Assembly: GCA_029973955.1 (NCBI GenBank)
Contig: JARKQJ010000078.1
Location: forward strand, 1-64,000
Source of the DNA: Paludibaculum sp.
GTDB taxonomy: Bacteria > Acidobacteriota > Terriglobia > Bryobacterales > Bryobacteraceae
Direction: 5' to 3'
DNA: 64,000 bases
Under the pieces are notes generated by a model. The model was not told the DNA's origin. It made no database searches and worked only from the letters and a program-made list of their open reading frames with translations. This document shows, in pieces, positions 1 through 64,000 of this stretch (position 1 is its first letter; every line of letters begins with the position of its first letter). Position numbers and translations under genes: made by a program.

Positions 1-750
1 CTCGCCGGGGGGGCGCGCGCGCCAGACGGTGCGCGCGCCCGGCTGGGTGAGCTGGTCCTCGAAACACGGCGCAGCGTCCCAGGTCTGCACCTCGTCAAAG
101 CCGGCCTTCTCCAACGCCAGCCGGATCTCGTCCATGGTCCAGCAGACCTCTTCCACGCGCTCCTGGCGGCGGCGCCAGAGCTGGCCCTCGCGAATGAACA
201 GTTCGATGTCGCAGGCGGCCTTGTCCGTGCCCGGCTTGTGCGTGCTGCGCATCACCATGGCCACGGGGTCCTTGTCGATGAACCAGGTGTTGTTCCACAC
301 AGTCTCAAAGGCCAGGCGGTTATTGGTGTCGAAGACGAAGTTGCCGCCGGGGCGCAGGGCGGCGGCGGCGCATTTCAGCACGCGTGAAAGGTCGGACTTG
401 CGCGGCACGTGGTTGATGGCGTCGAACTCGCAGGTGATCAGATCCACCGGCCGCGGCAGGCGAAACTCGCGCATGTCGGAGCGGATCACCTTCACCGGCA
501 GCAGCGCGGCCCGCGCCTTTTCGCGCGTAATGCGGCACATGTCGGGGGAGAGATCGACGGCGAAAGTCCGAATGCCCTGCGCGGCAAACTGTAGCGCCAG
601 CTCGCCCGTGCCGCAACACAGGTCGCAGGCCGAGGAAACCGTGGGCAGCAGCGGCCCGAAGACGGCCTTGCGGACCTGGTGAAAGGGGCGCTGGTATTCG
701 AAGAGCTGGTCGTAGTAGCGCGCCAGCCAGCGGTATGGTTCGGTGGACAT
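1..750 (-). CDS. Class I SAM-dependent methyltransferase (3' end outside window)
   Basis: The reading frame is open from the ATG at 750-748 down to the left edge, giving 250 visible residues without a stop. It starts MSTEPYRWLARYYDQLF, and DLCCGTGEL near residues 43-51 is the glycine-rich SAM-binding motif I of Rossmann-fold methyltransferases. An acidic strand end (FAVDLSP) and the post-motif region LRPGGNFVFDTNN fit the same fold. The substrate cannot be told from the sequence; small-molecule or ubiquinone/UbiE-like methyltransferases are the nearest general type. There is no clear Shine-Dalgarno sequence; a TATCAT box lies 8 nt before the ATG, so the mRNA may be leaderless. The C-terminus is missing. 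Confidence 0.85.
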   Translation of the reverse strand, partial: MSTEPYRWLARYYDQLFEYQRPFHQVRKAVFGPLLPTVSSACDLCCGTGELALQFAAQGIRTFAVDLSPDMCRITREKARAALLPVKVIRSDMREFRLPRPVDLITCEFDAINHVPRKSDLSRVLKCAAAALRPGGNFVFDTNNRLAFETVWNNTWFIDKDPVAMVMRSTHKPGTDKAACDIELFIREGQLWRRRQERVEEVCWTMDEIRLALEKAGFDEVQTWDAAPCFEDQLTQPGARTVWRARPPGE

Positions 751-758
751 GCGCCCCG

Positions 759-764
759 ATGATA
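759..764 (-). promoter_or_regulatory. -10-like box for leaderless methyltransferase mRNA
   Basis: TATCAT on the minus strand ends 8 nt before the ATG at 750. The transcript would start at or beside the start codon. Part of a recurrent pattern in this window. Confidence 0.4.
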
Positions 765-780
765 ACAGGGCGCGAAACGG

Positions 781-1671
781 TTAGCGCAGGTATTTGTTGA
801 AGTGGTCCAGCGTGCGCTGCCAGGCGAGCTTGGCCGCGGCTTCGTCATAGCGCGGCGTGGTGTCGTTGTGGAAGCCGTGGTTGCAGTTCTCGTAGATAAA
901 GGCCTGGTAGGGGATACTGTTGGCCTTCAACGCGGTTTCGTAAGCGGGCCAGCCGGCGTTGACGCGCGTGTCGAGCCCGGCATAGTGCAGCAGCAGCGGC
1001 GCCTTGATTTTGGGCACGTCTTCCACCGGAGGCTGTCCGCCGTAAAAGGGGACCGCGGCAGCCAGGTCGGCGCCCAGGCGCACGGCGAGCATGTTGGCCA
1101 CGCCGCCGCCGAAACAGAAGCCGACCGCGCCCAGCTTCCCGGTACAGTCGGGCCGGGCTTTCAGCCAGCGGGCAGCGGCTTCGAGGTCGTTGTTCATCTT
1201 GGCGCGGTCCACCTGGCGGAAGAGCGCGCCGCCCTTTTCGTCGTCGCCCGGATAGCCGCCGACGCTGGTGAGTCCGTCTGGCGCGAAGGCCATGAAGTTC
1301 GCCGTGCCCAGGCGGCGCGCGACATCTTCGATGTAGGGGTTCAGGCCGCGGTTCTCATGCACCACCAGCACGCCCGGCAGCTTGCCGGTGGCCTTGGCGG
1401 GCCGCACCAGCAGGCCCTTGATGGAGCCGTTCCCGGTGGGCGATTCCACGGTGGCGATCTCCGTCCTGATGCGCGGGTCGTCCTTCGGCACCTGCTGCGC
1501 CCAGGCGTAGTTGGGCCGCAGGCTCTCCCAGATCGCCGTGGCGGTGACGCCGGCGGAGGCGTACTTCTGCGCACCATCCAAGAACGCACGGCGGTCGATG
1601 TCACCATGTACGTATCTGTCGAAGAGATTGAGCAGTTCCTGCGGGAAATCCGTAGCTTTCTTGCGTTCCAT
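781..1671 (-). CDS. Dienelactone hydrolase family protein, probably Tat-exported
   Basis: This is a 296-residue alpha/beta hydrolase of the dienelactone hydrolase family. The nucleophile elbow GFCFGG places Cys186 where the family uses a cysteine nucleophile; the Asp in YAGLDTRVN and the His in NHGFHND complete the expected triad. The N-terminus carries [19 protein letters not shown], a twin-arginine-like stretch some 25 residues in, as in YghX-type members, so export is possible. I chose the ATG at 1671 because AAAGGGG sits about 8 nt upstream; an earlier in-frame start exists at 1704 but lacks such a site. The gene follows the isochorismatase-type gene by 37 nt in the same direction and may be co-transcribed. 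The ester or lactone substrate is unknown. Confidence 0.88.
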
Positions 1672-1708
1672 GCCGGGCCCCTTTCTTGGGGTTGAGAATA
1701 ACACACTG

Positions 1709-2476
1709 TCAGAGCGCGGCCAGGATCTGCTCCGACGTCGTGGTGGGGCACCAGTACCGCTCGATGTGCTCGATCACCAGCTCCGTGCCGCGGGCGTGCG
1801 GGACGAACGGGCGGTCCTGCGGATCGTACATCGCGTCGGTCATGTCGCGGATGAGGATGCAGCGCACGCCCCAGCGGCGCATCTGCTTGATGGCGAAGGT
1901 CCGATTGAGAATGCACATGTTGGTATGCACGCCCATGACGAAGAGCCGGTCGAGCTTCTTCGCCTTGAGGATGCGATAGACCTCGGTGCCCTTGTCGGTG
2001 ATGAAGTCCCCGGGCAGGATGGAGATGCCCGGATGCTGGTGTGACCATGCCCGGTGCTGCTTGTCGCCGGGGGTGTCACAGCCGCCATCGGAGTCGTCGA
2101 TGGGCAAGGGCGGGTCGCTGATGTCGAGCGGCTTGGGCGGGATGGCGTCCGGCAGGTCGAGAATCGCCAGGCGGCCGGGCGCATCGCGGTAGGCGTCCAT
2201 GGTGTCGGACGGAGCGTGGATCACGGTGAAGCCCTTGGCGCGGATGCTGCGCAGGAAGGGCTCGGCGCGCGCCACGATTTCGTTGACCCGGGCAGTGGCG
2301 CCGCGGCACCAGTGCTTGTCCCACAGATCGCAGAGGATGACGGCGGATCGACGCGGATCCAGCGGCTCAGAGGACTCCAAAGCCCCGGTTTCCGAGCGTT
2401 GGCGCAGCAGTAGCGGCGCCGCTGCGAAGTGCGCCAGGAAGCGGCGGCGAGCGGGAAGAAGCGGATCGGACGTCAT
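1709..2476 (-). CDS. Isochorismatase-family cysteine hydrolase with Tat-like signal
   Basis: The 255-residue protein begins with [16 protein letters not shown], a twin-arginine-type signal. The hydrolase domain begins around residue 43 ([13 protein letters not shown], with the catalytic Asp) and contains [15 protein letters not shown], where Cys188 is the expected nucleophile of the isochorismatase/nicotinamidase superfamily. Members cleave amides or vinyl ethers; the substrate here is unknown, and export would make nicotinamidase or siderophore roles unlikely. It is divergent from the aldo/keto reductase gene, with 49 nt between the starts. There is no Shine-Dalgarno sequence, but TACACT lies 8 nt upstream of the ATG. 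Confidence 0.85.
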
Positions 2477-2484
2477 GTCTCGTT

Positions 2485-2490
2485 AGTGTA
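2485..2490 (-). promoter_or_regulatory. -10-like box for leaderless hydrolase mRNA
   Basis: TACACT on the minus strand is separated from the ATG at 2476 by 8 nt. Confidence 0.4.
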
Positions 2491-2513
2491 TCCCCGCGGA
2501 GGCGATTTGGGGT

Positions 2514-2519
2514 TACAAT
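2514..2519 (+). promoter_or_regulatory. -10-like box for leaderless aldo/keto reductase mRNA
   Basis: TACAAT matches 5 of 6 bases of the -10 consensus and ends 6 nt before the ATG at 2526. No -35 box is obvious. Confidence 0.45.
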
Positions 2520-2525
2520 CACCCC

Positions 2526-3449
2526 ATGAACCGCAGAGAGTTCGTCGTCACAGCAACCAGCGCCGGCGCCGCCTCAGGCGCCGTGAAGCCGTTCCCCAGG
2601 CGTCCTTACAAAGACGGCATCGAGTTGTCCGTCATCGGGTTCGGCGGCATCGTGGTGATGGGCGGCGAGCAACCGGAAGCCAACAAGCGCGTGGCGGCGG
2701 CGTGGGAACGCGGCATCAACTATTTCGACGTCGCGCCGCAGTACGGAGACGGCGAGGCGGAGATCAAGCTCGGGCCCGCGCTGGAACCCTACCGCAAGAA
2801 CGCCTTTCTGGCGTGCAAGACGTTGATGCGGGATGCGGCCGGAGCCCAGATGGAGATGGAACGGTCGTTCAAACGGCTCCGCACGGACCACTTCGATCTC
2901 TACCAGTTTCACGCCGTGTCGTCGATGGACGACGTCAGGAAGATCCTGGCGCCGGGCGGGGCGGCGGAGTGGTTCCTGAAAGCGAAGAAGGAAGGCAAGA
3001 CCCGCTACTGCGGCTTCTCCGCCCACAACGCGGAGGCGGCCATCGCATTGCTTGACGCCTTCCCGGCGGATTCAATTCTGTTCCCGGTGAACTTCGCCTG
3101 CTGGCACGCCGGCGGCTTCGGTCCGCAGATTCTCCAGAAGGCCAAGCAGAAGGGCGCCGCCCGCCTGGCGCTGAAAGGCATGGCGTACCAGCCGTGGCCG
3201 AAAGCGCTGGCGCGCGCCGAGCGGAAGTATCCCAAGTGCTGGTACCAGCCGTTGGACGATCTGGAGAAGGCCCGCCTGGGTCTGCGATGGACCCTCTCCC
3301 AGGAGATCACCGCCGCCGTCCCGCCTGGAGATGAACGCCTCTTCTCGATGGCCATGGACATCGGCGCGGAGTTCAAACCGCTCACCATGCGCGAGCAAAC
3401 CGAGGTGGCCGCCTGGGCGAAAACCACCGAGCCGCTGTTCCGGGCCTGA
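2526..3449 (+). CDS. Aldo/keto reductase, Tat-signal-like N-terminus
   Basis: The 307-residue protein starts MNRREFVVTATSAGAASGA, a twin-arginine motif followed by a weakly hydrophobic stretch, so it may act in the periplasm. The aldo/keto reductase barrel shows YFDVAPQYGDGEAE with the catalytic Asp68 and Tyr73, a Lys in FLACKTLMRD, and the strand DHFDLYQFHAVSS typical of the family. Such enzymes reduce sugar or other carbonyls with NAD(P)H. In this genome type they often accompany Gfo/Idh oxidoreductases in sugar breakdown; that link is inference. The MFS transporter 88 nt downstream in the same direction may carry its substrate. The start agrees with the TACAAT box 6 nt upstream. Confidence 0.88.
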   Translation: MNRREFVVTATSAGAASGAVKPFPRRPYKDGIELSVIGFGGIVVMGGEQPEANKRVAAAWERGINYFDVAPQYGDGEAEIKLGPALEPYRKNAFLACKTLMRDAAGAQMEMERSFKRLRTDHFDLYQFHAVSSMDDVRKILAPGGAAEWFLKAKKEGKTRYCGFSAHNAEAAIALLDAFPADSILFPVNFACWHAGGFGPQILQKAKQKGAARLALKGMAYQPWPKALARAERKYPKCWYQPLDDLEKARLGLRWTLSQEITAAVPPGDERLFSMAMDIGAEFKPLTMREQTEVAAWAKTTEPLFRA

Positions 3450-3537
3450 AATAACCGTTTCGGTTTTGATCCATTCGTTTCAATTTATGAGAGAATCGTG
3501 AGATAGCCCCGCACCTGCCGGGAGCCACGAAAATTCC

Positions 3538-4776
<1,239 letters not shown>

Positions 4777-4823
4777 CCCGCGTCACCGACACCATGCCCC
4801 ACCAGGCGGGACAATCATCTGTG

Positions 4824-6119
4824 ATGCGGAGAGTCGCACTACTGCTGCTGCCCTGGGCCGCCTGGGCCCAGGTGCCCGACTACCACGGGTCCTTCACCGT
4901 CCCCTACGATCATCCGGCGCTGAAGTACGCCGGGCCGCCCAAAGAGGACCGCGCCGCCCGCCTGCGGGAGCAACTCGCCTCCGGCAAACTGCAACTCGCC
5001 TGGGACCCGAAGTTCGGCTACCTCCCGGCGGTGCTCAAGGCCCTGGGCATCTCGCCCGCATCGCAGGGCCTCGTGTTCTCGAAAACCAGCCTGCAGGTGA
5101 CGAAGATCTCCGCGCAGAACCCGCGCGCCATCTACTTCAACGATGACGCCTACGTCGGCTTCGTGCCCGGCGGCGACCTGCTGGAGATCTCCGCCTCCGA
5201 TCCCGAGCGCGGCGCCATGTTCTTCTCCATCGAGCAGAAGCGCGCAGCGCGGCCCGAACTCGAACGCGGTGACGGCTGCCTGCAGTGTCACGCCACGCCC
5301 AATACCACCGGCGTACCGGGCCACCTGGTGCGCTCCGTGCACACTGATCCGCAGGGCTTCGTCGACACCGAAGCCAGCTCCTACGTCACTGACCACCGCA
5401 GCCCGTTCCTGGAGCGCTGGGGCGGCTGGTACGTCACCGGCACCCACGGCGGCGCGCGTCACATGGGCAACGCCCCCTCGGGCGAGGCCGCCGGCAACGT
5501 GGTTTCGCTGAAGAAGTACTTCGACACCACGCGCTACCTCACGCCGCACAGCGACATCGTGGCGCTGATGGTGCTGGAGCACCAGACCAAGCTGCACAAT
5601 CTCTTCACGCGCGCCGGCGTGGAGGCGCGCGCCGCGCTGCTGGTCCAGGCCGAGATGAACCAGGTGATGAAACGTCCGGCAGGCGAGTTGAGCGATACCA
5701 CCGCGCGCCAATTGGATCACGCCGCGGAGATCCTCACCCGCTATCTGCTCTTCGCCGACGAAGCGCCGCTGCAAAGCCCCGTGCGCGGGACCTCGGAGTT
5801 CGTGAAGCTCTTCGCCGCGCAAGGCCCGAGAGACCCCCAGGGCCGCAGCCTGCGCGAGTTCGATCTCGACAGGCGCCTCTTCAAGTACCCCTGCAGCTAC
5901 CTGATCTACTCCGAGCCGTTTCTCCGCCTCCCTCAGCCGTTGAAGCAGCGGATTCTGGCTCGCATCGACGCCGTGCTCTCAGGTCAGGACACCTCGCCCG
6001 CGTACGCGCGCTGGAGCCCGGAAGACCGCCGCGCGGTGCGCGAGATTCTGGCCGCGACTTTACCCGCGGCCTCCGCCTCTTCGCCCGCAACCGCCCTCAC
6101 TGTGCCGCGATCCGAATGA
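4824..6119 (+). CDS. Exported protein with single CXXCH haem-binding motif
   Basis: The 431-residue protein starts MRRVALLLLPWAAWA, a short signal peptide, and is expected in the periplasm. One c-type haem motif, CLQCH, lies at residues 152-156 after GDGC, and a conserved-looking HMGNAPSG stretch follows with possible axial Met/His ligands. The remainder, rich in His and Trp and ending near residue 430, does not match a cytochrome family I can name. I chose the ATG at 4824; the frame itself is open much further upstream, but that part overlaps the MFS gene in another frame. The 3' end overlaps the convergent glycosidase-like gene by 23 nt. A role in periplasmic electron transfer is inference. 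Confidence 0.75.
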   Translation: MRRVALLLLPWAAWAQVPDYHGSFTVPYDHPALKYAGPPKEDRAARLREQLASGKLQLAWDPKFGYLPAVLKALGISPASQGLVFSKTSLQVTKISAQNPRAIYFNDDAYVGFVPGGDLLEISASDPERGAMFFSIEQKRAARPELERGDGCLQCHATPNTTGVPGHLVRSVHTDPQGFVDTEASSYVTDHRSPFLERWGGWYVTGTHGGARHMGNAPSGEAAGNVVSLKKYFDTTRYLTPHSDIVALMVLEHQTKLHNLFTRAGVEARAALLVQAEMNQVMKRPAGELSDTTARQLDHAAEILTRYLLFADEAPLQSPVRGTSEFVKLFAAQGPRDPQGRSLREFDLDRRLFKYPCSYLIYSEPFLRLPQPLKQRILARIDAVLSGQDTSPAYARWSPEDRRAVREILAATLPAASASSPATALTVPRSE

Positions 6120-7962
6120 CGCCGCGCTGGCCGTTCTCCGGCTGGAAGCGGATATAGATGGAATCGCCCACGTCCTCGCGGTCGAATTTCAAGTCCGTCC
6201 CATCCACCATCACCGCGCGCGGGGAAAATCCGCGCGGCAGAAGCACGCGAAACGCCAGTTGCCCGGCGGCGCCCGAATACTCGATGCCGATCGACCGCGG
6301 CTCGGCGTTCCAGGAGTAACTGAAGTAGCCGTTCGACGACGCATAGCGCGCCGTGGCCTTGGCCTGCGCGATGCCCGCCGCCGCCCACCGCGGAGAGACC
6401 TCCACTGAGCGGTAGACGCTGTCGGTATCGCGAATGCCGGCCAACCCTTCCACCAGCGCGTCCACCCACTGCGCCATGCCCCAACCGGCGTAGCGCACCT
6501 CGTTCGTCGTGCGGAAGCCCGGCGTGCCGTCGGGCCAGTACCACACCTGCGCCCCGCCGGTGTCGCGCAGATGCCCGGCGTACTGCCGGATCAGCTCCAC
6601 GCCGTACGCTTCACGGCCGTTCTGCAATGCGCCGCGCGCCAGTTCCCCGCCCACCCACGGCATCAGCCCGCCGTTCGCGTATCCTCCCTGCAGGCGGAAC
6701 GGCTCTTTCCAGTAACCGAGGTGATCGGGATAGCCCGGTTGCAGGCTCCACCAGGGATACTTGTCGCCGGTCACGCCGCGGCGCCGGCGGTATTCATCGA
6801 TCACTTCGATGGCCTGCGATTCGCTGGCCAGTCCGCGCGTCACGGCCCAGGTGTTGCCCATGGCGAGTTGCTTCGATTCGTCGAAGTCGCCGTGGTCGAT
6901 CTGGTCGAGGTGGACGTGGTGCAGAAACTTGCCGCCGTCCCACAGCAGCTTCACGCTGCGTTCTCCGTAGCCCTGCGCCTCTTTGGCCCACTCCCGCGAC
7001 TTCTGCGCCTGGCCGAGGTGCGCGTACATGGAGCTCATGGCGCGGAACGCCAGATAGTAGCCGCTGGCGTCGCAGGTGGCGATGACGTGGCGCGCGTTGC
7101 CCTGGTCGGTGGCGCCGTCGATGTCGTAATCCCATGTGTCGCAACTGTGCTGGCGCTTGATCAGCCGGTTGGTGGGATCCCAGTGCTTGGCGTCGCTGCG
7201 GATATAGGCGAGAGCCTTCTCGAGCTTCGGCAGCGCGGCGGCCATCCAGGCGTCGTCACCCGTTGCGCGCCACGTATCCCACACGCCGAGCGTCAGGATG
7301 TACTCGACGTCGCTCTCCAGGCCCACGCGCCACGTGCGGCCGTCGCGTTCTATGCCGTCCGGCGTCTGGCCGTCTTCACGCTGGACTTCCAGAAAGCGAT
7401 CGAGGCCGCACTGCATCTCGCGCTCCCAGTACTTGTAGGCGGGCATCGAGTAGATCCAGTCGCGCAGCCAGATGCCGTCGAAATGGTTCGTATCGGCGGA
7501 GATGTAGCCGACGAAGCGGCCGCGTTTGGTCTGGTAGTCGCGCCGGCCCAACTGCATGGCTTCGCGCGTGAAGGGGAAAATGGCGTCGAAGTCGCGGTCG
7601 CCCGTCTCCACGCCGGTCTCGGCGTCGAGGCGGAAATTCAGGTAGCGGCTGTACTTCTTCTCTCCGGGGAACCAGAGGTAGATGTAATGCACCCCAATCT
7701 GGCCGCTGGCGGTGAAACGCAGCGAACCGCGCCCGTGGGCCAGATCGACGTCCTTCTCGAAGTAGGTCTTTTGCAGCGGATCGGCTACGCGGATGCGGCA
7801 GGTGGCATCCCCGGCGGCACGGCCAGTGATCGAAAGCTGGACGGTCTCCAGAGGCCGGTAGGTCTTGCGGTCTGTCTCGATGCGGCCGTAGCGGCCCTCC
7901 ACCGCTGTGGGGTCGGACGCCAGAGCCAGGGCGGGCAACAGCAACAACAGGAATCGCGCCAT
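6097..7962 (-). CDS. Six-hairpin glycosidase-like exported protein
   Basis: The 621-residue protein has a signal peptide (MARFLLLLLPALALA), then a beta-rich domain of about 100 residues, then an alpha/alpha barrel domain from about residue 125. It contains GIWLRDWIYSMPAY, CDTWDYDIDGATD and PWVGGELARGA, motifs of the kind seen in six-hairpin glycosidases and glycogen-debranching-like enzymes, with acidic residues lining the barrel. A C-terminal beta domain ends the protein. I expect it to act on an oligo- or polysaccharide outside the cytoplasm; the CAZy family is not clear to me. There is no Shine-Dalgarno sequence apart from the TAGGAT box 6 nt before the ATG, which may instead be a -10 element. 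Confidence 0.75.
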   Translation of the reverse strand: MARFLLLLLPALALASDPTAVEGRYGRIETDRKTYRPLETVQLSITGRAAGDATCRIRVADPLQKTYFEKDVDLAHGRGSLRFTASGQIGVHYIYLWFPGEKKYSRYLNFRLDAETGVETGDRDFDAIFPFTREAMQLGRRDYQTKRGRFVGYISADTNHFDGIWLRDWIYSMPAYKYWEREMQCGLDRFLEVQREDGQTPDGIERDGRTWRVGLESDVEYILTLGVWDTWRATGDDAWMAAALPKLEKALAYIRSDAKHWDPTNRLIKRQHSCDTWDYDIDGATDQGNARHVIATCDASGYYLAFRAMSSMYAHLGQAQKSREWAKEAQGYGERSVKLLWDGGKFLHHVHLDQIDHGDFDESKQLAMGNTWAVTRGLASESQAIEVIDEYRRRRGVTGDKYPWWSLQPGYPDHLGYWKEPFRLQGGYANGGLMPWVGGELARGALQNGREAYGVELIRQYAGHLRDTGGAQVWYWPDGTPGFRTTNEVRYAGWGMAQWVDALVEGLAGIRDTDSVYRSVEVSPRWAAAGIAQAKATARYASSNGYFSYSWNAEPRSIGIEYSGAAGQLAFRVLLPRGFSPRAVMVDGTDLKFDREDVGDSIYIRFQPENGQRGVIRIAAQ

Positions 7963-7968
7963 GCGGCC

Positions 7969-7974
7969 ATCCTA
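7969..7974 (-). promoter_or_regulatory. -10-like box before glycosidase-like gene
   Basis: TAGGAT ends 6 nt before the ATG at 7962. It could also act as a weak AGGA ribosome site, so the reading as a promoter is uncertain. Confidence 0.35.
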
Positions 7975-7991
7975 TCGAATCCCGCGCACGG

Positions 7992-9410
7992 CTATTCGAC
8001 GAACTGGCGGGCGAACTCCACGAACCGCGCTGCGTCCTGGAAGTTGCTGGCAATGCCGAACGACACGCGCACCGCGCCCGTGCCTTTGCCGTCCACGCAC
8101 AGGCGGAAGTCGTCCGGCGTGAAGCGCGAAGTCTGCTGCACCCAAGGCTGGTTGAAACACCCGATGATCTCGGTCTTCGAAATACTCAGCGCCGTCTCGC
8201 CGCCGCCTGGATTGCAGAAGCAGCCGCTGCGCAGTGAGATCCGGTGGCGCGCGGCCTCCTCTTCCACACGGTGGTGATCCACCACAACGCCGGCCGCATC
8301 GTAGAAGTTCATCGTGATGGTGCCGCCGCGTGAGCCCCGCGCCCCGGGGCCGTATACCCGCACCGCCGGCTTCCCGTTCGCATGGTGCAGCGAACTCAGC
8401 TCCTCGATCAGCCAGCCCGTCAGGCACGCGCAGCGGGTGTGGATGAGATCGACACCCGTCCGCTCCAGATGATCCAGACCCACCTCGATGCCGGGGATGT
8501 TCAAAAAGTCCACCGTGCCGTCTTCAAAGGCCGCCGCCCCTTCCGCCATGAAGTAGCGGTCGCCCTGCACCGAAGCCACCGTGATCGTGCCGCCGGCAAA
8601 CCAGGGACGCTTCAACTTGCCCAGCACCGCGCGCTTGGCCAACAGACAACCGATGCCCGTCGGGTAGCCGAACATCTTGTAGAACGACAGCGCCACGAAC
8701 TCCGGCTTGTGGACGCTCAGATCCAGCCGGTTCGTCGGCACATACGCCGCCGCGTCCAGCAGCACGTCCCAACCCTGGCCCTGCGCCCGCTCAATCCAGT
8801 CCAGCGAATGCTGCACCCCCGAGAAGTTCGACTGCGCGGGATATGCAAACAGATGGTTCCCTGCCCCGGGGGCCACCGCCAGATTCTCTTCCATCTGCCC
8901 CTCGTCCAGCGTCATCTCCGGCAGGTGCATGGGCACATAGTGGATCGCCGCTCCCTGCGCTCGGGCGAACTCCCGGATGCCATTCACCGAAGTGTGGTTG
9001 TCGAAAGTCAGCAGGTACGTTGACTCGGCCGAAAACGGATACGACTCGCCCACCAGCTTCAGCGCCCCGGAGGCGTTCTGCGTGAAGATCGCCACATACT
9101 CTTCCGGCGAGGCCTGAAAGTAGGCCAGGATCCGCGCCCGCACCCGATCCACCAGATCCGTCATGCGCTGCGACGAGGGGTTGTGCGAATGCGGGTTGCC
9201 GAACAGATGGTCTTCCAGCAAGGCATGGTGCTCTCTCACCTGCCGCTCACTGTAGAGCCCAGCGCCCGTGTAGTCGAGATAGACCTCGTCCAGCCGGTCC
9301 AGCCGGGAGTATTCCCTGCTCCTCAGCTCGTCCAAAACGGCCGTCGAGCTGTATTCCGGGTAGGCGTCCAGCAGCCTGGCATAGCCTGGAGTGATTTGAT
9401 CCTGCTCCAT
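7992..9410 (-). CDS. Class V aminotransferase, molybdenum-cofactor-sulfurase-like
   Basis: This is a PLP enzyme of 472 residues in the NifS-like fold. YLDYTGAGLYSERQV and FGNPHSHNPSSQRM resemble the N-terminal domain of MoCo sulfurases more than IscS/SufS. The PLP lysine is in SFYKMFGYPTG; a cysteine-bearing loop RSGCFCNPGGGE lies near the C-terminus where a persulfide cysteine would be expected. The C-terminal MOSC domain of eukaryotic MOCOS is absent. The reaction is probably cysteine desulfuration or a related beta-elimination. I chose the second ATG (9410) since GGTGGAG lies 5 nt upstream; the first in-frame start is at 9431. It ends 29 nt upstream of the glycosidase-like gene, which points the same way. 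Confidence 0.82.
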   Translation of the reverse strand: MEQDQITPGYARLLDAYPEYSSTAVLDELRSREYSRLDRLDEVYLDYTGAGLYSERQVREHHALLEDHLFGNPHSHNPSSQRMTDLVDRVRARILAYFQASPEEYVAIFTQNASGALKLVGESYPFSAESTYLLTFDNHTSVNGIREFARAQGAAIHYVPMHLPEMTLDEGQMEENLAVAPGAGNHLFAYPAQSNFSGVQHSLDWIERAQGQGWDVLLDAAAYVPTNRLDLSVHKPEFVALSFYKMFGYPTGIGCLLAKRAVLGKLKRPWFAGGTITVASVQGDRYFMAEGAAAFEDGTVDFLNIPGIEVGLDHLERTGVDLIHTRCACLTGWLIEELSSLHHANGKPAVRVYGPGARGSRGGTITMNFYDAAGVVVDHHRVEEEAARHRISLRSGCFCNPGGGETALSISKTEIIGCFNQPWVQQTSRFTPDDFRLCVDGKGTGAVRVSFGIASNFQDAARFVEFARQFVE

Positions 9411-9569
9411 ATCTGCTCCACCAAGATACAACTCAAAGGCGCGCCACCGACAGCCCGTGGCTGGAAATCACTGTCAGAGAAGGCTTTAGATCCTTATACA
9501 CCACAGCAAGGTGGTGGCTTTCGGCGCAAACCGGGGGTAACGCCCCGCAACATATTGGATTCAAGCCAC

Positions 9570-9598
9570 TTGACATCATCGCCGCGGCGGGCGATAAA
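9570..9598 (+). promoter_or_regulatory. Sigma-70-type promoter for the CoA-transferase/Vor operon
   Basis: TTGACA at 9570-9575, a 17-nt spacer, and GATAAA at 9593-9598. It lies about 90 nt before the first gene of the operon and is the best promoter in the 280-nt gap 9411-9690. The rest of that gap holds two small hairpins (9499-9516 and 9532-9547) of unknown meaning. Confidence 0.5.
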
Positions 9599-9690
9599 GG
9601 AGATGCAAGGTCGATATCAGTTATGTGGGTATTAAAATCACAAATCAGTACCCCATGGACATGGTGAGTCTGATAGAAAAAGAGTGCAGC

Positions 9691-11010
9691 ATGCAGTGGC
9701 TGAGTGAGTATCTGGAGAAGCGGACGACGGCGGCCGAGGCCGTGCAGGAGATCCGTTCAGGGCAATCCGTATATATCCATCCAGGCTGCGCTACGCCGCA
9801 GGATCTGGTCGCCGCGCTGCTGGCGCGCTCCAGGGATCTCGAAGACGTCGAGATCATCCACATGAAGACCTTGGGCATGGCGGACTACACCCAGCCCGAG
9901 TATGAACGCTCCTTCCGCACCATCGCCCTCTTCGTGGGCGAGAATGTCCGCCAGGCCGTGTGCGAAGGCCGCGCCGAGTACATGCCCATCTTTCTCCACG
10001 AGATCGAAGGGCTTTTCGAGAGCGGAGAGCGCCCACTGGACTTCGTCCTCCTGCAGACCTCCCCGCCCGACAAATACGGCTACATGAGCCTGGGCGTGGG
10101 CGTGGACTGCACGCTCACGGCCGCCCGCCATGCCGCGCGCGTCATCGCCGAAGTGAATCCCAACATGCCCCGGACGCTCGGCCAGTCCTTCCTGCACATC
10201 TCGGAAGTCCACCGCGTGGTAGAGGTGAGCCACCCTCTGCCTGAGCTGCAGGCCGAACCGTCCACGGACCTCCAGCGCCGCATCGCCCGCAACGTCGCCT
10301 CGCTCATCCCCGACGGCGCCACACTGCAACTCGGCATCGGCGCCGTGCCGGACGCCGTTCTGGCCTGCCTCGGCAACCACCGCGACCTCGGCATGCACAC
10401 GGAACTCTTCTCCGACGGCGTGATCCCGCTCATCGAAAAGGGCGTGATGAACGGCGCGCAGAAGACCATCCACCAGGCCAAGCTCGTCGCCGGCTTCGTC
10501 CTCGGCACGCGCAAGCTGTTCGATTTCATCGACGACAACCCGCTGTTCGAGTTCCACCCCATCAAGTACGTCAACGACCCCTTCGTCATCAGCCAGAACC
10601 GCCGCATGGTGGCCATCAACTCCGCCCTTCAGGTGGACCTCACCGGCCAGGTCTGCTCCGACTCCATGGGCACCAAAATCTACAGCGGCTTCGGCGGCCA
10701 GGTGGACTTCATCCGCTGAGCCGCCCACAGCCAGGGCGGCAAGCCCATCCTCGCGCTGCCCTCCACCGCCAAAGGCGGCGCCGTTTCGCGCCTCGCCCCC
10801 AGGCAGGAGCAGGGCGCGGGCGTGGTCACCTCGCGCGCCGATGTCCCCTATGTCGTCACCGAGCACGGCGTGGCCTACCTCCACGGCAAGACGCTGCGCC
10901 AGCGCGCCGAGGCCCTGATTTCCATCGCGGAGCCGAAGTTCCGCGACAAGTTGAACGAGTTCGCATACGAGGCCCGATACTTGCGGCCCAAGCTGATTCC
11001 GGTTTCCTAG
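9691..11010 (+). pseudogene. Acetyl-CoA hydrolase/CoA-transferase family gene with in-frame TGA
   Basis: From ATG 9691 the frame encodes a family I CoA-transferase (acetyl-CoA hydrolase / 4-hydroxybutyrate CoA-transferase type) of the usual length, about 438 residues, but codon 343 (10717-10719) is TGA. Conserved blocks before it are GIGAVPDAV, MHTELFSDGV (with the catalytic Glu) and FGGQVDFIR. After it, in the same frame, come KPILALPSTA, VVTEHGVAYLHGK and ALISIAEPKFR. Homologues have a glycine at this point as far as I recall, so a GGA to TGA change fits. Without readthrough the product lacks about the last 96 residues. An earlier in-frame start exists at 9625. It leads the operon with ferredoxin, VorB, the fused subunit and IlvE, and would exchange CoA from the branched acyl-CoA formed. 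Confidence 0.8.
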
Positions 11011-11020
11011 GAGATGTTCG

Positions 11021-11260
11021 ATGCCAGTCACCGCCATGAGAGAGGATCGAGGCTTCATCGAGATCAACGCGCAGGAGTGCAAGGGCTGCGGCCTTTGCGT
11101 GGAAGCCTGCGTTCAAAAGGTGCTCCACCTGTCCGCGCACCTCAATCACTACGGCTACCACCCGGCGGAATATGACGGAAGGGGCTGCAACGGCTGCGGG
11201 CTCTGCTTCTACGCCTGCCCCGAGCCGGGCGCCCTCAAAGTCTTCAAGGCAGTGGCCTGA
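11021..11260 (+). CDS. Two-cluster 4Fe-4S ferredoxin / Vor delta-like subunit
   Basis: The 79-residue protein carries two 4Fe-4S binding motifs, [11 protein letters not shown] and [11 protein letters not shown], each C-X2-C-X2-C-X3-C. It is cytoplasmic and has no signal peptide. Its place directly before VorB (26 nt) and 10 nt after the CoA-transferase marks it as the electron-accepting ferredoxin-like subunit of the 2-oxoacid oxidoreductase. TAGGAG lies 8 nt before the ATG and supports the start. The short length (no extra C-terminal helix) matches the delta subunit of four-subunit oxidoreductases. Confidence 0.9.
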
Positions 11261-11286
11261 CGCGATGGCCGAATAAGGAGCCCTTC

Positions 11287-12378
11287 ATGCCCAGACAACT
11301 CATCAAAGGCAACGACGCACTGGTGAAAGGATCCGTGCTGGCCGGCTGCCGGGCCTTCTACGGATACCCCATCACCCCCGCCAACGAGATCGCCGAAGCC
11401 GCCGCCTACTACATCCCCCTGGCCGGCGGCACCTTCCTCCAGGCCGAAAGCGAAGTGGCCGCCATCAACATGGTCTACGGCGCCGCCTCGGCCGGCGTCC
11501 GCTCCATGACCGCCTCCTCCGGCCCAGGCATCAGCCTGATGTCGGAGGGCATCAGCTACCTGGCCGGCGCGGAACTGCCCTGCGTCATCGTCAACGTGAT
11601 GCGCGGCGGCCCGGGCCTGGGCAATATCGCTCCGGAGCAGGGCGACTACTTCCAGGCCGTCAAGGGCGGCGGCCATGGCTGCTATCACTGCATCGTTCTG
11701 GCCCCCGCCACGGCCCAGGAGATGTGTGACCTCACACGCCTCGCCTTCGACCTCGCCGATAAATACCGCAACCCCGTCATGATCCTCGTCGACGGCTACA
11801 CCGGCCAGATGATGGAGCCCGTGGACTTCTTCAGCGTGGAGGCCCACCAGCCGTCCATCCCCGACTGGGCTGTCGCCGGCAGTGCCGAGACGCGCCACAA
11901 CATGGTGACCTCGCTGATCATCCAGGCCGACGGACTGGAAGCGCACGTCCGCAAGCTCGAAGCAAAATATGTCCAGGCCGCCCAGGAAGATACCCGCTGG
12001 GAGAACTACCGGACCGAAGACGCCGACCTCGTCTTCGTCGGTTACGGCATCGTGGCCCGCATCCTCAAATCGGTCGTCGAGATGCTCCGCGAGCGCGGCA
12101 TCAAGGCCGGTCTGCTGCGGCCCATCACGCTCTTCCCCTTCCCCACCGCCGAACTCCGCCGCCTCATCCCGCGGACCAGCCAGTTCTTCGTCGTTGAAAT
12201 GAGCACCGGCCAGATGGTGGAAGACGTCCGCCTGGCCATTGAGGGCGCCCGGCCCATCGGCTTCCACGGCCGCTGCGGAGGCAACGTACCCACGGCCGAG
12301 GAGATCTTTGAAAAGGTCCTTGCCACGCTCGAATCCCGCGCGCCGAAGACGGCGGAGGAGGCCTTGACCCATGCCTGA
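11287..12378 (+). CDS. vorB: 2-oxoacid:ferredoxin oxidoreductase, alpha subunit (VorB-like)
   Basis: The 363-residue protein is the pyrimidine-binding plus transketolase-C-like subunit of a 2-oxoacid:ferredoxin oxidoreductase. It shows [41 protein letters not shown] (with the Glu that activates TPP) and [15 protein letters not shown], the pattern of VorB/KorA proteins. AAGGAG is 7 nt upstream of the ATG. Together with the next gene it should oxidise 2-oxoisovalerate or similar acids to acyl-CoA and CO2 with reduction of ferredoxin. The valine-type assignment comes from the VorB likeness and from ilvE in the same operon; 2-oxoglutarate or indolepyruvate activity is not excluded. It overlaps the next gene by 8 nt (ATGCCTGA). 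Confidence 0.87.
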
Positions 12379-13837
12379 ACTCAAAGTCACCCACCAGAAG
12401 GCCGAGTGCCTCTACGACACCTATGAGCGCAAAGGCGAACTGACCCACCAGACCCACTACTGCCCTGGTTGCGGCCACGGCATCACCATGAAGCTCCTGG
12501 CCGAGACCATCGACGAGCTCGGCATCCGCGACCGCGTCATCATGGTCTCCCCCGTCGGCTGCTCTGTCTTCCTCTATTACTACTTCGACACCGGCAACGT
12601 GCAGGTGGCCCACGGCCGCGCCCCGGCCGTCGCCACCGGCCTCAAGCGCGCCCGGCCGGATTCCATCGTCATCAGCTACCAGGGCGACGGCGACCTGGCC
12701 GCCATCGGCAGCGCCGAGATCCTGCACGCCGCCAACCGCGGCGAGCTGATCACCTGCATCTTCGCCAACAACGCAATCTACGGCATGACCGGCGGCCAGA
12801 TGGCCCCCACCACCTTGCTCGGCAAGAAGACCACCACCACGCCCTTCGGCCGCGACAAGATCAAGGACGGCTACCCGCTGCACATCTCCGAAGTGATGGC
12901 TTCGCTCGACGCCCCCGTCCTCGTCGAACGCGTCGCCCTCGGCAACACCAAGCAGATCCTCGCCGCGAAGAAGGCCATCCGCAAGGCCGTCGAAGCGCAG
13001 GTGAAGGGCCTGGGCTTCTCGCTCGTCGAGGTCCTCTCGCCCTGCCCCACCATCTGGAAGCAGGATCCCGTCGAAGCCCAGAAGTTCGTCCGCGAGGTAA
13101 TGACCGACATCTATCCTCTGGGCAACAAACGCGACCGCACTGCCGAGGCGGAACCACATCCCGCACCGCTGCCCGGACCCGCCCTCACGGAACTGCCCGC
13201 CATCCTCAAACTGCCGAAGCAGACCACCGCTTCGGAGCTTGCCGCCGCCGAAACGGCCACCCCCTCCCGCGAGGTCGACTACCGCATCAAAATCGCCGGC
13301 TTCGGCGGACAGGGCGTCCTCCTGCTCGGCCAGTTGATCGCCGAAGCGGGCATGGACCACGACCTCGCCGTCTCCTGGCTGCCCAGCTACGGCCCCGAGA
13401 TGCGCTCCGGCACCTCCAACTGCCACGTGCGCCTCAACAACAAGCCCGTGGATTCGCCAGTCGTCACCCGCTCCAACATCCTCATCGCCCTCAACGAACC
13501 CTCGCTCCATAAGTTCCTCGACTTTGCCGAACCCGGCAGCCTGGTGCTTTACAACGGCGAGTCGATCCCTGAGGAGTTCCGCCGCGCCGATCTCAACATG
13601 CACGCGTTGCCCTTCTTCGAGATCGCCGATGAAGTGGGCACCGCCAAGGCCGGCAACGTGGTGGTCCTCGGCGCGCTGCTGGAGGCCACCGGCCTGCTGC
13701 CCGAGGAGACGGTGGATCGCGCCATGGCCCGCGTGGTCAAAGGCGAAAAGTGGCTGGAAATCGATCGCAATGCGCTCACTCGCGGCAAGCAGGCGATGGC
13801 CGCGGTTCTCGGAAAGGAAGCCCCTTGTCATGTCTGA
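12371..13837 (+). CDS. 2-oxoacid:ferredoxin oxidoreductase, fused TPP (beta) and gamma subunits
   Basis: The 488-residue protein joins two subunits usually encoded apart. Residues 1 to about 265 are the TPP-binding subunit: HYCPGCGHG near residue 29, then [20 protein letters not shown] and [14 protein letters not shown], the GDG-NN thiamine diphosphate and Mg site. After a Pro/Ala/Glu-rich linker of roughly 35 residues, the gamma domain begins at about residue 304 with [16 protein letters not shown] and continues with [15 protein letters not shown], the normal gamma-subunit pattern. It overlaps vorB by 8 nt and ilvE by 8 nt, so expression is coupled. Fusion of beta and gamma fixes a 1:1 ratio; the alpha and delta partners are the two genes upstream. 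Confidence 0.88.
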
Positions 13838-14771
13838 CATGATGAACACCCTGGTCTACTTCAACCATCAGATCGTTCCCTTGCGCGAGGCACAGGTGAA
13901 CATCCTCACCCACGCCCTCCACTACGGCACCGGCATCTTTGAGGGCATCCGCGGCTACTGGGTGAAAGACCAGGAGGAACTCTTCCTCGTCCGCTGCGAA
14001 GACCACTACCGCCGCTTCAAGCTCAACAGCCGCATGCTGGACATCGATCCGCCCAAGAGCGCCGAGGAACTCACCGAGATCACGCTCGATCTCATCCGCC
14101 GCAACAACTTCCAGACCGACGTCTACGTGCGCCCGCTCGCCTACACCTCCTCGCCCCGCATCGGCGTGCGCCCCGACGGCAAGTTCGACTTCACCATCGT
14201 CGCCGTCCCCTTCGGCGTCTACATGGACAGCACCAAGGGCCTCCACGCCGGCGTCGTCACCTGGCGCCGCCTGGAAGACCACGCCCTGCCCGCCCGCGGA
14301 AAGATCTGCGGCGCCTACGTCAACAGCGTGCTCGCCACCAATGAAGCCCATCGCCACGGCTACGACGAGGCCATCCTGCTCAACGAAGACGGCCACGTGG
14401 CCGAAGGCGCCACCTGCAACATCTTCATGGTGCGCAATGGCAGGCTCATCACCCCGCCGCCGTCCGACAACATCCTCGAAGGCCTCACCCGCGCCTGCGT
14501 GATGGAGCTCGCCCGCCGCGAACTCCATCTCGAAGTCGTGGAGCGCTCCATCGACCGCAGCGAACTCTACACCTGCGACGAACTCTTCTTCACCGGCACG
14601 GCCATGGAAGTGGCCCCCATCATCAAGGTGGACGGCCACGCCGTCGGCTGCGGCAACATCGGCTTCATCACCGGCCACCTGCGCGAACTCTACTTCCAGG
14701 CCACGCGCGGCCGCATCGCCGACTATCACGCCTGGCTCCACGGCGCCTATCAGCCCGTCGCCGCAAGGTAA
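13830..14771 (+). CDS. ilvE: Branched-chain amino acid aminotransferase
   Basis: This class IV PLP aminotransferase has 313 residues. The motifs ALHYGTGIFEGIRGY, the PLP lysine in ARGKICGAYVNSVLA, and EGATCNIFMV are those of IlvE. It converts valine, leucine and isoleucine to their 2-oxoacids, the substrates of the Vor complex encoded just upstream, so the operon reads as catabolic (or as the reverse, reductive carboxylation for synthesis). The start at 13830 overlaps the previous stop by 8 nt (ATGTCTGA), with GGAAAGGAAG about 10 nt upstream as ribosome site. The frame is open further upstream, but that part is antisense-free noise inside the fused subunit gene. Confidence 0.92.
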   Translation: MSDMMNTLVYFNHQIVPLREAQVNILTHALHYGTGIFEGIRGYWVKDQEELFLVRCEDHYRRFKLNSRMLDIDPPKSAEELTEITLDLIRRNNFQTDVYVRPLAYTSSPRIGVRPDGKFDFTIVAVPFGVYMDSTKGLHAGVVTWRRLEDHALPARGKICGAYVNSVLATNEAHRHGYDEAILLNEDGHVAEGATCNIFMVRNGRLITPPPSDNILEGLTRACVMELARRELHLEVVERSIDRSELYTCDELFFTGTAMEVAPIIKVDGHAVGCGNIGFITGHLRELYFQATRGRIADYHAWLHGAYQPVAAR

Positions 14772-14885
14772 CAGGTCCACATCTCAGAACGTCCGGCCTT
14801 GCGCAAGCTGGCCCGTGCGATCTCTCTATCTCGATTTGCCTTACGCTCCGGTTTTGATATCGTCAGTGCGTAGGAAACAATCCCC

Positions 14886-16199
14886 ATGCTTGAATTCCCC
14901 TCGCGCCGATCAATCCTTGCCTCTTCCGCCGCCACGCTCGCCATACCGCTGGCCCGCGCCGCTTCCGACGGCAAACTCCGCGCCGGCCTCATCGGCTGCG
15001 GTGGCCGCGGCACCCAGGCCGTCACCGACATGCTCACTGGTACCGAGAACGTGGAACTCGTCGCCATGGCCGATGTCTTCGAAGACAAGCTCGAAGGCTC
15101 GCTGAAGCGCCTGCGCGAAGGCGCCGGCCTCAAGCGCTACGAAGGCACCACCGTCACCCGCAACGGCCAGCCCAAAACCTGGACCATGGAAGACCTCATG
15201 AAGGAGATCCCAGGCCGCATCCAGGTGGCGCCCGAAAACCACTTCGTCGGCTTCAACGCCTTCGAAAAGGTGGTCAACTCAGGCGTCGATATCGTCATGC
15301 TCTGCACGCCGCCCGGCTACCGCCCCATGCACTTCGAGGCGGCCGTGAAGGCCGGGAAACACGTCTTTACCGAAAAGCCCATCGCCACCGATCCGGTCGG
15401 CTGCCGCCGCTTCATGCAGGCCGCCAAACTCGCCGAACAGAAGAAGCTCACCGTCGTCAGCGGCGCCCAGCGCCACGCCCAGCGCGAATACATCGAATCT
15501 GTCGAGAGGATCAAGGGCGGCGCCATCGGCGACATCCGCTCGCTCTACTCTCACTACCTCTCCGGACCCGTCTTCCACGCCCAAGGCCGCGACCCCAACT
15601 GGGCCGACATGGAGTGGCAGCACCGCAACTGGTACAGCTTCGTCTGGATCTGCGGCGACCAGATCGTCGAGCAGCACTACCACAACATCGACTTCATCAA
15701 TTGGGTCATGGGCACGCACCCCGTCAAAGTGGTAGCCACCGGCGGCATCTCCTGGCGCAAGGGCAAGGAACTCTACGGCAACATCTACGACCACATGGCG
15801 TCCGACTTCGAGTTCCCCGGCGGCCTCCGCTACTCCTCCCACTGCCGCCAGTACCCCAGGGGCTCCACCAACGACGTCTCCGACCTCATCGTCGGCACCA
15901 AAGGCGTCTCCAACGGCCTCGATCTCGCCTCCGGCAAGGGTATCAACCCCTACGTCCAGGAGCACATCCAACTCGTCAACTCCATCCGCGGCACCGGCCC
16001 CTATGAGAACCAGGGCATGCGCGTCGCCGAAGCTACAATGACCTGCATCATGGGCCGCGAGTCCGCCTACTCCGGCCAGGCCATCACCTGGGACATGATC
16101 ATGAACTCGCAACTCGACCTCATGCCCAAAGCCTTCGACTACAAGCTCACCATGGCCCCGCCCGCGCTGCCCGAACCGGGCACCTACAAGTTCATCTAG
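14886..16199 (+). CDS. Gfo/Idh/MocA family oxidoreductase, Tat-exported
   Basis: The 437-residue protein begins with a twin-arginine signal (PSRRSILASSAATLAIP, then LARA). The NAD(P)-binding Rossmann fold starts GLIGCGGRGTQAV, and VFTEKPIATD carries the EKP motif with the conserved lysine of the family. A C-terminal GFO_IDH_MocA-type alpha/beta domain follows. Such Tat-exported members probably carry a tightly bound cofactor and oxidise or interconvert sugars in the periplasm. Substrate is unknown. It stands 114 nt after ilvE with no shared function; the DUF4136 gene follows after 19 nt in the same direction. Confidence 0.9.
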   Translation: MLEFPSRRSILASSAATLAIPLARAASDGKLRAGLIGCGGRGTQAVTDMLTGTENVELVAMADVFEDKLEGSLKRLREGAGLKRYEGTTVTRNGQPKTWTMEDLMKEIPGRIQVAPENHFVGFNAFEKVVNSGVDIVMLCTPPGYRPMHFEAAVKAGKHVFTEKPIATDPVGCRRFMQAAKLAEQKKLTVVSGAQRHAQREYIESVERIKGGAIGDIRSLYSHYLSGPVFHAQGRDPNWADMEWQHRNWYSFVWICGDQIVEQHYHNIDFINWVMGTHPVKVVATGGISWRKGKELYGNIYDHMASDFEFPGGLRYSSHCRQYPRGSTNDVSDLIVGTKGVSNGLDLASGKGINPYVQEHIQLVNSIRGTGPYENQGMRVAEATMTCIMGRESAYSGQAITWDMIMNSQLDLMPKAFDYKLTMAPPALPEPGTYKFI

Positions 16200-16218
16200 C
16201 CCGTTTGATAATGGAGGA

Positions 16219-16749
16219 ATGCGCGCTTTGGCATTCCTCCTCCTCACCGCTCTGGCCGCCGCCCCGGTCTCAGCCCAGAAACTGCGTTCCGTGCAGACCA
16301 GCAAGTCGGCGGATTACTCCAGCTACAAGACCTTCACATTCCTGCCCGTCAAGACCATGGAGTCCTCCGGCGTCGTCGAAGACAATCCCAGGATCGCCCC
16401 CGTCGTCAAGGAAGCCATCGCCGCGCAGCTCACAGCCAAGGGCCTCAAACAGGTGCCCTCCGGCGGCGATCTGGAGATCAATGTCTACATCACGCGCTAC
16501 TCCAGCCCCCATCTGGAAGCCCTCACCTTCGCCGGCCCGCCCGATGTCACCTACGCCGTCGGCGGCCCCATCACCACCACCGCCCGCTACAACGAAGAGG
16601 GCACGATGGTCGTCAACCTCATCGACGTGAAATCCAGGAAGTCCGCCTTCTTCGCCATGGCCACTTCGACGCTCAAGCGCGACAAGCCCGCTTACGACAA
16701 GATTCAGAGCGCGTCCGAAAAGATGTTCCAGCACTACCCCGCCAAATAG
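16219..16749 (+). CDS. DUF4136-type exported protein
   Basis: The 176-residue protein has a signal peptide (MRALAFLLLTALAAAPVSA) cut after residue 19 and then a DUF4136-like domain: DYSSYKTFTFLP near the N-terminus, a central stretch giving DLEINVYITRY, and TMVVNLIDVKSRK, which in this family reads as one strand pair of a small envelope protein. No lipobox cysteine is visible. GGAGGA directly precedes the ATG, and GATAAT lies just before that. The function of DUF4136 is not known. A strong hairpin terminator follows within 5 nt of the stop. Confidence 0.78.
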   Translation: MRALAFLLLTALAAAPVSAQKLRSVQTSKSADYSSYKTFTFLPVKTMESSGVVEDNPRIAPVVKEAIAAQLTAKGLKQVPSGGDLEINVYITRYSSPHLEALTFAGPPDVTYAVGGPITTTARYNEEGTMVVNLIDVKSRKSAFFAMATSTLKRDKPAYDKIQSASEKMFQHYPAK

Positions 16750-16751
16750 AA

Positions 16752-16782
16752 AAAGGGGGCCGGTGAGGAGTCGGCCCCCTTT
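16752..16782. terminator. Bidirectional hairpin terminator between convergent genes
   Basis: An 11-bp stem, AAAGGGGGCCG (16752-16762) pairing with CGGCCCCCTTT (16772-16782), with a 9-nt loop. It sits between the DUF4136 gene and the convergent TIGR03118 gene and can serve both. Confidence 0.8.
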
Positions 16783-16801
16783 CTCCCACCCTCAGCGAGC
16801 G

Positions 16802-18424
16802 CTATTGCCCGACTGAGATGCTGCCGAACACACCGTGCTCTTCCAGGGCTCCGCCGCCGGAGATGCCTGCCGCGAAGTACAGCGTGTTGGCGTTGCCGCC
16901 GTTCCCGCTGTTTCCGAACACCAGGCCCCAGAGCCCTTCCACCGCTACGGGCGTGCCGTCTTTATACTTCAGCGTGCCCACCTGCTTGCCGGTCGAAACA
17001 TCGAAGGCATTGATGCGGCCGTTGCCGAAGTTCCCTACCAGGAGCGTGTTGCTGTAGTCGCCGAAGAAGCCTGGCGCCATCGCCATGCCCCACGGAGAGT
17101 TGAGAGCGCCACCCGACACCAGGCGCCGCTGCAGGTTGCCTTCGAGATCGAACACATTGATGTAGCCGTTCCCCTCACCGGCTACGTCGTCCGCTTTTTC
17201 CGCATCCTGCTTGGCATAGGTGACGTAGATGCTGCCTCCAAACCGCATCACGTTGAACGGCGCGAAGCCCGCCGGCAGGTTCGGATCGCGGAACCCGCCC
17301 GCGGTCTGCACGGCTGTGAATGTGTAATCGAACACATCCACGGTGCCCGCCTTGAAGTTCGCCGCATACAGCGTCGGCCCACTCGCCGCCACGCCCATCG
17401 CCAAGCCCTTGAACGAGGCGCTGGGATCGTCGATCACGATCACCGCGTTCGTGGCGTCCACATTCCTGTTCCAGGCCCCGATCATCCCTTCCTCCGTCGC
17501 GAAGAGGAACGCCGCCGGCTGTCCTGCCGTCAGTTCGAAGCCCGGCGTACCGTTCCAGACCTGCCCCGTCGGATGCGACGGGCCTGTCCGGCCGCCGCCC
17601 TGCGGGATCGTCACGATCAGCGGATTGCCCACCGGGAACAGGTCCCCAGCCGTGTTGTAGAGCGTGCTGGTCCCCGTCCCGCCATTCGATACCCAGAACG
17701 CCGAGGTCGCACTCATCGAGATGCCCCAAGGGTTCTTCAGCTTCGGATCGACTCGGTCCGCGAGCCCGGGCAGGTCCGACACAAGATTCCGCACCACATA
17801 CGCCGTCGACGGCACCGCCAGTGCCGGCGTGCTCGGGCCTTCGTCAATCGCCAGGCTGGACGTGTAAATGTAATCGCCCTGGTTATTGCCGTTCCCGTTC
17901 GCCGCGTTGCCGGCAACATAAAACGTCACAGCGCCCGATCCCTTCGCCGGAGCTGTCCAGTCGAACTCGAAATCTACGCCTCCCGTCGTCCCCAGCCGGG
18001 TTCCCTCCAGGCTGTGCTCGATGAACTGGATCAGGCTGGTGTCGCTGCAAGGCGTCTCCGCTCCATTGAAGCAGGCCATGCGCGTGAAACTGTTCACGTT
18101 CTGCAACGTGCCGGCGCTTTGCACCGCCGGGTTCGACGCCAGTCGCGCCGTGAACTGGAAGCCCCACCTCTGCTGGTTGGGATCCCGCAACTCCACCCTC
18201 ATTCGGTACGTCGCGCCAGGCTGGTACTTCGTGCCGCCCGGATACACGATCTTCACCGACCCTTGCCCCGAATTCAGCGGGAATGAGGTGTGGCACTGCG
18301 TGCACGCCAGCGGATTGTCTCCCGGCGCGCCCGTGTAGCGGCCCGGCGGGCCCGTGCTCCGTCCATTCGCGAATCCGGCCGCCAGCATCATCAGCGCGGC
18401 GCCTCCGGCCAATCTCAGTTTCAT
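16802..18424 (-). CDS. TIGR03118-family exported protein with choice-of-anchor/CXXCH N-terminus
   Basis: The 540-residue protein has a signal peptide (MKLRLAGGAALMMLAAGFANG). Residues about 25-165 resemble the choice-of-anchor V/reelin-like module: GPPGRYTGAPGD followed by CTQCH (residues 41-45), a possible haem or metal site, then a beta sandwich. From about residue 185 it becomes a TIGR03118-type beta-propeller: NLVSDLPGLADRVDPKLKN, NPWGIS, NGTPGFELTAG and SPWGMAMAP. I placed the start at 18424 because GGGAGG lies 7-8 nt before it; the frame is open about 840 nt further upstream, but that stretch is antisense to the response-regulator gene. A secreted, possibly surface or redox-linked protein; function unknown. 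Confidence 0.8.
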   Translation of the reverse strand: MKLRLAGGAALMMLAAGFANGRSTGPPGRYTGAPGDNPLACTQCHTSFPLNSGQGSVKIVYPGGTKYQPGATYRMRVELRDPNQQRWGFQFTARLASNPAVQSAGTLQNVNSFTRMACFNGAETPCSDTSLIQFIEHSLEGTRLGTTGGVDFEFDWTAPAKGSGAVTFYVAGNAANGNGNNQGDYIYTSSLAIDEGPSTPALAVPSTAYVVRNLVSDLPGLADRVDPKLKNPWGISMSATSAFWVSNGGTGTSTLYNTAGDLFPVGNPLIVTIPQGGGRTGPSHPTGQVWNGTPGFELTAGQPAAFLFATEEGMIGAWNRNVDATNAVIVIDDPSASFKGLAMGVAASGPTLYAANFKAGTVDVFDYTFTAVQTAGGFRDPNLPAGFAPFNVMRFGGSIYVTYAKQDAEKADDVAGEGNGYINVFDLEGNLQRRLVSGGALNSPWGMAMAPGFFGDYSNTLLVGNFGNGRINAFDVSTGKQVGTLKYKDGTPVAVEGLWGLVFGNSGNGGNANTLYFAAGISGGGALEEHGVFGSISVGQ

Positions 18425-18531
18425 CTGCGAACCTCCCAGTGGATCGTTGCCGTACAACCAGATGCTAGCCGGACGCTCCAATGCGGATGTTCGGCCCCTG
18501 TAAAAAGAATGTGAAACACCTCTCGCCCCAC

Positions 18532-18559
18532 ATGACTGCCTCCCGTCAGGACTTACAAT
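18532..18559 (+). promoter_or_regulatory. Putative promoter of the two-component/porin cluster
   Basis: ATGACT (18532-18537), 16-nt spacer, TACAAT (18554-18559), 24 nt before the first gene. Four and five of six consensus bases match. Confidence 0.4.
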
Positions 18560-18583
18560 CATCTGTATTCGTTGTAGGGCAGT

Positions 18584-19258
18584 ATGCAGCACATTCTGGT
18601 GATCGATGACGACGAGAACCTGCGGGATACCATTGGCATCCTGCTGGAAAATGAAGGCTTCAAACCAACCCTCGCCTCGGATGGCAAGCAGGGTTTCGAA
18701 GAGGCTCTGCGCTCCCGGCCGGACCTGGTCCTGGCCGATCTGCGCATGCCCGGCATGAGCGGCACTGAGGTCTGCAAGCAGCTCCGGGCCGCCGGCCGCA
18801 AGACTCCCATCATTGTTCTCAGCGCCGTCGGCGACGAGATCGACAAAGTGCTGCTCCTCGAAATGGGGGCCGACGACTATATCGTCAAACCCTTCGGCAC
18901 CCGCGAACTCATGGCCCGCATCCGCGCCGTCCTGCGCCGCGCCGCGCCTGACTCCAACCGCGTCCTTACTTTCTCCGACATCGAGGTCGATCTCGAACGC
19001 CGCCGCGTTCTCCGCCGCGGCGAGGACGTCCGCTTCACTCGCGCCGAGTTTAACCTCCTCACCTTCTTCCTCCAGAACCCCGACCGCGCCCTTACGCGCG
19101 ACATGCTGCTCAACTCCGTCTGGGGCTACGAATCTTTCCCCAACACCCGCACCGTCGACGCGCATGTCGTCCGTCTCCGCCAGAAACTTGAACCCGAGCC
19201 CAACGCCCCTCGCCACTTCCTCACCATTCATGGCGTCGGCTACCGCTTCATCCCGTGA
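18584..19258 (+). CDS. OmpR/PhoB-type response regulator
   Basis: The 224-residue protein has a receiver domain (VIDDDEN, phospho-acceptor Asp52 in LADLRMPG, Lys102 in IVKPF) and a C-terminal winged-helix DNA-binding domain (RAEFNLLTFFLQNP and DAHVVRLRQKLEP, HGVGYRF) from about residue 130. It is the DNA-binding output of a two-component system; the kinase is four genes downstream (21654-23339). It overlaps the next gene by 4 nt. The cluster may be its own target; no operator repeat was identified. Confidence 0.92.
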   Translation: MQHILVIDDDENLRDTIGILLENEGFKPTLASDGKQGFEEALRSRPDLVLADLRMPGMSGTEVCKQLRAAGRKTPIIVLSAVGDEIDKVLLLEMGADDYIVKPFGTRELMARIRAVLRRAAPDSNRVLTFSDIEVDLERRRVLRRGEDVRFTRAEFNLLTFFLQNPDRALTRDMLLNSVWGYESFPNTRTVDAHVVRLRQKLEPEPNAPRHFLTIHGVGYRFIP

Positions 19259-19626
19259 CTCCATCCATCCTTATCATTGAAGACGCCGACACCTGCCGTG
19301 AGACGCTGGAGATCGCCCTCTCCGCCATCAACGGCTACGCCGTCTTCACCTTCTCTACCGCCGAAGATGCTCTCAGAGAGCTCCAGCGCGTCAACCCCGT
19401 CGCCGTCGTCACCGATCTCCACCTCCCCGGTATGGACGGCTTCGACCTCATCACCCAGATCCTCCGCCGCCCAGCGCCTCGACCCGCCATCCTCGTCATT
19501 AGCGGCGATACCGATCCCGCCACCCCCCAACGCGCCCTCTCCCTCGGCGCCAACGCCTTCTTCTCAAAGCCCTACTCTCCGGCTGAAGTCCGGCGAACCC
19601 TGGAGAACCTGATCCATGCTGCCTAG
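19255..19626 (+). CDS. Stand-alone CheY-like receiver protein
   Basis: A 123-residue single-domain receiver with GTG start that overlaps the upstream stop as GTGA. Acidic pocket IIEDAD, phospho-acceptor Asp54 in VVTDLHLPGMDG, Ser/Thr in VISGDT and Lys in FFSKPYS are present, so it should be phosphorylated. It lacks an output domain. Its place between the OmpR regulator and the porin suggests a phosphate sink or relay for the same kinase. It overlaps the next gene by 11 nt. Confidence 0.88.
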   Translation: MTPSILIIEDADTCRETLEIALSAINGYAVFTFSTAEDALRELQRVNPVAVVTDLHLPGMDGFDLITQILRRPAPRPAILVISGDTDPATPQRALSLGANAFFSKPYSPAEVRRTLENLIHAA

Positions 19627-20965
19627 AATCTGTCTCCTCCTGGCCTGCGCACTCCTGCCCCTCGCCGCGCAGAACCAGACCGCCACTCAACTCAAGGACA
19701 TCATCGACCGCCTCGAAAAGCTCGAGAAGGAAAACCGCTCCCTGCGGGACGAGGTGGCGGACCTCCGCCGCCAGGTCGGCGGCGAAAAGCCCCCCACCGC
19801 AAATTCGGAATCTTCCGCCGAATCCAAGCAACTCGCCGAGCGCGTCGAAGTCCAGGAAACCCGCACCGCGGATCTGGCCCAATCCAAGGTGGAAGCCAGC
19901 TCGCGCTTCCCCATCTCCATCACCGGCATGGCCCTCTTTAACGCCTTCTACAACACCGACGGCAACAACGCTTCTCAATACCCCACCACCGCTTCCCTCC
20001 TCCCCACTCCTGCCAACGGCGGCGGCAGCTTCCGCCAGAGCATCCTCGGCTTCCGTTTTCAGGGACCCCGGATCGCCGGCGGCGGACGCATCTCCGGCTC
20101 CCTCTACACCGACTTCTGGGGCGGCACCGACAACTCCCTCAACCACCTCATGCGCATCCGTACCGCCAGCATCGAAGCCGACTGGAAGCGCACCACCCTC
20201 ACCGTCTCCCACGACAAGCCCCTCATCTCCCCCCGCGAGCCTAACTCGCTCGCCCAGGTCTCCATCTCCCCCCTCACCAGCGCTGGCAATCCCTGGCTCT
20301 GGAAACCCCAGTTCCGCGTCGAACAGCGCTTCTCTCTCTCCGAATCCGCCGGCTTCCGCGCTCAAGGCGCGCTCTATATGACCGACGAGTCCCGCGTCAC
20401 CGTCCCCGCTGACTACGCATCCCAGGTCGAGTCCGCCCGCCCCGGTTACCAGGGCCGCTTCGAACTCTGGAAAGACGGCGCCAAGGGCCGCCGCATGGAA
20501 CTCGCCTCCGGATTCCACCTCAGCGATAGCCACGTCGCCGGCTACACCGTCCCTTCCCGCATCTACACCGCCGACTGGATGCTCAAGCCCTACGCCCAAT
20601 TCGATTTCTCCGGCCTCTTCTTCACCGGCCAGAACGTCGCGCCCCTCGGCGCCCTCCGCCAGGGCTACGTCATCGTCAACGGCGATCCCCGCGCCGTCCA
20701 CACCACCGGCGGCTACGGACAACTCGCCTGGCGCCCTACCTCCCGCCTCTCCTTCCACCTCTTCTCCGGCACTCAGGACGACCGCAACTCCGACCTCCTG
20801 CCCGGCCGCACCGGCAAGAACACCCTCTTCGGCGGCAACACCATGTACCGCCTCGCCCCCAACGTCATCATCTCGTTTGAAGGCTCCCACATCCGCACAA
20901 ACTACATCGGCTCCGGCCTCCGCACGGTGAACCACTATGACATTGCTCTGGCGTATCTGTTTTAG
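19616..20965 (+). CDS. Outer-membrane porin-like protein with N-terminal coiled coil
   Basis: The 449-residue protein has a signal peptide (MLPRICLLLACALLPLAA), a heptad-type coiled coil at about 30-75 (IIDRLEKLEKENRSLRDEV), and then alternating amphipathic strands typical of an outer-membrane barrel, ending in Phe (ALAYLF), the usual barrel C-terminus. Its layout matches the OprP/DcaP-like porins whose coiled coil trimerises in the periplasm. The solute is unknown. The gene lies inside a chain of overlapping frames (11 nt upstream, 29 nt downstream), so it is translated with the regulators and with the cupredoxin. Confidence 0.8.
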   Translation: MLPRICLLLACALLPLAAQNQTATQLKDIIDRLEKLEKENRSLRDEVADLRRQVGGEKPPTANSESSAESKQLAERVEVQETRTADLAQSKVEASSRFPISITGMALFNAFYNTDGNNASQYPTTASLLPTPANGGGSFRQSILGFRFQGPRIAGGGRISGSLYTDFWGGTDNSLNHLMRIRTASIEADWKRTTLTVSHDKPLISPREPNSLAQVSISPLTSAGNPWLWKPQFRVEQRFSLSESAGFRAQGALYMTDESRVTVPADYASQVESARPGYQGRFELWKDGAKGRRMELASGFHLSDSHVAGYTVPSRIYTADWMLKPYAQFDFSGLFFTGQNVAPLGALRQGYVIVNGDPRAVHTTGGYGQLAWRPTSRLSFHLFSGTQDDRNSDLLPGRTGKNTLFGGNTMYRLAPNVIISFEGSHIRTNYIGSGLRTVNHYDIALAYLF

Positions 20966-21650
20966 CGCCTTGCTCGCTTCCACGCTCTCCGCCGGCTCCC
21001 TGCGGGGCCGCGTGCAACTCACCAACTCCAAGGACACCGCTGTCCTCAAGAAGGCCGACTACTCCGGCGTCGTCCTCTGGCTCGAGCCTGCCTCCCCTCC
21101 CCCTCCCAGCCGCCCCCCCAAATCCGCCACCATCCTTCAAAATGACAAAACCTTCACCCCCCACATCCACGCCGTCGAACTCGGCACCCGCATCGCCTTC
21201 CCCAACTCCGACCCCATCTTCCACAACGCCTTCTCCAACTATGACGGCCGCGTCTTCGATCTCGGCCTCTACCCCCCCGGAACCTCCCGCAGCGTCACCT
21301 TCGACCGCCCCGGCGTCGTCCGCGTCTTCTGCAATATCCACTCCTCCATGTCCGCCATCATCGTCGTCTCATCCGGACCCTGGTTCGCCACAACGCCCGC
21401 CAGCGGCCAGTTCGAGATCCCCAACGTCCCCCCGGGCGAATACACGCTGAGGGTCTTCCATGAACGCGCCACCCCGGATGTCCTCAAGCGTCTGGAGCGC
21501 AAGCTCACTATCAACTCCACGCCGGTGGACCTCGGCGCCATCCCCGTCTCTGAAGCCGGCTTCCTGCCCTTGTCCCACATGAACAAGTACGGCGCCGAAT
21601 ACGGCCCCGAAAACGACCAGAACCATCTCTACCCAGCCCCGAGGAAATAG
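20937..21650 (+). CDS. Exported cupredoxin-like (type 1 copper) protein
   Basis: The 237-residue protein starts with a signal peptide (LLWRICFSALLASTLSAG). A cupredoxin fold covers about residues 25-145: His96 in DPIFHNAFS and the loop FCNIHSSM give Cys132, His135 and Met138, the complete ligand set of a type 1 copper site with amicyanin-like C-X2-H-X2-M spacing. Residues 150-200 form a small carboxypeptidase-regulatory-like beta domain (GQFEIPNVPPGEYTLRV). It resembles proteins labelled methylamine-utilisation or plastocyanin-like. It overlaps the porin gene by 29 nt. Likely a periplasmic electron carrier or copper-binding sensor partner. Confidence 0.82.
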   Translation: MTLLWRICFSALLASTLSAGSLRGRVQLTNSKDTAVLKKADYSGVVLWLEPASPPPPSRPPKSATILQNDKTFTPHIHAVELGTRIAFPNSDPIFHNAFSNYDGRVFDLGLYPPGTSRSVTFDRPGVVRVFCNIHSSMSAIIVVSSGPWFATTPASGQFEIPNVPPGEYTLRVFHERATPDVLKRLERKLTINSTPVDLGAIPVSEAGFLPLSHMNKYGAEYGPENDQNHLYPAPRK

Positions 21651-21653
21651 CCT

Positions 21654-23339
21654 TTGATCCGCCGCATCGCCAATCGCCTGCTGCCTGGCTTCTCCCTCCC
21701 GGCGAAACTCCTCCTCTCCACTTCGCTTGCCATCACCCTCCTGTTCGCTGTCACCGGCTGGATCGTCCAGGACCGTTCCAGCCGCCTCACCGCCCTCAGC
21801 CTCGAAGAGGAGGTCCACAACGGCTTCCGCGCCTACGACTCCCTTTGGCGTACCCGCGAGGAGATGCTCTCCTCCATCAGCCAGATCCTCAGCCGCATGC
21901 CCGACGTCCGCGCCGCCTTCTCCACCGGCGACGCCGCTACCATCCGCGACACCGCCGGCGAAATCTGGAGCCGCGTCGCCCGCGAAGACGCCATCTTCCT
22001 AGTCAGCGATCCCCGCGGCGCCGTCATCGCGTCACTCGGCCGCCCCCTCGATCCGCCCCTCAAAGACCTCCCGTTCGTCCGCGGCGCCGCACGCCGCTTC
22101 CCCAGCCAAAGCTCTGGTTTTCTCATGCTCGGCAGCACCCTCTACCAGACCGTCGTGACGCCCGTTTACGTCAACACCGCCACTGAGCCCGCGCTCCTCA
22201 ACGTCCTCATCGCCGGCTACGCCGTGGACCACGGCGTAGCCGACCGCCTCCAGTCCTCCACCGGCAACACCCACTTCGAATTCATCGTCAACGGCGTCAC
22301 CGTGGCCGGCTCCGGCGAAGCCATTCCTGTAACCTCTCCCTTCGCCCGCGAACTCCGCCGGCCTCTGCTCGACCTCGATGGCCGCTCCATCGGCGAGCTC
22401 CGCATCTCCCGCTCCTTCGAAGCCGCCCGCCTCCACCTCAACCGCCTCCGCCGCGACGTCTTCGTCATCTGGGCTCTCGCCCTCTCCGCCGGCCTCCTGC
22501 TCATCTTCCTCCTCGCCCGCCAGTTCCTCCGGCCGCTCGCCGAACTCGACCGCGCCGCCCGCCAGATCGCACAGGGCAACTTCTCCGTCACCCTCCCGGT
22601 CCGTGCCAACGACGAAATCGGCCGCCTCGCCCAGTCGTTCAACTCCATGTCCAAGTCCCTCAGCGAGGCACGCCAGGAACTCATCCGCCAGGAGCGCCTT
22701 CAGACCATCGCCCGCCTCAGCACCTCCCTAGTCCACGACCTCCGCAACCCCTTGGCCGCCATCTACGGCGGCGCCGAGATGCTGGTCGACTCGGACCTGA
22801 ACCCCACTCAGGTGAAGCGCCTCGCAGCCAATATCTACAAGTCTTCCCGCCGCATCCAGGAAATGCTTCAGGATTTACTTCAGGTCTCGCGCGAGCAGTC
22901 CGATCTTCGCGAGTCCTGCCGCCTCGCCGAGCTCGTCCGCGCGGCGGCATCCGATTGCCGCGCCGAAGCCGAAGCGCGCCTCGTCCGCATCGACATCGAA
23001 GTGCCCGAGGATCTCGAACTCGCCGCGGCCCGCTCCCGCCTTGAACGCGTCTTTCAAAACCTGATCTCCAACGCCGTCGAGGCCATGCCCCAGGGTGGCC
23101 GCATCCTCATCTCCGCCGCACGCGACACCCACGGCATCCTCGCCTCTGTCTCAGACAACGGCCCGGGCGTCCCCCAGGAGATCCGCGGCCGGCTCTTCCA
23201 GCCCTTCGTCACCGCCGGCAAGCGCAGCGGCATGGGCCTCGGCCTCGCCCTCTCCCGGCAGACCGTCCTCGACCACGGCGGCGACCTCTGGCTCGACTCC
23301 TCCGCCAACGGAGCCCGCTTCTGCCTCCGCCTCCCCTGA
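21654..23339 (+). CDS. Membrane sensor histidine kinase with periplasmic sensor domain and HAMP
   Basis: The 561-residue protein starts with TTG at 21654, 3 nt after the cupredoxin stop, with GAGGAAA upstream. Transmembrane helix 1 lies at about 17-37, then a periplasmic region of about 220 residues that looks CACHE-like, helix 2 near 265-288 (VIWALALSAGLLLIFLLA), a HAMP linker, and a HisKA domain with the phospho-acceptor His361 in LVHDLRNPL. The ATP-binding domain has an N box (NLISNAVEA), DNGPGVP and GMGLGLALS. It should phosphorylate the OmpR regulator and the CheY protein upstream. The periplasmic ligand may relate to copper or redox state, judged only by the neighbours. Confidence 0.9.
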   Translation: MIRRIANRLLPGFSLPAKLLLSTSLAITLLFAVTGWIVQDRSSRLTALSLEEEVHNGFRAYDSLWRTREEMLSSISQILSRMPDVRAAFSTGDAATIRDTAGEIWSRVAREDAIFLVSDPRGAVIASLGRPLDPPLKDLPFVRGAARRFPSQSSGFLMLGSTLYQTVVTPVYVNTATEPALLNVLIAGYAVDHGVADRLQSSTGNTHFEFIVNGVTVAGSGEAIPVTSPFARELRRPLLDLDGRSIGELRISRSFEAARLHLNRLRRDVFVIWALALSAGLLLIFLLARQFLRPLAELDRAARQIAQGNFSVTLPVRANDEIGRLAQSFNSMSKSLSEARQELIRQERLQTIARLSTSLVHDLRNPLAAIYGGAEMLVDSDLNPTQVKRLAANIYKSSRRIQEMLQDLLQVSREQSDLRESCRLAELVRAAASDCRAEAEARLVRIDIEVPEDLELAAARSRLERVFQNLISNAVEAMPQGGRILISAARDTHGILASVSDNGPGVPQEIRGRLFQPFVTAGKRSGMGLGLALSRQTVLDHGGDLWLDSSANGARFCLRLP

Positions 23340-23409
23340 CACCCCTCCTTTTACCCTTCTTTCACATCCTCATGACCACCGTAACTCCGAAAACCCGCAT
23401 CCTGTTCCC

Positions 23410-23892
23410 ATGAAGGCAGCAGCAGCAATCGCATTCCTGGCATTCGTCATCCTCCAAATGGCCCCCGCGCCCTATCAACTCTCCTCCGCACCCCTCGATC
23501 CGCGCGCCGCCATCTCGGCCGATCCCGACATCCCCTATCACATCCAAAGTGTCCTCCGCCGCGCCTGCATGGACTGCCACTCCCAGGAGACCCGCGTCCC
23601 CTGGTACGGCCGCGTCGCCCCCGCCTCCTGGCTCCTCGCCAAGGACGTCACGGAGGCCCGCCTGGTCATGGATCTCTCCCATTGGGGCGATCGGCCCGCC
23701 GCCGGCCGCCTGGCCCTCTCCTCGGCGGCCTGCGCTGCCGTCAAGGAATCCAAAATGCCCAAGCCGCAGTACCGCATGATGCATCCCGAAGCCCGCCTCT
23801 CCCCCCAGGACATCGAGGCCCTTTGCGGCTGGCCGAAGGCGGTGCTCGCCTCCATCGCCCGCCAGAAATCCCTCTCCGCGGCGTCGCGTTAG
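23410..23892 (+). CDS. Haem-binding domain protein (CXXCH)
   Basis: The 160-residue protein has a hydrophobic N-terminus (AAAAIAFLAFVILQMAP) and the haem-binding domain pattern CMDCHSQETRVPWYG, with the CXXCH at residues 53-57, followed by APASWLLAKDV. Such domains occur in periplasmic single-haem proteins. It lies 70 nt after the histidine-kinase gene in the same direction and is likely the last gene of that cluster. The frame is open upstream of 23410, but ATG 23410 precedes the signal anchor; no good ribosome site is seen there. It may be an electron partner of the cupredoxin; that is inference. Confidence 0.8.
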   Translation: MKAAAAIAFLAFVILQMAPAPYQLSSAPLDPRAAISADPDIPYHIQSVLRRACMDCHSQETRVPWYGRVAPASWLLAKDVTEARLVMDLSHWGDRPAAGRLALSSAACAAVKESKMPKPQYRMMHPEARLSPQDIEALCGWPKAVLASIARQKSLSAASR

Positions 23893-24005
23893 GCCTCAAA
23901 CTGCCCCATCCGTCCCAGCGCTCGCCCGCAGCCGCTGCTCTATTCCATCTCAGGCCCCGTAAACATCCTCCCCGGATTTGCCGATAGTCTCCTGGGAGAG
24001 TCCCG

Positions 24006-25172
24006 ATGCGCTTGAAGACAGTCCTGATCGCCGCCGCCGTCACCGCAGCCCTGCTGGTCCTGTGCCCGCCCGTCTACTCCGGGCAGGCCGCCCCGCCGCC
24101 CACAGACCTCTGGAAGATGGTCCATCCCGGCGCGAAGTTCATCGTCGGCATTGACTGGCAGCGCGCTAAGTCCTCGCCGGTCGGACGCATGATCGCCAAG
24201 CAGTTCGCCGGTCAGGCCGGTAAGTTTAAGTCCTCCGGCCCGGGCTTGGAGATGATCGATCAGCTCGATCGCGTCCTCATCAGCGGCACCGAAGCTTCCA
24301 CCGGCGCGGCAGACCCCATGGCCGGTTCCGTGGTCGCCATTGAAGGCCGCCTGGACCGCGCTCTGCTCAAGAAATCCCTCCCCGCCGGCACCGCCGTGGA
24401 GCGCTTCCGCGGCGTGGATCTCTACGTCCCTCCCAAGAGCAAAGTGAACGAGCCGCTGCTCGCTATCCTGAACGACCGCAATGCGCTGCTGGCTGACCGC
24501 ACCACCATGGCTCTCGTCCTCGATGGTCAATCCGGAGCCCGCGACACGGCCCTGCTGCAGCGCGCCGTCGACATGAGCGCAAAGTGCGAAATCTGGATGG
24601 TCGCCGCCTCCTTCGGCAACACCGGAGCCGAAAGCCCCGAGCCCGCCTTTCGCCAGCTCCAGGACATCGACTCCATGGACTTCGGCCTCAACCTCCAGCA
24701 GGGCCTCGGCCTCCGCGCGAACCTCATCGCAAAGACCCCTGAATCCGCCCAGGGCTTCGCCATGATGGCCCAGCTCTTCTCTTCCATGGCCACTCAGAAC
24801 CAGAAGCAAGCGCCCGAACTCACCGAAATGCTCCGCAGCATCAAGGTGACCACCGAAGGCAACGCCGTCCGCATGAGCCTCGATATCTCCGCCGCTCAGC
24901 TCGAAAAAGGCGTCGCCTCCGCCCGTGCTTCCTTCGAACAGAACGGCCGCCGGACCATCGAGTCCTTCCTCGGCGTCCAACCCTCCGGGCAGATCCCCCC
25001 AGGACTCAAACCCGCCGTCAAGGGCGTACCCGGTGGCTCCCCCACCCAAACCGCCTACTCCCCTGCCCCGCCCCGCGAGCCGGAGCCCCCCAAGACCCGC
25101 ACCATCCGCATCGTCGGCTCGGACGACGGCCCCAAAGAGATCACCTACACCACTGGCGGTAAAACCCACTAA
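24006..25172 (+). CDS. Uncharacterised exported protein
   Basis: The 388-residue protein has a signal peptide (KTVLIAAAVTAALLVLCPPVYSG) and GGGAGAG before the ATG. The region 30-330 is a mixed alpha/beta domain (HPGAKFIVGIDWQRAKSSP near the start; later GNAVRMSLDISAAQLE). The last 60 residues are rich in Pro and polar residues. I do not recognise the family; DUF3352-like architecture is a weak guess. A hairpin terminator follows 7 nt after the stop. The gene stands alone between the haem protein and an orphan response regulator. Confidence 0.7.
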   Translation: MRLKTVLIAAAVTAALLVLCPPVYSGQAAPPPTDLWKMVHPGAKFIVGIDWQRAKSSPVGRMIAKQFAGQAGKFKSSGPGLEMIDQLDRVLISGTEASTGAADPMAGSVVAIEGRLDRALLKKSLPAGTAVERFRGVDLYVPPKSKVNEPLLAILNDRNALLADRTTMALVLDGQSGARDTALLQRAVDMSAKCEIWMVAASFGNTGAESPEPAFRQLQDIDSMDFGLNLQQGLGLRANLIAKTPESAQGFAMMAQLFSSMATQNQKQAPELTEMLRSIKVTTEGNAVRMSLDISAAQLEKGVASARASFEQNGRRTIESFLGVQPSGQIPPGLKPAVKGVPGGSPTQTAYSPAPPREPEPPKTRTIRIVGSDDGPKEITYTTGGKTH

Positions 25173-25179
25173 CCGAAAA

Positions 25180-25205
25180 GGCCTCCCAGCCGGGAGGCCC
25201 CTTCA
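25180..25205 (+). terminator. Rho-independent terminator after the 388-residue protein gene
   Basis: Stem GGCCTCCC (25180-25187) with GGGAGGCC (25192-25199), 4-nt loop, followed by CCCTTC. The T run is poor. Confidence 0.65.
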
Positions 25206-25228
25206 ATTCCCGCTGCGATTCGCCCCCT

Positions 25229-25936
25229 TTAGACTGCCGCCGGAGCCGCCTCCGCCAGATTCTCGTTGAACGAATACCCGAACCCACGCACAGACCGGAT
25301 GAACCCCGGCGTGGACGCATCCGCCTCGATCTTCTGCCTCAGCCTCAGAATGTAGACGTCCACCGTGCGGTCCGTCACCGCCCGGTCATGCCCCCACACC
25401 GCATCCAGCAACTGCTCCCTGGAGAATACGACCCCCGGCCGGGACATCAGGAACTCCAGCAGGCGAAACTCCGTCGCCGTCAGCGCCAGACCCTCGCCGT
25501 TCAGCGTCACCCGGCAACTCGTCCGGTCCAGTTCCAGCCCCCCCGCCCGCAAGGCCCGCACCGGCTGCGCCAGTTGGCGGAACTGAATCTTGATCCGCGC
25601 AACCAACTCCCGTACGAAGAACGGCTTCACGATATAGTCGTTCGCACCCAGCTCCAGCCCCACAATGCGGTCCGTCTCAGACGCCCGCGCCGTCAGGAAG
25701 ATCACCGGAATGTGCGCCAGCTCCGGCTTGGCCCGGATGCCCTTGCAGATATCCAATCCATCCGAGTCCGGCAGCATGATGTCCAGGATGATCAGGTCGG
25801 GCCGCTCGCGGCGGCACAACTCCACCGCGCCCTTGCCCGTCTGGGCCCCCACCATCTGAAACCCTTCCTTCTCCAGGTTGTACTTCAACAGGGCGAAGAG
25901 GTCCGCATCGTCTTCAATCAACAGGATCTTTTTCAT
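25229..25936 (-). CDS. OmpR/PhoB-type response regulator (orphan)
   Basis: The 235-residue protein starts MKKILLIEDDADLF. The receiver domain has Asp52 in LIILDIMLPDSDG, Thr in FLTARAS and Lys in IVKPFF; the winged helix begins about 130 and shows ATEFRLLEFLMSRPG and RTVDVYILRLRQK. No histidine kinase is adjacent on this strand, so the partner kinase is elsewhere; the hybrid kinase at 33818-35413 is a distant candidate only. Start at 25936 is supported by the typical N-terminus; TAGGCT lies 7 nt upstream and fits a leaderless promoter. Confidence 0.92.
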   Translation of the reverse strand: MKKILLIEDDADLFALLKYNLEKEGFQMVGAQTGKGAVELCRRERPDLIILDIMLPDSDGLDICKGIRAKPELAHIPVIFLTARASETDRIVGLELGANDYIVKPFFVRELVARIKIQFRQLAQPVRALRAGGLELDRTSCRVTLNGEGLALTATEFRLLEFLMSRPGVVFSREQLLDAVWGHDRAVTDRTVDVYILRLRQKIEADASTPGFIRSVRGFGYSFNENLAEAAPAAV

Positions 25937-25943
25937 TCCAGTC

Positions 25944-25949
25944 AGCCTA
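25944..25949 (-). promoter_or_regulatory. -10-like box before orphan response regulator
   Basis: TAGGCT ends 7 nt before the ATG at 25936; no convincing ribosome site lies between. Confidence 0.35.
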
Positions 25950-26024
25950 TTCCTATGGATAACCCAGGAATTGTTACTGTTGCATGACAACCGCGTGAAT
26001 TTGCGGCGACCCCGCCGGCCCTCC

Positions 26025-27371
26025 CTACACCGTCTTCGGGTCCGGATGCTCCCACGGCGCACGGTACGGCCGCGCCAGTTTCGAGTTCGCCTCGGCGTCC
26101 CCCACCACCTCACCCGTTGCCGGGTCCCATCGCAAGGATCGCCCCAGCGACATGCTCATGTTCGCCAGAATGCACCCGATGGTCGAAATCGCCCCCTGCT
26201 CCACATCCGCCACCGGCCGCGTCCGCTTGTCGATCGCCGCCAGGAAGTCCTTCATTTGCAGCCGCACAGCCGGAGCGCAGTGCTTCTCCAGCCGAGGCTC
26301 CGTCTTGTCCTCCGGATACTGCTCCAACTCATACGTGACATCCCGGTGAACCGCCTGCCCCTGCGCCGGCAGGAAGTCGTAGGAGTAAACACTCGCCTTC
26401 AGAATGCCCTTCTCCCCATAGAAGATCCCCGCCCAGGGGTACTTCGCATCGGGCGGCTGCCCCCAACGCCGGTGCGTCCACACCACCTCCACTTCGGGAT
26501 GATGGAACGTGGCCACCTGTGTGTCGCTGATGTTCGACCGCCCGCCCTTGTTCACATAGATCCCGCCCGAAGACGAAACCGTCTCCGGCCAACCCAGATC
26601 CAGCATCCACCGCACCATGTCATACATATGGATGCCCATGTCGCCCATTGTGCCATTCCCGTATTCCATGAAAGCCCGCCACCGCTGCGGGTGGATCATC
26701 GACGTGTACGGTAGCTTCGGCGCCGGGCCCGCCCACATCTCGTAATCCAGGTTCGCCGGCACTGGAATCTCCGGCGGATTCTCCGGCCTGGAGCCGTAGT
26801 AACAGCAGATCTCCACGTGCGAGATCTTGCCCAGCTTGCCGCTCCTGATAATCTCGTTTCGCGCTTCGATCAGGTGCGGCGTCGACCGCCGCTGTGTGCC
26901 GATCTGCACCACCCGCTTGTACTTCCGCGCCGCCGCCAGAATCGCCAGGCTCTCCACCACATCCACGGAAATCGGCTTCTGTAGCCACACGTCGCAGCCC
27001 GACTGGATCGCCCCAATCGCCGCCAGCGCATGCCAGTGGTCCGGCGTCCCCACCAGGACGATGTCCAGATCCTTCTGCGCCAGCATCTCGCGGTAGTCTT
27101 TGAAAACCCGCGGCTTCTTGCCCGATTTCTGCCGCGTCGAGACGATCTCCGCGGCGTCCGCCACCATCTGGCTGTCCACGTCGCACAGCGACACCACCTC
27201 CACCGGCGACACCTGCACCAGCCGCAGCAGGTCCACCTTCCCATACCAGCCCGTGCCGATCAGCCCCACCCGCCGTACTTTCGACTTGTCGTATTCCGGC
27301 TCCGGAACGGCGTACGCGGCCGTCGCGCTCAGCCCCGCGGTGGTCGTCTTCAGAAAGTGGCGTCGATCCAT
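26025..27371 (-). CDS. Gfo/Idh/MocA family oxidoreductase, Tat-exported
   Basis: The 448-residue protein starts MDRRHFLKTTTAGLSATAAYA, a clear twin-arginine signal. The Rossmann motif is GLIGTGWYGKVDL and the family lysine lies in VWLQKPISVD, where the usual Glu of EKP is Gln. The C-terminal domain ends near GEVVGDAEANSK. I used the ATG at 27371; a GTG two codons upstream (27377) is possible. TATACT lies 8 nt before the ATG and there is no good ribosome site. The gene is divergent from an MFS carrier (56 nt), a frequent pairing for sugar metabolism. Substrate unknown. Confidence 0.9.
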   Translation of the reverse strand: MDRRHFLKTTTAGLSATAAYAVPEPEYDKSKVRRVGLIGTGWYGKVDLLRLVQVSPVEVVSLCDVDSQMVADAAEIVSTRQKSGKKPRVFKDYREMLAQKDLDIVLVGTPDHWHALAAIGAIQSGCDVWLQKPISVDVVESLAILAAARKYKRVVQIGTQRRSTPHLIEARNEIIRSGKLGKISHVEICCYYGSRPENPPEIPVPANLDYEMWAGPAPKLPYTSMIHPQRWRAFMEYGNGTMGDMGIHMYDMVRWMLDLGWPETVSSSGGIYVNKGGRSNISDTQVATFHHPEVEVVWTHRRWGQPPDAKYPWAGIFYGEKGILKASVYSYDFLPAQGQAVHRDVTYELEQYPEDKTEPRLEKHCAPAVRLQMKDFLAAIDKRTRPVADVEQGAISTIGCILANMSMSLGRSLRWDPATGEVVGDAEANSKLARPYRAPWEHPDPKTV

Positions 27372-27379
27372 AGACACCC

Positions 27380-27385
27380 AGTATA
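27380..27385 (-). promoter_or_regulatory. -10-like box for leaderless Gfo/Idh mRNA
   Basis: TATACT, five of six consensus bases, ends 8 nt before the ATG at 27371. Confidence 0.45.
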
Positions 27386-27427
27386 TGTGCGCGGAGCCGC
27401 CTTCGGGAATGCCACAATATAGGATTC

Positions 27428-28570
27428 ATGGAGGCACGCAAAAAGCGGCTGCTGGCGGTGGTTTTCGCCGGCTTCTGCGCGTTCCTCGACCTCTACGCCC
27501 CGCAGCCCATGCTGCCGCTGCTCGCCCGCGTCTTTCATACCACGCCCGCCGGCGTCAGCCTCACCGTCAGCCTCTCCACCCTCGCCGTCGCTCTCGCCGC
27601 CCCCTTCGTCGGAATCGTAGCCGACCGGTTCGGCCGCAAACAGGTCATCGTCCCGGCCACCGTCCTCGTCGCCATCCCCACATTCTTGGCCGCGACGTCC
27701 ACCTCCTACCGCCAGTTCCTCTTCTGGCGCATCCTCCAGGGCCTCTTCACCCCCGGCATCTTCGCCGTCACCGTCGCCTATATCAACGAGGAATGGAAGG
27801 AGGGCGTCGGCGCCGCCATGGCCGCCTATGTCACCGGCACCGTCCTCGGCGGCTTCACGGGACGCATGCTCGCCGCCGTTCTTTCCATGTATTGGACCTG
27901 GCAAGGCGCCTTTGTCGTCCTCGGCTGCCTCAACCTCGCCGGCGCGCTCGTCATCCGCGCCTGGATGCCCCCCGGCAAGCGCTTCGCTCTCCCCCAGCGC
28001 GGCAATGCCGAGATGATCCTCCGCCACCTCCGCAACCCCCGCCTCCTCGCCACCTACTCCGCCGGCTTCTGTGTCCTCTTCACCATGGTGGCCGTCTTCA
28101 CCTACATCAACTTCCACCTCACCGAGCCCCCCTTCCACCTCAACACCGCCCAACTCGGCCTCATCTTCGGCGTCTACCTCATCGGCGCCGCCATCACGCC
28201 CACCGCCGGACGCTGGATCGACCGCTTCGGCCACCGCACCTCCATCACCGCCGCCCTCCTCTTCGGTATCCTCGGCAGCGCCCTCACCCTCCTGCCCTCT
28301 CTCCTTGCCGTCATGGCCGGCCTCACCCTCTCCTGCACCAGCGTCTTTGTCGCCCAATCCGCCGCCAGCAGCTATGTCGGCAAGGTCGCCCACGAGGGCA
28401 AAGGCGCCGCTATCGGCCTCTACGTCATGTTCTACTACCTCGGCGGCAGCGCCGGCGCCGCCTTCCCCGGCGCCTTCTGGACCGCCGGCGGCTGGCTCGC
28501 CTGCGTCCTCCTCATCGCCGCCGTCCAGATGATCACCATCACCCTCACCCGCCGCTACTGGCACGTCTGA
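27428..28570 (+). CDS. MFS transporter (YnfM/drug-efflux-like)
   Basis: The 380-residue protein has about twelve hydrophobic segments. The opening FCAFLDLYAPQPMLPLLARVF and the signature GIVADRFGRKQVI after helix 2 are those of the YnfM-like branch of the major facilitator superfamily; GRWIDRFGHRTSI after helix 8 is the second copy. It probably exports small molecules or carries metabolites by proton antiport; substrate unknown. It is divergent from the Gfo/Idh gene. The next gene, padR, starts 84 nt downstream with its own promoter. Confidence 0.88.
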   Translation: MEARKKRLLAVVFAGFCAFLDLYAPQPMLPLLARVFHTTPAGVSLTVSLSTLAVALAAPFVGIVADRFGRKQVIVPATVLVAIPTFLAATSTSYRQFLFWRILQGLFTPGIFAVTVAYINEEWKEGVGAAMAAYVTGTVLGGFTGRMLAAVLSMYWTWQGAFVVLGCLNLAGALVIRAWMPPGKRFALPQRGNAEMILRHLRNPRLLATYSAGFCVLFTMVAVFTYINFHLTEPPFHLNTAQLGLIFGVYLIGAAITPTAGRWIDRFGHRTSITAALLFGILGSALTLLPSLLAVMAGLTLSCTSVFVAQSAASSYVGKVAHEGKGAAIGLYVMFYYLGGSAGAAFPGAFWTAGGWLACVLLIAAVQMITITLTRRYWHV

Positions 28571-28601
28571 ACCGCTCCCGCCGCTCTCCGCCGCTCTCCG
28601 A

Positions 28602-28630
28602 TTGACATTCGATAAGAACGGGCATATTCT
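28602..28630 (+). promoter_or_regulatory. Promoter of the padR-permease unit
   Basis: TTGACA (28602-28607), 17-nt spacer, TATTCT (28625-28630). The -35 is perfect. The operator-like palindrome begins directly after the -10. Confidence 0.65.
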
Positions 28631-28649
28631 CCTATCGACCATCGATAGG
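28631..28649 (+). promoter_or_regulatory. Putative PadR operator overlapping the ribosome site
   Basis: CCTATCGA-CCA-TCGATAGG: perfect 8-bp arms with a 3-nt centre, placed between the -10 box and the padR ATG (28655). The right arm merges into the ATAGGAG ribosome site. A related half site, TTCGATAAG, lies in the spacer at 28609-28617. Autorepression by PadR is inferred. Confidence 0.6.
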
Positions 28650-28654
28650 AGCCC

Positions 28655-28987
28655 ATGAAGAACGACAACGCCAACCTCCTCCAGGGCACTCTCGACCTCC
28701 TCATCCTCCGCGCCCTCTCCCTCGAGCCCAACCACGGCCTCGGCGTCGCCCGCCGCATCCGGCAGCTCACCCGCGACACCTTCGACGTCGGCGCCGGCTC
28801 ACTCTTCCCCGCCCTCCACCGCCTCGAAGACAAGGGCTGGCTCGCCAGTGAATGGGGCGAATCCGAGAACCGCCGCCGTGCCCGCTTCTACCGCCTCACC
28901 CGCGCCGGCCGCAAGCAACTGGAAACCGAACTCGCCTCCTGGAAACGCGTCTCCACCGCAATCCAGTGGGCCATCGACGCCACGTAG
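28655..28987 (+). CDS. PadR-family transcriptional regulator
   Basis: The 110-residue protein has the PadR winged helix: LLQGTLDLLILRALSLEP, then NHGLGVARRI, VGAGSLFPALHRLEDKGWL, and the wing RRRARFYRLTRAGRKQL. It is the short type (subfamily with a single C-terminal helix). The gene sits 4 nt before the orphan permease gene; PadR-permease pairs of this form are common in acidobacteria. Operator candidates lie in its own promoter. The effector is unknown. Confidence 0.92.
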   Translation: MKNDNANLLQGTLDLLILRALSLEPNHGLGVARRIRQLTRDTFDVGAGSLFPALHRLEDKGWLASEWGESENRRRARFYRLTRAGRKQLETELASWKRVSTAIQWAIDAT

Positions 28988-28991
28988 CACC

Positions 28992-31595
28992 ATGCGCGCT
29001 CTCTCTACCCTGCTGAAGAACCTCTTCCGCCGCGGCCCCCTGGATCGGGACCTCGACCAGGAACTCCAGGCCTGTTTGGATCTGCTCATCGAGGAGAATC
29101 TCGCCGCGGGAATGACGGATCCCGAAGCCCGCCGCGCCGCCCGGCTCGCACTCGGCGGCCCCGAGCAGATCAAGGAAGCCGTTCGCGACATCCGCCTCGG
29201 CGCCGGAATCGCACAGTTCGCGCGCGACCTCTCCTTCGCCGCCCGGCTCTTCCGCAAGAGTCCCGGCTTCACCCTCATCGCTGTCTTCGTTCTGGCGCTC
29301 GGCTTTGGCGTCAGCGGCGCCCTCTTCAGCCTCTGTGACCTGCTCCTCCGGAACCCATACCGGTTCCCACAATCCGAACGGCTGGTCGACCTCCAGGCCA
29401 TCCACTCCAGCGGCCGGAACAGTTCCACCGGCTACGCCGACTTCCTCGACTGGCGCGATCAGAACTCGTCCTTCGACTCCATGGCCATCGAACCCTGGAT
29501 CTCCAGCGTCACCGTGACCGGATCAGGCGATCCACGCCGCGCCTTCGCTTGCCAGACCACCGCCGGCTTCTTCCCTCTCATCGGCATCCAACCGGCCCTT
29601 GGCAGACCGTTCAGCCCCGCGGAAGATCAGCCCGGCGCCCCGCCGGTCCTGCTCCTCTCCGCCCACACCTGGCACCGTGACTTCGGCGACGAGCCCGCCG
29701 TCACCGGCCGCGCCATCACCATCAATGACGTTCCGCACGCCATCCTCGGCGTCATGCCCGCGTCTTTCCGCTTCCCCGGCATGCTGCGTTGTGACTACTG
29801 GCTCCCCTTGCGCGCCAACGCCGGCGCCGGCAGAAATCAACACCAGTACGGCGTCTGGGCGCGGCTCAAGTCCGGCGTCACCCTCCAGCGCGCACAGGCC
29901 GACATGTCCACCATCGCCGCCCGCCTCGAACAGGCCTATCCCGGCACCAATCGCGGGTGGCTCGTTCGGGTCCGCCCGCTCGCGTCCGTCCTCGCCGAAC
30001 AGGTCCAAACCCCACTGGCCATCCTTGGCGCCGCGATTGGCTTCGTTCTCCTCCTGGCCTGCGTCAACGTCGCGGGCCTCCTTCTCGCCCGCGGCTCTGC
30101 ACGTTCCGGCGAGATGGCCATCCGTGCCTCCCTCGGCGCGGATCGCTCGCGCCTCCTCCGCCAGGCTCTGGCCGAAAGCCTGCTCCTCGGGCTCATCTCC
30201 GGCTCGCTCGCCCTCCTCGTCGCCTGGGCCACCCAGCAGGCTCTGGCCTCCGCGCCCCCGACATCCACAATGCTCGGAGGTTCGCTCCAACTGAACCTCA
30301 CCACCGCCGCCTTCACTCTCCTTCTCGCCCTGACCGCCAGTCTGGCCTTCGGCCTCATCCCGGCTCTGCACAGCGCCCGCATCGACTGGAACGCCCGACT
30401 CAAAGGAGGTTCCATCCCTTCCGGCAGCCGCACCCGCTGGCTCTCTGCCCTGGTCCTGGCCGAAACCGCCCTCTCCCTCGTCCTCCTCTCCGGCGTCGGC
30501 CTCCTCGCCGGCGGCCTCTACACCGCCCTCACCCTGGACCTGGGCTTGAAAGCTCAACAAGTCCTCACCTTCGGCGTCGACCTGCCTGACAAACGCTACC
30601 CCCAGGACCGCGCTCTGCGCTTCTTCGACGACCTGCTTGAACGCCTGCGCCATTCGCCCGGCACCGTCGCGGCCGGCGCCGTCGGAACCCTGCCCATGAC
30701 CGGCGGCTTCTCCGGTTCCGGTTTCGAAATCGAAGGCCGCGCCGCCCCCGCGGACTGGATGGAACTCACCACCCAGATCAACGAAGCCACGCCCGATTAC
30801 TTCGCCGCCATGGGCATCCCACTCCTCCACGGCCGTCCCTTCCTCACCGACGACACCACCGCCGCGGCACGCGTCGTGGCCATCGATCAGGCCTTCGTCC
30901 GCGAGTACTTGCCCAAGGGCGATCCCATCGGACGCCGCATCCGCACCACCCGCGGCGAATGGAGCACGATCATCGCCGTGGTCGGTGACATCCGCAGCCA
31001 GAAACCCTCCCACCCCGCCGTGCCCATGATCTACCGCCCGCACACTCAGGCCGGCGGTGTTCGATGGGTGGTGGTCCGCTCCACGCAGGACTCCGCCTCA
31101 CTCGCCGCCGCCGCTCGCCGCGCCGTCGCGGAACTCGACCCCGCCGTGCCCATTCTGCGCCTCCGCACCATGCGGGAAGTCGTCGACGATTCCCTGCAAT
31201 TCGAACGCCTCCTGACCACTGCCGGCCTCGCCTCCGCCGCCTTCGCCCTGCTCCTTAGCGCCCTTGCCGTCTTCGGCCTCACTGCTTACTCCGCCGCGCG
31301 CCGCAGACACGAGATCGGCGTGCGCATCGCCCTCGGCGCTTCCCGGGCTCAGATCCTCCGTCTCGTCGCCGGCCAGGGAGTGAAACTCGCCTTCTTCGGC
31401 GCGGTTCTCGGCCTCCCGCTCGCCTTCGTCACCGGAAAACTCCTCGCCTCGGAGTTGGAGTGGATTCGTACAGCCGGCCTTGCCACGCTGGCCGCCGCTG
31501 CTTTCGTCCTTCTATTTGCCGCGCTGCTCGCCGGACTCCTGCCGGCCTGGTTCGCCGCGCGGCTTCAGCCCGCCTCCACCCTGCGCCGTGAATAG
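28992..31595 (+). CDS. ADOP-family (MacB/FtsX-like) ABC permease
   Basis: The 867-residue membrane protein begins with the short ADOP N-terminal segment (LDRDLDQELQACLDLLIEEN and a helix on to about residue 75). Helix 1 follows near 98-120 (FTLIAVFVLALGFGVSGAL), then a MacB-type periplasmic domain, then three helices of an FtsX unit at about 340-470, a second MacB-type domain, and three more helices at the C-terminus. No ATPase gene is adjacent, as expected for acidobacterial duplicated orphan permeases. The start at 28992 is 4 nt after padR. Likely regulated by PadR; substrate unknown. Confidence 0.88.
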   Translation: MRALSTLLKNLFRRGPLDRDLDQELQACLDLLIEENLAAGMTDPEARRAARLALGGPEQIKEAVRDIRLGAGIAQFARDLSFAARLFRKSPGFTLIAVFVLALGFGVSGALFSLCDLLLRNPYRFPQSERLVDLQAIHSSGRNSSTGYADFLDWRDQNSSFDSMAIEPWISSVTVTGSGDPRRAFACQTTAGFFPLIGIQPALGRPFSPAEDQPGAPPVLLLSAHTWHRDFGDEPAVTGRAITINDVPHAILGVMPASFRFPGMLRCDYWLPLRANAGAGRNQHQYGVWARLKSGVTLQRAQADMSTIAARLEQAYPGTNRGWLVRVRPLASVLAEQVQTPLAILGAAIGFVLLLACVNVAGLLLARGSARSGEMAIRASLGADRSRLLRQALAESLLLGLISGSLALLVAWATQQALASAPPTSTMLGGSLQLNLTTAAFTLLLALTASLAFGLIPALHSARIDWNARLKGGSIPSGSRTRWLSALVLAETALSLVLLSGVGLLAGGLYTALTLDLGLKAQQVLTFGVDLPDKRYPQDRALRFFDDLLERLRHSPGTVAAGAVGTLPMTGGFSGSGFEIEGRAAPADWMELTTQINEATPDYFAAMGIPLLHGRPFLTDDTTAAARVVAIDQAFVREYLPKGDPIGRRIRTTRGEWSTIIAVVGDIRSQKPSHPAVPMIYRPHTQAGGVRWVVVRSTQDSASLAAAARRAVAELDPAVPILRLRTMREVVDDSLQFERLLTTAGLASAAFALLLSALAVFGLTAYSAARRRHEIGVRIALGASRAQILRLVAGQGVKLAFFGAVLGLPLAFVTGKLLASELEWIRTAGLATLAAAAFVLLFAALLAGLLPAWFAARLQPASTLRRE

Positions 31596-31601
31596 ACCCG
31601 T

Positions 31602-33770
31602 CTATTGCCGCTCCAGCGTGTACGCCGTCGCCGCGTAGTCCCCCGTCAGCGCCACCGGCAGACCGTACTCCATCACCGCCGCACCCGACAACACCGCCGT
31701 GAACTTCCCGTCGATATCGGTCACCTGGTACACTGCCTGCGCGTCCAGGCCCTGCAGCTTCAGCCGCGGCTGCGTCCTGCCATACTGCTGCGAATGCAGC
31801 GTCGCGAACACTACCGCCTGCTTCCCGTCTTCCGCCACATACTCCGTCGCCGCAAAGCCATCGGCGCTCCTCGGCGACAGCAACCGGTAGAGCTTCCCCG
31901 TCTGCACCGTCCCGCGAACGCCCTTGTACCAGGACACCATCTTCTTCGCCAGCGCAAAGTCCTCCGCGGACCACTTGTTCAGGTTGTTCCCTACCCCCAG
32001 CGAGCCCTGCATCGCCACCAGGAAGCGGAAGCGCAGCGGCGTGGACCGCCCGTTGAAGTTCGGCACATCCGTCACCCACGCCATCATCGCCTTCGGCGCA
32101 TACGCCAGCGTGTAGCCCTCTTGGATCTTCAGCCGGTCCAGCGCGTCCGTGTTGTCCGACGTCCACACCTGCTCCACCCGGCTCAGAATCCCCAGGTCGA
32201 TCCGCCCGCCGCCGCCCGAGCACGACTCGATCTCCAGCTTCGGATGCTTCGCCCGCAACCGGTCGATTACCTCATACACGTTCCGCGTGTACTCAAGCCA
32301 CAGCTTCTTCTGGTCCGCCGGCGCCACCTCCGGCCACCCCGGCTCCGAAGCATTGCGGTTCATGTCCCACTTCAGAAACGCGATCTCGTTCTGCGAAACC
32401 AGATCGTCGAGCACCTTGAAGACGTACTCCTTCACGTCGTTCCGCGCCATGTTCAGGATCAACTGGTTGCGCGCCTCGCTGCGCGGCCGGCCCGGGAAGT
32501 GCATCGCCCAGTCCGGATGCGCCCTGTACAGATCCGAATCCGGATTTACCATTTCCGGCTCCACCCACAACCCGAAGTCCATCCCCAGCCCCTTCACCTG
32601 CTCGATCAGCGGCTTCAGCCCGTTTGGAAACTTCTTCTTCGAAACGAACCAGTCCCCCAGACCCGCCCTGTCCGTGTCCCTGGCGCCAAACCAGCCGTCG
32701 TCCATCACAAACCGCTCCACCCCGATCGACGCCGCCTTCTTCGCCAGTTCCGCCTGCCCCGCCTCATTCACGTTCATCTCCGTCGCTTCCCACGAGTTGT
32801 ACAGCACCGGCCGCGGCCGCGCCGCGCCGCCGCCCGGGAAGATCACCTCCCGCTGGAACTTGTGGAATGCCCGCGAAGCGCCCCCGAACCCCTCTTTCGA
32901 ATAGCCCACATACAGCGGCGGCGTCTCCAACTTCTCGCCCGGCTTCAGCGGATGCGCAAAGTCATACGGATTCAGCCCCGCCGTCACCCGGACCTGCTGA
33001 TGCGGCGTCTGCTCCACCGCAATCCGCCAGTTACCGCTCCACCCCAACGCCCCAAACCAGACCTGCCCGCTCGTCTCCGTCGCCCGCTCCGGGCCGTCGA
33101 TGGCAAACCACGGGTTCGCCTGATGCGAAGTGTTGCCCCGCTTCGATTCGATCACCTGCAGCCCCGGCTGCACCAGTTCCCGCGCTACTTGCGTCTCGCC
33201 CGCCCAACGCCCATACAGGTGCGTGAACGCATACCCTTCGCCCGGCGGCAGATGAATCGACCCCGATTGCGCCGACTCCAGCGTCACCACTCCGGCCGTC
33301 CCGTTCGTGATCACCGCCTGCTTCCGCACAATCCCCTGCGGATACACCTTGTAATGCAGCGCCACCGTCAGCGCATAGGTGATGTCCTTCGTCACGATCA
33401 CCAGCGAATCGCCCTGGATCTGGTGCGATTCGTACTTCAGCACCACGTCCCGCACACCGTCGGCGAACGTCGCCTTCAAACACGGCTCCACGAACAGCCC
33501 GCCGCCGGCGCCGGCGTACTCTTTCGGCGTCGTGGTCGCCGCCAGGTCGAATGACGCCCACCCGCTCACGGAGTGCGCCGCCCGGAAGTCCCCGTCCCGC
33601 ATCATCCTGCCGCCGAAGTGCACCGGCTGCAGCTCGCCCTTCTCGTTCACCCCCACGGCGTAGGTCACATCCCCCGCCGTCAACACGAACATCTTCTGCT
33701 GCGCCAGGTACTTCACCTGCCCTGCCAAGGGCAAACCAAGAGAAAGGAGGAACAGAGGCAGATATCGCAT
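31602..33770 (-). CDS. GH36-type alpha-galactosidase, exported
   Basis: The 722-residue protein has a signal peptide (MRYLPLFLLSLGLPLAG), an N-terminal beta-supersandwich to about residue 300, and a TIM barrel with DDGWFGARDTDRAG, FGLWVEPEMVNPDSDL, the nucleophile Asp in FLKWDMNR, CSGGGGRIDLG and the acid/base Asp in WTSDNTDALDR. These are the hallmark motifs of GH36 alpha-galactosidases. It should release alpha-galactose from raffinose-type sugars or galactomannan in the periplasm. The frame is open about 540 nt upstream of 33770, but that is antisense to nothing conserved and lacks a signal. The stop lies 7 nt from the convergent permease stop. Confidence 0.9.
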   Translation of the reverse strand: MRYLPLFLLSLGLPLAGQVKYLAQQKMFVLTAGDVTYAVGVNEKGELQPVHFGGRMMRDGDFRAAHSVSGWASFDLAATTTPKEYAGAGGGLFVEPCLKATFADGVRDVVLKYESHQIQGDSLVIVTKDITYALTVALHYKVYPQGIVRKQAVITNGTAGVVTLESAQSGSIHLPPGEGYAFTHLYGRWAGETQVARELVQPGLQVIESKRGNTSHQANPWFAIDGPERATETSGQVWFGALGWSGNWRIAVEQTPHQQVRVTAGLNPYDFAHPLKPGEKLETPPLYVGYSKEGFGGASRAFHKFQREVIFPGGGAARPRPVLYNSWEATEMNVNEAGQAELAKKAASIGVERFVMDDGWFGARDTDRAGLGDWFVSKKKFPNGLKPLIEQVKGLGMDFGLWVEPEMVNPDSDLYRAHPDWAMHFPGRPRSEARNQLILNMARNDVKEYVFKVLDDLVSQNEIAFLKWDMNRNASEPGWPEVAPADQKKLWLEYTRNVYEVIDRLRAKHPKLEIESCSGGGGRIDLGILSRVEQVWTSDNTDALDRLKIQEGYTLAYAPKAMMAWVTDVPNFNGRSTPLRFRFLVAMQGSLGVGNNLNKWSAEDFALAKKMVSWYKGVRGTVQTGKLYRLLSPRSADGFAATEYVAEDGKQAVVFATLHSQQYGRTQPRLKLQGLDAQAVYQVTDIDGKFTAVLSGAAVMEYGLPVALTGDYAATAYTLERQ

Positions 33771-33817
33771 AGCTGGAGAACCCCCACCAGCATATCCGAA
33801 CCGCTTCCTGGCGGAGC

Positions 33818-35413
33818 CTACTCCGCGGCGTCCCGCAGCATCGCGTCCACCCGCCGCAGCATCTCCGCCTGCGAGAACGGCTTGGCCAGCACTTCCATGC
33901 CGGGCTCCAGCAACTGCTGGTGCAGCAGCACGCTCTCCGAATAACCGGAGGTGAACAGGATCCGCGCCTGCGGCCAGTTCCTGCGCAACTCCGCCGCCAG
34001 CGCCTTCGCCGGCATCCCCGGCATGATCACGTCGGCCAGAATCAGATCCACGGGCCGCGCTGCCGTCCTTGCCGCCTCCACTGCCTCCTCGCCATTGGCC
34101 GCCTCCAGCACCTCGTAGCCGTGCCAGCGCAGCACCCGCGCCGCGAACTCCCGCACCTCCTCCAGGTCCTCCACCAGCAGTACCGTCCGCCCGCGCGCCG
34201 CCCCCGGCTCCCCCACTTCTGTCGCCTTGGCCCTGCGCTGGCCGGAGCCCGGCATGCTCGGCAGGTACACCTTCATCGCCGTGCCCAACCCCACCTCCGA
34301 GTACACCCACACGAAACCGCGGCTCTGCTTCACAATTCCATACACCGTCGCCAACCCCAGCCCCGTGCCGCGCCCCATCTCCTTCGTCGTGAAAAACGGC
34401 TCGAAGATCCGCGCCTGCGTCGCCTCATCCATCCCTTCCCCGGTGTCGTTCACCGTGAAACAGACGTGCGGCCCCACCACCCCCTCCCCGTGCGTCTCCA
34501 CATACTCTTCATCCACCAGCACGTTGCGCGTCTCCACCGTCACCCGCCCGCCTCGCGGCATCGCGTCCCGCGCATTCACAATCAGGTTCAGCATCACCTG
34601 CTGCAACTGCCCGGCATCGGCGTACACCGGCTCCAACCCTTCCTCCAGGCTCTCACTCAACTCGACGTTCGCCCCCAGCAGCCGCTCCAGCATGCGCTTC
34701 AGGTCCAGGTACACCTCGTTCAGGTTCACCGCCCTCGGCTGCAGAATCTGCCGCCTGGAAAACGCCAGCAACTGCCGCGTCAGCTCCGCCGCCCGACGCC
34801 CGGCCGACAGAATTGTGGCCGCTTGCTCCCGCGGTCCGGCCGGCAGCTCCTCGTCTCTCGCCAGCAGGTCCGCATAGCCGTTGATGATCGTCAGAAGGTT
34901 GTTGAAATCGTGCGCTACGCCCCCGGCCAGTTGCCCGATGCCCTCCAGCTTTTGCGCCTGCAACAACTGTTCTTCCAGCCGGCGGTATTCGGTGATGTCC
35001 TGCACCACCCCCGTCAACGTCATTCCGCCGCCTGCTTGCGTCAGCTCCAGGTGGTGGCGCACCACGCGCGTCTCCCCCTCGGGCCCGGCCACTCTGTGTT
35101 CGAATACTTCGCGCGATTGCGGTTGCCGCCGCTCTCGCGCCAGCGCCTCGCGAATCCGCGCCGCATCCTCCGGCGGCACAACCCGCAGCAGGGTCTCGAG
35201 CGAGGGCGCATCGGCTGCGGGGTCCAGACCCAATACCGTGAAGACTTCCGACGACCAGTGCGACCGCTCCGCCCCGCGCGGCGGCCATTCGTCGAAATGC
35301 GCCTCGTACGCGCCCAATCGCGCGATCTTCTGCGCGCGCTCCAGCCTCGCTTCGCTGCGGCTCAATGCCGGATCGTCGGTCCGGCCGCCGGCGGACTGGA
35401 ACTTCTCTACCAT
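33818..35413 (-). CDS. Soluble hybrid histidine kinase (PAS-HisKA-HATPase-REC)
   Basis: The 531-residue protein lacks transmembrane helices. Residues about 20-145 form a PAS-like domain (ends VVQDITEYRRLEEQL). The HisKA domain has GGVAHDFNNLLTIINGYADLL, with the phospho-acceptor His. The ATPase domain has an N box (NLIVNARDAMPRGG), NDTGEGMD and GRGTGLGLATVYGIVKQ. A C-terminal receiver domain from about 410 carries VLLVEDLEEV, Asp in LILADVIMPG and Lys in VLAKPFSQ. The cytoplasmic architecture suggests an internal signal. It ends 47 nt from the alpha-galactosidase start and overlaps nothing; it follows the FG-GAP gene by 8 nt and is probably co-transcribed with it. Confidence 0.9.
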   Translation of the reverse strand: MVEKFQSAGGRTDDPALSRSEARLERAQKIARLGAYEAHFDEWPPRGAERSHWSSEVFTVLGLDPAADAPSLETLLRVVPPEDAARIREALARERRQPQSREVFEHRVAGPEGETRVVRHHLELTQAGGGMTLTGVVQDITEYRRLEEQLLQAQKLEGIGQLAGGVAHDFNNLLTIINGYADLLARDEELPAGPREQAATILSAGRRAAELTRQLLAFSRRQILQPRAVNLNEVYLDLKRMLERLLGANVELSESLEEGLEPVYADAGQLQQVMLNLIVNARDAMPRGGRVTVETRNVLVDEEYVETHGEGVVGPHVCFTVNDTGEGMDEATQARIFEPFFTTKEMGRGTGLGLATVYGIVKQSRGFVWVYSEVGLGTAMKVYLPSMPGSGQRRAKATEVGEPGAARGRTVLLVEDLEEVREFAARVLRWHGYEVLEAANGEEAVEAARTAARPVDLILADVIMPGMPAKALAAELRRNWPQARILFTSGYSESVLLHQQLLEPGMEVLAKPFSQAEMLRRVDAMLRDAAE

Positions 35414-35421
35414 GCCTCTGC

Positions 35422-36534
35422 TCAGCGCCTCGGGCCGAGATTGCGGAACAGGTGCAGTCCTGACTTGCCGCCCGCCACGAAATCGGGCCGCTTGTCGCCA
35501 TCCACATCCGCCACCGAGATCTGCATCCCGCCGCCGGCCCGCGTCGAATAGTCGATCACGTGCCGCACCCAGGTCTGCTGGCCTTTCTCGTCCTTTGCAT
35601 TCTCATACCAGTACATGCCCAGCGGCTCCCGCTCGCCCGGGTCCTTGCCGTTGTGCGCCATGTAGCGCTTGCCAGTGAGGATGTCCAGCCGCCCGTCGCC
35701 GTTCAGATCCACCAGCGTCGTGGCGTGCGCCTGCGACCACGAATCGTCGATCAGGTGCTTCACCCACTTGCCGTCCGCCGTGTGCTCCATCCAGAAGATG
35801 CCGTAGTCGTGCGCCAGCGACGTCACCAGATCCGCCCGCCCGTCCCCGTTCACGTCCATCACGTGGATGAAGCCCGTCGTGCCCAGTTCGAAATCCGGGT
35901 GGAACGTCCACTGTCCGCCCCGCGGATCGGCCGGCCCTTCCAGCCACCCCTTCGGCGTGATGATGTCCACCCGTTTGTCGCCGTTGATGTCGCCCGCGCC
36001 AATCCCGTGGCCATAGCTGCGCTCACTCGCCACGTTGGTCTTCCACCTGCCGTCCTTGAATTCGTACCAGGCCAGCGGCGCTTTGTCGCTGCCGAACTGC
36101 GGCAGAACTTCCAGCGCCTTGCCGTCGCTGTTCAGGTCCACCAGGAAGGCGAATTCCACGTTGAACCGCGTCTCCAGATCCGTCTTCGCCCAGGTGCCCA
36201 GGCCCTTGCCGGGGTTCTTCCAGAACGTCACGTTCTTGCCGAACCAGCCGCAACTCACCACATCTGGCGCGCCGTCCCCGTCAAAGTCCGCCACCAGGTC
36301 CGCGAAGTCGTCTACATAGTTGTTCAGGAACGCGATGTCGCGAAACTTGTGCGGAGTCCAAGTCGGCCCCTGATACCAATACTCGCCGGCGACGATGTCC
36401 AGCTTCCCATCCCGGTTCACGTCGGCGAACGCCGCTGCCTCCGCGGCGCCTTCGTCGATGACACTCTTCTGAAAGCCGATCTCCACCGGCCGGCTCATGA
36501 ATAGCAATGCGATCGCAGCAGTTCTGAGGATCAT
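35422..36534 (-). CDS. Exported FG-GAP/VCBS-repeat protein
   Basis: The 370-residue protein has a signal-type N-terminus (MILRTAAIALLF) and at least six FG-GAP repeats with Ca-binding loops such as DVNRDGKLDIV, DFDGDGAPDVV, DINGDKRVDII, DVNGDGRADLV, DLNGDGRLDIL and DVDGDKRPDFV, giving a beta-propeller. Such proteins are secreted and often bind carbohydrates or act as adhesins. I used the ATG at 36534; a TTG-started extension to 36564 is unlikely. It is followed by the hybrid kinase after 8 nt. Function unknown. Confidence 0.82.
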   Translation of the reverse strand: MILRTAAIALLFMSRPVEIGFQKSVIDEGAAEAAAFADVNRDGKLDIVAGEYWYQGPTWTPHKFRDIAFLNNYVDDFADLVADFDGDGAPDVVSCGWFGKNVTFWKNPGKGLGTWAKTDLETRFNVEFAFLVDLNSDGKALEVLPQFGSDKAPLAWYEFKDGRWKTNVASERSYGHGIGAGDINGDKRVDIITPKGWLEGPADPRGGQWTFHPDFELGTTGFIHVMDVNGDGRADLVTSLAHDYGIFWMEHTADGKWVKHLIDDSWSQAHATTLVDLNGDGRLDILTGKRYMAHNGKDPGEREPLGMYWYENAKDEKGQQTWVRHVIDYSTRAGGGMQISVADVDGDKRPDFVAGGKSGLHLFRNLGPRR

Positions 36535-36592
36535 GGCAATTAGCCAGAACTCTAACAAAACCAAGCCTCTAAAGCAAAGCCTTGGCCCTACC

Positions 36593-37390
36593 CTACTGCA
36601 CGGGCCGCAGCGGCTCCTGCGCCACCACCCGCTGCGCGATCTGATTCAACGCATTGGCGTCGCTCCACGCCAGATTCACCAGCGTCACCTCCGCCGCGTC
36701 ACCCGGCTGCTTCGGACCCGCAATCACGCTCGGAGGATTCGCCGCCTTCCGGCCCGTCAGCGACTGGTAAAACACCAGCGCGTTCAGGTACGATCCCGCC
36801 ATCGTCGGATGCGACCGGTCCGGCGAGTGCAGTGCGATCGCGGGAAACTCGATCCGCGTCACCGTCCACGCCAGTCCCGCCGGTACAATCGACGCCCCCG
36901 ACTTCAGCGCAAATCGCGTGAACGCGACATCCAGCCGCCGCTGCTGCTCCGGGAACCCATACCGCGCCCACGTCGCATACAGCACCGTCTTCGCCCCCGC
37001 CTTGGCGATCTCCTCGTGAAACTTCTCCGCGTACTCGAAGTACATCGCCGGATCGTTGATCTCCGGCTCCGCCCCCGGCGCCGGCACCTTGCCCAGCGTC
37101 GAGTACTCCTGCAGCACCACGTAGTCCCATCCGCCCTTCCGGATCAGCTCGATCGCTTCCGCCTTCTCCCAGTGCCATTTCAACGTCTTTCCGCCGCTCA
37201 GGGAAGACTCGCTGACGATGCGCGGGCCGCCCCCCTGGCTCTCCGAAATCACCTCCACCAATCGCGGCAGGTTGTTGTAGTACGTATAGCTGTTCCCGAT
37301 GAACAGCACCCGGATGGGCTTGGGCGTCTCGCTCTGGGCGGAGAGTTGGAAGCCGAGAGCGAGGATGGCAAGGACGGCACGGCGGAGCAT
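36593..37390 (-). CDS. SGNH-type hydrolase (DUF4886-like), exported
   Basis: The 265-residue protein has a signal peptide (LRRAVLAILALGFQLSA). The hydrolase domain begins VLFIGNSYTYYNNLP, the block I of SGNH hydrolases with the nucleophile Ser; block V has the Asp and His in SPDRSHPTMAGSYL. The family corresponds to DUF4886-like or GDSL esterases. It probably removes acyl or acetyl groups from sugars in the periplasm, but substrate is unknown. The start at 37390 is the ATG before the signal peptide; an earlier in-frame start at 37456 lies in the neighbouring terminator. Confidence 0.8.
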   Translation of the reverse strand: MLRRAVLAILALGFQLSAQSETPKPIRVLFIGNSYTYYNNLPRLVEVISESQGGGPRIVSESSLSGGKTLKWHWEKAEAIELIRKGGWDYVVLQEYSTLGKVPAPGAEPEINDPAMYFEYAEKFHEEIAKAGAKTVLYATWARYGFPEQQRRLDVAFTRFALKSGASIVPAGLAWTVTRIEFPAIALHSPDRSHPTMAGSYLNALVFYQSLTGRKAANPPSVIAGPKQPGDAAEVTLVNLAWSDANALNQIAQRVVAQEPLRPVQ

Positions 37391-37422
37391 GCTTCTATTG
37401 TGCACAACTGCGCCTAAACGCG

Positions 37423-37449
37423 AAAAAGCCGCCCCGAAGGGCGGCTTTT
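37423..37449 (-). terminator. Rho-independent terminator of the PEP-CTERM gene
   Basis: On the minus strand: stem AAAAGCCGCCC/GGGCGGCTTTT with a TTCG tetraloop, ending in T5. It lies 22 nt after the PEP-CTERM stop codon and just before the SGNH hydrolase start. Confidence 0.9.
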
Positions 37450-37470
37450 CGATCAAAAAACGGTCGAAAA

Positions 37471-38094
37471 CTAACGTTTCCGGCGCAGGAAGGCGAGAGC
37501 GGCAAGGCCGCCCGCCATCAGCGCGTAGGTGCCGGGTTCCGGAACCTCACCCTGACGCGCATCGGCCACGATCACGTTGTCCAGAGCGGGACCGTAGGAG
37601 TTGTTCTCGAACGAGGTGAACTTCAAAGTGGTGCTAGTGGAAGTCGCGACGAAATTGTACGACTGGCTCACCCAACCCATATTCGCGCTGCTACGCCCAG
37701 TGGTATCAAACCCATAGCCATCAGCGCCCCCACCAACGTCAACATACAGGTACTTGACGGCGAAGCCGCCATCGGGATTGCCCGCCATGTCGAACGTCAC
37801 CAGGTACGCGTTGCCTATCACCGTCGCGAAGGTCGCGGATACCGAACCGGCACCAGTGGACGAAAGGTCCACGCTCCCGTCACCCTCGGCCGGCGTCCAG
37901 TAGGAATGAATCCAATCCACGCCAGCGCCACCGACGGTCCAGACGCCGTTGATGTTGCCGCCGGCGCCGACCGTCTCGAAGCCGCCGCCAGATCCTACAC
38001 CGTTAAATCCATCCTGAAAGATGATGGCCGCCTGGGCGGAAGTCATCGCTACCACCAGCAGGACGGTCAGGAACACAAAACGAGTTACTTTCAC
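37471..38094 (-). CDS. PEP-CTERM protein with choice-of-anchor C/DUF642-like domain
   Basis: The 207-residue protein has a signal peptide (FVFLTVLLVVAMTSAQA), one beta-sandwich domain (GVDWIHSYW, GDGSVDLSSTGAG, VTFDMAGNPDG, LKFTSFENNSYGPALDNV) and a C-terminal PEP-CTERM sorting signal: VPEPGTYALMAGGLAALAFL followed by RRKR. PEP-CTERM tails are processed by exosortase, whose gene is not in the window. The product is presumably placed in the cell envelope or matrix. I chose the GTG at 38094 since GGAGG lies 7 nt before it. A matching promoter and terminator flank the gene, so it is monocistronic. Confidence 0.88.
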   Translation of the reverse strand: MKVTRFVFLTVLLVVAMTSAQAAIIFQDGFNGVGSGGGFETVGAGGNINGVWTVGGAGVDWIHSYWTPAEGDGSVDLSSTGAGSVSATFATVIGNAYLVTFDMAGNPDGGFAVKYLYVDVGGGADGYGFDTTGRSSANMGWVSQSYNFVATSTSTTLKFTSFENNSYGPALDNVIVADARQGEVPEPGTYALMAGGLAALAFLRRKR

Positions 38095-38172
38095 TGTCAA
38101 ACCTCCTCCACTACAAATCACCCTCGACGGGCGCAATCACCCGAGACCCGGGCGGGCGACTTCATCGAAAAT

Positions 38173-38200
38173 AATATACTAGTCCGAAAGCAATAATCAA
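38173..38200 (-). promoter_or_regulatory. Promoter of the PEP-CTERM gene
   Basis: On the minus strand TTGATT (38200-38195), 16-nt spacer, TATATT (38178-38173). The region is far richer in A+T than its surroundings. It leaves a leader of about 70 nt. Confidence 0.6.
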
Positions 38201-38228
38201 GTGGAAAGTACTGGTAAGAATCAACTTC

Positions 38229-38271
38229 TTTGAGGCGCCACCGGGGTTGCTGACACCCCGGTAGCCTCAAA
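38229..38271. other. Strong 16-bp hairpin between two minus-strand genes
   Basis: TTTGAGGC and ACCGGGGT pair with ACCCCGGT and GCCTCAAA, a stem of 8+8 bp with one asymmetric bulge (3 nt against 1) and a 7-nt loop. It lies 31 nt after the stop of the Gfo/Idh gene. No T run follows on either strand. It may stop transcription or protect the mRNA end. Confidence 0.6.
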
Positions 38272-38301
38272 GATAGCCTCTAACGATAGTCCCCAAATGG
38301 A

Positions 38302-39582
38302 TCAAACTTTGGAGGGCACTTCAAATCCCTTCCGATAATTCCGCGTGAGATGAGTGTCGGCCTCTTTGTCTCCGACAAACTTCTCTTTCGCGGAATCGAA
38401 AGTCAAAACGCGGCCGACGCGATACGCAATATTGCCGAGATGGGCGAGGCCGGAAGCCAGGTGCGCGGACTCCACCGGGCCATTCTGATCGGTGGTCTTG
38501 CGCGAGCGGATGGCCTTGATCCAGTTGGCAAAGTGGTCGCCGCCGGCGCGCCGTCCGGGGCCCTTCTCCTTCTTTTGCCCGAGGTAGATCTGATAAGTGT
38601 CGTAGCCGTTCACCACCAGATAGCCCTCCGAACCGTAGAAGATATTTCCTACCATGGCGCCGTCCTCGGCGTTCGTACACCAGGGGCGGACTTCGAACTG
38701 GATGATCTTCTTCTGCTCCGGGTAGTGGTAGAGCGTGGTGAGAACTTCCGGCGTGATCTTATCGTCGTCAAAGAGGAACTTGCCGCCCATGGCGGTAATC
38801 TTCGAGGGGAAACTGTCCACGCCCAGGCCCCACATGCAGAGGTCGGTTTCGTGGATGCCCTGGTTGCCGACGTCGCCGTTGCCGTAGTTCCAGGTCCAGT
38901 GCCAGTTGTAGTGAACGATGCGGCGCGAGAACGGCTCCAGCTGCGCGGGGCCGGTCCACATGTTGTAGTCGAGCCCTTCGGGCACCGGCTCCACGCCCTT
39001 CTTGCCGATGGAAGGCCTCCACCGGAAGACCAGGCCGCGCGCCATGTAGACGTTGCCGATGGTCCCTTTGCGCAGGTGGTCGACCGCCTCCCGCACGGCT
39101 TCCGACGAGCGAAGCTGCACGCCGTGCTGTACGATCCGGTTGTACTTTTTGGCCGCCTCCACCATTTTGCGGCCCTCGTAGATGTTGTGCGAGCCGGGCT
39201 TTTCGACGTAAACGTCCTTGCCCGCCTGGCAGGCCCAGATGGCCGCCAGCGAATGCCAATGGTTCGGCGTGGCGATGGTGACCGCGTCGATCTCCTTGTC
39301 ATCAAAGGCTTTGCGGAGATCCTGGACGATTTTGGGCTTCTTGCCGTACTTCTTCTCAAACTCGGCGGCGCGCTTGTTGGCGACGTTCAAATCGACATCG
39401 CACAGGCAGGTGACTTCCGCATCGGGCTGGTTCATGATGCCCTGGATGTGGTCGCGGCCGCGGCCGTTCACGCCGATCACGGCCACTCTCACCTTGCTGT
39501 TGGCGGACACGGCCTGAGCGGAAGCGAGATGGGAGACGGCCACGCCGCCTGCGCCGGCGACGAAGGTCCTTCGGGTACTCAT
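38302..39582 (-). CDS. Gfo/Idh/MocA family oxidoreductase, Tat-exported
   Basis: The 426-residue protein starts MSTRRTFVAGAGGVAVSHLA with a twin-arginine signal. The Rossmann motif VAVIGVNGRGRDHI, VDLNVANK and the family EKP motif in DVYVEKPGSHN are intact. The C-terminal domain contains NYGNGDVGNQGIHETDL, common in the Planctomycetes/Acidobacteria-type members. AAAGGAG lies 7 nt before ATG 39582 and decides the start over the in-frame codon at 39618. It is probably co-transcribed with nothing; the DUF1080 gene lies 90 nt upstream on the same strand and may feed into the same sugar pathway. Confidence 0.92.
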   Translation of the reverse strand: MSTRRTFVAGAGGVAVSHLASAQAVSANSKVRVAVIGVNGRGRDHIQGIMNQPDAEVTCLCDVDLNVANKRAAEFEKKYGKKPKIVQDLRKAFDDKEIDAVTIATPNHWHSLAAIWACQAGKDVYVEKPGSHNIYEGRKMVEAAKKYNRIVQHGVQLRSSEAVREAVDHLRKGTIGNVYMARGLVFRWRPSIGKKGVEPVPEGLDYNMWTGPAQLEPFSRRIVHYNWHWTWNYGNGDVGNQGIHETDLCMWGLGVDSFPSKITAMGGKFLFDDDKITPEVLTTLYHYPEQKKIIQFEVRPWCTNAEDGAMVGNIFYGSEGYLVVNGYDTYQIYLGQKKEKGPGRRAGGDHFANWIKAIRSRKTTDQNGPVESAHLASGLAHLGNIAYRVGRVLTFDSAKEKFVGDKEADTHLTRNYRKGFEVPSKV

Positions 39583-39671
39583 GGAAAAGCTCCTTTGCGA
39601 TAAAAACTGATATGGCAAATCAGTTCTATCACAAAGGAGCCGGTGAACGGAACAGAAGCGGGCCGGCCGGG

Positions 39672-40298
39672 CTATTTCAGCTCGCGCACCCAGATGTCCT
39701 TGAACTGCATGTGGCCAGAGCCGCCGGAGTGAAGCTGCAGCGCGATGGTGCCCTGGATGAAGGGCGCGCGGGGATCGGTGAAGTCGATCATGGGCACGCC
39801 ATTGAGGCGCGAGGTGTAGCGGTTGCCGTCCACGGTGACCAGCATCTCGTTCCAGTCGTTCTGGCGGACGACGGTCTCATTCTCGGGAGCGGGCCAGACG
39901 ATCCAGGCGCGGCCGAAGCCATAGACGCCGCCGGTGTGGCGGCCGATGTTGCAGTCGATCTCGAACTGCGCGCCCTGGCTGACGTCGGCGGTGCCGGGCT
40001 TGAACTTGGTGTGGAAGTAGACGCCGGAGTTGCCGGTGCCCACGCACTTGAACCGCAGCGACATCTGGAAGTTCTTGTAGTCACGAGTGGTTTCGAGGTA
40101 CCCGTAGCCCTTGGTGACGGTGCGGCCGATCAGGATGCCGTCTTCCACCACCCACTGCTCGCTGCCGACGTTGTTCCAGTTGGAGACGTCCTTGCCGTTA
40201 TAGAGCTGAACCCAATCCTCGCCGGGTGGCTTGGTGCCGGCGGGCAGTTGGGCGAAGGCGGTAGCGCAGAGAGCAAGGGCGAGAATCAGAATCTTCAT
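39672..40298 (-). CDS. DUF1080 (3-keto-disaccharide hydrolase-like) exported protein
   Basis: The 208-residue protein has a signal peptide (MKILILALALCATAFA) and one DUF1080 beta-sandwich: WVQLYNGKDVSNWN, WVVEDGILIGR, FQMSLRFKCVGTGNSGVYFH and GTIALQLHSGGSGHMQFKDI. DUF1080 is a concanavalin-like fold; some members cleave 3-keto-glycosides made by Gfo/Idh oxidoreductases, and the Gfo/Idh gene next door fits that scheme. I chose ATG 40298 (MKIL) because a TATGCT box lies 7 nt upstream and it starts the signal peptide. It is divergent from the next gene by 40 nt. Confidence 0.86.
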   Translation of the reverse strand: MKILILALALCATAFAQLPAGTKPPGEDWVQLYNGKDVSNWNNVGSEQWVVEDGILIGRTVTKGYGYLETTRDYKNFQMSLRFKCVGTGNSGVYFHTKFKPGTADVSQGAQFEIDCNIGRHTGGVYGFGRAWIVWPAPENETVVRQNDWNEMLVTVDGNRYTSRLNGVPMIDFTDPRAPFIQGTIALQLHSGGSGHMQFKDIWVRELK

Positions 40299-40305
40299 GC
40301 GAACA

Positions 40306-40311
40306 AGCATA
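40306..40311 (-). promoter_or_regulatory. -10-like box for leaderless DUF1080 mRNA
   Basis: TATGCT ends 7 nt before the ATG at 40298. It faces the plus-strand TAAGAT box at 40327 across 15 nt. Confidence 0.4.
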
Positions 40312-40326
40312 GCGCGGAGAACCTGA

Positions 40327-40332
40327 TAAGAT
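40327..40332 (+). promoter_or_regulatory. -10-like box for leaderless mRNA of the 495-residue protein
   Basis: TAAGAT ends 6 nt before the ATG at 40339; no ribosome site is present. Confidence 0.4.
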
Positions 40333-40338
40333 CACGCC

Positions 40339-41826
40339 ATGTTGGCATCGGGCCTAATGTGGATGGCTCTGGTGGCGGCACAGCCAGAGGAACTGAAGGA
40401 AACCATCGAACGGCTCCACAGTGCGCCTGTGGAGTTGCAGGTCAACGGCCTGCTCAGCCTGGTGGAGAAGAGTGCCACCAAAGGCAATCTGGATGAGCGG
40501 GCGCTGATCGAGGAGTGCTTCCACCTGGCGGCGCAGGCGGGGCGCGAGTTGCCCTTGACGATGATTGGCGGCGGGCAGGTGGAGGATCCGGACGCGCTGC
40601 TGCAGGAAGCCACCCACCAGCGGCTGGACCGCCTGTCGCTGCAGTCCTGGGCCGTGCGTTTGATGGCCGCCAGGGACAAAGCCAAGGCGCGCGAACTCAT
40701 GGCTCTGCTGCGGCTGCCCGCCTACCGGAAGCTCGAATGCGCAGATCGCACCATGGACGCGCCGGACGCATACTACGCGGCGCTGGGGGTAGTGCTGGAG
40801 ACCGGGTTCAGCGCGAAGGAACGCGCCGACGGAGCGGCCTCAGGCATGGTCCGCTCGGAACTGACCAGGATCACCTCGACGCTGCAACTGGCGGCGCTCG
40901 TCACTGAGTTGTCGCGGCTGAACTGGACCGCCGAGGAGTATGCAGCCATCGTGGCGGCGCTGGGCGATACCGTGGGCGGCCTGCGGGTGGACGACCGCAC
41001 TTTCACCGCCACCGAGCGCGGCCTCTACGGGCTGGTGCCGAAGATCGAACAGTTCGGCCTGCGGGCCAAGACGGCCGGCGTGGCGGCCGACCCGCTGGCG
41101 CAGGGCCTGCGGCAGTTCCTGGCCGCGCATCTCTCCGCGCCGCGCTGCTCCGACACCGCCGCCAACGCACCGCCTCCTCCACAGGGTGTCCGCATGATGC
41201 CCACGCCGCCGCACCCCGAGTTCCCCGACGCCTCCCTGCCCGTCGTAGCCAACTACTTCAACTGCAAGCTGCGCCTGGCCGCCTATTTTCCTTCCACTGA
41301 CCTGCCGCCTCTCGAAAAAGAACAGATGATGCCGGCACGGCTGGAAGGCGCCATGGTGCGCAAGAAGATCTACTGGAGCAACGAGGCGGAGATCACCTCA
41401 CGCGCGCAGCGACTCTATTGGGGTAGCCGGACGGACACGCCGCTCAGCCTGGAAGAGCGCAGCACCCCGGAGTGGCTGCGCCAGGCCGCCGAGTATCGCC
41501 GCATGATCGGCGACTACCGGCGCGCCGAGGGCCAGCCCGCCGAGAGCTGGTTCCTGCACAAGACCGGGCTGATGATGGCGCTGTGGGGCCTGATGCCGGA
41601 GAGCCCGGAGCGGCAGGAGGCTCTGGCCGAAGTCGTGCGGCTGCTGGCCGGTGTGGACAAACGCGAGGTGGGCATCGATCTGTGGGTGTTCGGCGCGCGG
41701 GGCGTGATGGACCGCGCCAGGCGCGGGCGGAAAGACGGCAGCGTCGCGCCCGAAGTGCTGGCCGCCATGATCCAGAGCGGAGATCCGGCGCTATGGATCG
41801 TCGTGAAGATGCAAGAGTGGAAGTAA
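40339..41826 (+). CDS. Uncharacterised 495-residue protein
   Basis: I do not recognise this protein. It starts with a short hydrophobic run (MLASGLMWMALVAAQP) that may be a signal peptide, then is mostly helical, with Glu/Leu/Ala-rich repeats in the first 200 residues. A Pro-rich patch (NAPPPPQGVRMMPTPPHP) near residues 276-293 separates two helical halves; the second half is Trp/Arg-rich. There is no known motif, no transmembrane helix beyond the N-terminus and no metal-binding cluster. Coding quality is good over the full length. It is followed, convergently, by mnmA with a 13-nt gap. Confidence 0.75.
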   Translation: MLASGLMWMALVAAQPEELKETIERLHSAPVELQVNGLLSLVEKSATKGNLDERALIEECFHLAAQAGRELPLTMIGGGQVEDPDALLQEATHQRLDRLSLQSWAVRLMAARDKAKARELMALLRLPAYRKLECADRTMDAPDAYYAALGVVLETGFSAKERADGAASGMVRSELTRITSTLQLAALVTELSRLNWTAEEYAAIVAALGDTVGGLRVDDRTFTATERGLYGLVPKIEQFGLRAKTAGVAADPLAQGLRQFLAAHLSAPRCSDTAANAPPPPQGVRMMPTPPHPEFPDASLPVVANYFNCKLRLAAYFPSTDLPPLEKEQMMPARLEGAMVRKKIYWSNEAEITSRAQRLYWGSRTDTPLSLEERSTPEWLRQAAEYRRMIGDYRRAEGQPAESWFLHKTGLMMALWGLMPESPERQEALAEVVRLLAGVDKREVGIDLWVFGARGVMDRARRGRKDGSVAPEVLAAMIQSGDPALWIVVKMQEWK

Positions 41827-41839
41827 CGAGTGGCAGTAG

Positions 41840-42946
41840 CTACTCGATCCAGCCGCCGGCCAGCACCAGGTCGCCGTCGTACATCACCGCGCCCTGGCCC
41901 GGCGTGACGGCGCGCTGCGGCTGGTCGAAACGCACTTCCACGCGCACGGGATCCGAGGTGGGATAGAGCGTGGCCGGCGCCGGTTCGTGCCGGTTGCGGA
42001 TCTTCACCCGCGCCGCGCGCGGCTCGGTGATAGGCGCAATCGAAATCCAGTTCACGTTCTTCGCGAACAGCGACGGCCGCAGCAGATCCTCATTGCGCCC
42101 GATGGTCACGCGCTGCGTGGCCGGATCGGTGGAGATCACATAGAGCGGCTCGCCCTTTGCCACGCCCAGCCCCTTGCGCTGCCCGACGGTGTAGTGGTGC
42201 ACGCCGGTGTGTTCGGCCAGCACCTTGCCGCTGGTGTCGACGATCTCGCCATGCGTGGCCTCGCGGGCAATGCCACGATCGGCGAAGTAGGCGTCGATAA
42301 AGCCCGCGTAGTCGCCGTTGGGGACAAAGCAGATCTCCTGCGAGTCGTGCTTGGCGGCCGTGGGCACGTTCAGCGAGGCCGCCAGCGCGCGCACCTCCGG
42401 CTTGGTCATCGAACCGAGCGGGAACAGCGTGCGCGCCAGTTGCGTCTGCGTGAGGCCGAAGAGGAAGTACGTTTGATCCTTGGCCAGGTCCACGCCCTGG
42501 CGCAGCTCGTAGCAGCCGCTATCGGCGTTGAAGGAGACGCGCGCATAGTGGCCGGTAGCCACCGCTTCGGCGCCGATGCCGTCGGCCATGTCGAGGAACT
42601 TGTCGAACTTCACGTGGTTATTGCACAGTGTGCAGGGAATGGGCGTGCGGCCGGCCAGATACTCGTCCACGAAGGGCCGCACGACGTCGCGCTCGAAGTC
42701 CTCTTCCAGATTCACGACATAGTAGGGGATGCCCAGCGTGTTGGCCACGGCGCGCGCGTCGTAGACGTCGTCCAGCGAGCAGCAGCGGCCCGTGGCGCCC
42801 TCCACCTGAAGCTGCGGCAGGCGGCGCTGGTTCCAGAGCTGCATGGTGACGCCGATAATGCGCTTGCCCTCGCGCTGCAGCAGCGCGGCGACGGTGGAGG
42901 AGTCCACGCCGCCGCTCATGGCGACTGCGATTAAGGGCTCAGGCAT
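41840..42946 (-). CDS. mnmA: tRNA 2-thiouridine(34) synthase
   Basis: MnmA adds sulfur to U34 of Lys, Glu and Gln tRNAs using ATP. The 368-residue protein has the PP-loop [15 protein letters not shown], the Cys in [22 protein letters not shown], the second catalytic Cys in [11 protein letters not shown] and the C-terminal barrel [12 protein letters not shown]. Length is typical. The start ATG 42946 overlaps the cysteine desulfurase stop by 8 nt (ATGCCTGA), so the sulfur donor and thiolase are translationally coupled, as in IscS/YrvO-MnmA pairs. Confidence 0.95.
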
Positions 42947-44039
42947 GGGCGGGGCTCAACTTGCGCAGCCGCGCCACGGCGGCTTCCAGTGCCGCCACCA
43001 GCGCGTCCACCTGTTCCAACGTATTGCCGCGGCCCAGCGAAAAGCGGATGGAGGCTTTGGCCTCCTCGGCCGGGACCCCCATGGCGGTGAGGATGGGCGA
43101 GGGCCGCGTCGCGCCCGAGGAGCACGCCGCACCGGTGGCCACGGCGAAGCCTGCCAGGTCCAGCGCAATCACCAGGGCATCGGCCGCCAAACCGGCAAAG
43201 GAGATATTCGAAGTGTTAGGCGTGCGCGGAGCGCCCGCGCCGTGAATGCGGGTTTCCGGGATCCGTTCAAGAACTAAGGCTTCCAGGCGATCGCGCAGCG
43301 CCTGCGTCTCTGGCCGCGCGAGCGCCGCCGCCGCGCCCAGCGCCGCGATGCCGGGAACATTTTCCGTGCCGGCGCGGCGCTCGCGCTCATGACGCCCACC
43401 GAACTGGCGCTGGCCGAGCCTGACGCCCTCTTTCACAAAGAGCGCGCCCACGCCTTTCGGCGCATTGAACTTGTGGCCGGCGATCGAGTAGAGATCCACG
43501 CCGAGCACGGCAACATCCACCGGAATGCGCCCGGCTGCCTGCACGCCGTCTGAGTGGAACAGTGCGCCGGCTTCGTGCGCGATGGCGGCCAGTTCGGCAA
43601 CCGGCTGGATCACGCCGGTCTCGTTGTTGGCGTGCATGACGGAGACCAGCACCGTATCGGGCCGCAGCGCTGCGCGCAGGTCCTCGACGCAAACCAGCCC
43701 GTCCGCGCTCACCGGCAGCACCGTATAGTCGCCGCGCTGCTCCACGGAGTTCAGCACGGCCGGATGCTCGATGGCGGAGGTGATCACGTGGCCTTCGGGC
43801 GCGCCAAAGACGGCCAGATTATCGGCCTCCGTGCCGCCGGACGTGAAGACCACTTCCTTGGGCCCGCAGCCCAACAGCGCGGCCACTTGCCCGCGCGCCG
43901 TCTCCACCACCTGCCGCGCGCGCTGGCCGAGCGCGTGCATCGAAGAGGGGTTGCCGAAACACTCGGATTGCACCATGTGCAGCACCGCGAGAACTTCCGG
44001 CGCGATGGGGGTGGTTGCGTTGTGGTCGAAGTAGTTCAC
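42939..44039 (-). CDS. iscS: Cysteine desulfurase (NifS/IscS-like)
   Basis: The 366-residue PLP enzyme has [38 protein letters not shown], the PLP lysine in [12 protein letters not shown] and the persulfide cysteine in [13 protein letters not shown]. It supplies sulfur from cysteine; the next gene mnmA is the clear recipient. Loop spacing near the cysteine is that of group I (NifS/IscS). A GTG start at 44039 is likely; no ribosome site is visible. The start lies 23 nt from the divergent SAM hydrolase ATG. Confidence 0.93.
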
Positions 44040-44050
44040 TCTGAGCCCGT

Positions 44051-44056
44051 TATTCT
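44051..44056 (+). promoter_or_regulatory. -10-like box for leaderless SAM-hydrolase mRNA
   Basis: TATTCT ends 6 nt before the ATG at 44063. On the opposite strand, TAAAAT at 44063-44058 could serve the cysteine desulfurase gene, so the two promoters share this 23-nt gap. Confidence 0.45.
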
Positions 44057-44062
44057 TATTTT

Positions 44063-44857
44063 ATGACGAAGCTCCGCCCCACCATCACCCTGCTGACGGA
44101 TTTCGGCACTCGGGATGTGTTCGTGGGCGTCATGAAGGGCGTCATCGCGGCCATCGCCCCACACGCCAATGTGGTGGACCTCTGCCACGAAGTGGAGCCC
44201 TTCCAGGTGGAGCAGGCCCGCTTCCTGCTGAAGCAGAGCTGGCCGTTCTTCCCCAAGGGGACCATCCATGTGTGCGTGGTCGATCCCGGTGTCGGCAGCT
44301 CGCGCCGCGCGCTCTGCGTGGAGGCCGCCGGACACCGCTTCATCGGCCCCGATAACGGCCTGTTCACTGACCTGTTCTCCTTGTCCGGCGCCAAGGCTCG
44401 TGAGATCACCAGCGCGCGCTACATGCTGGGGGCGATCTCAAAAACCTTCCACGGCCGCGACGTCTTCGCCCCCGCCGCGGCGCACCTGGCCGCGGGCGTC
44501 GCCCCTGCCAGGCTCGGCCGCATCGTCAAGGACGCCGTGCGCGCCGAAGCCGGCGGCGTGGTGCGCATCGGCCGCCGCTTCTTTCAAGGCCAGGTGGCGC
44601 ACATCGACCGCTTCGGCAACGTCATCACCAATCTGGACGCGGCCGAGTTCCTGCCGCTGGCCGCAAAGGGGATCCAGGCCAGGCTCGGCTTTGAAGCCAT
44701 CTCGCGCCGCGCCGCCAACTTTGCCGAGGCCCCCGAAGGCGAACTCGTCCTCATCACCGGTAGCGCGGGAACCCTGGAGATCTCAATGAAGGAGGCCTCG
44801 GCGGCGAAACGCCTGGGCGTGGGCATCGGCGCGCCGGTGGAGTTGGAAGTCTGGTAG
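44063..44857 (+). CDS. SAM hydrolase/SAM hydroxide adenosyltransferase (DUF62)
   Basis: The 264-residue protein has the DUF62 motifs: LLTDFGTRDVFVGVMKGVI at the start, CVVDPGVGSSRRALCVEA, FIGPDNGLFTDLF, and in the second domain FFQGQVAHIDRFGNVITNL. These enzymes split S-adenosylmethionine with water to adenosine and methionine (related to fluorinases and chlorinases). It is cytoplasmic. No ribosome site lies before the ATG. The stop codon sits in a 15-nt tandem repeat that runs into the mutM start. Confidence 0.9.
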   Translation: MTKLRPTITLLTDFGTRDVFVGVMKGVIAAIAPHANVVDLCHEVEPFQVEQARFLLKQSWPFFPKGTIHVCVVDPGVGSSRRALCVEAAGHRFIGPDNGLFTDLFSLSGAKAREITSARYMLGAISKTFHGRDVFAPAAAHLAAGVAPARLGRIVKDAVRAEAGGVVRIGRRFFQGQVAHIDRFGNVITNLDAAEFLPLAAKGIQARLGFEAISRRAANFAEAPEGELVLITGSAGTLEISMKEASAAKRLGVGIGAPVELEVW

Positions 44858-44891
44858 AGGCAAGTCTGATCGAGGGAGGTCTGGTAGATGC
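44847..44891 (+). repeat. Three imperfect 15-nt tandem repeats spanning two genes
   Basis: AAGTCTGGTAGAGGC, AAGTCTGATCGAGGG and AGGTCTGGTAGATGC follow head to tail. They contain the last codons and stop of the SAM hydrolase gene, the ribosome site (GAGGGAGG) and the start codon of mutM. Confidence 0.85.
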
Positions 44892-45694
44892 CCGAACTGC
44901 CGGAAGTGGAGGCCGTCGCCCGCAAGCTACGCGCGGCCTTGCAAGATGGAGGTGGGCCGTCGTGTGAAATCGTCGACTGCGGGCAGTTCCGGCCCACCAC
45001 CATGCAGGAAGGCGCGCGCGCCATCGGCAGGCGGATCACGGCAGTGGACCGCCGCGGCAAGCACCTGCTGCTGCGGCTGGACGACGGCTGTTTCCTGCGC
45101 GTCCACCTGAGAATGACCGGCAACCTCACGGTGGCGCCGGACGCGCGCCTGCGCGCCTCCACCGTGCGAGCCTGGTTCGCCCTCGCTGACGGCCGGGCCG
45201 TGGTACTCGACGATCCGCGCGCCCTGGGCCGCATCAGCTTTCACGAGCCCGGCTCGGAGACGGAACTCTTCCGCGGCCTCGGTCCGGAGCCGTTCGACGC
45301 GGCCTTCTCTCTCGATCACCTCACCGGCGCGGCCAAGGCCACGAAGAAGCCCATCAAGCTGCTGCTGATGGAGCAGAAGGCCGTTGCCGGGCTGGGCAAC
45401 ATCTACGCGGCGGAGGCGCTTTTCCAGGCCGCCATCCACCCCGCCCGGCCGGCCCACAAGCTGAGCCGGCCGAGGCTGGCAGCGCTCTACACCGCCATCC
45501 GCGACGTACTGGGCGCCGCCATGGCTTCGGCCGAACAGGCCTACGATCGGCCAGGGGAGTTCGCCGAAGGCGAGAACTTCCCAGTGGCGGTCTACGGGCG
45601 CGAAGGCGAGCCGTGCCTGCGCTGCGCCGGCGCCATCCGCCGCATGCCGCAGGGCGGCCGTTCGACATACTACTGTCCAAAGTGTCAAAAATAG
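44888..45694 (+). CDS. mutM: Formamidopyrimidine-DNA glycosylase (Fpg/MutM)
   Basis: The 268-residue repair enzyme starts MPELPEVEAVARKL: the N-terminal Pro and Glu after the initiator are the catalytic residues of Fpg/Nei glycosylases, and the Lys in RRGKHLLLRL is the conserved third residue. AGLGNIYAAEALF is the H2TH helix. The C-terminal zinc finger has CLRC and CPKC, C-X2-C-X16-C-X2-C. It excises 8-oxoguanine and ring-opened purines. The start is 30 nt after the SAM hydrolase stop with GAGGGAGGT as ribosome site. Confidence 0.95.
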   Translation: MPELPEVEAVARKLRAALQDGGGPSCEIVDCGQFRPTTMQEGARAIGRRITAVDRRGKHLLLRLDDGCFLRVHLRMTGNLTVAPDARLRASTVRAWFALADGRAVVLDDPRALGRISFHEPGSETELFRGLGPEPFDAAFSLDHLTGAAKATKKPIKLLLMEQKAVAGLGNIYAAEALFQAAIHPARPAHKLSRPRLAALYTAIRDVLGAAMASAEQAYDRPGEFAEGENFPVAVYGREGEPCLRCAGAIRRMPQGGRSTYYCPKCQK

Positions 45695-45702
45695 TAGGAG
45701 AC

Positions 45703-47580
45703 ATGGGAAACACCGACAGGATTTCGCGCGCGGGAGAGTTCCGTGCGCTGCTGGGGCAGAGGGCGCTGGTTGCCGACGGAGCAATGGGCACCATGCTCTA
45801 TACGCAGGGCGTCTTCATCAACCGCTGCTTCGACGAGCTGAACCTCAGCGCGCCCGACATGGTGAAGGGCATCCACCAGGCCTATGTCCGTGCCGGCGCC
45901 GAGATCCTGGAGACCAACACCTTCGGAGCCAGCGGTCCGCGCCTGGCCACCTTCGGCCTGGCCGAGAAGCTGGAAGCCATCAACCGCGCCGGCGTGCGCG
46001 CCGCCCGCGCCGCCGCTTCCGAACGCACCGACGTCTTCGTGGCCGGCGCCGTGGGCCCGCTGGGCGTGCGCATCGAACCGCTGGGCCCCACCTCGTTTGC
46101 CGAAGCCCGCCAGCTCTTCCGCCAGCAGCTCGACGTGCTGGTGGACGAAGGCGTGGACCTGCTGATCTTCGAGACCTTCACCAACCTCTCCGAGCTGCGC
46201 GAAGCCCTCACCGCCGCGCGCGAAGCCGCCGGCCCGGAGATGGTCATCGCCGCCCAGGTCACCATCGACGACGAAGGCAACATGCACGACGGCACCAGCA
46301 CGGAAGACTTCACGCGCTTCCTGGATGGCTCGCCGGCCGACGTGATCGGCCTCAACTGCTCGGTTGGCCCGAAGGCGATGCTCGAGACCCTCGAGCGCAT
46401 GATGAAGTTCTCCGCCAAACCGATGTCGGCCATGCCGAACGCCGGCCATCCGACCAAGGTGGAGGGCCGCAATATCTACCTCTCCTCGCCCGAGTACATG
46501 GCGCAGTATGCGCGCCGGATGTTGTGGGCGGGCGCCAGGATTGTGGGCGGCTGCTGCGGCACGACGCCGGAGCACATCAAAAATATGCGCAGCGAGGCGC
46601 GCAGCCTGCAGCCGGGCATGAAGACCCTGGCCGTGACCGTGGAGGAGTCGAAACCCAAGGCCCAGGCGCTGGCGAAAGTGCCGATGGCCGACAAGTCCAC
46701 GCTCGGCGCCAAGCTCGCCGCCAGGAAGTTCGTGGCGTTTGTAGAGATCCTTCCGCCGCGCGGCGTGGACGCTTCCAAAGAGATCGCCGGCGCCAGGATG
46801 TGCAAGGATGCCGGCATCGACGTGATCAACGTGCCCGACGGCCCCCGGGCCAGCGCGCGGCTCAGCGCCCAGGTCACCTGCCAGCTCTTTGAGCGCGAAG
46901 CGGGCATCGAAAGCGTGCTGCACTTCTGCTGCCGCGACCGCAACATCCTCGGCATCCAGAGCGAACTGCTGGGCGCCCACGCCGTGGGCGTGCGCAACCT
47001 GATCTGCATCACGGGCGATCCGCCGCGCATGGGCTCCTACCCGGACGCCACCGCCGTCTTTGACGTCGATTCCATCGGCCTCTGCAATATCGTCAACAAC
47101 CTCAACCACGGCCTCGATATTGGCGGCAACCCGATCGGGAACCAGACCGCGCTGGTACTGGGCGTGGGCGCCAACCCGGGCGCTTTGAACCTCGACGAGG
47201 AGATCCGCCGCACGGAGTACAAGGTGCAGGCCGGCGCCGAGTACATCGTCACCCAACCCGTCTTCGATCTTGCCCAACTGGAGACGTTTCTGAAGCGCAT
47301 CGAGAGCTTCCGCATCCCCGTCATCGCCGGCATCTGGCCGCTCACCTCGCTGCGGAACGCCGAATTCATGGTGAATGAACTGCGCGTGCCGGTGCCGCGG
47401 GAGCTGCTGGACCGCATGAAACGCGCGGAAACTCCCGAGCAGGGACGTGCCGAAGGAGTGGAGATTGCACGCGAAATGGTGACCCGCGTCCGGCCCATGG
47501 TGGACGGCGTCCAACTGAGCGCTCCCTTCGGCCGTTATTCGATGGCGATCGATGTTGCCGAGGCCATCGGGCCGCGCTAG
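45703..47580 (+). CDS. Homocysteine S-methyltransferase / methylenetetrahydrofolate reductase fusion
   Basis: The 625-residue protein is a YitJ-type fusion. Residues about 1-300 are the homocysteine methyltransferase: VADGAMGTMLYTQG, the Zn ligands Cys in GLNCSVGP and the Cys pair in VGGCCGTTPEHI. From about 340 comes a methylenetetrahydrofolate reductase barrel (FVAFVEILPPRGVD, LICITGDPPRMG, QAGAEYIVTQPVFD) that binds FAD. One protein could thus make 5-methyl-THF and methylate homocysteine to methionine. The start ATG 45703 lies 8 nt after the mutM stop; the in-frame ATG at 45613 lies inside mutM. The ribosome site (TAGGAG) is only 2 nt from this ATG, which is tight. Confidence 0.9.
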   Translation: MGNTDRISRAGEFRALLGQRALVADGAMGTMLYTQGVFINRCFDELNLSAPDMVKGIHQAYVRAGAEILETNTFGASGPRLATFGLAEKLEAINRAGVRAARAAASERTDVFVAGAVGPLGVRIEPLGPTSFAEARQLFRQQLDVLVDEGVDLLIFETFTNLSELREALTAAREAAGPEMVIAAQVTIDDEGNMHDGTSTEDFTRFLDGSPADVIGLNCSVGPKAMLETLERMMKFSAKPMSAMPNAGHPTKVEGRNIYLSSPEYMAQYARRMLWAGARIVGGCCGTTPEHIKNMRSEARSLQPGMKTLAVTVEESKPKAQALAKVPMADKSTLGAKLAARKFVAFVEILPPRGVDASKEIAGARMCKDAGIDVINVPDGPRASARLSAQVTCQLFEREAGIESVLHFCCRDRNILGIQSELLGAHAVGVRNLICITGDPPRMGSYPDATAVFDVDSIGLCNIVNNLNHGLDIGGNPIGNQTALVLGVGANPGALNLDEEIRRTEYKVQAGAEYIVTQPVFDLAQLETFLKRIESFRIPVIAGIWPLTSLRNAEFMVNELRVPVPRELLDRMKRAETPEQGRAEGVEIAREMVTRVRPMVDGVQLSAPFGRYSMAIDVAEAIGPR

Positions 47581-47610
47581 ACTGAACGCTTCCAGGCGGA
47601 TCAAAAAGCA

Positions 47611-48249
47611 GTGGCGACAGACCTCATAGAGATAGATCAGGAACAACCCTCCGCGGAGGCCATCGAGCGCGCCGCCGTGGCCATCCGGCGTGGGCAGCTT
47701 GTGGCGCTGCCGACCGACGCGCTCTACACCCTGGTGGCCGACCCCTTCAACCTGCACGCCGTCGGGCGCGTCTTCGCCGCCAAAGCCCGCGAAGCGCACC
47801 GCTCCCTGCCGCTGCTGGTGAGCGACTTCATGATGGCGGAAGACCTGGTGACCGAACTGCCCACACGGTTCTACCTGCTGGCCCGGCGCTTCTGGCCCGG
47901 ACCGCTCACCATCATCGTGCCCGCCTCGGCGAAGGTGCCGTTGAAAGTGACCGGCAACACCGGCCGGCTCGCTATCCGGCAATCCCGCTCGCGCGCTGCC
48001 ACCGAACTCATGGAGTACCTGGGCCAGCCCCTCATCTCCACTTCCGCCAACGTCAGCGGGCAACCCACCTGCCGCTCCGGCATCGAGGTCTTCGGCATGA
48101 TGGACGGCCGCGTGGACCTGGTGCTCGATGGCGGCCCTTGCCTGGGCGGGGGCTCCACCACCGTGGATATTACCGAACCCTACTGGCGCCTGATCCGCGC
48201 CGGCAGCATTCCCGAAAAGGAGATTGCCGATTGTTTGAAAGGCGCTTGA
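47611..48249 (+). CDS. tsaC: L-threonylcarbamoyladenylate synthase (Sua5/YwlC/TsaC)
   Basis: The 212-residue protein makes threonylcarbamoyl-AMP for t6A tRNA modification. It has AAVAIRRGQLVALPTDALYT, FAAKAREAHRSLPLLV, FWPGPLTIIV, GRLAIRQSRS and LISTSANVSGQP, the full Sua5/YrdC set. It starts with GTG at 47611, 30 nt after the previous stop; the length is that of the short TsaC form (no Sua5 C-domain). Its last 19 nt overlap the next gene. Confidence 0.93.
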   Translation: MATDLIEIDQEQPSAEAIERAAVAIRRGQLVALPTDALYTLVADPFNLHAVGRVFAAKAREAHRSLPLLVSDFMMAEDLVTELPTRFYLLARRFWPGPLTIIVPASAKVPLKVTGNTGRLAIRQSRSRAATELMEYLGQPLISTSANVSGQPTCRSGIEVFGMMDGRVDLVLDGGPCLGGGSTTVDITEPYWRLIRAGSIPEKEIADCLKGA

Positions 48250-49025
48250 GCGGCCTGCTGCTGGCCGCGGCTATGACGCTGCCGCTGATGGGAGACGTTT
48301 CGCCCCGCGCCGGCGGCCTGGGAAGGCACTGGAAGGCCCGTGACTGGACTCCGTCTTTCCAGTTGGACGGCACCTGGGAGCGCGTGGGAGACTCGAACCG
48401 TTTTCGCACGGTGTACTCGGACCGCGTCACCCGCCGCAACGTCAACTGGGATGTGACGGTGGTCTCCGTCACCGCGGAGACCGTCACCTTCAAAGCCACG
48501 CTCACGCTCGACGGCGGCCCCAAGACCTATACCTTCACGGGACGGATCCAGGCCGACGGCAGAACCATCCGCGGCAAGGGCGGCTGGTGCACGAATCCCG
48601 GCGCCTACTGCGGCTTCGAAGTGGTGGCGGACTGGCCGGTGGCCGGCCAGCCGGCCGCTGCCAGAGTGGGCGCATCCGTTGCCTCCCTGCCCGTCGCCAA
48701 GGGCTCCACGCTCCCGGGCCGGGCTACGCCAGGCACGCTCTGGAAAGTGCGCGACTACACCGCCGGCGGCTTCGACTACGAAGGCACCTGGACAATTCAG
48801 GATCAAACCATCCGCTTCGACTACCGCGAGCGTTCCACCGGCGCCAAGGCTGGCGGAACCATGGACCTGTTGCGTTGGGACGGCTTGAAAGTGGAGGTCC
48901 GGAATCTGGCAGCATCCCGTTTCTACCTGGGTACCCTGCAGGCCGACGGCAAGACGATTGTCGGCACCAGTCCCTCCTGCAAAGGCCGGCCAAACTGCGG
49001 CTGGAGCGCGACCATCGAGAAATAA
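48231..49025 (+). CDS. Exported protein with two repeated domains
   Basis: The 264-residue protein starts at TTG 48231, with AAGGAG 8 nt upstream, and overlaps the tsaC end by 19 nt. A signal peptide (FERRLSGLLLAAAMTLPLM) is followed by two similar domains, about 33-140 and 171-264. Shared blocks are WKARDWT/WKVRDYT, GTWERVGD/GTWTIQDQ, IQADGRTIRGKG/LQADGKTIVGTS and the Cys pair CTNPGAYCGF/CKGRPNCGW. I do not know the family. The paired cysteines would be oxidised outside the cytoplasm. The cluster context is otherwise housekeeping. Confidence 0.75.
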   Translation: MFERRLSGLLLAAAMTLPLMGDVSPRAGGLGRHWKARDWTPSFQLDGTWERVGDSNRFRTVYSDRVTRRNVNWDVTVVSVTAETVTFKATLTLDGGPKTYTFTGRIQADGRTIRGKGGWCTNPGAYCGFEVVADWPVAGQPAAARVGASVASLPVAKGSTLPGRATPGTLWKVRDYTAGGFDYEGTWTIQDQTIRFDYRERSTGAKAGGTMDLLRWDGLKVEVRNLAASRFYLGTLQADGKTIVGTSPSCKGRPNCGWSATIEK

Positions 49026-49080
49026 AGGCGCCGGAACAGCGCGGCGAGCGGATTGTCTGGCGCGCCTCGCTCCGGCAGGA

Positions 49081-49086
49081 TATCCT
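49081..49086 (+). promoter_or_regulatory. -10 box of the 6S RNA gene
   Basis: TATCCT; a start about 8 nt downstream (49094) agrees with the 5' end of the closing stem of the RNA. No clear -35 at normal spacing. Confidence 0.45.
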
Positions 49087-49093
49087 GGACGAT

Positions 49094-49290
49094 AGGAGCG
49101 TTCCTGCGAAGCAGGTCACCGGTTTCCATAATTGATCCGATGCAAAGTGAATCCGGAGCTCGACTCGTACTTTGGCGCTGGTGAGCATGCTCCGCAAGGA
49201 GAAGCCTGAAGGCGCCCGGCGAGCTCCCCCCGTGTAACCGCTCGGGGTCGATTCCGAAGCCGGAACGGCTGTTGTGGTGCGCTCCACTTC
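49094..49290 (+). ncRNA. ssrS: 6S RNA
   Basis: The gap before ymdB holds the 6S RNA core: GGTGAGCATGCTCC at 49180-49193, then loop GCAA and GGAGAAGCCT at 49198-49207, nearly the same as the apical part of E. coli 6S RNA. Nested helices support it: GGCGCT 49174-49179 with GGCGCC 49211-49216; GGAGCTCG 49155-49162 with CGAGCTCC 49220-49227; GAATC 49149-49153 with GATTC 49250-49254; closing GGAGCG 49095-49100 with CGCTCC 49280-49285. On the 3' side of the bubble a small hairpin (CCCCG 49228-49232 with CGGGG 49243-49247) is present, as in known 6S RNAs. 6S RNA binds sigma-70 RNA polymerase and lowers its activity in stationary phase. Ends are estimated. Confidence 0.85.
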
Positions 49291-49299
49291 CTTTCCCCC

Positions 49300-50082
49300 A
49301 TGAGAATCCTCTTCATCGGCGATATCTTCGCTTCGCCCGGAAGGCGCATTGTCGCCGAGAACCTCCAGCCCCTGATCTCCGAACATCGCATCGATCTGGC
49401 GATCGCCAACGTGGAGAACTCCGCCGGCGGTTTCGGCGTCACGCCCAACATCGCGCAGGAACTGCTCTCCCTCGGCCTCGATGTCCTCACCACCGGCAAT
49501 CACGTCTGGGACAAGCGGGAGATCTATGACTATCTCGACCGGGAACCGCGCCTGCTGCGTCCCGGCAACTACGCCCCTTCCCTGCCCGGCTCCGGCGTCT
49601 ACACCGGCAAAGCGCGCAACGGCGTGCCCTATGCCGTGATGAACCTCCAGGGACGCGTGCACATGTCCGCCATCGATTGCCCCTTCGCCAAGTCCGATGA
49701 ACTCGTCGCCGCGCTGCCGGCCGATGTGAAAATCCGCTTCCTCGACTTCCACGCGGAAGCTACCAGCGAGAAGGTGGCCATGGGCTGGCACCTGGCCGGA
49801 CGGGCCACGGCCGTCATCGGCACGCATACGCACATCGCCACCGCCGACGCGCGCGTGCTTCCAGGTGGAACGGCCTATCTGACCGATTGCGGCATGACCG
49901 GCCCTTACGATTCCGTCATCGGAGTGGAAAAGGCCACCGTGCTCAAGAAGTTCGTCACCCAACTGCCCATGCGTTTTGAAGCAGCCAAAGGCATGGTGGA
50001 ACTGCGGGCGGTGATCGTGGACGCCGATGAAACGAGTGGAGCGGCCACGGCCATCACTCCGCTCTGCATCGCCGGCCAGTAG
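49300..50082 (+). CDS. ymdB: YmdB-type metallophosphoesterase (TIGR00282)
   Basis: The 260-residue enzyme has FIGDIFASPGRRIV, NVENSAGGFGVT, TTGNHVWDKREI, DFHAEATSEK and GTHTHIATADARV, the metal ligands of the YmdB family, which hydrolyse 2',3'-cAMP and other phosphodiesters. It is soluble. No ribosome site precedes the ATG; instead a C/T-rich stretch links it to the 3' end of the 6S RNA, 10 nt away, so its mRNA probably comes from readthrough or processing of the 6S transcript. Confidence 0.93.
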   Translation: MRILFIGDIFASPGRRIVAENLQPLISEHRIDLAIANVENSAGGFGVTPNIAQELLSLGLDVLTTGNHVWDKREIYDYLDREPRLLRPGNYAPSLPGSGVYTGKARNGVPYAVMNLQGRVHMSAIDCPFAKSDELVAALPADVKIRFLDFHAEATSEKVAMGWHLAGRATAVIGTHTHIATADARVLPGGTAYLTDCGMTGPYDSVIGVEKATVLKKFVTQLPMRFEAAKGMVELRAVIVDADETSGAATAITPLCIAGQ

Positions 50083-50089
50083 ACAGCGG

Positions 50090-50971
50090 TCAGGCTGCCG
50101 CTTCTTCGTCTTCCTGCGAGAGCGCGCTGGTCACCTTCGCCACCTGGACCTTCTTCGCCAGCCCTACCAAGGACAGCAGCTTGATCTGCAGCCAGGTGGG
50201 ATCGAATTCAAACCAGACCAGTCCATGCCGCGCCGAGGAAGGATGCGCGTGGTGGTTGTTGTGCCAGCCCTCGCCGAAAGTGAGCAGCGCCACCCACCAG
50301 TTGTTCCGGGAGTCGTCGCGCGTTTTGAAGCGGCGGCCGCCCCACATGTGGGAAGCGGAGTTCACCAGCCAGGTGGCGTGCAGACCCACAACCACGCGCG
50401 TGCAGATGCCCCACAGCAGCATGGAGAGCCCGCCGAAGCCCAGCAGGATGAGCCCCAGGATCACCATCGGAACGTAGTGGTAGGTGTTCAGCCAGCGGTA
50501 GAACGGGTCGCGGCCCAGGTCCGGTGCGTACTTCGCCATCGTCTCGGTCGCATTGTGCTTGGACTCGCCAAAGAGAATCCAGCCCATGTGCGACCACCAG
50601 GAGCCGTCGCGCGGGCTGTGCGGATCCCCAGGCTGGTCGGACCGCTGGTGGTGGACGCGGTGCGTCGCCACCCAGAAGATCGGGCCGCCTTCCAGCGTCA
50701 GCGCCCCGCACACCGCGAAGAGGTACTCAATCGGCTTCGGCACCTTGTAGGAACGATGCGTCAGCAGCCGGTGGTAACCCATGCCGATGCCCCAGCCGAT
50801 GCACATCCAGTAAAGAATAGCGGCCGTGATGACGGACTTCCAGTCGAAGTAGAAAAACGAAGCGATGGCCCCGATGTGGAACAGCACCAGGGCGGTGGAT
50901 GTCACCCAGTTGATGTTGCTCGGGGTGTATGAGACGGGGGCGGTATCGGGGGAGTTCTTGGTGGTGGGCAC
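50090..50971 (-). CDS. Acyl-CoA/fatty-acid delta-9 desaturase
   Basis: The 293-residue membrane enzyme has the three His boxes HRLLTH, HRVHHQRSD and HNNHHAHPS, with four or so transmembrane helices (WVTSTALVLFHIGAIASF, ITAAILYWMCIG, MVILGLILLGFGGLSML). It introduces a cis double bond in fatty acyl chains with di-iron and oxygen. The start GTG 50971 is the only suitable one. It ends 7 nt from the convergent ymdB gene. Oxygen dependence implies at least microaerobic growth. Confidence 0.92.
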   Translation of the reverse strand: MPTTKNSPDTAPVSYTPSNINWVTSTALVLFHIGAIASFFYFDWKSVITAAILYWMCIGWGIGMGYHRLLTHRSYKVPKPIEYLFAVCGALTLEGGPIFWVATHRVHHQRSDQPGDPHSPRDGSWWSHMGWILFGESKHNATETMAKYAPDLGRDPFYRWLNTYHYVPMVILGLILLGFGGLSMLLWGICTRVVVGLHATWLVNSASHMWGGRRFKTRDDSRNNWWVALLTFGEGWHNNHHAHPSSARHGLVWFEFDPTWLQIKLLSLVGLAKKVQVAKVTSALSQEDEEAAA

Positions 50972-51076
50972 GCGGAGATCCAGACAGTTGGGAGTTTGAT
51001 CTTAATTCTAACTATTGTGGTACAGATTGGCAACGACCAATCCAGATGGTTAGAGGACGAGGCAGGAGGGGAGGAT

Positions 51077-51865
51077 TCAGGAATCGGAGCGGCTACCGAA
51101 GAGACGGCGGAGAAGAGACGGCTTGGAGGCCGGGGCCGAGGGGGGGAAATCTGAGAGGTCGATGGCGCTGCCTTCGACGGCGGCCAGCGGATGATCGATG
51201 CAGAGACGCTTCGCCAGTTCTTCGGAGTAATGACGGGAAAGCCAGGCGAAAGCGAGGTCGAGCCGGGGGGGGCGGGCGCGCAGGTCGTGAGCGTCGGAGG
51301 CCACGAAATGAGCCAGCCCGCGGTCCAGAAGCTGGCGGGAGAAGGCCAGGGCTTTCGGGCCGAACAGGCCCAGCAGGGAGGAGGCGGTCAGTTGCATGAA
51401 GCGGCCCTCGCCCACCCACTCCTCGATGAGTCCGATCCTCTGCCGCAGCAACGGGTTGCGCTCAGGGTGGGTGAGGATAATCCGCATGCCGGCGTCCTCC
51501 AGCCGGGACCACAGTTCGGAGGTGTTCGCAAAGATGGTGAGATCCGATAACTCCATCAAAAGGTAGCACTTGCCGTTGATTGTGTAGCGCGCCGGATCTT
51601 TGAGCGCGGCTTCGATGTTGTCCGCCATCAGGTGGAAGTCGCAGGCCCGCACCAGGCGGATCCCGGCCGGGGCAACCGACCTGGCTTCCTCCAGAAGGCG
51701 GTCCACCTGGTCCGGATCGTAGCGGAACTGCACGTCGGCGTGCGGTGACGCCACCAGGATCCGGGTGCCGTGGCTCTGGGCCATTTGGACCATCAGATTG
51801 GACTGTTCGGCGGTCTGGGCGCCGTCGTCGATGCCGGGCAGGAAGTGGGAGTGGATATCAACCAT
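51077..51865 (-). CDS. CpsB/YwqE-like PHP-domain tyrosine phosphatase
   Basis: The 262-residue protein begins VDIHSHFLPGIDDGAQT, the PHP-domain metal site of CpsB-type phosphatases, with further ligands in SPHADVQFRYD, ILTHPERNP and VASDAHDLRARPP. These dephosphorylate tyrosine kinases that control capsule or exopolysaccharide export. No polysaccharide genes lie next to it. AGGA about 9 nt upstream supports the ATG at 51865. The 221-nt gap before the next gene contains no RNA or promoter I can name. Confidence 0.9.
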   Translation of the reverse strand: MVDIHSHFLPGIDDGAQTAEQSNLMVQMAQSHGTRILVASPHADVQFRYDPDQVDRLLEEARSVAPAGIRLVRACDFHLMADNIEAALKDPARYTINGKCYLLMELSDLTIFANTSELWSRLEDAGMRIILTHPERNPLLRQRIGLIEEWVGEGRFMQLTASSLLGLFGPKALAFSRQLLDRGLAHFVASDAHDLRARPPRLDLAFAWLSRHYSEELAKRLCIDHPLAAVEGSAIDLSDFPPSAPASKPSLLRRLFGSRSDS

Positions 51866-52086
51866 CTCGGAGTTCCTATTCTAACCGGGAGAAGCAGGGC
51901 ACGAGGGTAGGTCAAGGTGGAAGGCAAGGGAACAGAACAGTACGGTAAAGGTCCGTGGGCTAAAGAGATTCGCTTATGTTGCCGATAGAAGCCGAAGAGA
52001 AAGTAGTGATCTCCGTACGGCCCGGCTCGGGCTGTGGCGGGCAGTTGTGAGACGCAGGAAGTTACTGGAAGTCAGCTTGCCGTAGC

Positions 52087-54477
52087 ATGAAGACCAAGGC
52101 ACACCTTTTTCGAATCTCGATTCTTGCGCTAGGACTGGTTCTGGCCGTCCGGCAGAGCCTGGATTGGACCAGCGCGGGGGAGCCGGTCTTCCTCGTCTAC
52201 CTTGGCATGACCGTGCTCACCTCCCTGATGCGCCTGGGTGTGCCCACGGTGGCCGGCACGATCTCCGTGGGCTTCGTCTTCGTCCTGGCCAGCCTCTCGC
52301 AGTTGCCGCTGCATCAGACCATGCTCATCGGCATCACCGGGACGGTGATCCACTGCCTGCGCGATCCCAAACGGGGCGTGGACTGGCTGAATCTCTCCTT
52401 CCAAACCGCGGTGGTCGTGCTGGGGGTGGAGGCGTCGAACGCCGCCTATCACCGGATTCTGGAGGCGCTGCCCGCGGGCGGAACGGCCGCCGCATTGCCG
52501 CTGGCTGGCACCGTTCTCTTCCTGGTCACGGCATTTCCCTTGGCGGCGACCACCGCCTTGAGCGAAAAGGAACTACTGCGCCGCATCTGGCAGAACCGTT
52601 TCCTTTGGTCGCTGCCTTATTACCTGGCCGGAGCCGCCCTGGCCGGCCTGCTCACGGCTGTGCAGCACCTGCCGCTGTGGAAAAACGTCGTTGTCATCGG
52701 GCCCCTCATGTTCCTGGTGTACCGGGCCTATAGCCTGCAACTGGACTCGCTGGCCCGGGAACGCCAACATGCCGAGGAGCTGGCCACCCTGCAATTGAGC
52801 ATGGTGGAAGCGCTGGCGCTGGCGGTGGAGTCCAAAGACATACGCGCCGTCAATCACCTCCACCGGATGGCGGTGTTCGCGGTCGGGCTTGGCAGGGAGT
52901 TGGGTCTCGGGGACGACCAACTGAAGTCGTTGCGGGCCGCCGCGGTGCTCCACGATATTGGCCAGGTGGCTGTTCCGGATCACATCATCATGAAACCGGC
53001 GCGGCTTACCCCCGAGGAGTTCGAGCGGCTGAAGGTCCACCCGGATGTCGGAGCCGACATCCTCGAACGCGCTCAGTTCCCCTACCCCGTGGCGCCCATT
53101 GTCCGGGCGCATCATGAACGCTGGGACGGCGCCGGATACCCGCGCCAGCTCAAGGGCGAGCAGATCCCACTCGAAGCTCGCATCCTCTCCGCGGTGGATG
53201 CGCTCATCGCCCTCTCGTCGGACCGTCACCACCGCCGCGCGCTGCCGCTGGCCAAGGCCATGGATACGGTGAAGCAGGAGTCCGGCAAAGCCATGGATCC
53301 GCAAGTGGTGGCTGCTCTGGAACGCGTCTACCTGAACCTGGAGGAGCAGGCCCGCACCTCGCGCTCCACGGCAGTTTCGGATTCGGCTCGCAAACCCGGA
53401 GATCCGCCGAAGGAAAACGACCTCTCCACGCCACCCTTCCTGGAAACCATCGCCGCGGCGCGGCGCGAAGAACAGTCGCTGCTTGAGTTCACGCAGATTC
53501 TCGGCAGCTCGCTCCACCTGCAGGAAACCCTCTCGGTGCTCGCGCGCCGCTTTCGCAAACAGATCCCCTACGACACCATGGTGCTGTTCCTCGACCATAA
53601 CGGAGTGCTGGAAGCTTCGTTCATCGAGGGCGAGAACCACAGCCTGTTCAGCGGACTCACCATGGCCCGCGGTGAGGGCTTGAGCGGCGTGGTGGCCGCC
53701 GAGCGCCGGCCCGCGCTCAACGTGGACCCCGCGCCGGAACCCATCTCCAGCCGCGACCCGGAGCGGGCCGCGCGCCTGGCCTCCGTGCTGGCCGTTCCGC
53801 TCGACGGCCCCAATGGCGTCCTGGGCACTCTGAGCTTCTACTCCGAACGGCGCAACGCCTTCGCCCCGTCACACCTCAGCCTGCTGCTCGCCATCGCTCC
53901 CAAACTCGCCATCACGGTGGAAAACTCCATCCGTTTCCGCGAGGCCGAAAACCAGGCCACCTTCGACTTCCTCACCGGCCTGCCCAACGCCGGAGCTCTC
54001 TTCGTCCACCTCCAGAACGAACTCGCCCGCTGCGCCCGCACCAACGCCACTCTCGCCGTGGTGGTCTGCGACCTGGACGGCTTCAAAATGGTGAACGACC
54101 GCTTCGGCCACCTCACCGGCAACAAACTGCTCCAGCTCGTGGGCCAGTGCCTCAAAGAGCACTGCCGCGAATACGACTTCGTGGCCCGCCTCGGCGGCGA
54201 CGAATTCGTGATGGTCCTCCCCGGCGCCACCGAAGACGCCGTGAAGATGCGCCGCCGCCGCGTGGCGGCGCTGATCGAACAGGCCGGCGCGGAGTTGACC
54301 GGAGAACGCGTGGTCTCGCTCAGCGTGGGCGCCGCTTACTATCCCCAATCCGGCCGCTCCGCCGAAGAAATGCTAACCTTCGCCGATACCCGGATGTACG
54401 AAGACAAGGCTCTCCGCAAGGCCATGCGCGCCAATTCGGGCCAGACGGCTCACAATTGGCTCGCCAACGCAGACTGA
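52087..54477 (+). CDS. Membrane HD-GYP/GAF/GGDEF c-di-GMP enzyme
   Basis: The 796-residue protein has seven or so hydrophobic segments in the first 220 residues, an HD-GYP domain at about 235-420 (VLHDIGQVAVPD, KVHPDVGADIL, HHERWDGAGYP), a GAF domain at about 460-620 and a GGDEF domain from about 620 (FDFLTGLPNAG, RLGGDEFVMVLPG). It could both make and break c-di-GMP. The HD-GYP part differs from consensus: HDIGQ instead of HDIGK, and AVDALIALSSDR in place of the usual AD-x-x-DALTSDR, with one Asp lost. No inhibition-site Arg was checked. The ATG 52087 has no ribosome site. Confidence 0.88.
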   Translation: MKTKAHLFRISILALGLVLAVRQSLDWTSAGEPVFLVYLGMTVLTSLMRLGVPTVAGTISVGFVFVLASLSQLPLHQTMLIGITGTVIHCLRDPKRGVDWLNLSFQTAVVVLGVEASNAAYHRILEALPAGGTAAALPLAGTVLFLVTAFPLAATTALSEKELLRRIWQNRFLWSLPYYLAGAALAGLLTAVQHLPLWKNVVVIGPLMFLVYRAYSLQLDSLARERQHAEELATLQLSMVEALALAVESKDIRAVNHLHRMAVFAVGLGRELGLGDDQLKSLRAAAVLHDIGQVAVPDHIIMKPARLTPEEFERLKVHPDVGADILERAQFPYPVAPIVRAHHERWDGAGYPRQLKGEQIPLEARILSAVDALIALSSDRHHRRALPLAKAMDTVKQESGKAMDPQVVAALERVYLNLEEQARTSRSTAVSDSARKPGDPPKENDLSTPPFLETIAAARREEQSLLEFTQILGSSLHLQETLSVLARRFRKQIPYDTMVLFLDHNGVLEASFIEGENHSLFSGLTMARGEGLSGVVAAERRPALNVDPAPEPISSRDPERAARLASVLAVPLDGPNGVLGTLSFYSERRNAFAPSHLSLLLAIAPKLAITVENSIRFREAENQATFDFLTGLPNAGALFVHLQNELARCARTNATLAVVVCDLDGFKMVNDRFGHLTGNKLLQLVGQCLKEHCREYDFVARLGGDEFVMVLPGATEDAVKMRRRRVAALIEQAGAELTGERVVSLSVGAAYYPQSGRSAEEMLTFADTRMYEDKALRKAMRANSGQTAHNWLANAD

Positions 54478-54485
54478 CCGGCTCT

Positions 54486-54998
54486 CTACTTCCCCGCCCC
54501 TTCCACGATCTCCACCACCGCCCCGTCCGCGTCCACTATCCGGATCACCAGCTTTTTGCGGGCCGCCAGCTCCTTGTCGCCCACCTCGAACGACGCCGCC
54601 ACGGTCCGGTCCACGCTCTCGTTCTCGCGCAGCTTCTCGCGCACTTTCAGCGTCGGATTGTAACGCGGACCGGCGAGCGGATAGTAGCCCAGCACGCGGT
54701 CCAGGTCCGGCTCCGCCACGGTCTGGCCTTCGACCGGCTTGCCGTTCGCATCGACCATGGAGACCGTCACTTCCTTCACCCAGAAGAGCGCTCGCGCCGG
54801 GTTCTTCAGGCGGATGTCGGCCACCAGGATGCTCGCATTCGTGTCCGGCGCCACCGTGCGCACCTTGAGCACGGACCCGTCCAGCCGCACCTCCGAGCCG
54901 CGGTTCAGAATCAGCCCGATCCCAACGATCACCAACCCCGCCGCGATCCCCGCCAGCAGCAGCCTCAGCCACCCGGGCATTGAGGGTTTCACCATCAT
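54486..54998 (-). CDS. Uncharacterised membrane-anchored protein
   Basis: The 170-residue protein has one N-terminal transmembrane helix (LRLLLAGIAAGLVIVGIGLIL) and a beta-rich outer domain (SILVADIRLKNPARALFWV, VRTVAPDTNASIL, ARKKLVIRIVDADGAVVEI). GAGGGG 5 nt upstream of ATG 54998 supports the start; the frame also holds a GTG at 55001. The domain resembles Ig-like or DUF2393-type folds. It ends 9 nt from the convergent c-di-GMP gene and is followed upstream by the sugar isomerase gene (24 nt). Confidence 0.72.
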   Translation of the reverse strand: MMVKPSMPGWLRLLLAGIAAGLVIVGIGLILNRGSEVRLDGSVLKVRTVAPDTNASILVADIRLKNPARALFWVKEVTVSMVDANGKPVEGQTVAEPDLDRVLGYYPLAGPRYNPTLKVREKLRENESVDRTVAASFEVGDKELAARKKLVIRIVDADGAVVEIVEGAGK

Positions 54999-55021
54999 CA
55001 CAACCCCTCCTCCGCCGGACC

Positions 55022-55933
55022 TCAGCCCAGCAGTTCCTTCAGCTTCTTCATCGAGAGATGGGCTTTCTCGATCAAGGTGCCGTCGAAGATGTGCGTCTCC
55101 AGTCCCACCTTGCCTTTGTAGCCGTCCTTGGCCAGCGCTTCAAAGATCGACTTCCAGTCCACCACCTCCGGGCCCACCGCCAGGCCGCGCGCCTTCATCT
55201 GCACATTGTGCACGCGCTTCATGGGCAAGGCCTTGTAACCGTCCGGCCACGATACTTCCTTCAGCGGCAGGGCATTCACCGGATCCCAGTTGATGCCGAA
55301 CCCCTTGCGCTTCACCAGGTCGCAGATCTGCCTCAGTTCCGCGCTTGTCGCCACGTTGCAGGAGGCCTCGTTCTCCACCAGCAGCCGCACGCCTTCCTTC
55401 TCCGCGATCGCCGCCATTTCATCCAGAATCGGGGCGATTTTCGGGAAGAGCGCCGCCGGCTCGGCCACGCGCGAAAACGTGAATACCCTGACGTCGTGCA
55501 CCTTGAAAATGTGCGCGGCGCGAATCGCCTTCCTGAGATCTTCCAGTCGCTGGTCGAACTGCTGCTTCTCGCGGTCCTGGCGCTTCGTCTTCTGCTCGGC
55601 GGTCTCCGTGCGCCGGCGCGCGGGCTCCGTGCCGGGCATGCCGAACTTGAGCATCGGCGTGTTCAGGAAAGAGACCGTCAATCCTGCGTCAGCCAGTTCC
55701 TTGGCCGCCGGCAGCAACTTGGATTCGTCGAGAAATGCGTACGTCCCGCCGCCGCCCGGCACGCCCCGCAGTTCCACGAATTTCACGTCGTATTGCTTGC
55801 AGAACGCGATGGCTTCCGCCGGCGATTTGGCGATTTCGTCGGTCAACAGGCTCAGTCTGGACCAGTCGAGGCGCTTGGCCCCAAAGGCGGCGGGCGCACC
55901 CAGGGCGGACATTAGGAGAGTTCGTCGTAACAT
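55022..55933 (-). CDS. Sugar phosphate isomerase/epimerase-type TIM barrel, exported
   Basis: The 303-residue protein has a short signal (LRRTLLMSALGAPAAFGA) with a paired Arg, and an AP-endonuclease-2-type TIM barrel: FVELRGV, DVRVFTFSR, VRLLVENEASC, GFGINWDPVNA and GKVGLETHIFDG, each giving a Glu, His or Asp of the metal site. These xylose-isomerase-like proteins isomerise or epimerise sugars or cyclitols. I chose ATG 55933; the ATG two codons earlier (55939) is equally possible. TAGACT, a -10-like box, lies 10 nt before 55933. It pairs in context with the glycosidases of the window. Confidence 0.82.
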   Translation of the reverse strand: MLRRTLLMSALGAPAAFGAKRLDWSRLSLLTDEIAKSPAEAIAFCKQYDVKFVELRGVPGGGGTYAFLDESKLLPAAKELADAGLTVSFLNTPMLKFGMPGTEPARRRTETAEQKTKRQDREKQQFDQRLEDLRKAIRAAHIFKVHDVRVFTFSRVAEPAALFPKIAPILDEMAAIAEKEGVRLLVENEASCNVATSAELRQICDLVKRKGFGINWDPVNALPLKEVSWPDGYKALPMKRVHNVQMKARGLAVGPEVVDWKSIFEALAKDGYKGKVGLETHIFDGTLIEKAHLSMKKLKELLG

Positions 55934-55972
55934 GGCCATTCACAGTCTAACAGGCCGCCGGATCACCTCCTG

Positions 55973-57946
55973 TCAGCGGCCAGCCGTCATCTTCCACTCC
56001 GCCGGCCGGCCCGGCGTGAAGCGGACGTCATAGCTCTTTCCGTCGCGGAACACGATGCGCACCGCGCTGTCGTCCTCCCCGATCCGTTCCATGCTGCGCA
56101 CCGGATCCGGCGCCCCGGCCGGCGCCGGAGCCAGCACGTAGACCAGATCCACGCTCCTGCCCCGCGCTTCATAGATCGCCACCGGCGCCGGCCGCACCGC
56201 GCTGATGCCCTTCGTCAGCCAGCCTTGTACCGGCTCCTCCTGCCCTTCCACGATCCTCACCTTCGTCTCGGCGCTGCCGCGCGCCAGCACCGTCAGGTTG
56301 GGCGCGCCCTCGTTCTTCGTCACCACGCGCAGCCCATCCGGGCGCACCGGGCAATCGAAGTGCAGCAGCGACTCGTAGGTATGCTCCTTGCCGTCCACCG
56401 CCGTCAGCCGGTCCAGCATCACCCAGAAACCAGGCTTGATGAACAGCACCGCGCGCGTGTGCTTCACGCCGCGCCCGACGCCGCCGCCAAACGCTTCGTC
56501 GTAGGTCGCCTCCACGTAATCGGAGTCGCGGCCGGTGGACCACACATGCGGCAGCGGCTCCTTCACCACGTAGTCCATCCGGCTGGCCGCGCCGCGCCGC
56601 CGCTGCGGCTGGCCGTCCACCAGCACCACGTTGTGACTCGGCGAATCGATGAAATACGAGCGCCACTTCGACTTCTCGTAGGTGTAGTTGCCCGGATCCA
56701 CCAGAAAACTCTTCCCATAGGCCTCCACCAGGATCTGCAGCTTGTCCTCGTGCTGGTGGCCGTAGCCGAACGGGCCGCCGTCAAACCACAGCCAGCGCGC
56801 GTTCGCGTCCCACCCCGAACGCTGCACGAAGTAGCCCGCATAGGGGAACGCATGGCTGGTCTCCGCCGGCGGCTGCCCCTGCCGCCCGTCCGTGGAATAC
56901 CACAGAAAATCCTTGCGCTGCGGGTAATACTCGGCCGCCTCGCCCAGCGCCCTGCGCACGTCGAAGTAACCTCCATCCTGCACGCCCGGCAGCAGCCGCG
57001 AAGGCGTTGCGCCGTAGACGTCGAAGTCGTACATCTTCTCCAGCTTCTTCAGGAAATCCTCCGGCAGCGCAATCCCGTTCAGCCGGGCGATCTTGAACAC
57101 CATCAGGAAGTTCATCAGGCTGACGTGGTGGTAGCCGCTGGCCAGTTCGATCTGCACTCCGTCCGGATAGACCTGGTTGTCCAGCTCGGCGTAGATCCAC
57201 TTCGAGGCGGTCTCGCGCCAGCGCGGCGCGTCCTCGAATTCGGGAAACAGCACGCCCACATGGAACAGTCCGTTGCCTTCCATCGCCAGCCAGTTCCCCG
57301 TCATGTGAAACGCCATCAGGTGGCGCGCATGGTCGATATAGGCGCCCAGGAAATCGAGCAGCGCCTCATCCGTCATCGACGGCGAGCGCACGAAGCGGAA
57401 CCACAACTGCGGCCACACCTGCGCGGCGCGAATGCCGGTCTCGATCGTCCTCCAGGCCGAGCGCGGCACGTTGCCCGCCGTGCCCGGCATCGGGCAGTCC
57501 TTCACCCACGCGCGCATCTGCGCCACAAACTCGCGCGCATACTTCTCATCTCCGGTGTCGCGGTAGGCCCGCTCCAACGCCAGCCACTCGGCGTGCCGGT
57601 TCAACTGCCAGGTCCACTCGTTGTTCGGGGCAAATCCGGATTCCGCGGTCTTGTCGTAGTTCCAGTCGATCTTCGCGCCGAAGCTGTGCGGGATCCCGAT
57701 GCTCACAAAATCGTGCCGCAAGGCGCGCTCCGCCGCCGCCGTATCTGGCGGCGCCACCTTCGCCGAGAGCGGAAAGAGAGGCTTCTGGCGCGAACGGAAA
57801 TACTCCGCCAGTTGATGCGGCGTCTGGATGGCCCGCAGCTCGGGCCGCGTACGGTCCAGCGATTTCAGCAGATCCTCCGGCGTTACCGCCAGTGCAAAGG
57901 GTGCGGCCGCGAACGCGGTCAGGGTGAGAGTGAGGAGTCGGGTCAT
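55973..57946 (-). CDS. Heparinase II/III-family polysaccharide lyase
   Basis: The 657-residue exported protein (signal MTRLLTLTLTAFAAAPFALA) has an N-terminal alpha/alpha toroid to about residue 380 and a C-terminal beta-sandwich. Motifs: IETGIRAAQVWPQLW, MAFHMTGNWLAMEGNG, IELASGYHHVSLMNF, HQHEDKLQILVEAYGK and VDPGNYTYEKSKWRSYF. The toroid Tyr/His and the His-Glu-Asp of the sandwich suggest a heparinase or alginate-lyase-type beta-elimination of uronic-acid polymers. The substrate is unknown. It ends 39 nt from the sugar isomerase gene on the same strand. Confidence 0.88.
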   Translation of the reverse strand: MTRLLTLTLTAFAAAPFALAVTPEDLLKSLDRTRPELRAIQTPHQLAEYFRSRQKPLFPLSAKVAPPDTAAAERALRHDFVSIGIPHSFGAKIDWNYDKTAESGFAPNNEWTWQLNRHAEWLALERAYRDTGDEKYAREFVAQMRAWVKDCPMPGTAGNVPRSAWRTIETGIRAAQVWPQLWFRFVRSPSMTDEALLDFLGAYIDHARHLMAFHMTGNWLAMEGNGLFHVGVLFPEFEDAPRWRETASKWIYAELDNQVYPDGVQIELASGYHHVSLMNFLMVFKIARLNGIALPEDFLKKLEKMYDFDVYGATPSRLLPGVQDGGYFDVRRALGEAAEYYPQRKDFLWYSTDGRQGQPPAETSHAFPYAGYFVQRSGWDANARWLWFDGGPFGYGHQHEDKLQILVEAYGKSFLVDPGNYTYEKSKWRSYFIDSPSHNVVLVDGQPQRRRGAASRMDYVVKEPLPHVWSTGRDSDYVEATYDEAFGGGVGRGVKHTRAVLFIKPGFWVMLDRLTAVDGKEHTYESLLHFDCPVRPDGLRVVTKNEGAPNLTVLARGSAETKVRIVEGQEEPVQGWLTKGISAVRPAPVAIYEARGRSVDLVYVLAPAPAGAPDPVRSMERIGEDDSAVRIVFRDGKSYDVRFTPGRPAEWKMTAGR

Positions 57947-58005
57947 GGCGACAGACGCCTATGCTATCAGCACTTCCCTCGGTTGGTAAGCCCTGAATTG
58001 GCGGC

Positions 58006-59160
58006 TCAGCCGCGCGGCCGGCGCGCCACGAACTCCGCCAATAGATCCGCGATCTCGAACACCGCGCGGTTCTCCATGCGCGATGCCGACTCTCTCATCC
58101 GCGCCAGCGTGCCGCCCGTCAGCAGCTTCTCCACGCCGGCATCCACCTCGTCGAAACTCCGCAGCACCACCCCCAGGTCATGCGCCCGCAGCCACTCGGA
58201 GTTGAACCGCTCCTGCGGCAGCGTCCACGCATTCCTCACCGTCACCGCCGGCAGCCGCAGGTGTACCGCCTCGCTCAGGCTGCCCGGACCCGGCTTGCCG
58301 ATCATGAAGTCCGCCATCTTCATGTAGCGCGGCACCTCGCTCGTGAAGCCCACCACGTGCTTCCGTATGCGCGTCCGGCGCGCCTGTAACTGCTGCCGCA
58401 GCTTCTCGTTGCGCCCGGCGATCAGAATCAGTTGCACATCCAGACCGGAACCATCCAGCTTGTCCAGAATCGAACTCATCACGCCCGTACCGTAGCCGCC
58501 GAACAGCACCAGCCCCGTCGGCTTCGCCGGGTCCAGCCCCACGGCCTCGCGCTCTCTGGCCGGATCGATCTCCAGCGGCTCGTAGAACCGCGGATTCAGA
58601 ATCATGCCGGAGACCCGCTTCACCCGGTCCCGCCTGTGCCCCATCTCCAGCGCCTGACGGTAGGCGTCCTCCGTCCCGCAGATCAAATCCTGGTCCTGCT
58701 TTTCCATCCAGAACGCCGGCGGAAAATCGGCCAGATCCGTCAGAATCGTCATGTATGGCGTGCCCGGCAGCGCCGCCTGCAGGCCCTCATAGATCGCGCG
58801 GTTGAAATTCGGAACCACGCTCACCACCCCGTCCGGCGCGGGTGCTCCCGACCGGAACTCCCACCACTCCTTCATCAGCCGTACTTCCGAGCCGTGATAC
58901 AGCCGGATCACGCCCTGCATGAATCGCAGCCCCTGCTCGGAGCCCAGCGTCCACCCCCTCCGCAGCATCTGGTTGTAGATCTCCTGCAGATCGATGCGCA
59001 GAACTTTCTTGAACACATCCACCGGAGCCAGAATGTCCTGCAGGTGGACCAGCCGCACTTCCCACGGACGGCCCTGTTGCTCGCAAACGCTCTTCAGCGC
59101 CGTCGCCGCCGCGCGGTGCCCCCCTCCGGCGTCGAAGAAAATGATGTCAAGTATACCCAT
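58006..59160 (-). CDS. GT28/MGDG-synthase-like glycolipid glycosyltransferase
   Basis: The 384-residue protein begins ILDIIFFDAGGGHRAAATAL, the N-terminal MGDG-synthase domain, and has the GT28 sugar-nucleotide site in the C-half: GLVLFGGYGTGVMSSIL, VVGFTSEVPRYMKMADFMIGKPGPGSLSEA. It should transfer a hexose to diacylglycerol on the inner membrane face, giving a glycolipid. There is no transmembrane helix. The next gene downstream, on the plus strand, is separate; the heparinase gene lies 59 nt away on the same strand. Confidence 0.85.
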   Translation of the reverse strand: MGILDIIFFDAGGGHRAAATALKSVCEQQGRPWEVRLVHLQDILAPVDVFKKVLRIDLQEIYNQMLRRGWTLGSEQGLRFMQGVIRLYHGSEVRLMKEWWEFRSGAPAPDGVVSVVPNFNRAIYEGLQAALPGTPYMTILTDLADFPPAFWMEKQDQDLICGTEDAYRQALEMGHRRDRVKRVSGMILNPRFYEPLEIDPAREREAVGLDPAKPTGLVLFGGYGTGVMSSILDKLDGSGLDVQLILIAGRNEKLRQQLQARRTRIRKHVVGFTSEVPRYMKMADFMIGKPGPGSLSEAVHLRLPAVTVRNAWTLPQERFNSEWLRAHDLGVVLRSFDEVDAGVEKLLTGGTLARMRESASRMENRAVFEIADLLAEFVARRPRG

Positions 59161-59274
59161 GGCCCCGATTCTGGCTATGTAGGAGGATACCAGATGTCGC
59201 GCCGAACCGGCGCGGCGCGCACACGTCGTTCCGCCCCCCCTCTCGGCAGGGTGGAAATTCCCCCCTTCAAGGGA

Positions 59275-59303
59275 CTAACAAGGTCCGGAACGCCTGCTAT
59301 TCT
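59275..59303 (+). promoter_or_regulatory. Promoter of the small Lys-rich exported protein
   Basis: CTAACA (59275-59280), 17-nt spacer, TATTCT (59298-59303). Both match four of six consensus bases. It leaves a leader of about 50 nt. Confidence 0.4.
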
Positions 59304-59359
59304 CGGGATGGCTGTGGTGGAGTTGATGCTCCCCACAGACTCAAAGGAGCACAAGAATC

Positions 59360-59530
59360 ATGAAGAAGCTGTTCGCCACCCTGACTTTGGCCGCGTTCGC
59401 CCTCACCACCACTGCCGTTTTCGCAGGCGACAAGAAGGCCGACGCGCCGAAGAAGGACGAGACCAAGACCGAAACCAAGACCAAGACCAGCAAGTCCAAG
59501 AAGCCGCCTGTGACCGAAGAGAAGAAGTAG
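59360..59530 (+). CDS. Small exported Lys/Thr-rich protein (56 residues)
   Basis: The reading frame starts ATG 59360 with AAAGGAG 10 nt upstream and encodes a signal peptide (MKKLFATLTLAAFALTTTAVFA, cleavage after the AFA) and a mature part of only about 34 residues, rich in Lys, Thr and Asp, such as DETKTETKTKTSKSKKPP. No fold or motif is visible. Its own promoter and a good terminator flank it, so it is probably a real, separately expressed gene. It recalls small periplasmic or surface-charged peptides of acidobacteria; the function is unknown. Confidence 0.7.
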   Translation: MKKLFATLTLAAFALTTTAVFAGDKKADAPKKDETKTETKTKTSKSKKPPVTEEKK

Positions 59531-59559
59531 TTTTCTTTTCAGCGGGTTCGGATATCCTC

Positions 59560-59592
59560 GACCGCCCGGCCTCCGGGCGGTCTTGCTTTTGT
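59560..59592 (+). terminator. Terminator of the small Lys-rich protein gene
   Basis: Stem GACCGCCCG (59560-59568) with CGGGCGGTC (59574-59582), 5-nt loop, followed by TTGCTTTTG. Confidence 0.8.
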
Positions 59593-59662
59593 TCTCCCAC
59601 CTGTCACCATCCTCTTTCTTTCCCTTCATCCCTCTGTCAAACTCTTCCTCCATAACGGAAGC

Positions 59663-60199
59663 ATGAGTACACCCATCCGCGGTTTCCTCACCGGCATCGC
59701 AGCCTTCGACCATTACCTCATGCGCAAGGTGCACGGCTGGCCCGCCCCTCGCTGGGTCCGCTGGTGGATGCTCTCCTCCACCCGCTGCGGCGACGGCTGG
59801 CTCTGGGCCGCCCTCGGCGCCGCCTTCGCCCTGTTCGGCGGTCCGCGCGGAGCCCTGGCCGTCGGCCGCTCCACCCTCGCCGTCGCCTCCGGCATCGTCC
59901 TCTTCCTACTGCTCAAACGCCTCACCGGACGCAGGCGCCCCTGCGCCCTCACCCCCCACTGCTGGTCCACCCTGCTCCCCCCAGACCAGTTCAGCTTTCC
60001 CTCCGGCCACACCATCACCGCTTTCTCCGCGGTGGTCCCCTTGGCCGCTGCTTTCCCTGATGCCGCACCCGGCCTCTACCTGTGCGCCGTCTCCGTCGGC
60101 ATCTCCAGGATTCTGCTTGGGATGCACTTTCTCAGCGATGTCGTCGCCGGCGCCGTCCTCGGCAGTGCGATGGCCCGCCTTCTTCTCTCTTTATTCTAG
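59663..60199 (+). CDS. PAP2-family membrane phosphatase
   Basis: The 178-residue protein has five or so hydrophobic helices and the three phosphatase motifs: KRLTGRRRP, FPSGHTITAF and SRILLGMHFLSDVVAG. Such enzymes hydrolyse lipid phosphates, for example undecaprenyl-PP or phosphatidylglycerol phosphate, on the periplasmic side. A link to the nearby lytic transglycosylase and glycolipid transferase (cell-envelope functions) is plausible. No ribosome site stands out before ATG 59663. Confidence 0.88.
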   Translation: MSTPIRGFLTGIAAFDHYLMRKVHGWPAPRWVRWWMLSSTRCGDGWLWAALGAAFALFGGPRGALAVGRSTLAVASGIVLFLLLKRLTGRRRPCALTPHCWSTLLPPDQFSFPSGHTITAFSAVVPLAAAFPDAAPGLYLCAVSVGISRILLGMHFLSDVVAGAVLGSAMARLLLSLF

Positions 60200-60367
60200 C
60201 CCGGCTATCGCCCTCATTCGCTGTTTCTTTCCAAAAAACACCGCTACATCCGTTTCTTCCTGCCTCACCCCGTGTTCCTTGTTGACCCAAATCACCCTAA
60301 TGAGATAGAGTCATTGTTTCGATAGTCATGTAGAGAGTAATAACGCCATAACTGACTCCAGGTTGGA

Positions 60368-62035
60368 ATGACTCGTAGCCTATATAAATCCCACAAGGTT
60401 TTGGCCAGCCTGGCCTTCCTCGCTTTGCTTCCCTCCCTCCCCGCTCAGCACAAGCGGATCCCGGTGCGGAATTTCACCTCAGCCGCCGCTGCGGAGCGCG
60501 ATGAGCTGAAGTTCGACGACTCTGTCGTGCCCGTCGCCGCTGCCTCCGGCCAGCCCCTGTTGAAACCGCCCGTCCTCCTGATCGGCCGGGAAGCCGCTTC
60601 CGAAACGCAAAGCGCTGTCGCCAAGGCCATCCGGGAAGCCGACCGCCACTTTCAGTCCGGCAAGTTCCTGCTTCAGGAATCGAAGCCCGAGGAAGCCCGC
60701 CGCGAATTCGACATGGCCGTCGACCTTTTGCTCGACCTGCCGGAAGACACCGCCGAGCGCCAGGTGGCCGAACGGAAGGCGGAAGAGTTGATCCGCCTCA
60801 TCCACCGCTACAGTCTGGAATCGTCCGGCCCGCGGGATCAGGAGAGCCCCGCCTATGTGCAGTCGCCGCTCCCGGCCATGCTGGATCTGACTTTCCCCAT
60901 CGATCCCTCCATGACCAATAAGGTGCTGGCCCAGGTGGCCGCCACCTCCTCCCAGCTCCCGCTGGTGGTCAACGACGCGGTGCTCAGCTACGTGAACTAT
61001 TTCACCAGCGAGCGAGGCCGCAGAGTCCTCTACGCCGGAATCCGCCGCAGCGGACGCTACAAGCCGATGATCTCCCGCATCCTCGACGAAGAGGGCGTCC
61101 CCCAGGAACTCATCTTTCTTGCTCAGGCCGAGTCGGCCTTCATGCCGCAAGCCGTCAGCCGCGCCGCCGCCACTGGCATGTGGCAGTTTGTCCGGTTCCG
61201 CGGGGAAGAGTACGGGCTGAACTCAGACCGCTACGGCGATGAGCGCCTCGATCCCGAAAAGGCCACCCGCGCCGCCGCCCGCCACCTCCACGAGCTCTAT
61301 CGCCAGCTCGGCGATTGGCACCTGGCCATGGCCGCCTACAACTGCGGCCCCTTCTGCGTGGAGCGCGCCGTGCAGCGCACCGGCTACGCCGACTATTGGG
61401 AACTCCGCTCGCGCAATGCCTTGCCTCGCGAAACCCGCAACTACGTCCCCGCCATCCTCGCCATGGCCATCGTCGCCAAGAACCTCAGTGCCTACGGCCT
61501 CGAAGCCGTGCAGCCCGATCAGCCCATCGAGTGGGACACCATCCAGATGACCGCCAACACCAGCCTCGCCCTGGTTGCCGATGCGGCGGACCTCCCGGTG
61601 AGCGACATCCGCGATCTCAATCCTTCTCTGCTGCGCGGCATCGCTCCCTCCGGCTATCAGGTGAAAGTGCCCCGCGGCCGGGGCAACGTCGTGCTCGCCA
61701 CGCTCGATACCGTCCCCGCTGAAAAACGCGTGGCATGGCGCCTGCACCGCGTCAGCGAAGGCGACACTCTCGCTTCCATCGCGCGCCGCTATTCCACCGC
61801 GGCCAGCTCCATCGTGGCGGCCAACCCCGGCTCCAACGCCGAATCCATCGAATCGTCTGACAGCGGCGAGATCCTGCTGATCCCCGCCGTGGCTAAGGCT
61901 GAGCCCGCCGCCAAGGCCGCTCGCACCCGCACGGCATCCGCATCCCGCGCGCGCACCTCTTCCTCTCGCCGCGCCACCGTCAAGGTGGCTTCCTCCAGCG
62001 CCCACCACGCGGCTCGCAAAACTGTCGCGCGCTAG
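60368..62035 (+). CDS. mltD: MltD-like lytic transglycosylase with LysM domains
   Basis: The 555-residue exported protein (N-terminal hydrophobic run LASLAFLALLPSLPA) contains a SLT domain: IFLAQAESAFMPQAVSRA with the catalytic Glu, AATGMWQFVRFRGEEYGL, AMAAYNCGP and YVPAILAM. The C-terminal half has one clear LysM (HRVSEGDTLASIARRYSTA) and a weaker one near 390-440, followed by a basic Ser/Ala/Arg tail (TASASRARTSSSRRAT). It cleaves peptidoglycan between MurNAc and GlcNAc. A possible TTGACC/GATAGA promoter at 60282-60309 is weak. Confidence 0.9.
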   Translation: MTRSLYKSHKVLASLAFLALLPSLPAQHKRIPVRNFTSAAAAERDELKFDDSVVPVAAASGQPLLKPPVLLIGREAASETQSAVAKAIREADRHFQSGKFLLQESKPEEARREFDMAVDLLLDLPEDTAERQVAERKAEELIRLIHRYSLESSGPRDQESPAYVQSPLPAMLDLTFPIDPSMTNKVLAQVAATSSQLPLVVNDAVLSYVNYFTSERGRRVLYAGIRRSGRYKPMISRILDEEGVPQELIFLAQAESAFMPQAVSRAAATGMWQFVRFRGEEYGLNSDRYGDERLDPEKATRAAARHLHELYRQLGDWHLAMAAYNCGPFCVERAVQRTGYADYWELRSRNALPRETRNYVPAILAMAIVAKNLSAYGLEAVQPDQPIEWDTIQMTANTSLALVADAADLPVSDIRDLNPSLLRGIAPSGYQVKVPRGRGNVVLATLDTVPAEKRVAWRLHRVSEGDTLASIARRYSTAASSIVAANPGSNAESIESSDSGEILLIPAVAKAEPAAKAARTRTASASRARTSSSRRATVKVASSSAHHAARKTVAR

Positions 62036-62109
62036 TCTTCAGACCTCTTCCCGGACCGTTCTTCCGCCGCTCCAACCCTCTCGGTTCATCGCTTCGCAAA
62101 TCCTGCCCC

Positions 62110-62137
62110 TTGCTAAATTGTTAAAACAAGTTATCCT
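62110..62137 (+). promoter_or_regulatory. A/T-rich promoter of the histone-like gene
   Basis: TTGCTA (62110-62115), 16-nt spacer, TATCCT (62132-62137). The surrounding 40 nt are clearly richer in A+T than the rest of the gap. Confidence 0.45.
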
Positions 62138-62195
62138 GATAATGATTTGGAAGTGTTCGGCGAACCCGGGTCGCTTCCTTTCGGGGACCAATATC

Positions 62196-62819
62196 ATGAA
62201 GAGCTGGAAGACATCCCCATTCGACTCCTACGATGACGACGCCGGCTTCGATGCCGCGCTCAGTGATGACGCGGTCGGCGACATAGACTCCGACCTCGAC
62301 GATCTTGATCTCGTGCCAACGGCAGCGCCCCCACTTCCGCCGCCGCCCGTGGCGGCCCCCGCCGCCGCCCCTCCTCCCGCGCCGCTCCGCCCCGTGCCCG
62401 CCACGGTGAGCGCACCGCCCGGCAAGCCGGCCACCGTGGCCGCCGCTCACTCCGCGCCAGTGGCGCCCCCCAGGAAATCCGCGGCCCCGCGCGCTCCCGC
62501 TCATGTGGTGAAGCACGCAGCCGCGAAACAGGTTCCCGTCCAAAAGACTGGGAAGCCGGCCGCGAAAGCAGCCGGCAATCCGACGGCCTCGGCCGTTCGA
62601 AAGGTGAGTAAGAAAACAGTGAAGACTGCTACTAAGAAGGCTGCTCCGAAAAAGGCTGCTGCCCCTAAGAAGGCTGCCGCCCCCAAGAAGGCTGCTGCCC
62701 CCAAGAAGGCCGCCGCTCCTAAGAAGGCTGCCGCTCCGAAGAAGGCTGCCCCGAAGAAGGCTGCTGCTCCGAAGAAAGCCGCTGCCCCCAAGAAGGCCGC
62801 TGCTCCGAAGAAGAAGTAG
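62196..62819 (+). CDS. Histone-H1-like protein: acidic head, Pro linker, Lys/Ala/Pro tail
   Basis: The 207-residue protein has three parts: an acidic start (SYDDDAGFDAALSDDAVGD, then DSDLDDLDL) over residues 1-42, a Pro/Ala/Val stretch to about 100, and a basic C-tail with repeated AAAPKK units from about 149 to the end. The tail resembles bacterial HU/H1-like and HctB-type DNA-binding tails. No folded domain is seen. GGGGA about 9 nt before ATG 62196 fits a start. The tail would bind DNA or acidic polymers; the acidic head could shield it. Confidence 0.75.
   Translation: MKSWKTSPFDSYDDDAGFDAALSDDAVGDIDSDLDDLDLVPTAAPPLPPPPVAAPAAAPPPAPLRPVPATVSAPPGKPATVAAAHSAPVAPPRKSAAPRAPAHVVKHAAAKQVPVQKTGKPAAKAAGNPTASAVRKVSKKTVKTATKKAAPKKAAAPKKAAAPKKAAAPKKAAAPKKAAAPKKAAPKKAAAPKKAAAPKKAAAPKKK
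62640..62816 (+). repeat. Tandem 18-nt repeat coding AAAPKK
   Basis: About ten imperfect units with two 15-nt variants (AAPKK). Synonymous changes between units are common, so the repeat is kept at protein level. It forms the tail of the histone-like protein. Confidence 0.9.
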
Positions 62820-62893
62820 TTCTGTCCGCGGTCCGTTTTTCGATCGCCTACCCGGCGATCCTTCCACACTACAGCTTTTGCTGATGTTCAATG

Positions 62894-62925
62894 GGGCGCC
62901 CGCCGATGGGCGCCCGTCTTCATTC
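62894..62925. terminator. Hairpin terminator between convergent genes
   Basis: GGGCGCCC (62894-62901) pairs with GGGCGCCC (62908-62915), 6-nt loop, followed by GTCTTCATTC. It lies between the histone-like gene and the 70-residue gene on the other strand. Confidence 0.5.
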
Positions 62926-62933
62926 TCCGGCCC

Positions 62934-63146
62934 TTACGCCCCGCCTTCCACCACCCCGCGGCACTTCCTGTACAGCTCCAGCAGCGATTCCGCCTGCTCT
63001 TCCGGAGTCCGCGCCCCCTTCCCTGAAAAACCCACCGCCTGCGTTCCCTTCCCGTACCCCGTCGAAGTCGCAATGAACTTCATCAGCTCCAGCGCCACTT
63101 CATCCGTGTTCCTGCCCTTGTCGCGTTGCTCGTTTGTCGCGTCCAT
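62934..63146 (-). CDS. Small conserved-type hypothetical protein (70 residues)
   Basis: From ATG 63146, with AAGGAG 8 nt upstream, the frame encodes 70 residues. EVALELMKFIATSTGYGKG and GFSGKGARTPEEQAESLLEL give two amphipathic helices joined by a Gly-rich turn. It looks like a soluble two-helix protein and I believe similar small proteins occur in Solibacter-type genomes, but I cannot name a family. It is divergent from the HipA-like kinase, with 86 nt between starts. Confidence 0.65.
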   Translation of the reverse strand: MDATNEQRDKGRNTDEVALELMKFIATSTGYGKGTQAVGFSGKGARTPEEQAESLLELYRKCRGVVEGGA

Positions 63147-63232
63147 CGTCCCGTCTCCTTGTTTTTTTTCGCCGCCCCGCTCCTCCACTTCCGGAGCAAC
63201 AGGACGGCTTTCCCAATTATGCTGGAATGGAG

Positions 63233-64000
63233 ATGCCGGTGACCGCGACGCAGATGGCGCGCCGCATGCGCGGGGGTGCTCAGGCCCACCTGCTCGCTTG
63301 CGACGACGGCTGCCACTACGTAACCAAATTCCTCGACAACCCGCAGCATCGCCGCATCCTCATCAACGAGTGGGCCGGCAAGGTTCTCCTCGACCACCTC
63401 CAGGTGGCCGCCCCCGCCACTCGCATCGTCACGCTTACCCCCGATTTCCTCGCCGCTCAACCCGACATCTGCTTCCAACTCGGCCGCGCCAGCCATCCCG
63501 TCTCCCCCGGCTGGCACTTCGGCTCACAGTTCCCCGGCAACCCCCACTCCGACGCAGTCTACGACTTCCTCCCCGATTCGCTCCTGCCCTCCGTCGCCAA
63601 CCTCTCCCACTTCGCCGGCGCGCTCGTCTTCGATAAGTGGACCGCCAACTCAGATTCCCGCCAGGCCATCTTCTTCCGCCAGCGTCTCCGCCAATGGCTC
63701 AATCCCGCCGCCCCGCCCAACCAGAAGGGCTTCATCGCCCACATGGTCGACCACGGCTTCATCTTCGACGGCCCCCACTGGGCCTTCCACGATTCGCCCA
63801 TCCAGGGCCTCTATTTCCGCCCCCTCGTCTACCACGGCCTCCGCTCCCTGGACGACTTCCAGCCCTGGCTCGACCGCGCCGTCCAATGCTCCGAATCCCT
63901 CGGCGATGAGATCCTCCGCCAGATCCCCTCCTCCTGGTTCGACGGCGACGAATCCGAATTCGAACGCCTCCTCGCCACCCTGTTCCTCCGCCGGCGCCGC
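63233..64000 (+). CDS. HipA-like kinase domain protein (3' end outside window)
   Basis: The frame is open from ATG 63233 to the right edge, 256 residues. It starts MPVTATQMARRMRGGAQAHL, then CDDGCHYVTKFLDNPQHRRILINEW and PDSLLPSVANLSHFAGALVFDKWTANSD, the pattern of the HipA-like kinase family (HipA_2), where the Lys in the VTKF strand binds ATP and the Asp in FDKWTAN is catalytic. No HipB-like antitoxin precedes it. A start two codons earlier (63227) is possible; GGA lies 6 nt upstream of 63233. The C-terminal end is missing. Confidence 0.82.
   Translation, partial: MPVTATQMARRMRGGAQAHLLACDDGCHYVTKFLDNPQHRRILINEWAGKVLLDHLQVAAPATRIVTLTPDFLAAQPDICFQLGRASHPVSPGWHFGSQFPGNPHSDAVYDFLPDSLLPSVANLSHFAGALVFDKWTANSDSRQAIFFRQRLRQWLNPAAPPNQKGFIAHMVDHGFIFDGPHWAFHDSPIQGLYFRPLVYHGLRSLDDFQPWLDRAVQCSESLGDEILRQIPSSWFDGDESEFERLLATLFLRRRR

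Follow-up and report, generated by a model that had tools for sequence, protein, structure and literature searches.

We found that the locus at 49095–49285 of the forward strand is a genuine 6S (SsrS) RNA gene, ordinary in kind and about 191 nt long, and we put the probability of the reading as a whole, namely that this acidobacterium, probably of the Bryobacterales, has a single detected 6S RNA gene working by the mechanism known for the 6S family, at about 97%. In the window, that is, the whole 64-kb stretch of DNA analysed here, a cmscan search with Rfam 15 matched the 6S model RF00013 to positions 49098–49283 (+) with 51.4 bits (E = 2.5e-7) and over the full model, from position 1 to 187 of 187. 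The complete 6S fold was therefore recovered at 49094–49290, where the original prediction had placed it, and the family's gathering score of 46.4 bits, proposed there as a check, was exceeded. This was the sole match in the window above the gathering score of any Rfam family, and an RF00013 search of all contigs of the host assembly (6.5 Mb in 282 contigs, 94.5% complete, with 6.05% contamination) returned it as the single 6S match. The outermost pair is G49095–C49285, giving a paired span of 191 nt, as compared with the approximately 180–200 nt of a 6S RNA, and the locus has the closing stem, the large central bubble with a hairpin in its 3' strand, the apical arm and the compensatory changes of the RF00013 family. 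Since 6S RNA, which restrains RNA polymerase, is a widespread RNA known throughout bacteria, its presence here is, of course, expected, and what we describe adds one more member to a known family, for which the homology, the covarying structure, a recurrent promoter element and a recurrent gene linkage have been established.

The margin of the RF00013 score over the gathering threshold is only 5 bits, and, unlike the family norm, the sequence is clade-specific: RF00013 finds a 6S RNA in 29 of 61 genomes (the host's own and 60 relatives), with only 8 of these 29 matches, the host's included, above the gathering score and 21 under it. We aligned 26 of these 29 loci with MAFFT (alignment A1; L024, L025, and L028 were left out) and built from this alignment a clade covariance model, R1, which finds 6S in 34 of the 61 genomes and scores the host locus, itself one of the 26 training sequences, at 183.3 bits. 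A clade-specific model able to recover 6S copies lying under the threshold of Rfam is a modest gain of this work. In A1, 88.8% of the cells of a 42-pair structure are standard pairs, as compared with 40.8–51.2% after a shift of the 3' partners by 1–3 columns, and 24 of the 42 pairs are changed on both sides, against a shuffle mean of 13.4 and with none of 500 shuffles reaching 24. Given that the members of A1 had been chosen by the 6S model and that the structure was partly derived from A1 itself, a second set was made. In this case, 80 ymdB loci were fetched by protein similarity alone and then searched with R1, giving 29 matches in the 493,510 bases around the 80 ymdB genes, all of them with E ≤ 1.1e-10, and the host locus together with 19 of these 29 matches was aligned with MAFFT as A4, which shares only the host locus with A1 and omits 4 matches with the same sequence as an A1 member, 2 near-duplicates, and 4 distant matches. 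On the structure of the host locus, 92.6% of the A4 cells pair, as compared with 41.6–54.8% after sliding, and 21 of the 42 pairs are changed on both sides (shuffle mean 8.1; 0 of 500 shuffles reach 21). The places in A4 were located with R1, and this set is therefore not wholly structure-free, position beside ymdB not having been an input; both A1 and A4 are biased towards the structure to some degree. The helices are thus kept by compensatory changes in two alignments of relatives, a conservation that had been named beforehand as a check on the fold. In addition, four blocks recur exactly in most of the 51 distinct sequences that A1 and A2 comprise: TTGATCC at the 5' edge of the bubble (43 sequences), GGGTC on the 3' side (45), GGTG[AT]GC (42), and AAGCCT (45).

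For the forward strand, folding gave the long hairpin expected of a 6S RNA, at -81.9 kcal/mol, with a z-score of -2.1 and 9 of 200 shuffles folding equally well, and since the folding energy only modestly beats the shuffles, the case for 6S rests on homology and covariation and not on energy. The closing stem, supported by covariation, pairs its 5' strand at 49095–49107 with its 3' strand at 49274–49285, and an internal helix follows in which 49120–49126 pairs with 49256–49262; in this helix, five of the seven pairs are changed on both sides in A1 and likewise in A4, and 72.9% (A1) and 90.0% (A4) of the cells are paired. At the edge of the central bubble lies the conserved strand UUGAUCC (49132–49138), which pairs with 49245–49251, and the 5' strand of the bubble itself runs from 49139 to 49154. 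The 3' strand of the bubble carries a hairpin at 49228–49247, present in the minimum-energy fold, where 49228–49232 pairs with 49243–49247, an alternative arrangement in place of the innermost pairs formed by UUGAUCC; this hairpin also covaries, with three of the four pairs tested changed on both sides and 80.8% of the cells paired. The apical arm (49155–49227) is made of the helices 49155–49162/49220–49227, 49175–49179/49211–49215, and 49190–49193/49198–49201. The nested helices and the 3'-side bubble hairpin of the original prediction are accordingly both there. A further hairpin of the form CCTGC-N3-GCAGG has the potential to form within the 5' strand of the closing stem, at 49103–49115 and in relatives. 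As a release conformation, it was too weak to be claimed, with at least five pairs in 22 of 45 sequences against 12.5 expected.

The gene that follows on the same strand, at 49300–50082, is ymdB, a metallophosphoesterase gene identified by PF13277 (338.6 bits) and TIGR00282 (274.7 bits, cut-off 254.15), and it starts 12 nt past the end of the 6S model and 14 nt past the last paired base, in agreement with the earlier claim that the 6S RNA sits directly before ymdB. The comparison with the gaps before ymdB in relatives, also suggested beforehand, revealed that this placement recurs: 22 of the 29 RF00013 loci (host included) are followed by a ymdB in the same orientation, and of the 29 R1 matches beside ymdB genes, 28 have their ends 10–90 nt ahead of the start of ymdB (median 21), the remaining one (L108) having the order zapA-6S-rny-ymdB. 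The linkage, though common, has exceptions: 51 of the 80 ymdB loci gave no 6S by R1, with some loci ending a short way upstream of ymdB, and no ymdB was found within the fetched flanks of 7 of the 29 RF00013 loci, where the neighbours are other ORFs. Among the papers listed from the open-licence literature on 6S RNA, Acidobacteria, and zapA, RNase Y, or ymdB, none dealt with a 6S-ymdB linkage to judge by title or abstract opening.

A locus placed so closely before a start codon might instead be read as a cis-acting structured leader of ymdB, that is, a riboswitch or attenuator merely resembling 6S, and the recurrence of the tight spacing, which makes it hard to fit in a promoter of ymdB's own, would fit such a leader. 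We consider this very improbable, because the RF00013 match spans the full model, because the RNA is found without ymdB in the fetched flanks at the seven loci mentioned above, and because, among the best 30 of the 206 RF00013 loci in a phylum sample of 297 genomes (in which 6S was found in 206 by RF00013 and in 145 by R1), zapA was recognised beside 6S in 27 and rny in 17. With the locus taken as a 6S RNA gene, a bolder proposal is that in the Bryobacteraceae the 6S would be the obligatory 5' leader of the ymdB mRNA, with the closing stem and the pyrimidine-rich tract behind it working as a leaky stop, so that every ymdB transcript would be a 6S read-through and the phosphodiesterase would be tied in cis to a global polymerase regulator, a 6S-less sister family then being a natural knockout; we regard this as a speculative and rather unlikely arrangement.

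As in E. coli K-12, the 6S gene here lies immediately 5' of a protein gene on the same strand; unlike the zapA-ssrS-fau locus of E. coli, the gene downstream is ymdB and not fau, the distance to it is 12 nt from the end of the 6S model as compared with 75 nt between ssrS and fau, and the host zapA sits on a contig other than that of the 6S. One study (PMC7641849) describes a dicistronic ssrS-FAU1 transcript of E. coli K-12 that is processed into mature 6S and, for beta- and gamma-proteobacteria, arrays of the form ZapB-ZapA-ssrS-(FAU1)-EVE; according to another (PMC9130861), no 6S synteny extends across the bacteria as a whole, and ygfA is often found next to the gene. In our phylum sample, ymdB was seen directly in 3 of the best 30 of the 206 loci, which span only 1.5 kb on either side. 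The rny of L108 encodes RNase Y (475 bits, cut-off 454.35) and its zapA was recognised by PF05164; a locus of gp2 (L084) has the order zapA-6S-ymdB, in two others (L081 and L089), where R1 gave no match, zapA stands ahead of ymdB, and rny precedes ymdB in L079 (Peptococcaceae) and L099 (Nitrospinota). RNase Y was found above the cut-off in none of the 61 genomes (the host's own and 60 relatives), the best score in the host genome being 20.2 bits. The order zapA-6S-rny is frequent in other acidobacteria, and with no RNase Y above the cut-off in any of these 61 genomes, the 6S-ymdB order looks derived by the loss of rny. The simplest history from gene order would be an ancestral zapA-6S-rny-ymdB that lost rny and was then separated from zapA, and this proposed course of change at the locus within the class, from zapA-6S-rny-ymdB to 6S-ymdB, is another modest gain.

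Upstream of the 6S, the -10 box expected at its 5' end is TATCCT at 49081–49086 (+), backed by a positional test across relatives, with a predicted transcription start at about 49094–49095. A hexamer with at least four of six matches to TATAAT occurs 5' of the 6S in 47 of 50 related sequences, the host included, as compared with 8.8 by shuffling, and these hexamers end 3–9 nt ahead of the base just 5' of the usual GGAGCG, in sequences that are related and not independent. The 50 sequences come from 57 places, namely, the 28 ymdB-adjacent R1 matches and 22 of the 29 RF00013 loci (the host locus among them), with L005, L008, L022, and L026 omitted as duplicates and L012, L025, and L028 as partial matches. 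A consensus scan of 48900–49450 found no two-box sigma-70 promoter and no convincing -35 box, and in the same interval no terminator was found between the 6S and ymdB, the only two terminator-like sites being on the reverse strand at 49028–49046, upstream of the 6S. A pseudogene, or a GC-rich fold arisen by chance, for which the modest folding z-score and an RF00013 score near the gathering threshold might be adduced, is the least credible reading of all, strongly contradicted by the compensatory changes in A1 and A4, and also by the conserved blocks kept in 42–45 of 51 distinct sequences, the recurrence of the -10 box in relatives, and the R1 score of 183.3 bits, albeit from a model having this locus among its 26 training sequences.

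The gap that holds the 6S gene is bounded by an ORF ending at 49025 and by the ATG of ymdB at 49300; two longer mechanical ORFs, 48587–49135 (+) and 48724–49962 (-), reach into or across it, with no evidence for genes. The bounding ORF (48138–49025), which lies between tsaC and the 6S and codes for up to 295 aa, is without a Pfam or NCBIfam match and has 34–75% identity over the aligned part in five loci of the same genus (L005, L008, L014, L016, and L019). On the other side, the tract after the closing stem (49286–49299 and its counterparts in relatives) is pyrimidine-rich, with 71% pyrimidine and 35% T in the raw composition of 444 bases, counted in the 37 of 50 sequences having a recognised stem end. 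There is no obvious ribosome binding site 5' of ymdB in the host locus.

With regard to the best-known 6S RNA, the locus shares with E. coli K-12 ssrS (NC_000913.3) the apical block GGTGAGCATGCTC...GAGAAGCCT and a CCGAT at the edge of the bubble. The resemblance of the apical block, on which the original prediction had been founded, held up well, with 27 of 32 aligned bases identical, one 3-nt gap, and a local score of 30, above all 1000 shuffles (mean 16.4, highest 28). When E. coli genomes were searched by blastn with the 194-nt block, no match appeared at E up to 10, and the similarity is therefore confined to short blocks. The host CCGAT aligns onto the E. coli CCGAT that ends at ssrS position 44, and this U44 is the known start of the E. 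coli product RNA; on this alignment, its equivalent here would be U49141, within the 5' strand of the central bubble, and the predicted product RNA would begin AUCGGAUCAA, opposite approximately that base.

Judging from the family, the central bubble of the long hairpin would mimic an open promoter, and the 6S RNA would bind the housekeeping RNA polymerase holoenzyme as growth slows, a predicted binding after which the polymerase may copy the 5' strand of the bubble into a short product RNA from about U49141, with the release of the 6S as the outcome; the role of product-RNA template is predicted here from the CCGAT shared with E. coli. Transcription of the 6S would begin just past the -10 box, and the primary transcript probably continues into ymdB, given the 12 nt from the end of the 6S model to ymdB and no terminator found between them, with the 6S then presumably cut or trimmed out, as has been reported of E. 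coli ssrS-fau. Polymerase binding, the product RNA, co-transcription, and processing are thus steps that we infer for this 6S.

In the host's own family, R1 finds the 6S in 32 of 37 genomes (the host's included), and in another family of the same class (f8), it is found by R1 in 35 of the 35 genomes listed and by RF00013 in 30 of them. In the case of the sister family f3, of the same order (G038 and G040–G056), R1 found it in none of 18 genomes; at E up to 10, the best R1 match in f3 had E 0.479 and was not convincing, and these 18 are among the 25 genomes in which RF00013 at E up to 1 gave no 6S. The ymdB gene is present in 17 of the 18 f3 genomes, and the 260 nt upstream of it in these 17 showed no convincing 6S by eye; 15 of the 18 genomes are 93–99% complete. 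We suggest f3 as a candidate for a lineage-wide loss or an extreme divergence of 6S, and an apparent absence of this kind from a sister family, itself a third modest gain, is testable. The own-family genomes without an R1 match are G015, G017, G031, G033, and G001. In the last of these, which belongs to the host's genus, the 5' part of the 6S abuts ymdB directly and the remainder is missing (L211 = G001:C18; R1 E 0.334), either by an internal deletion or by an assembly error across a strong hairpin, and the position of the ymdB start codon reads CTG.
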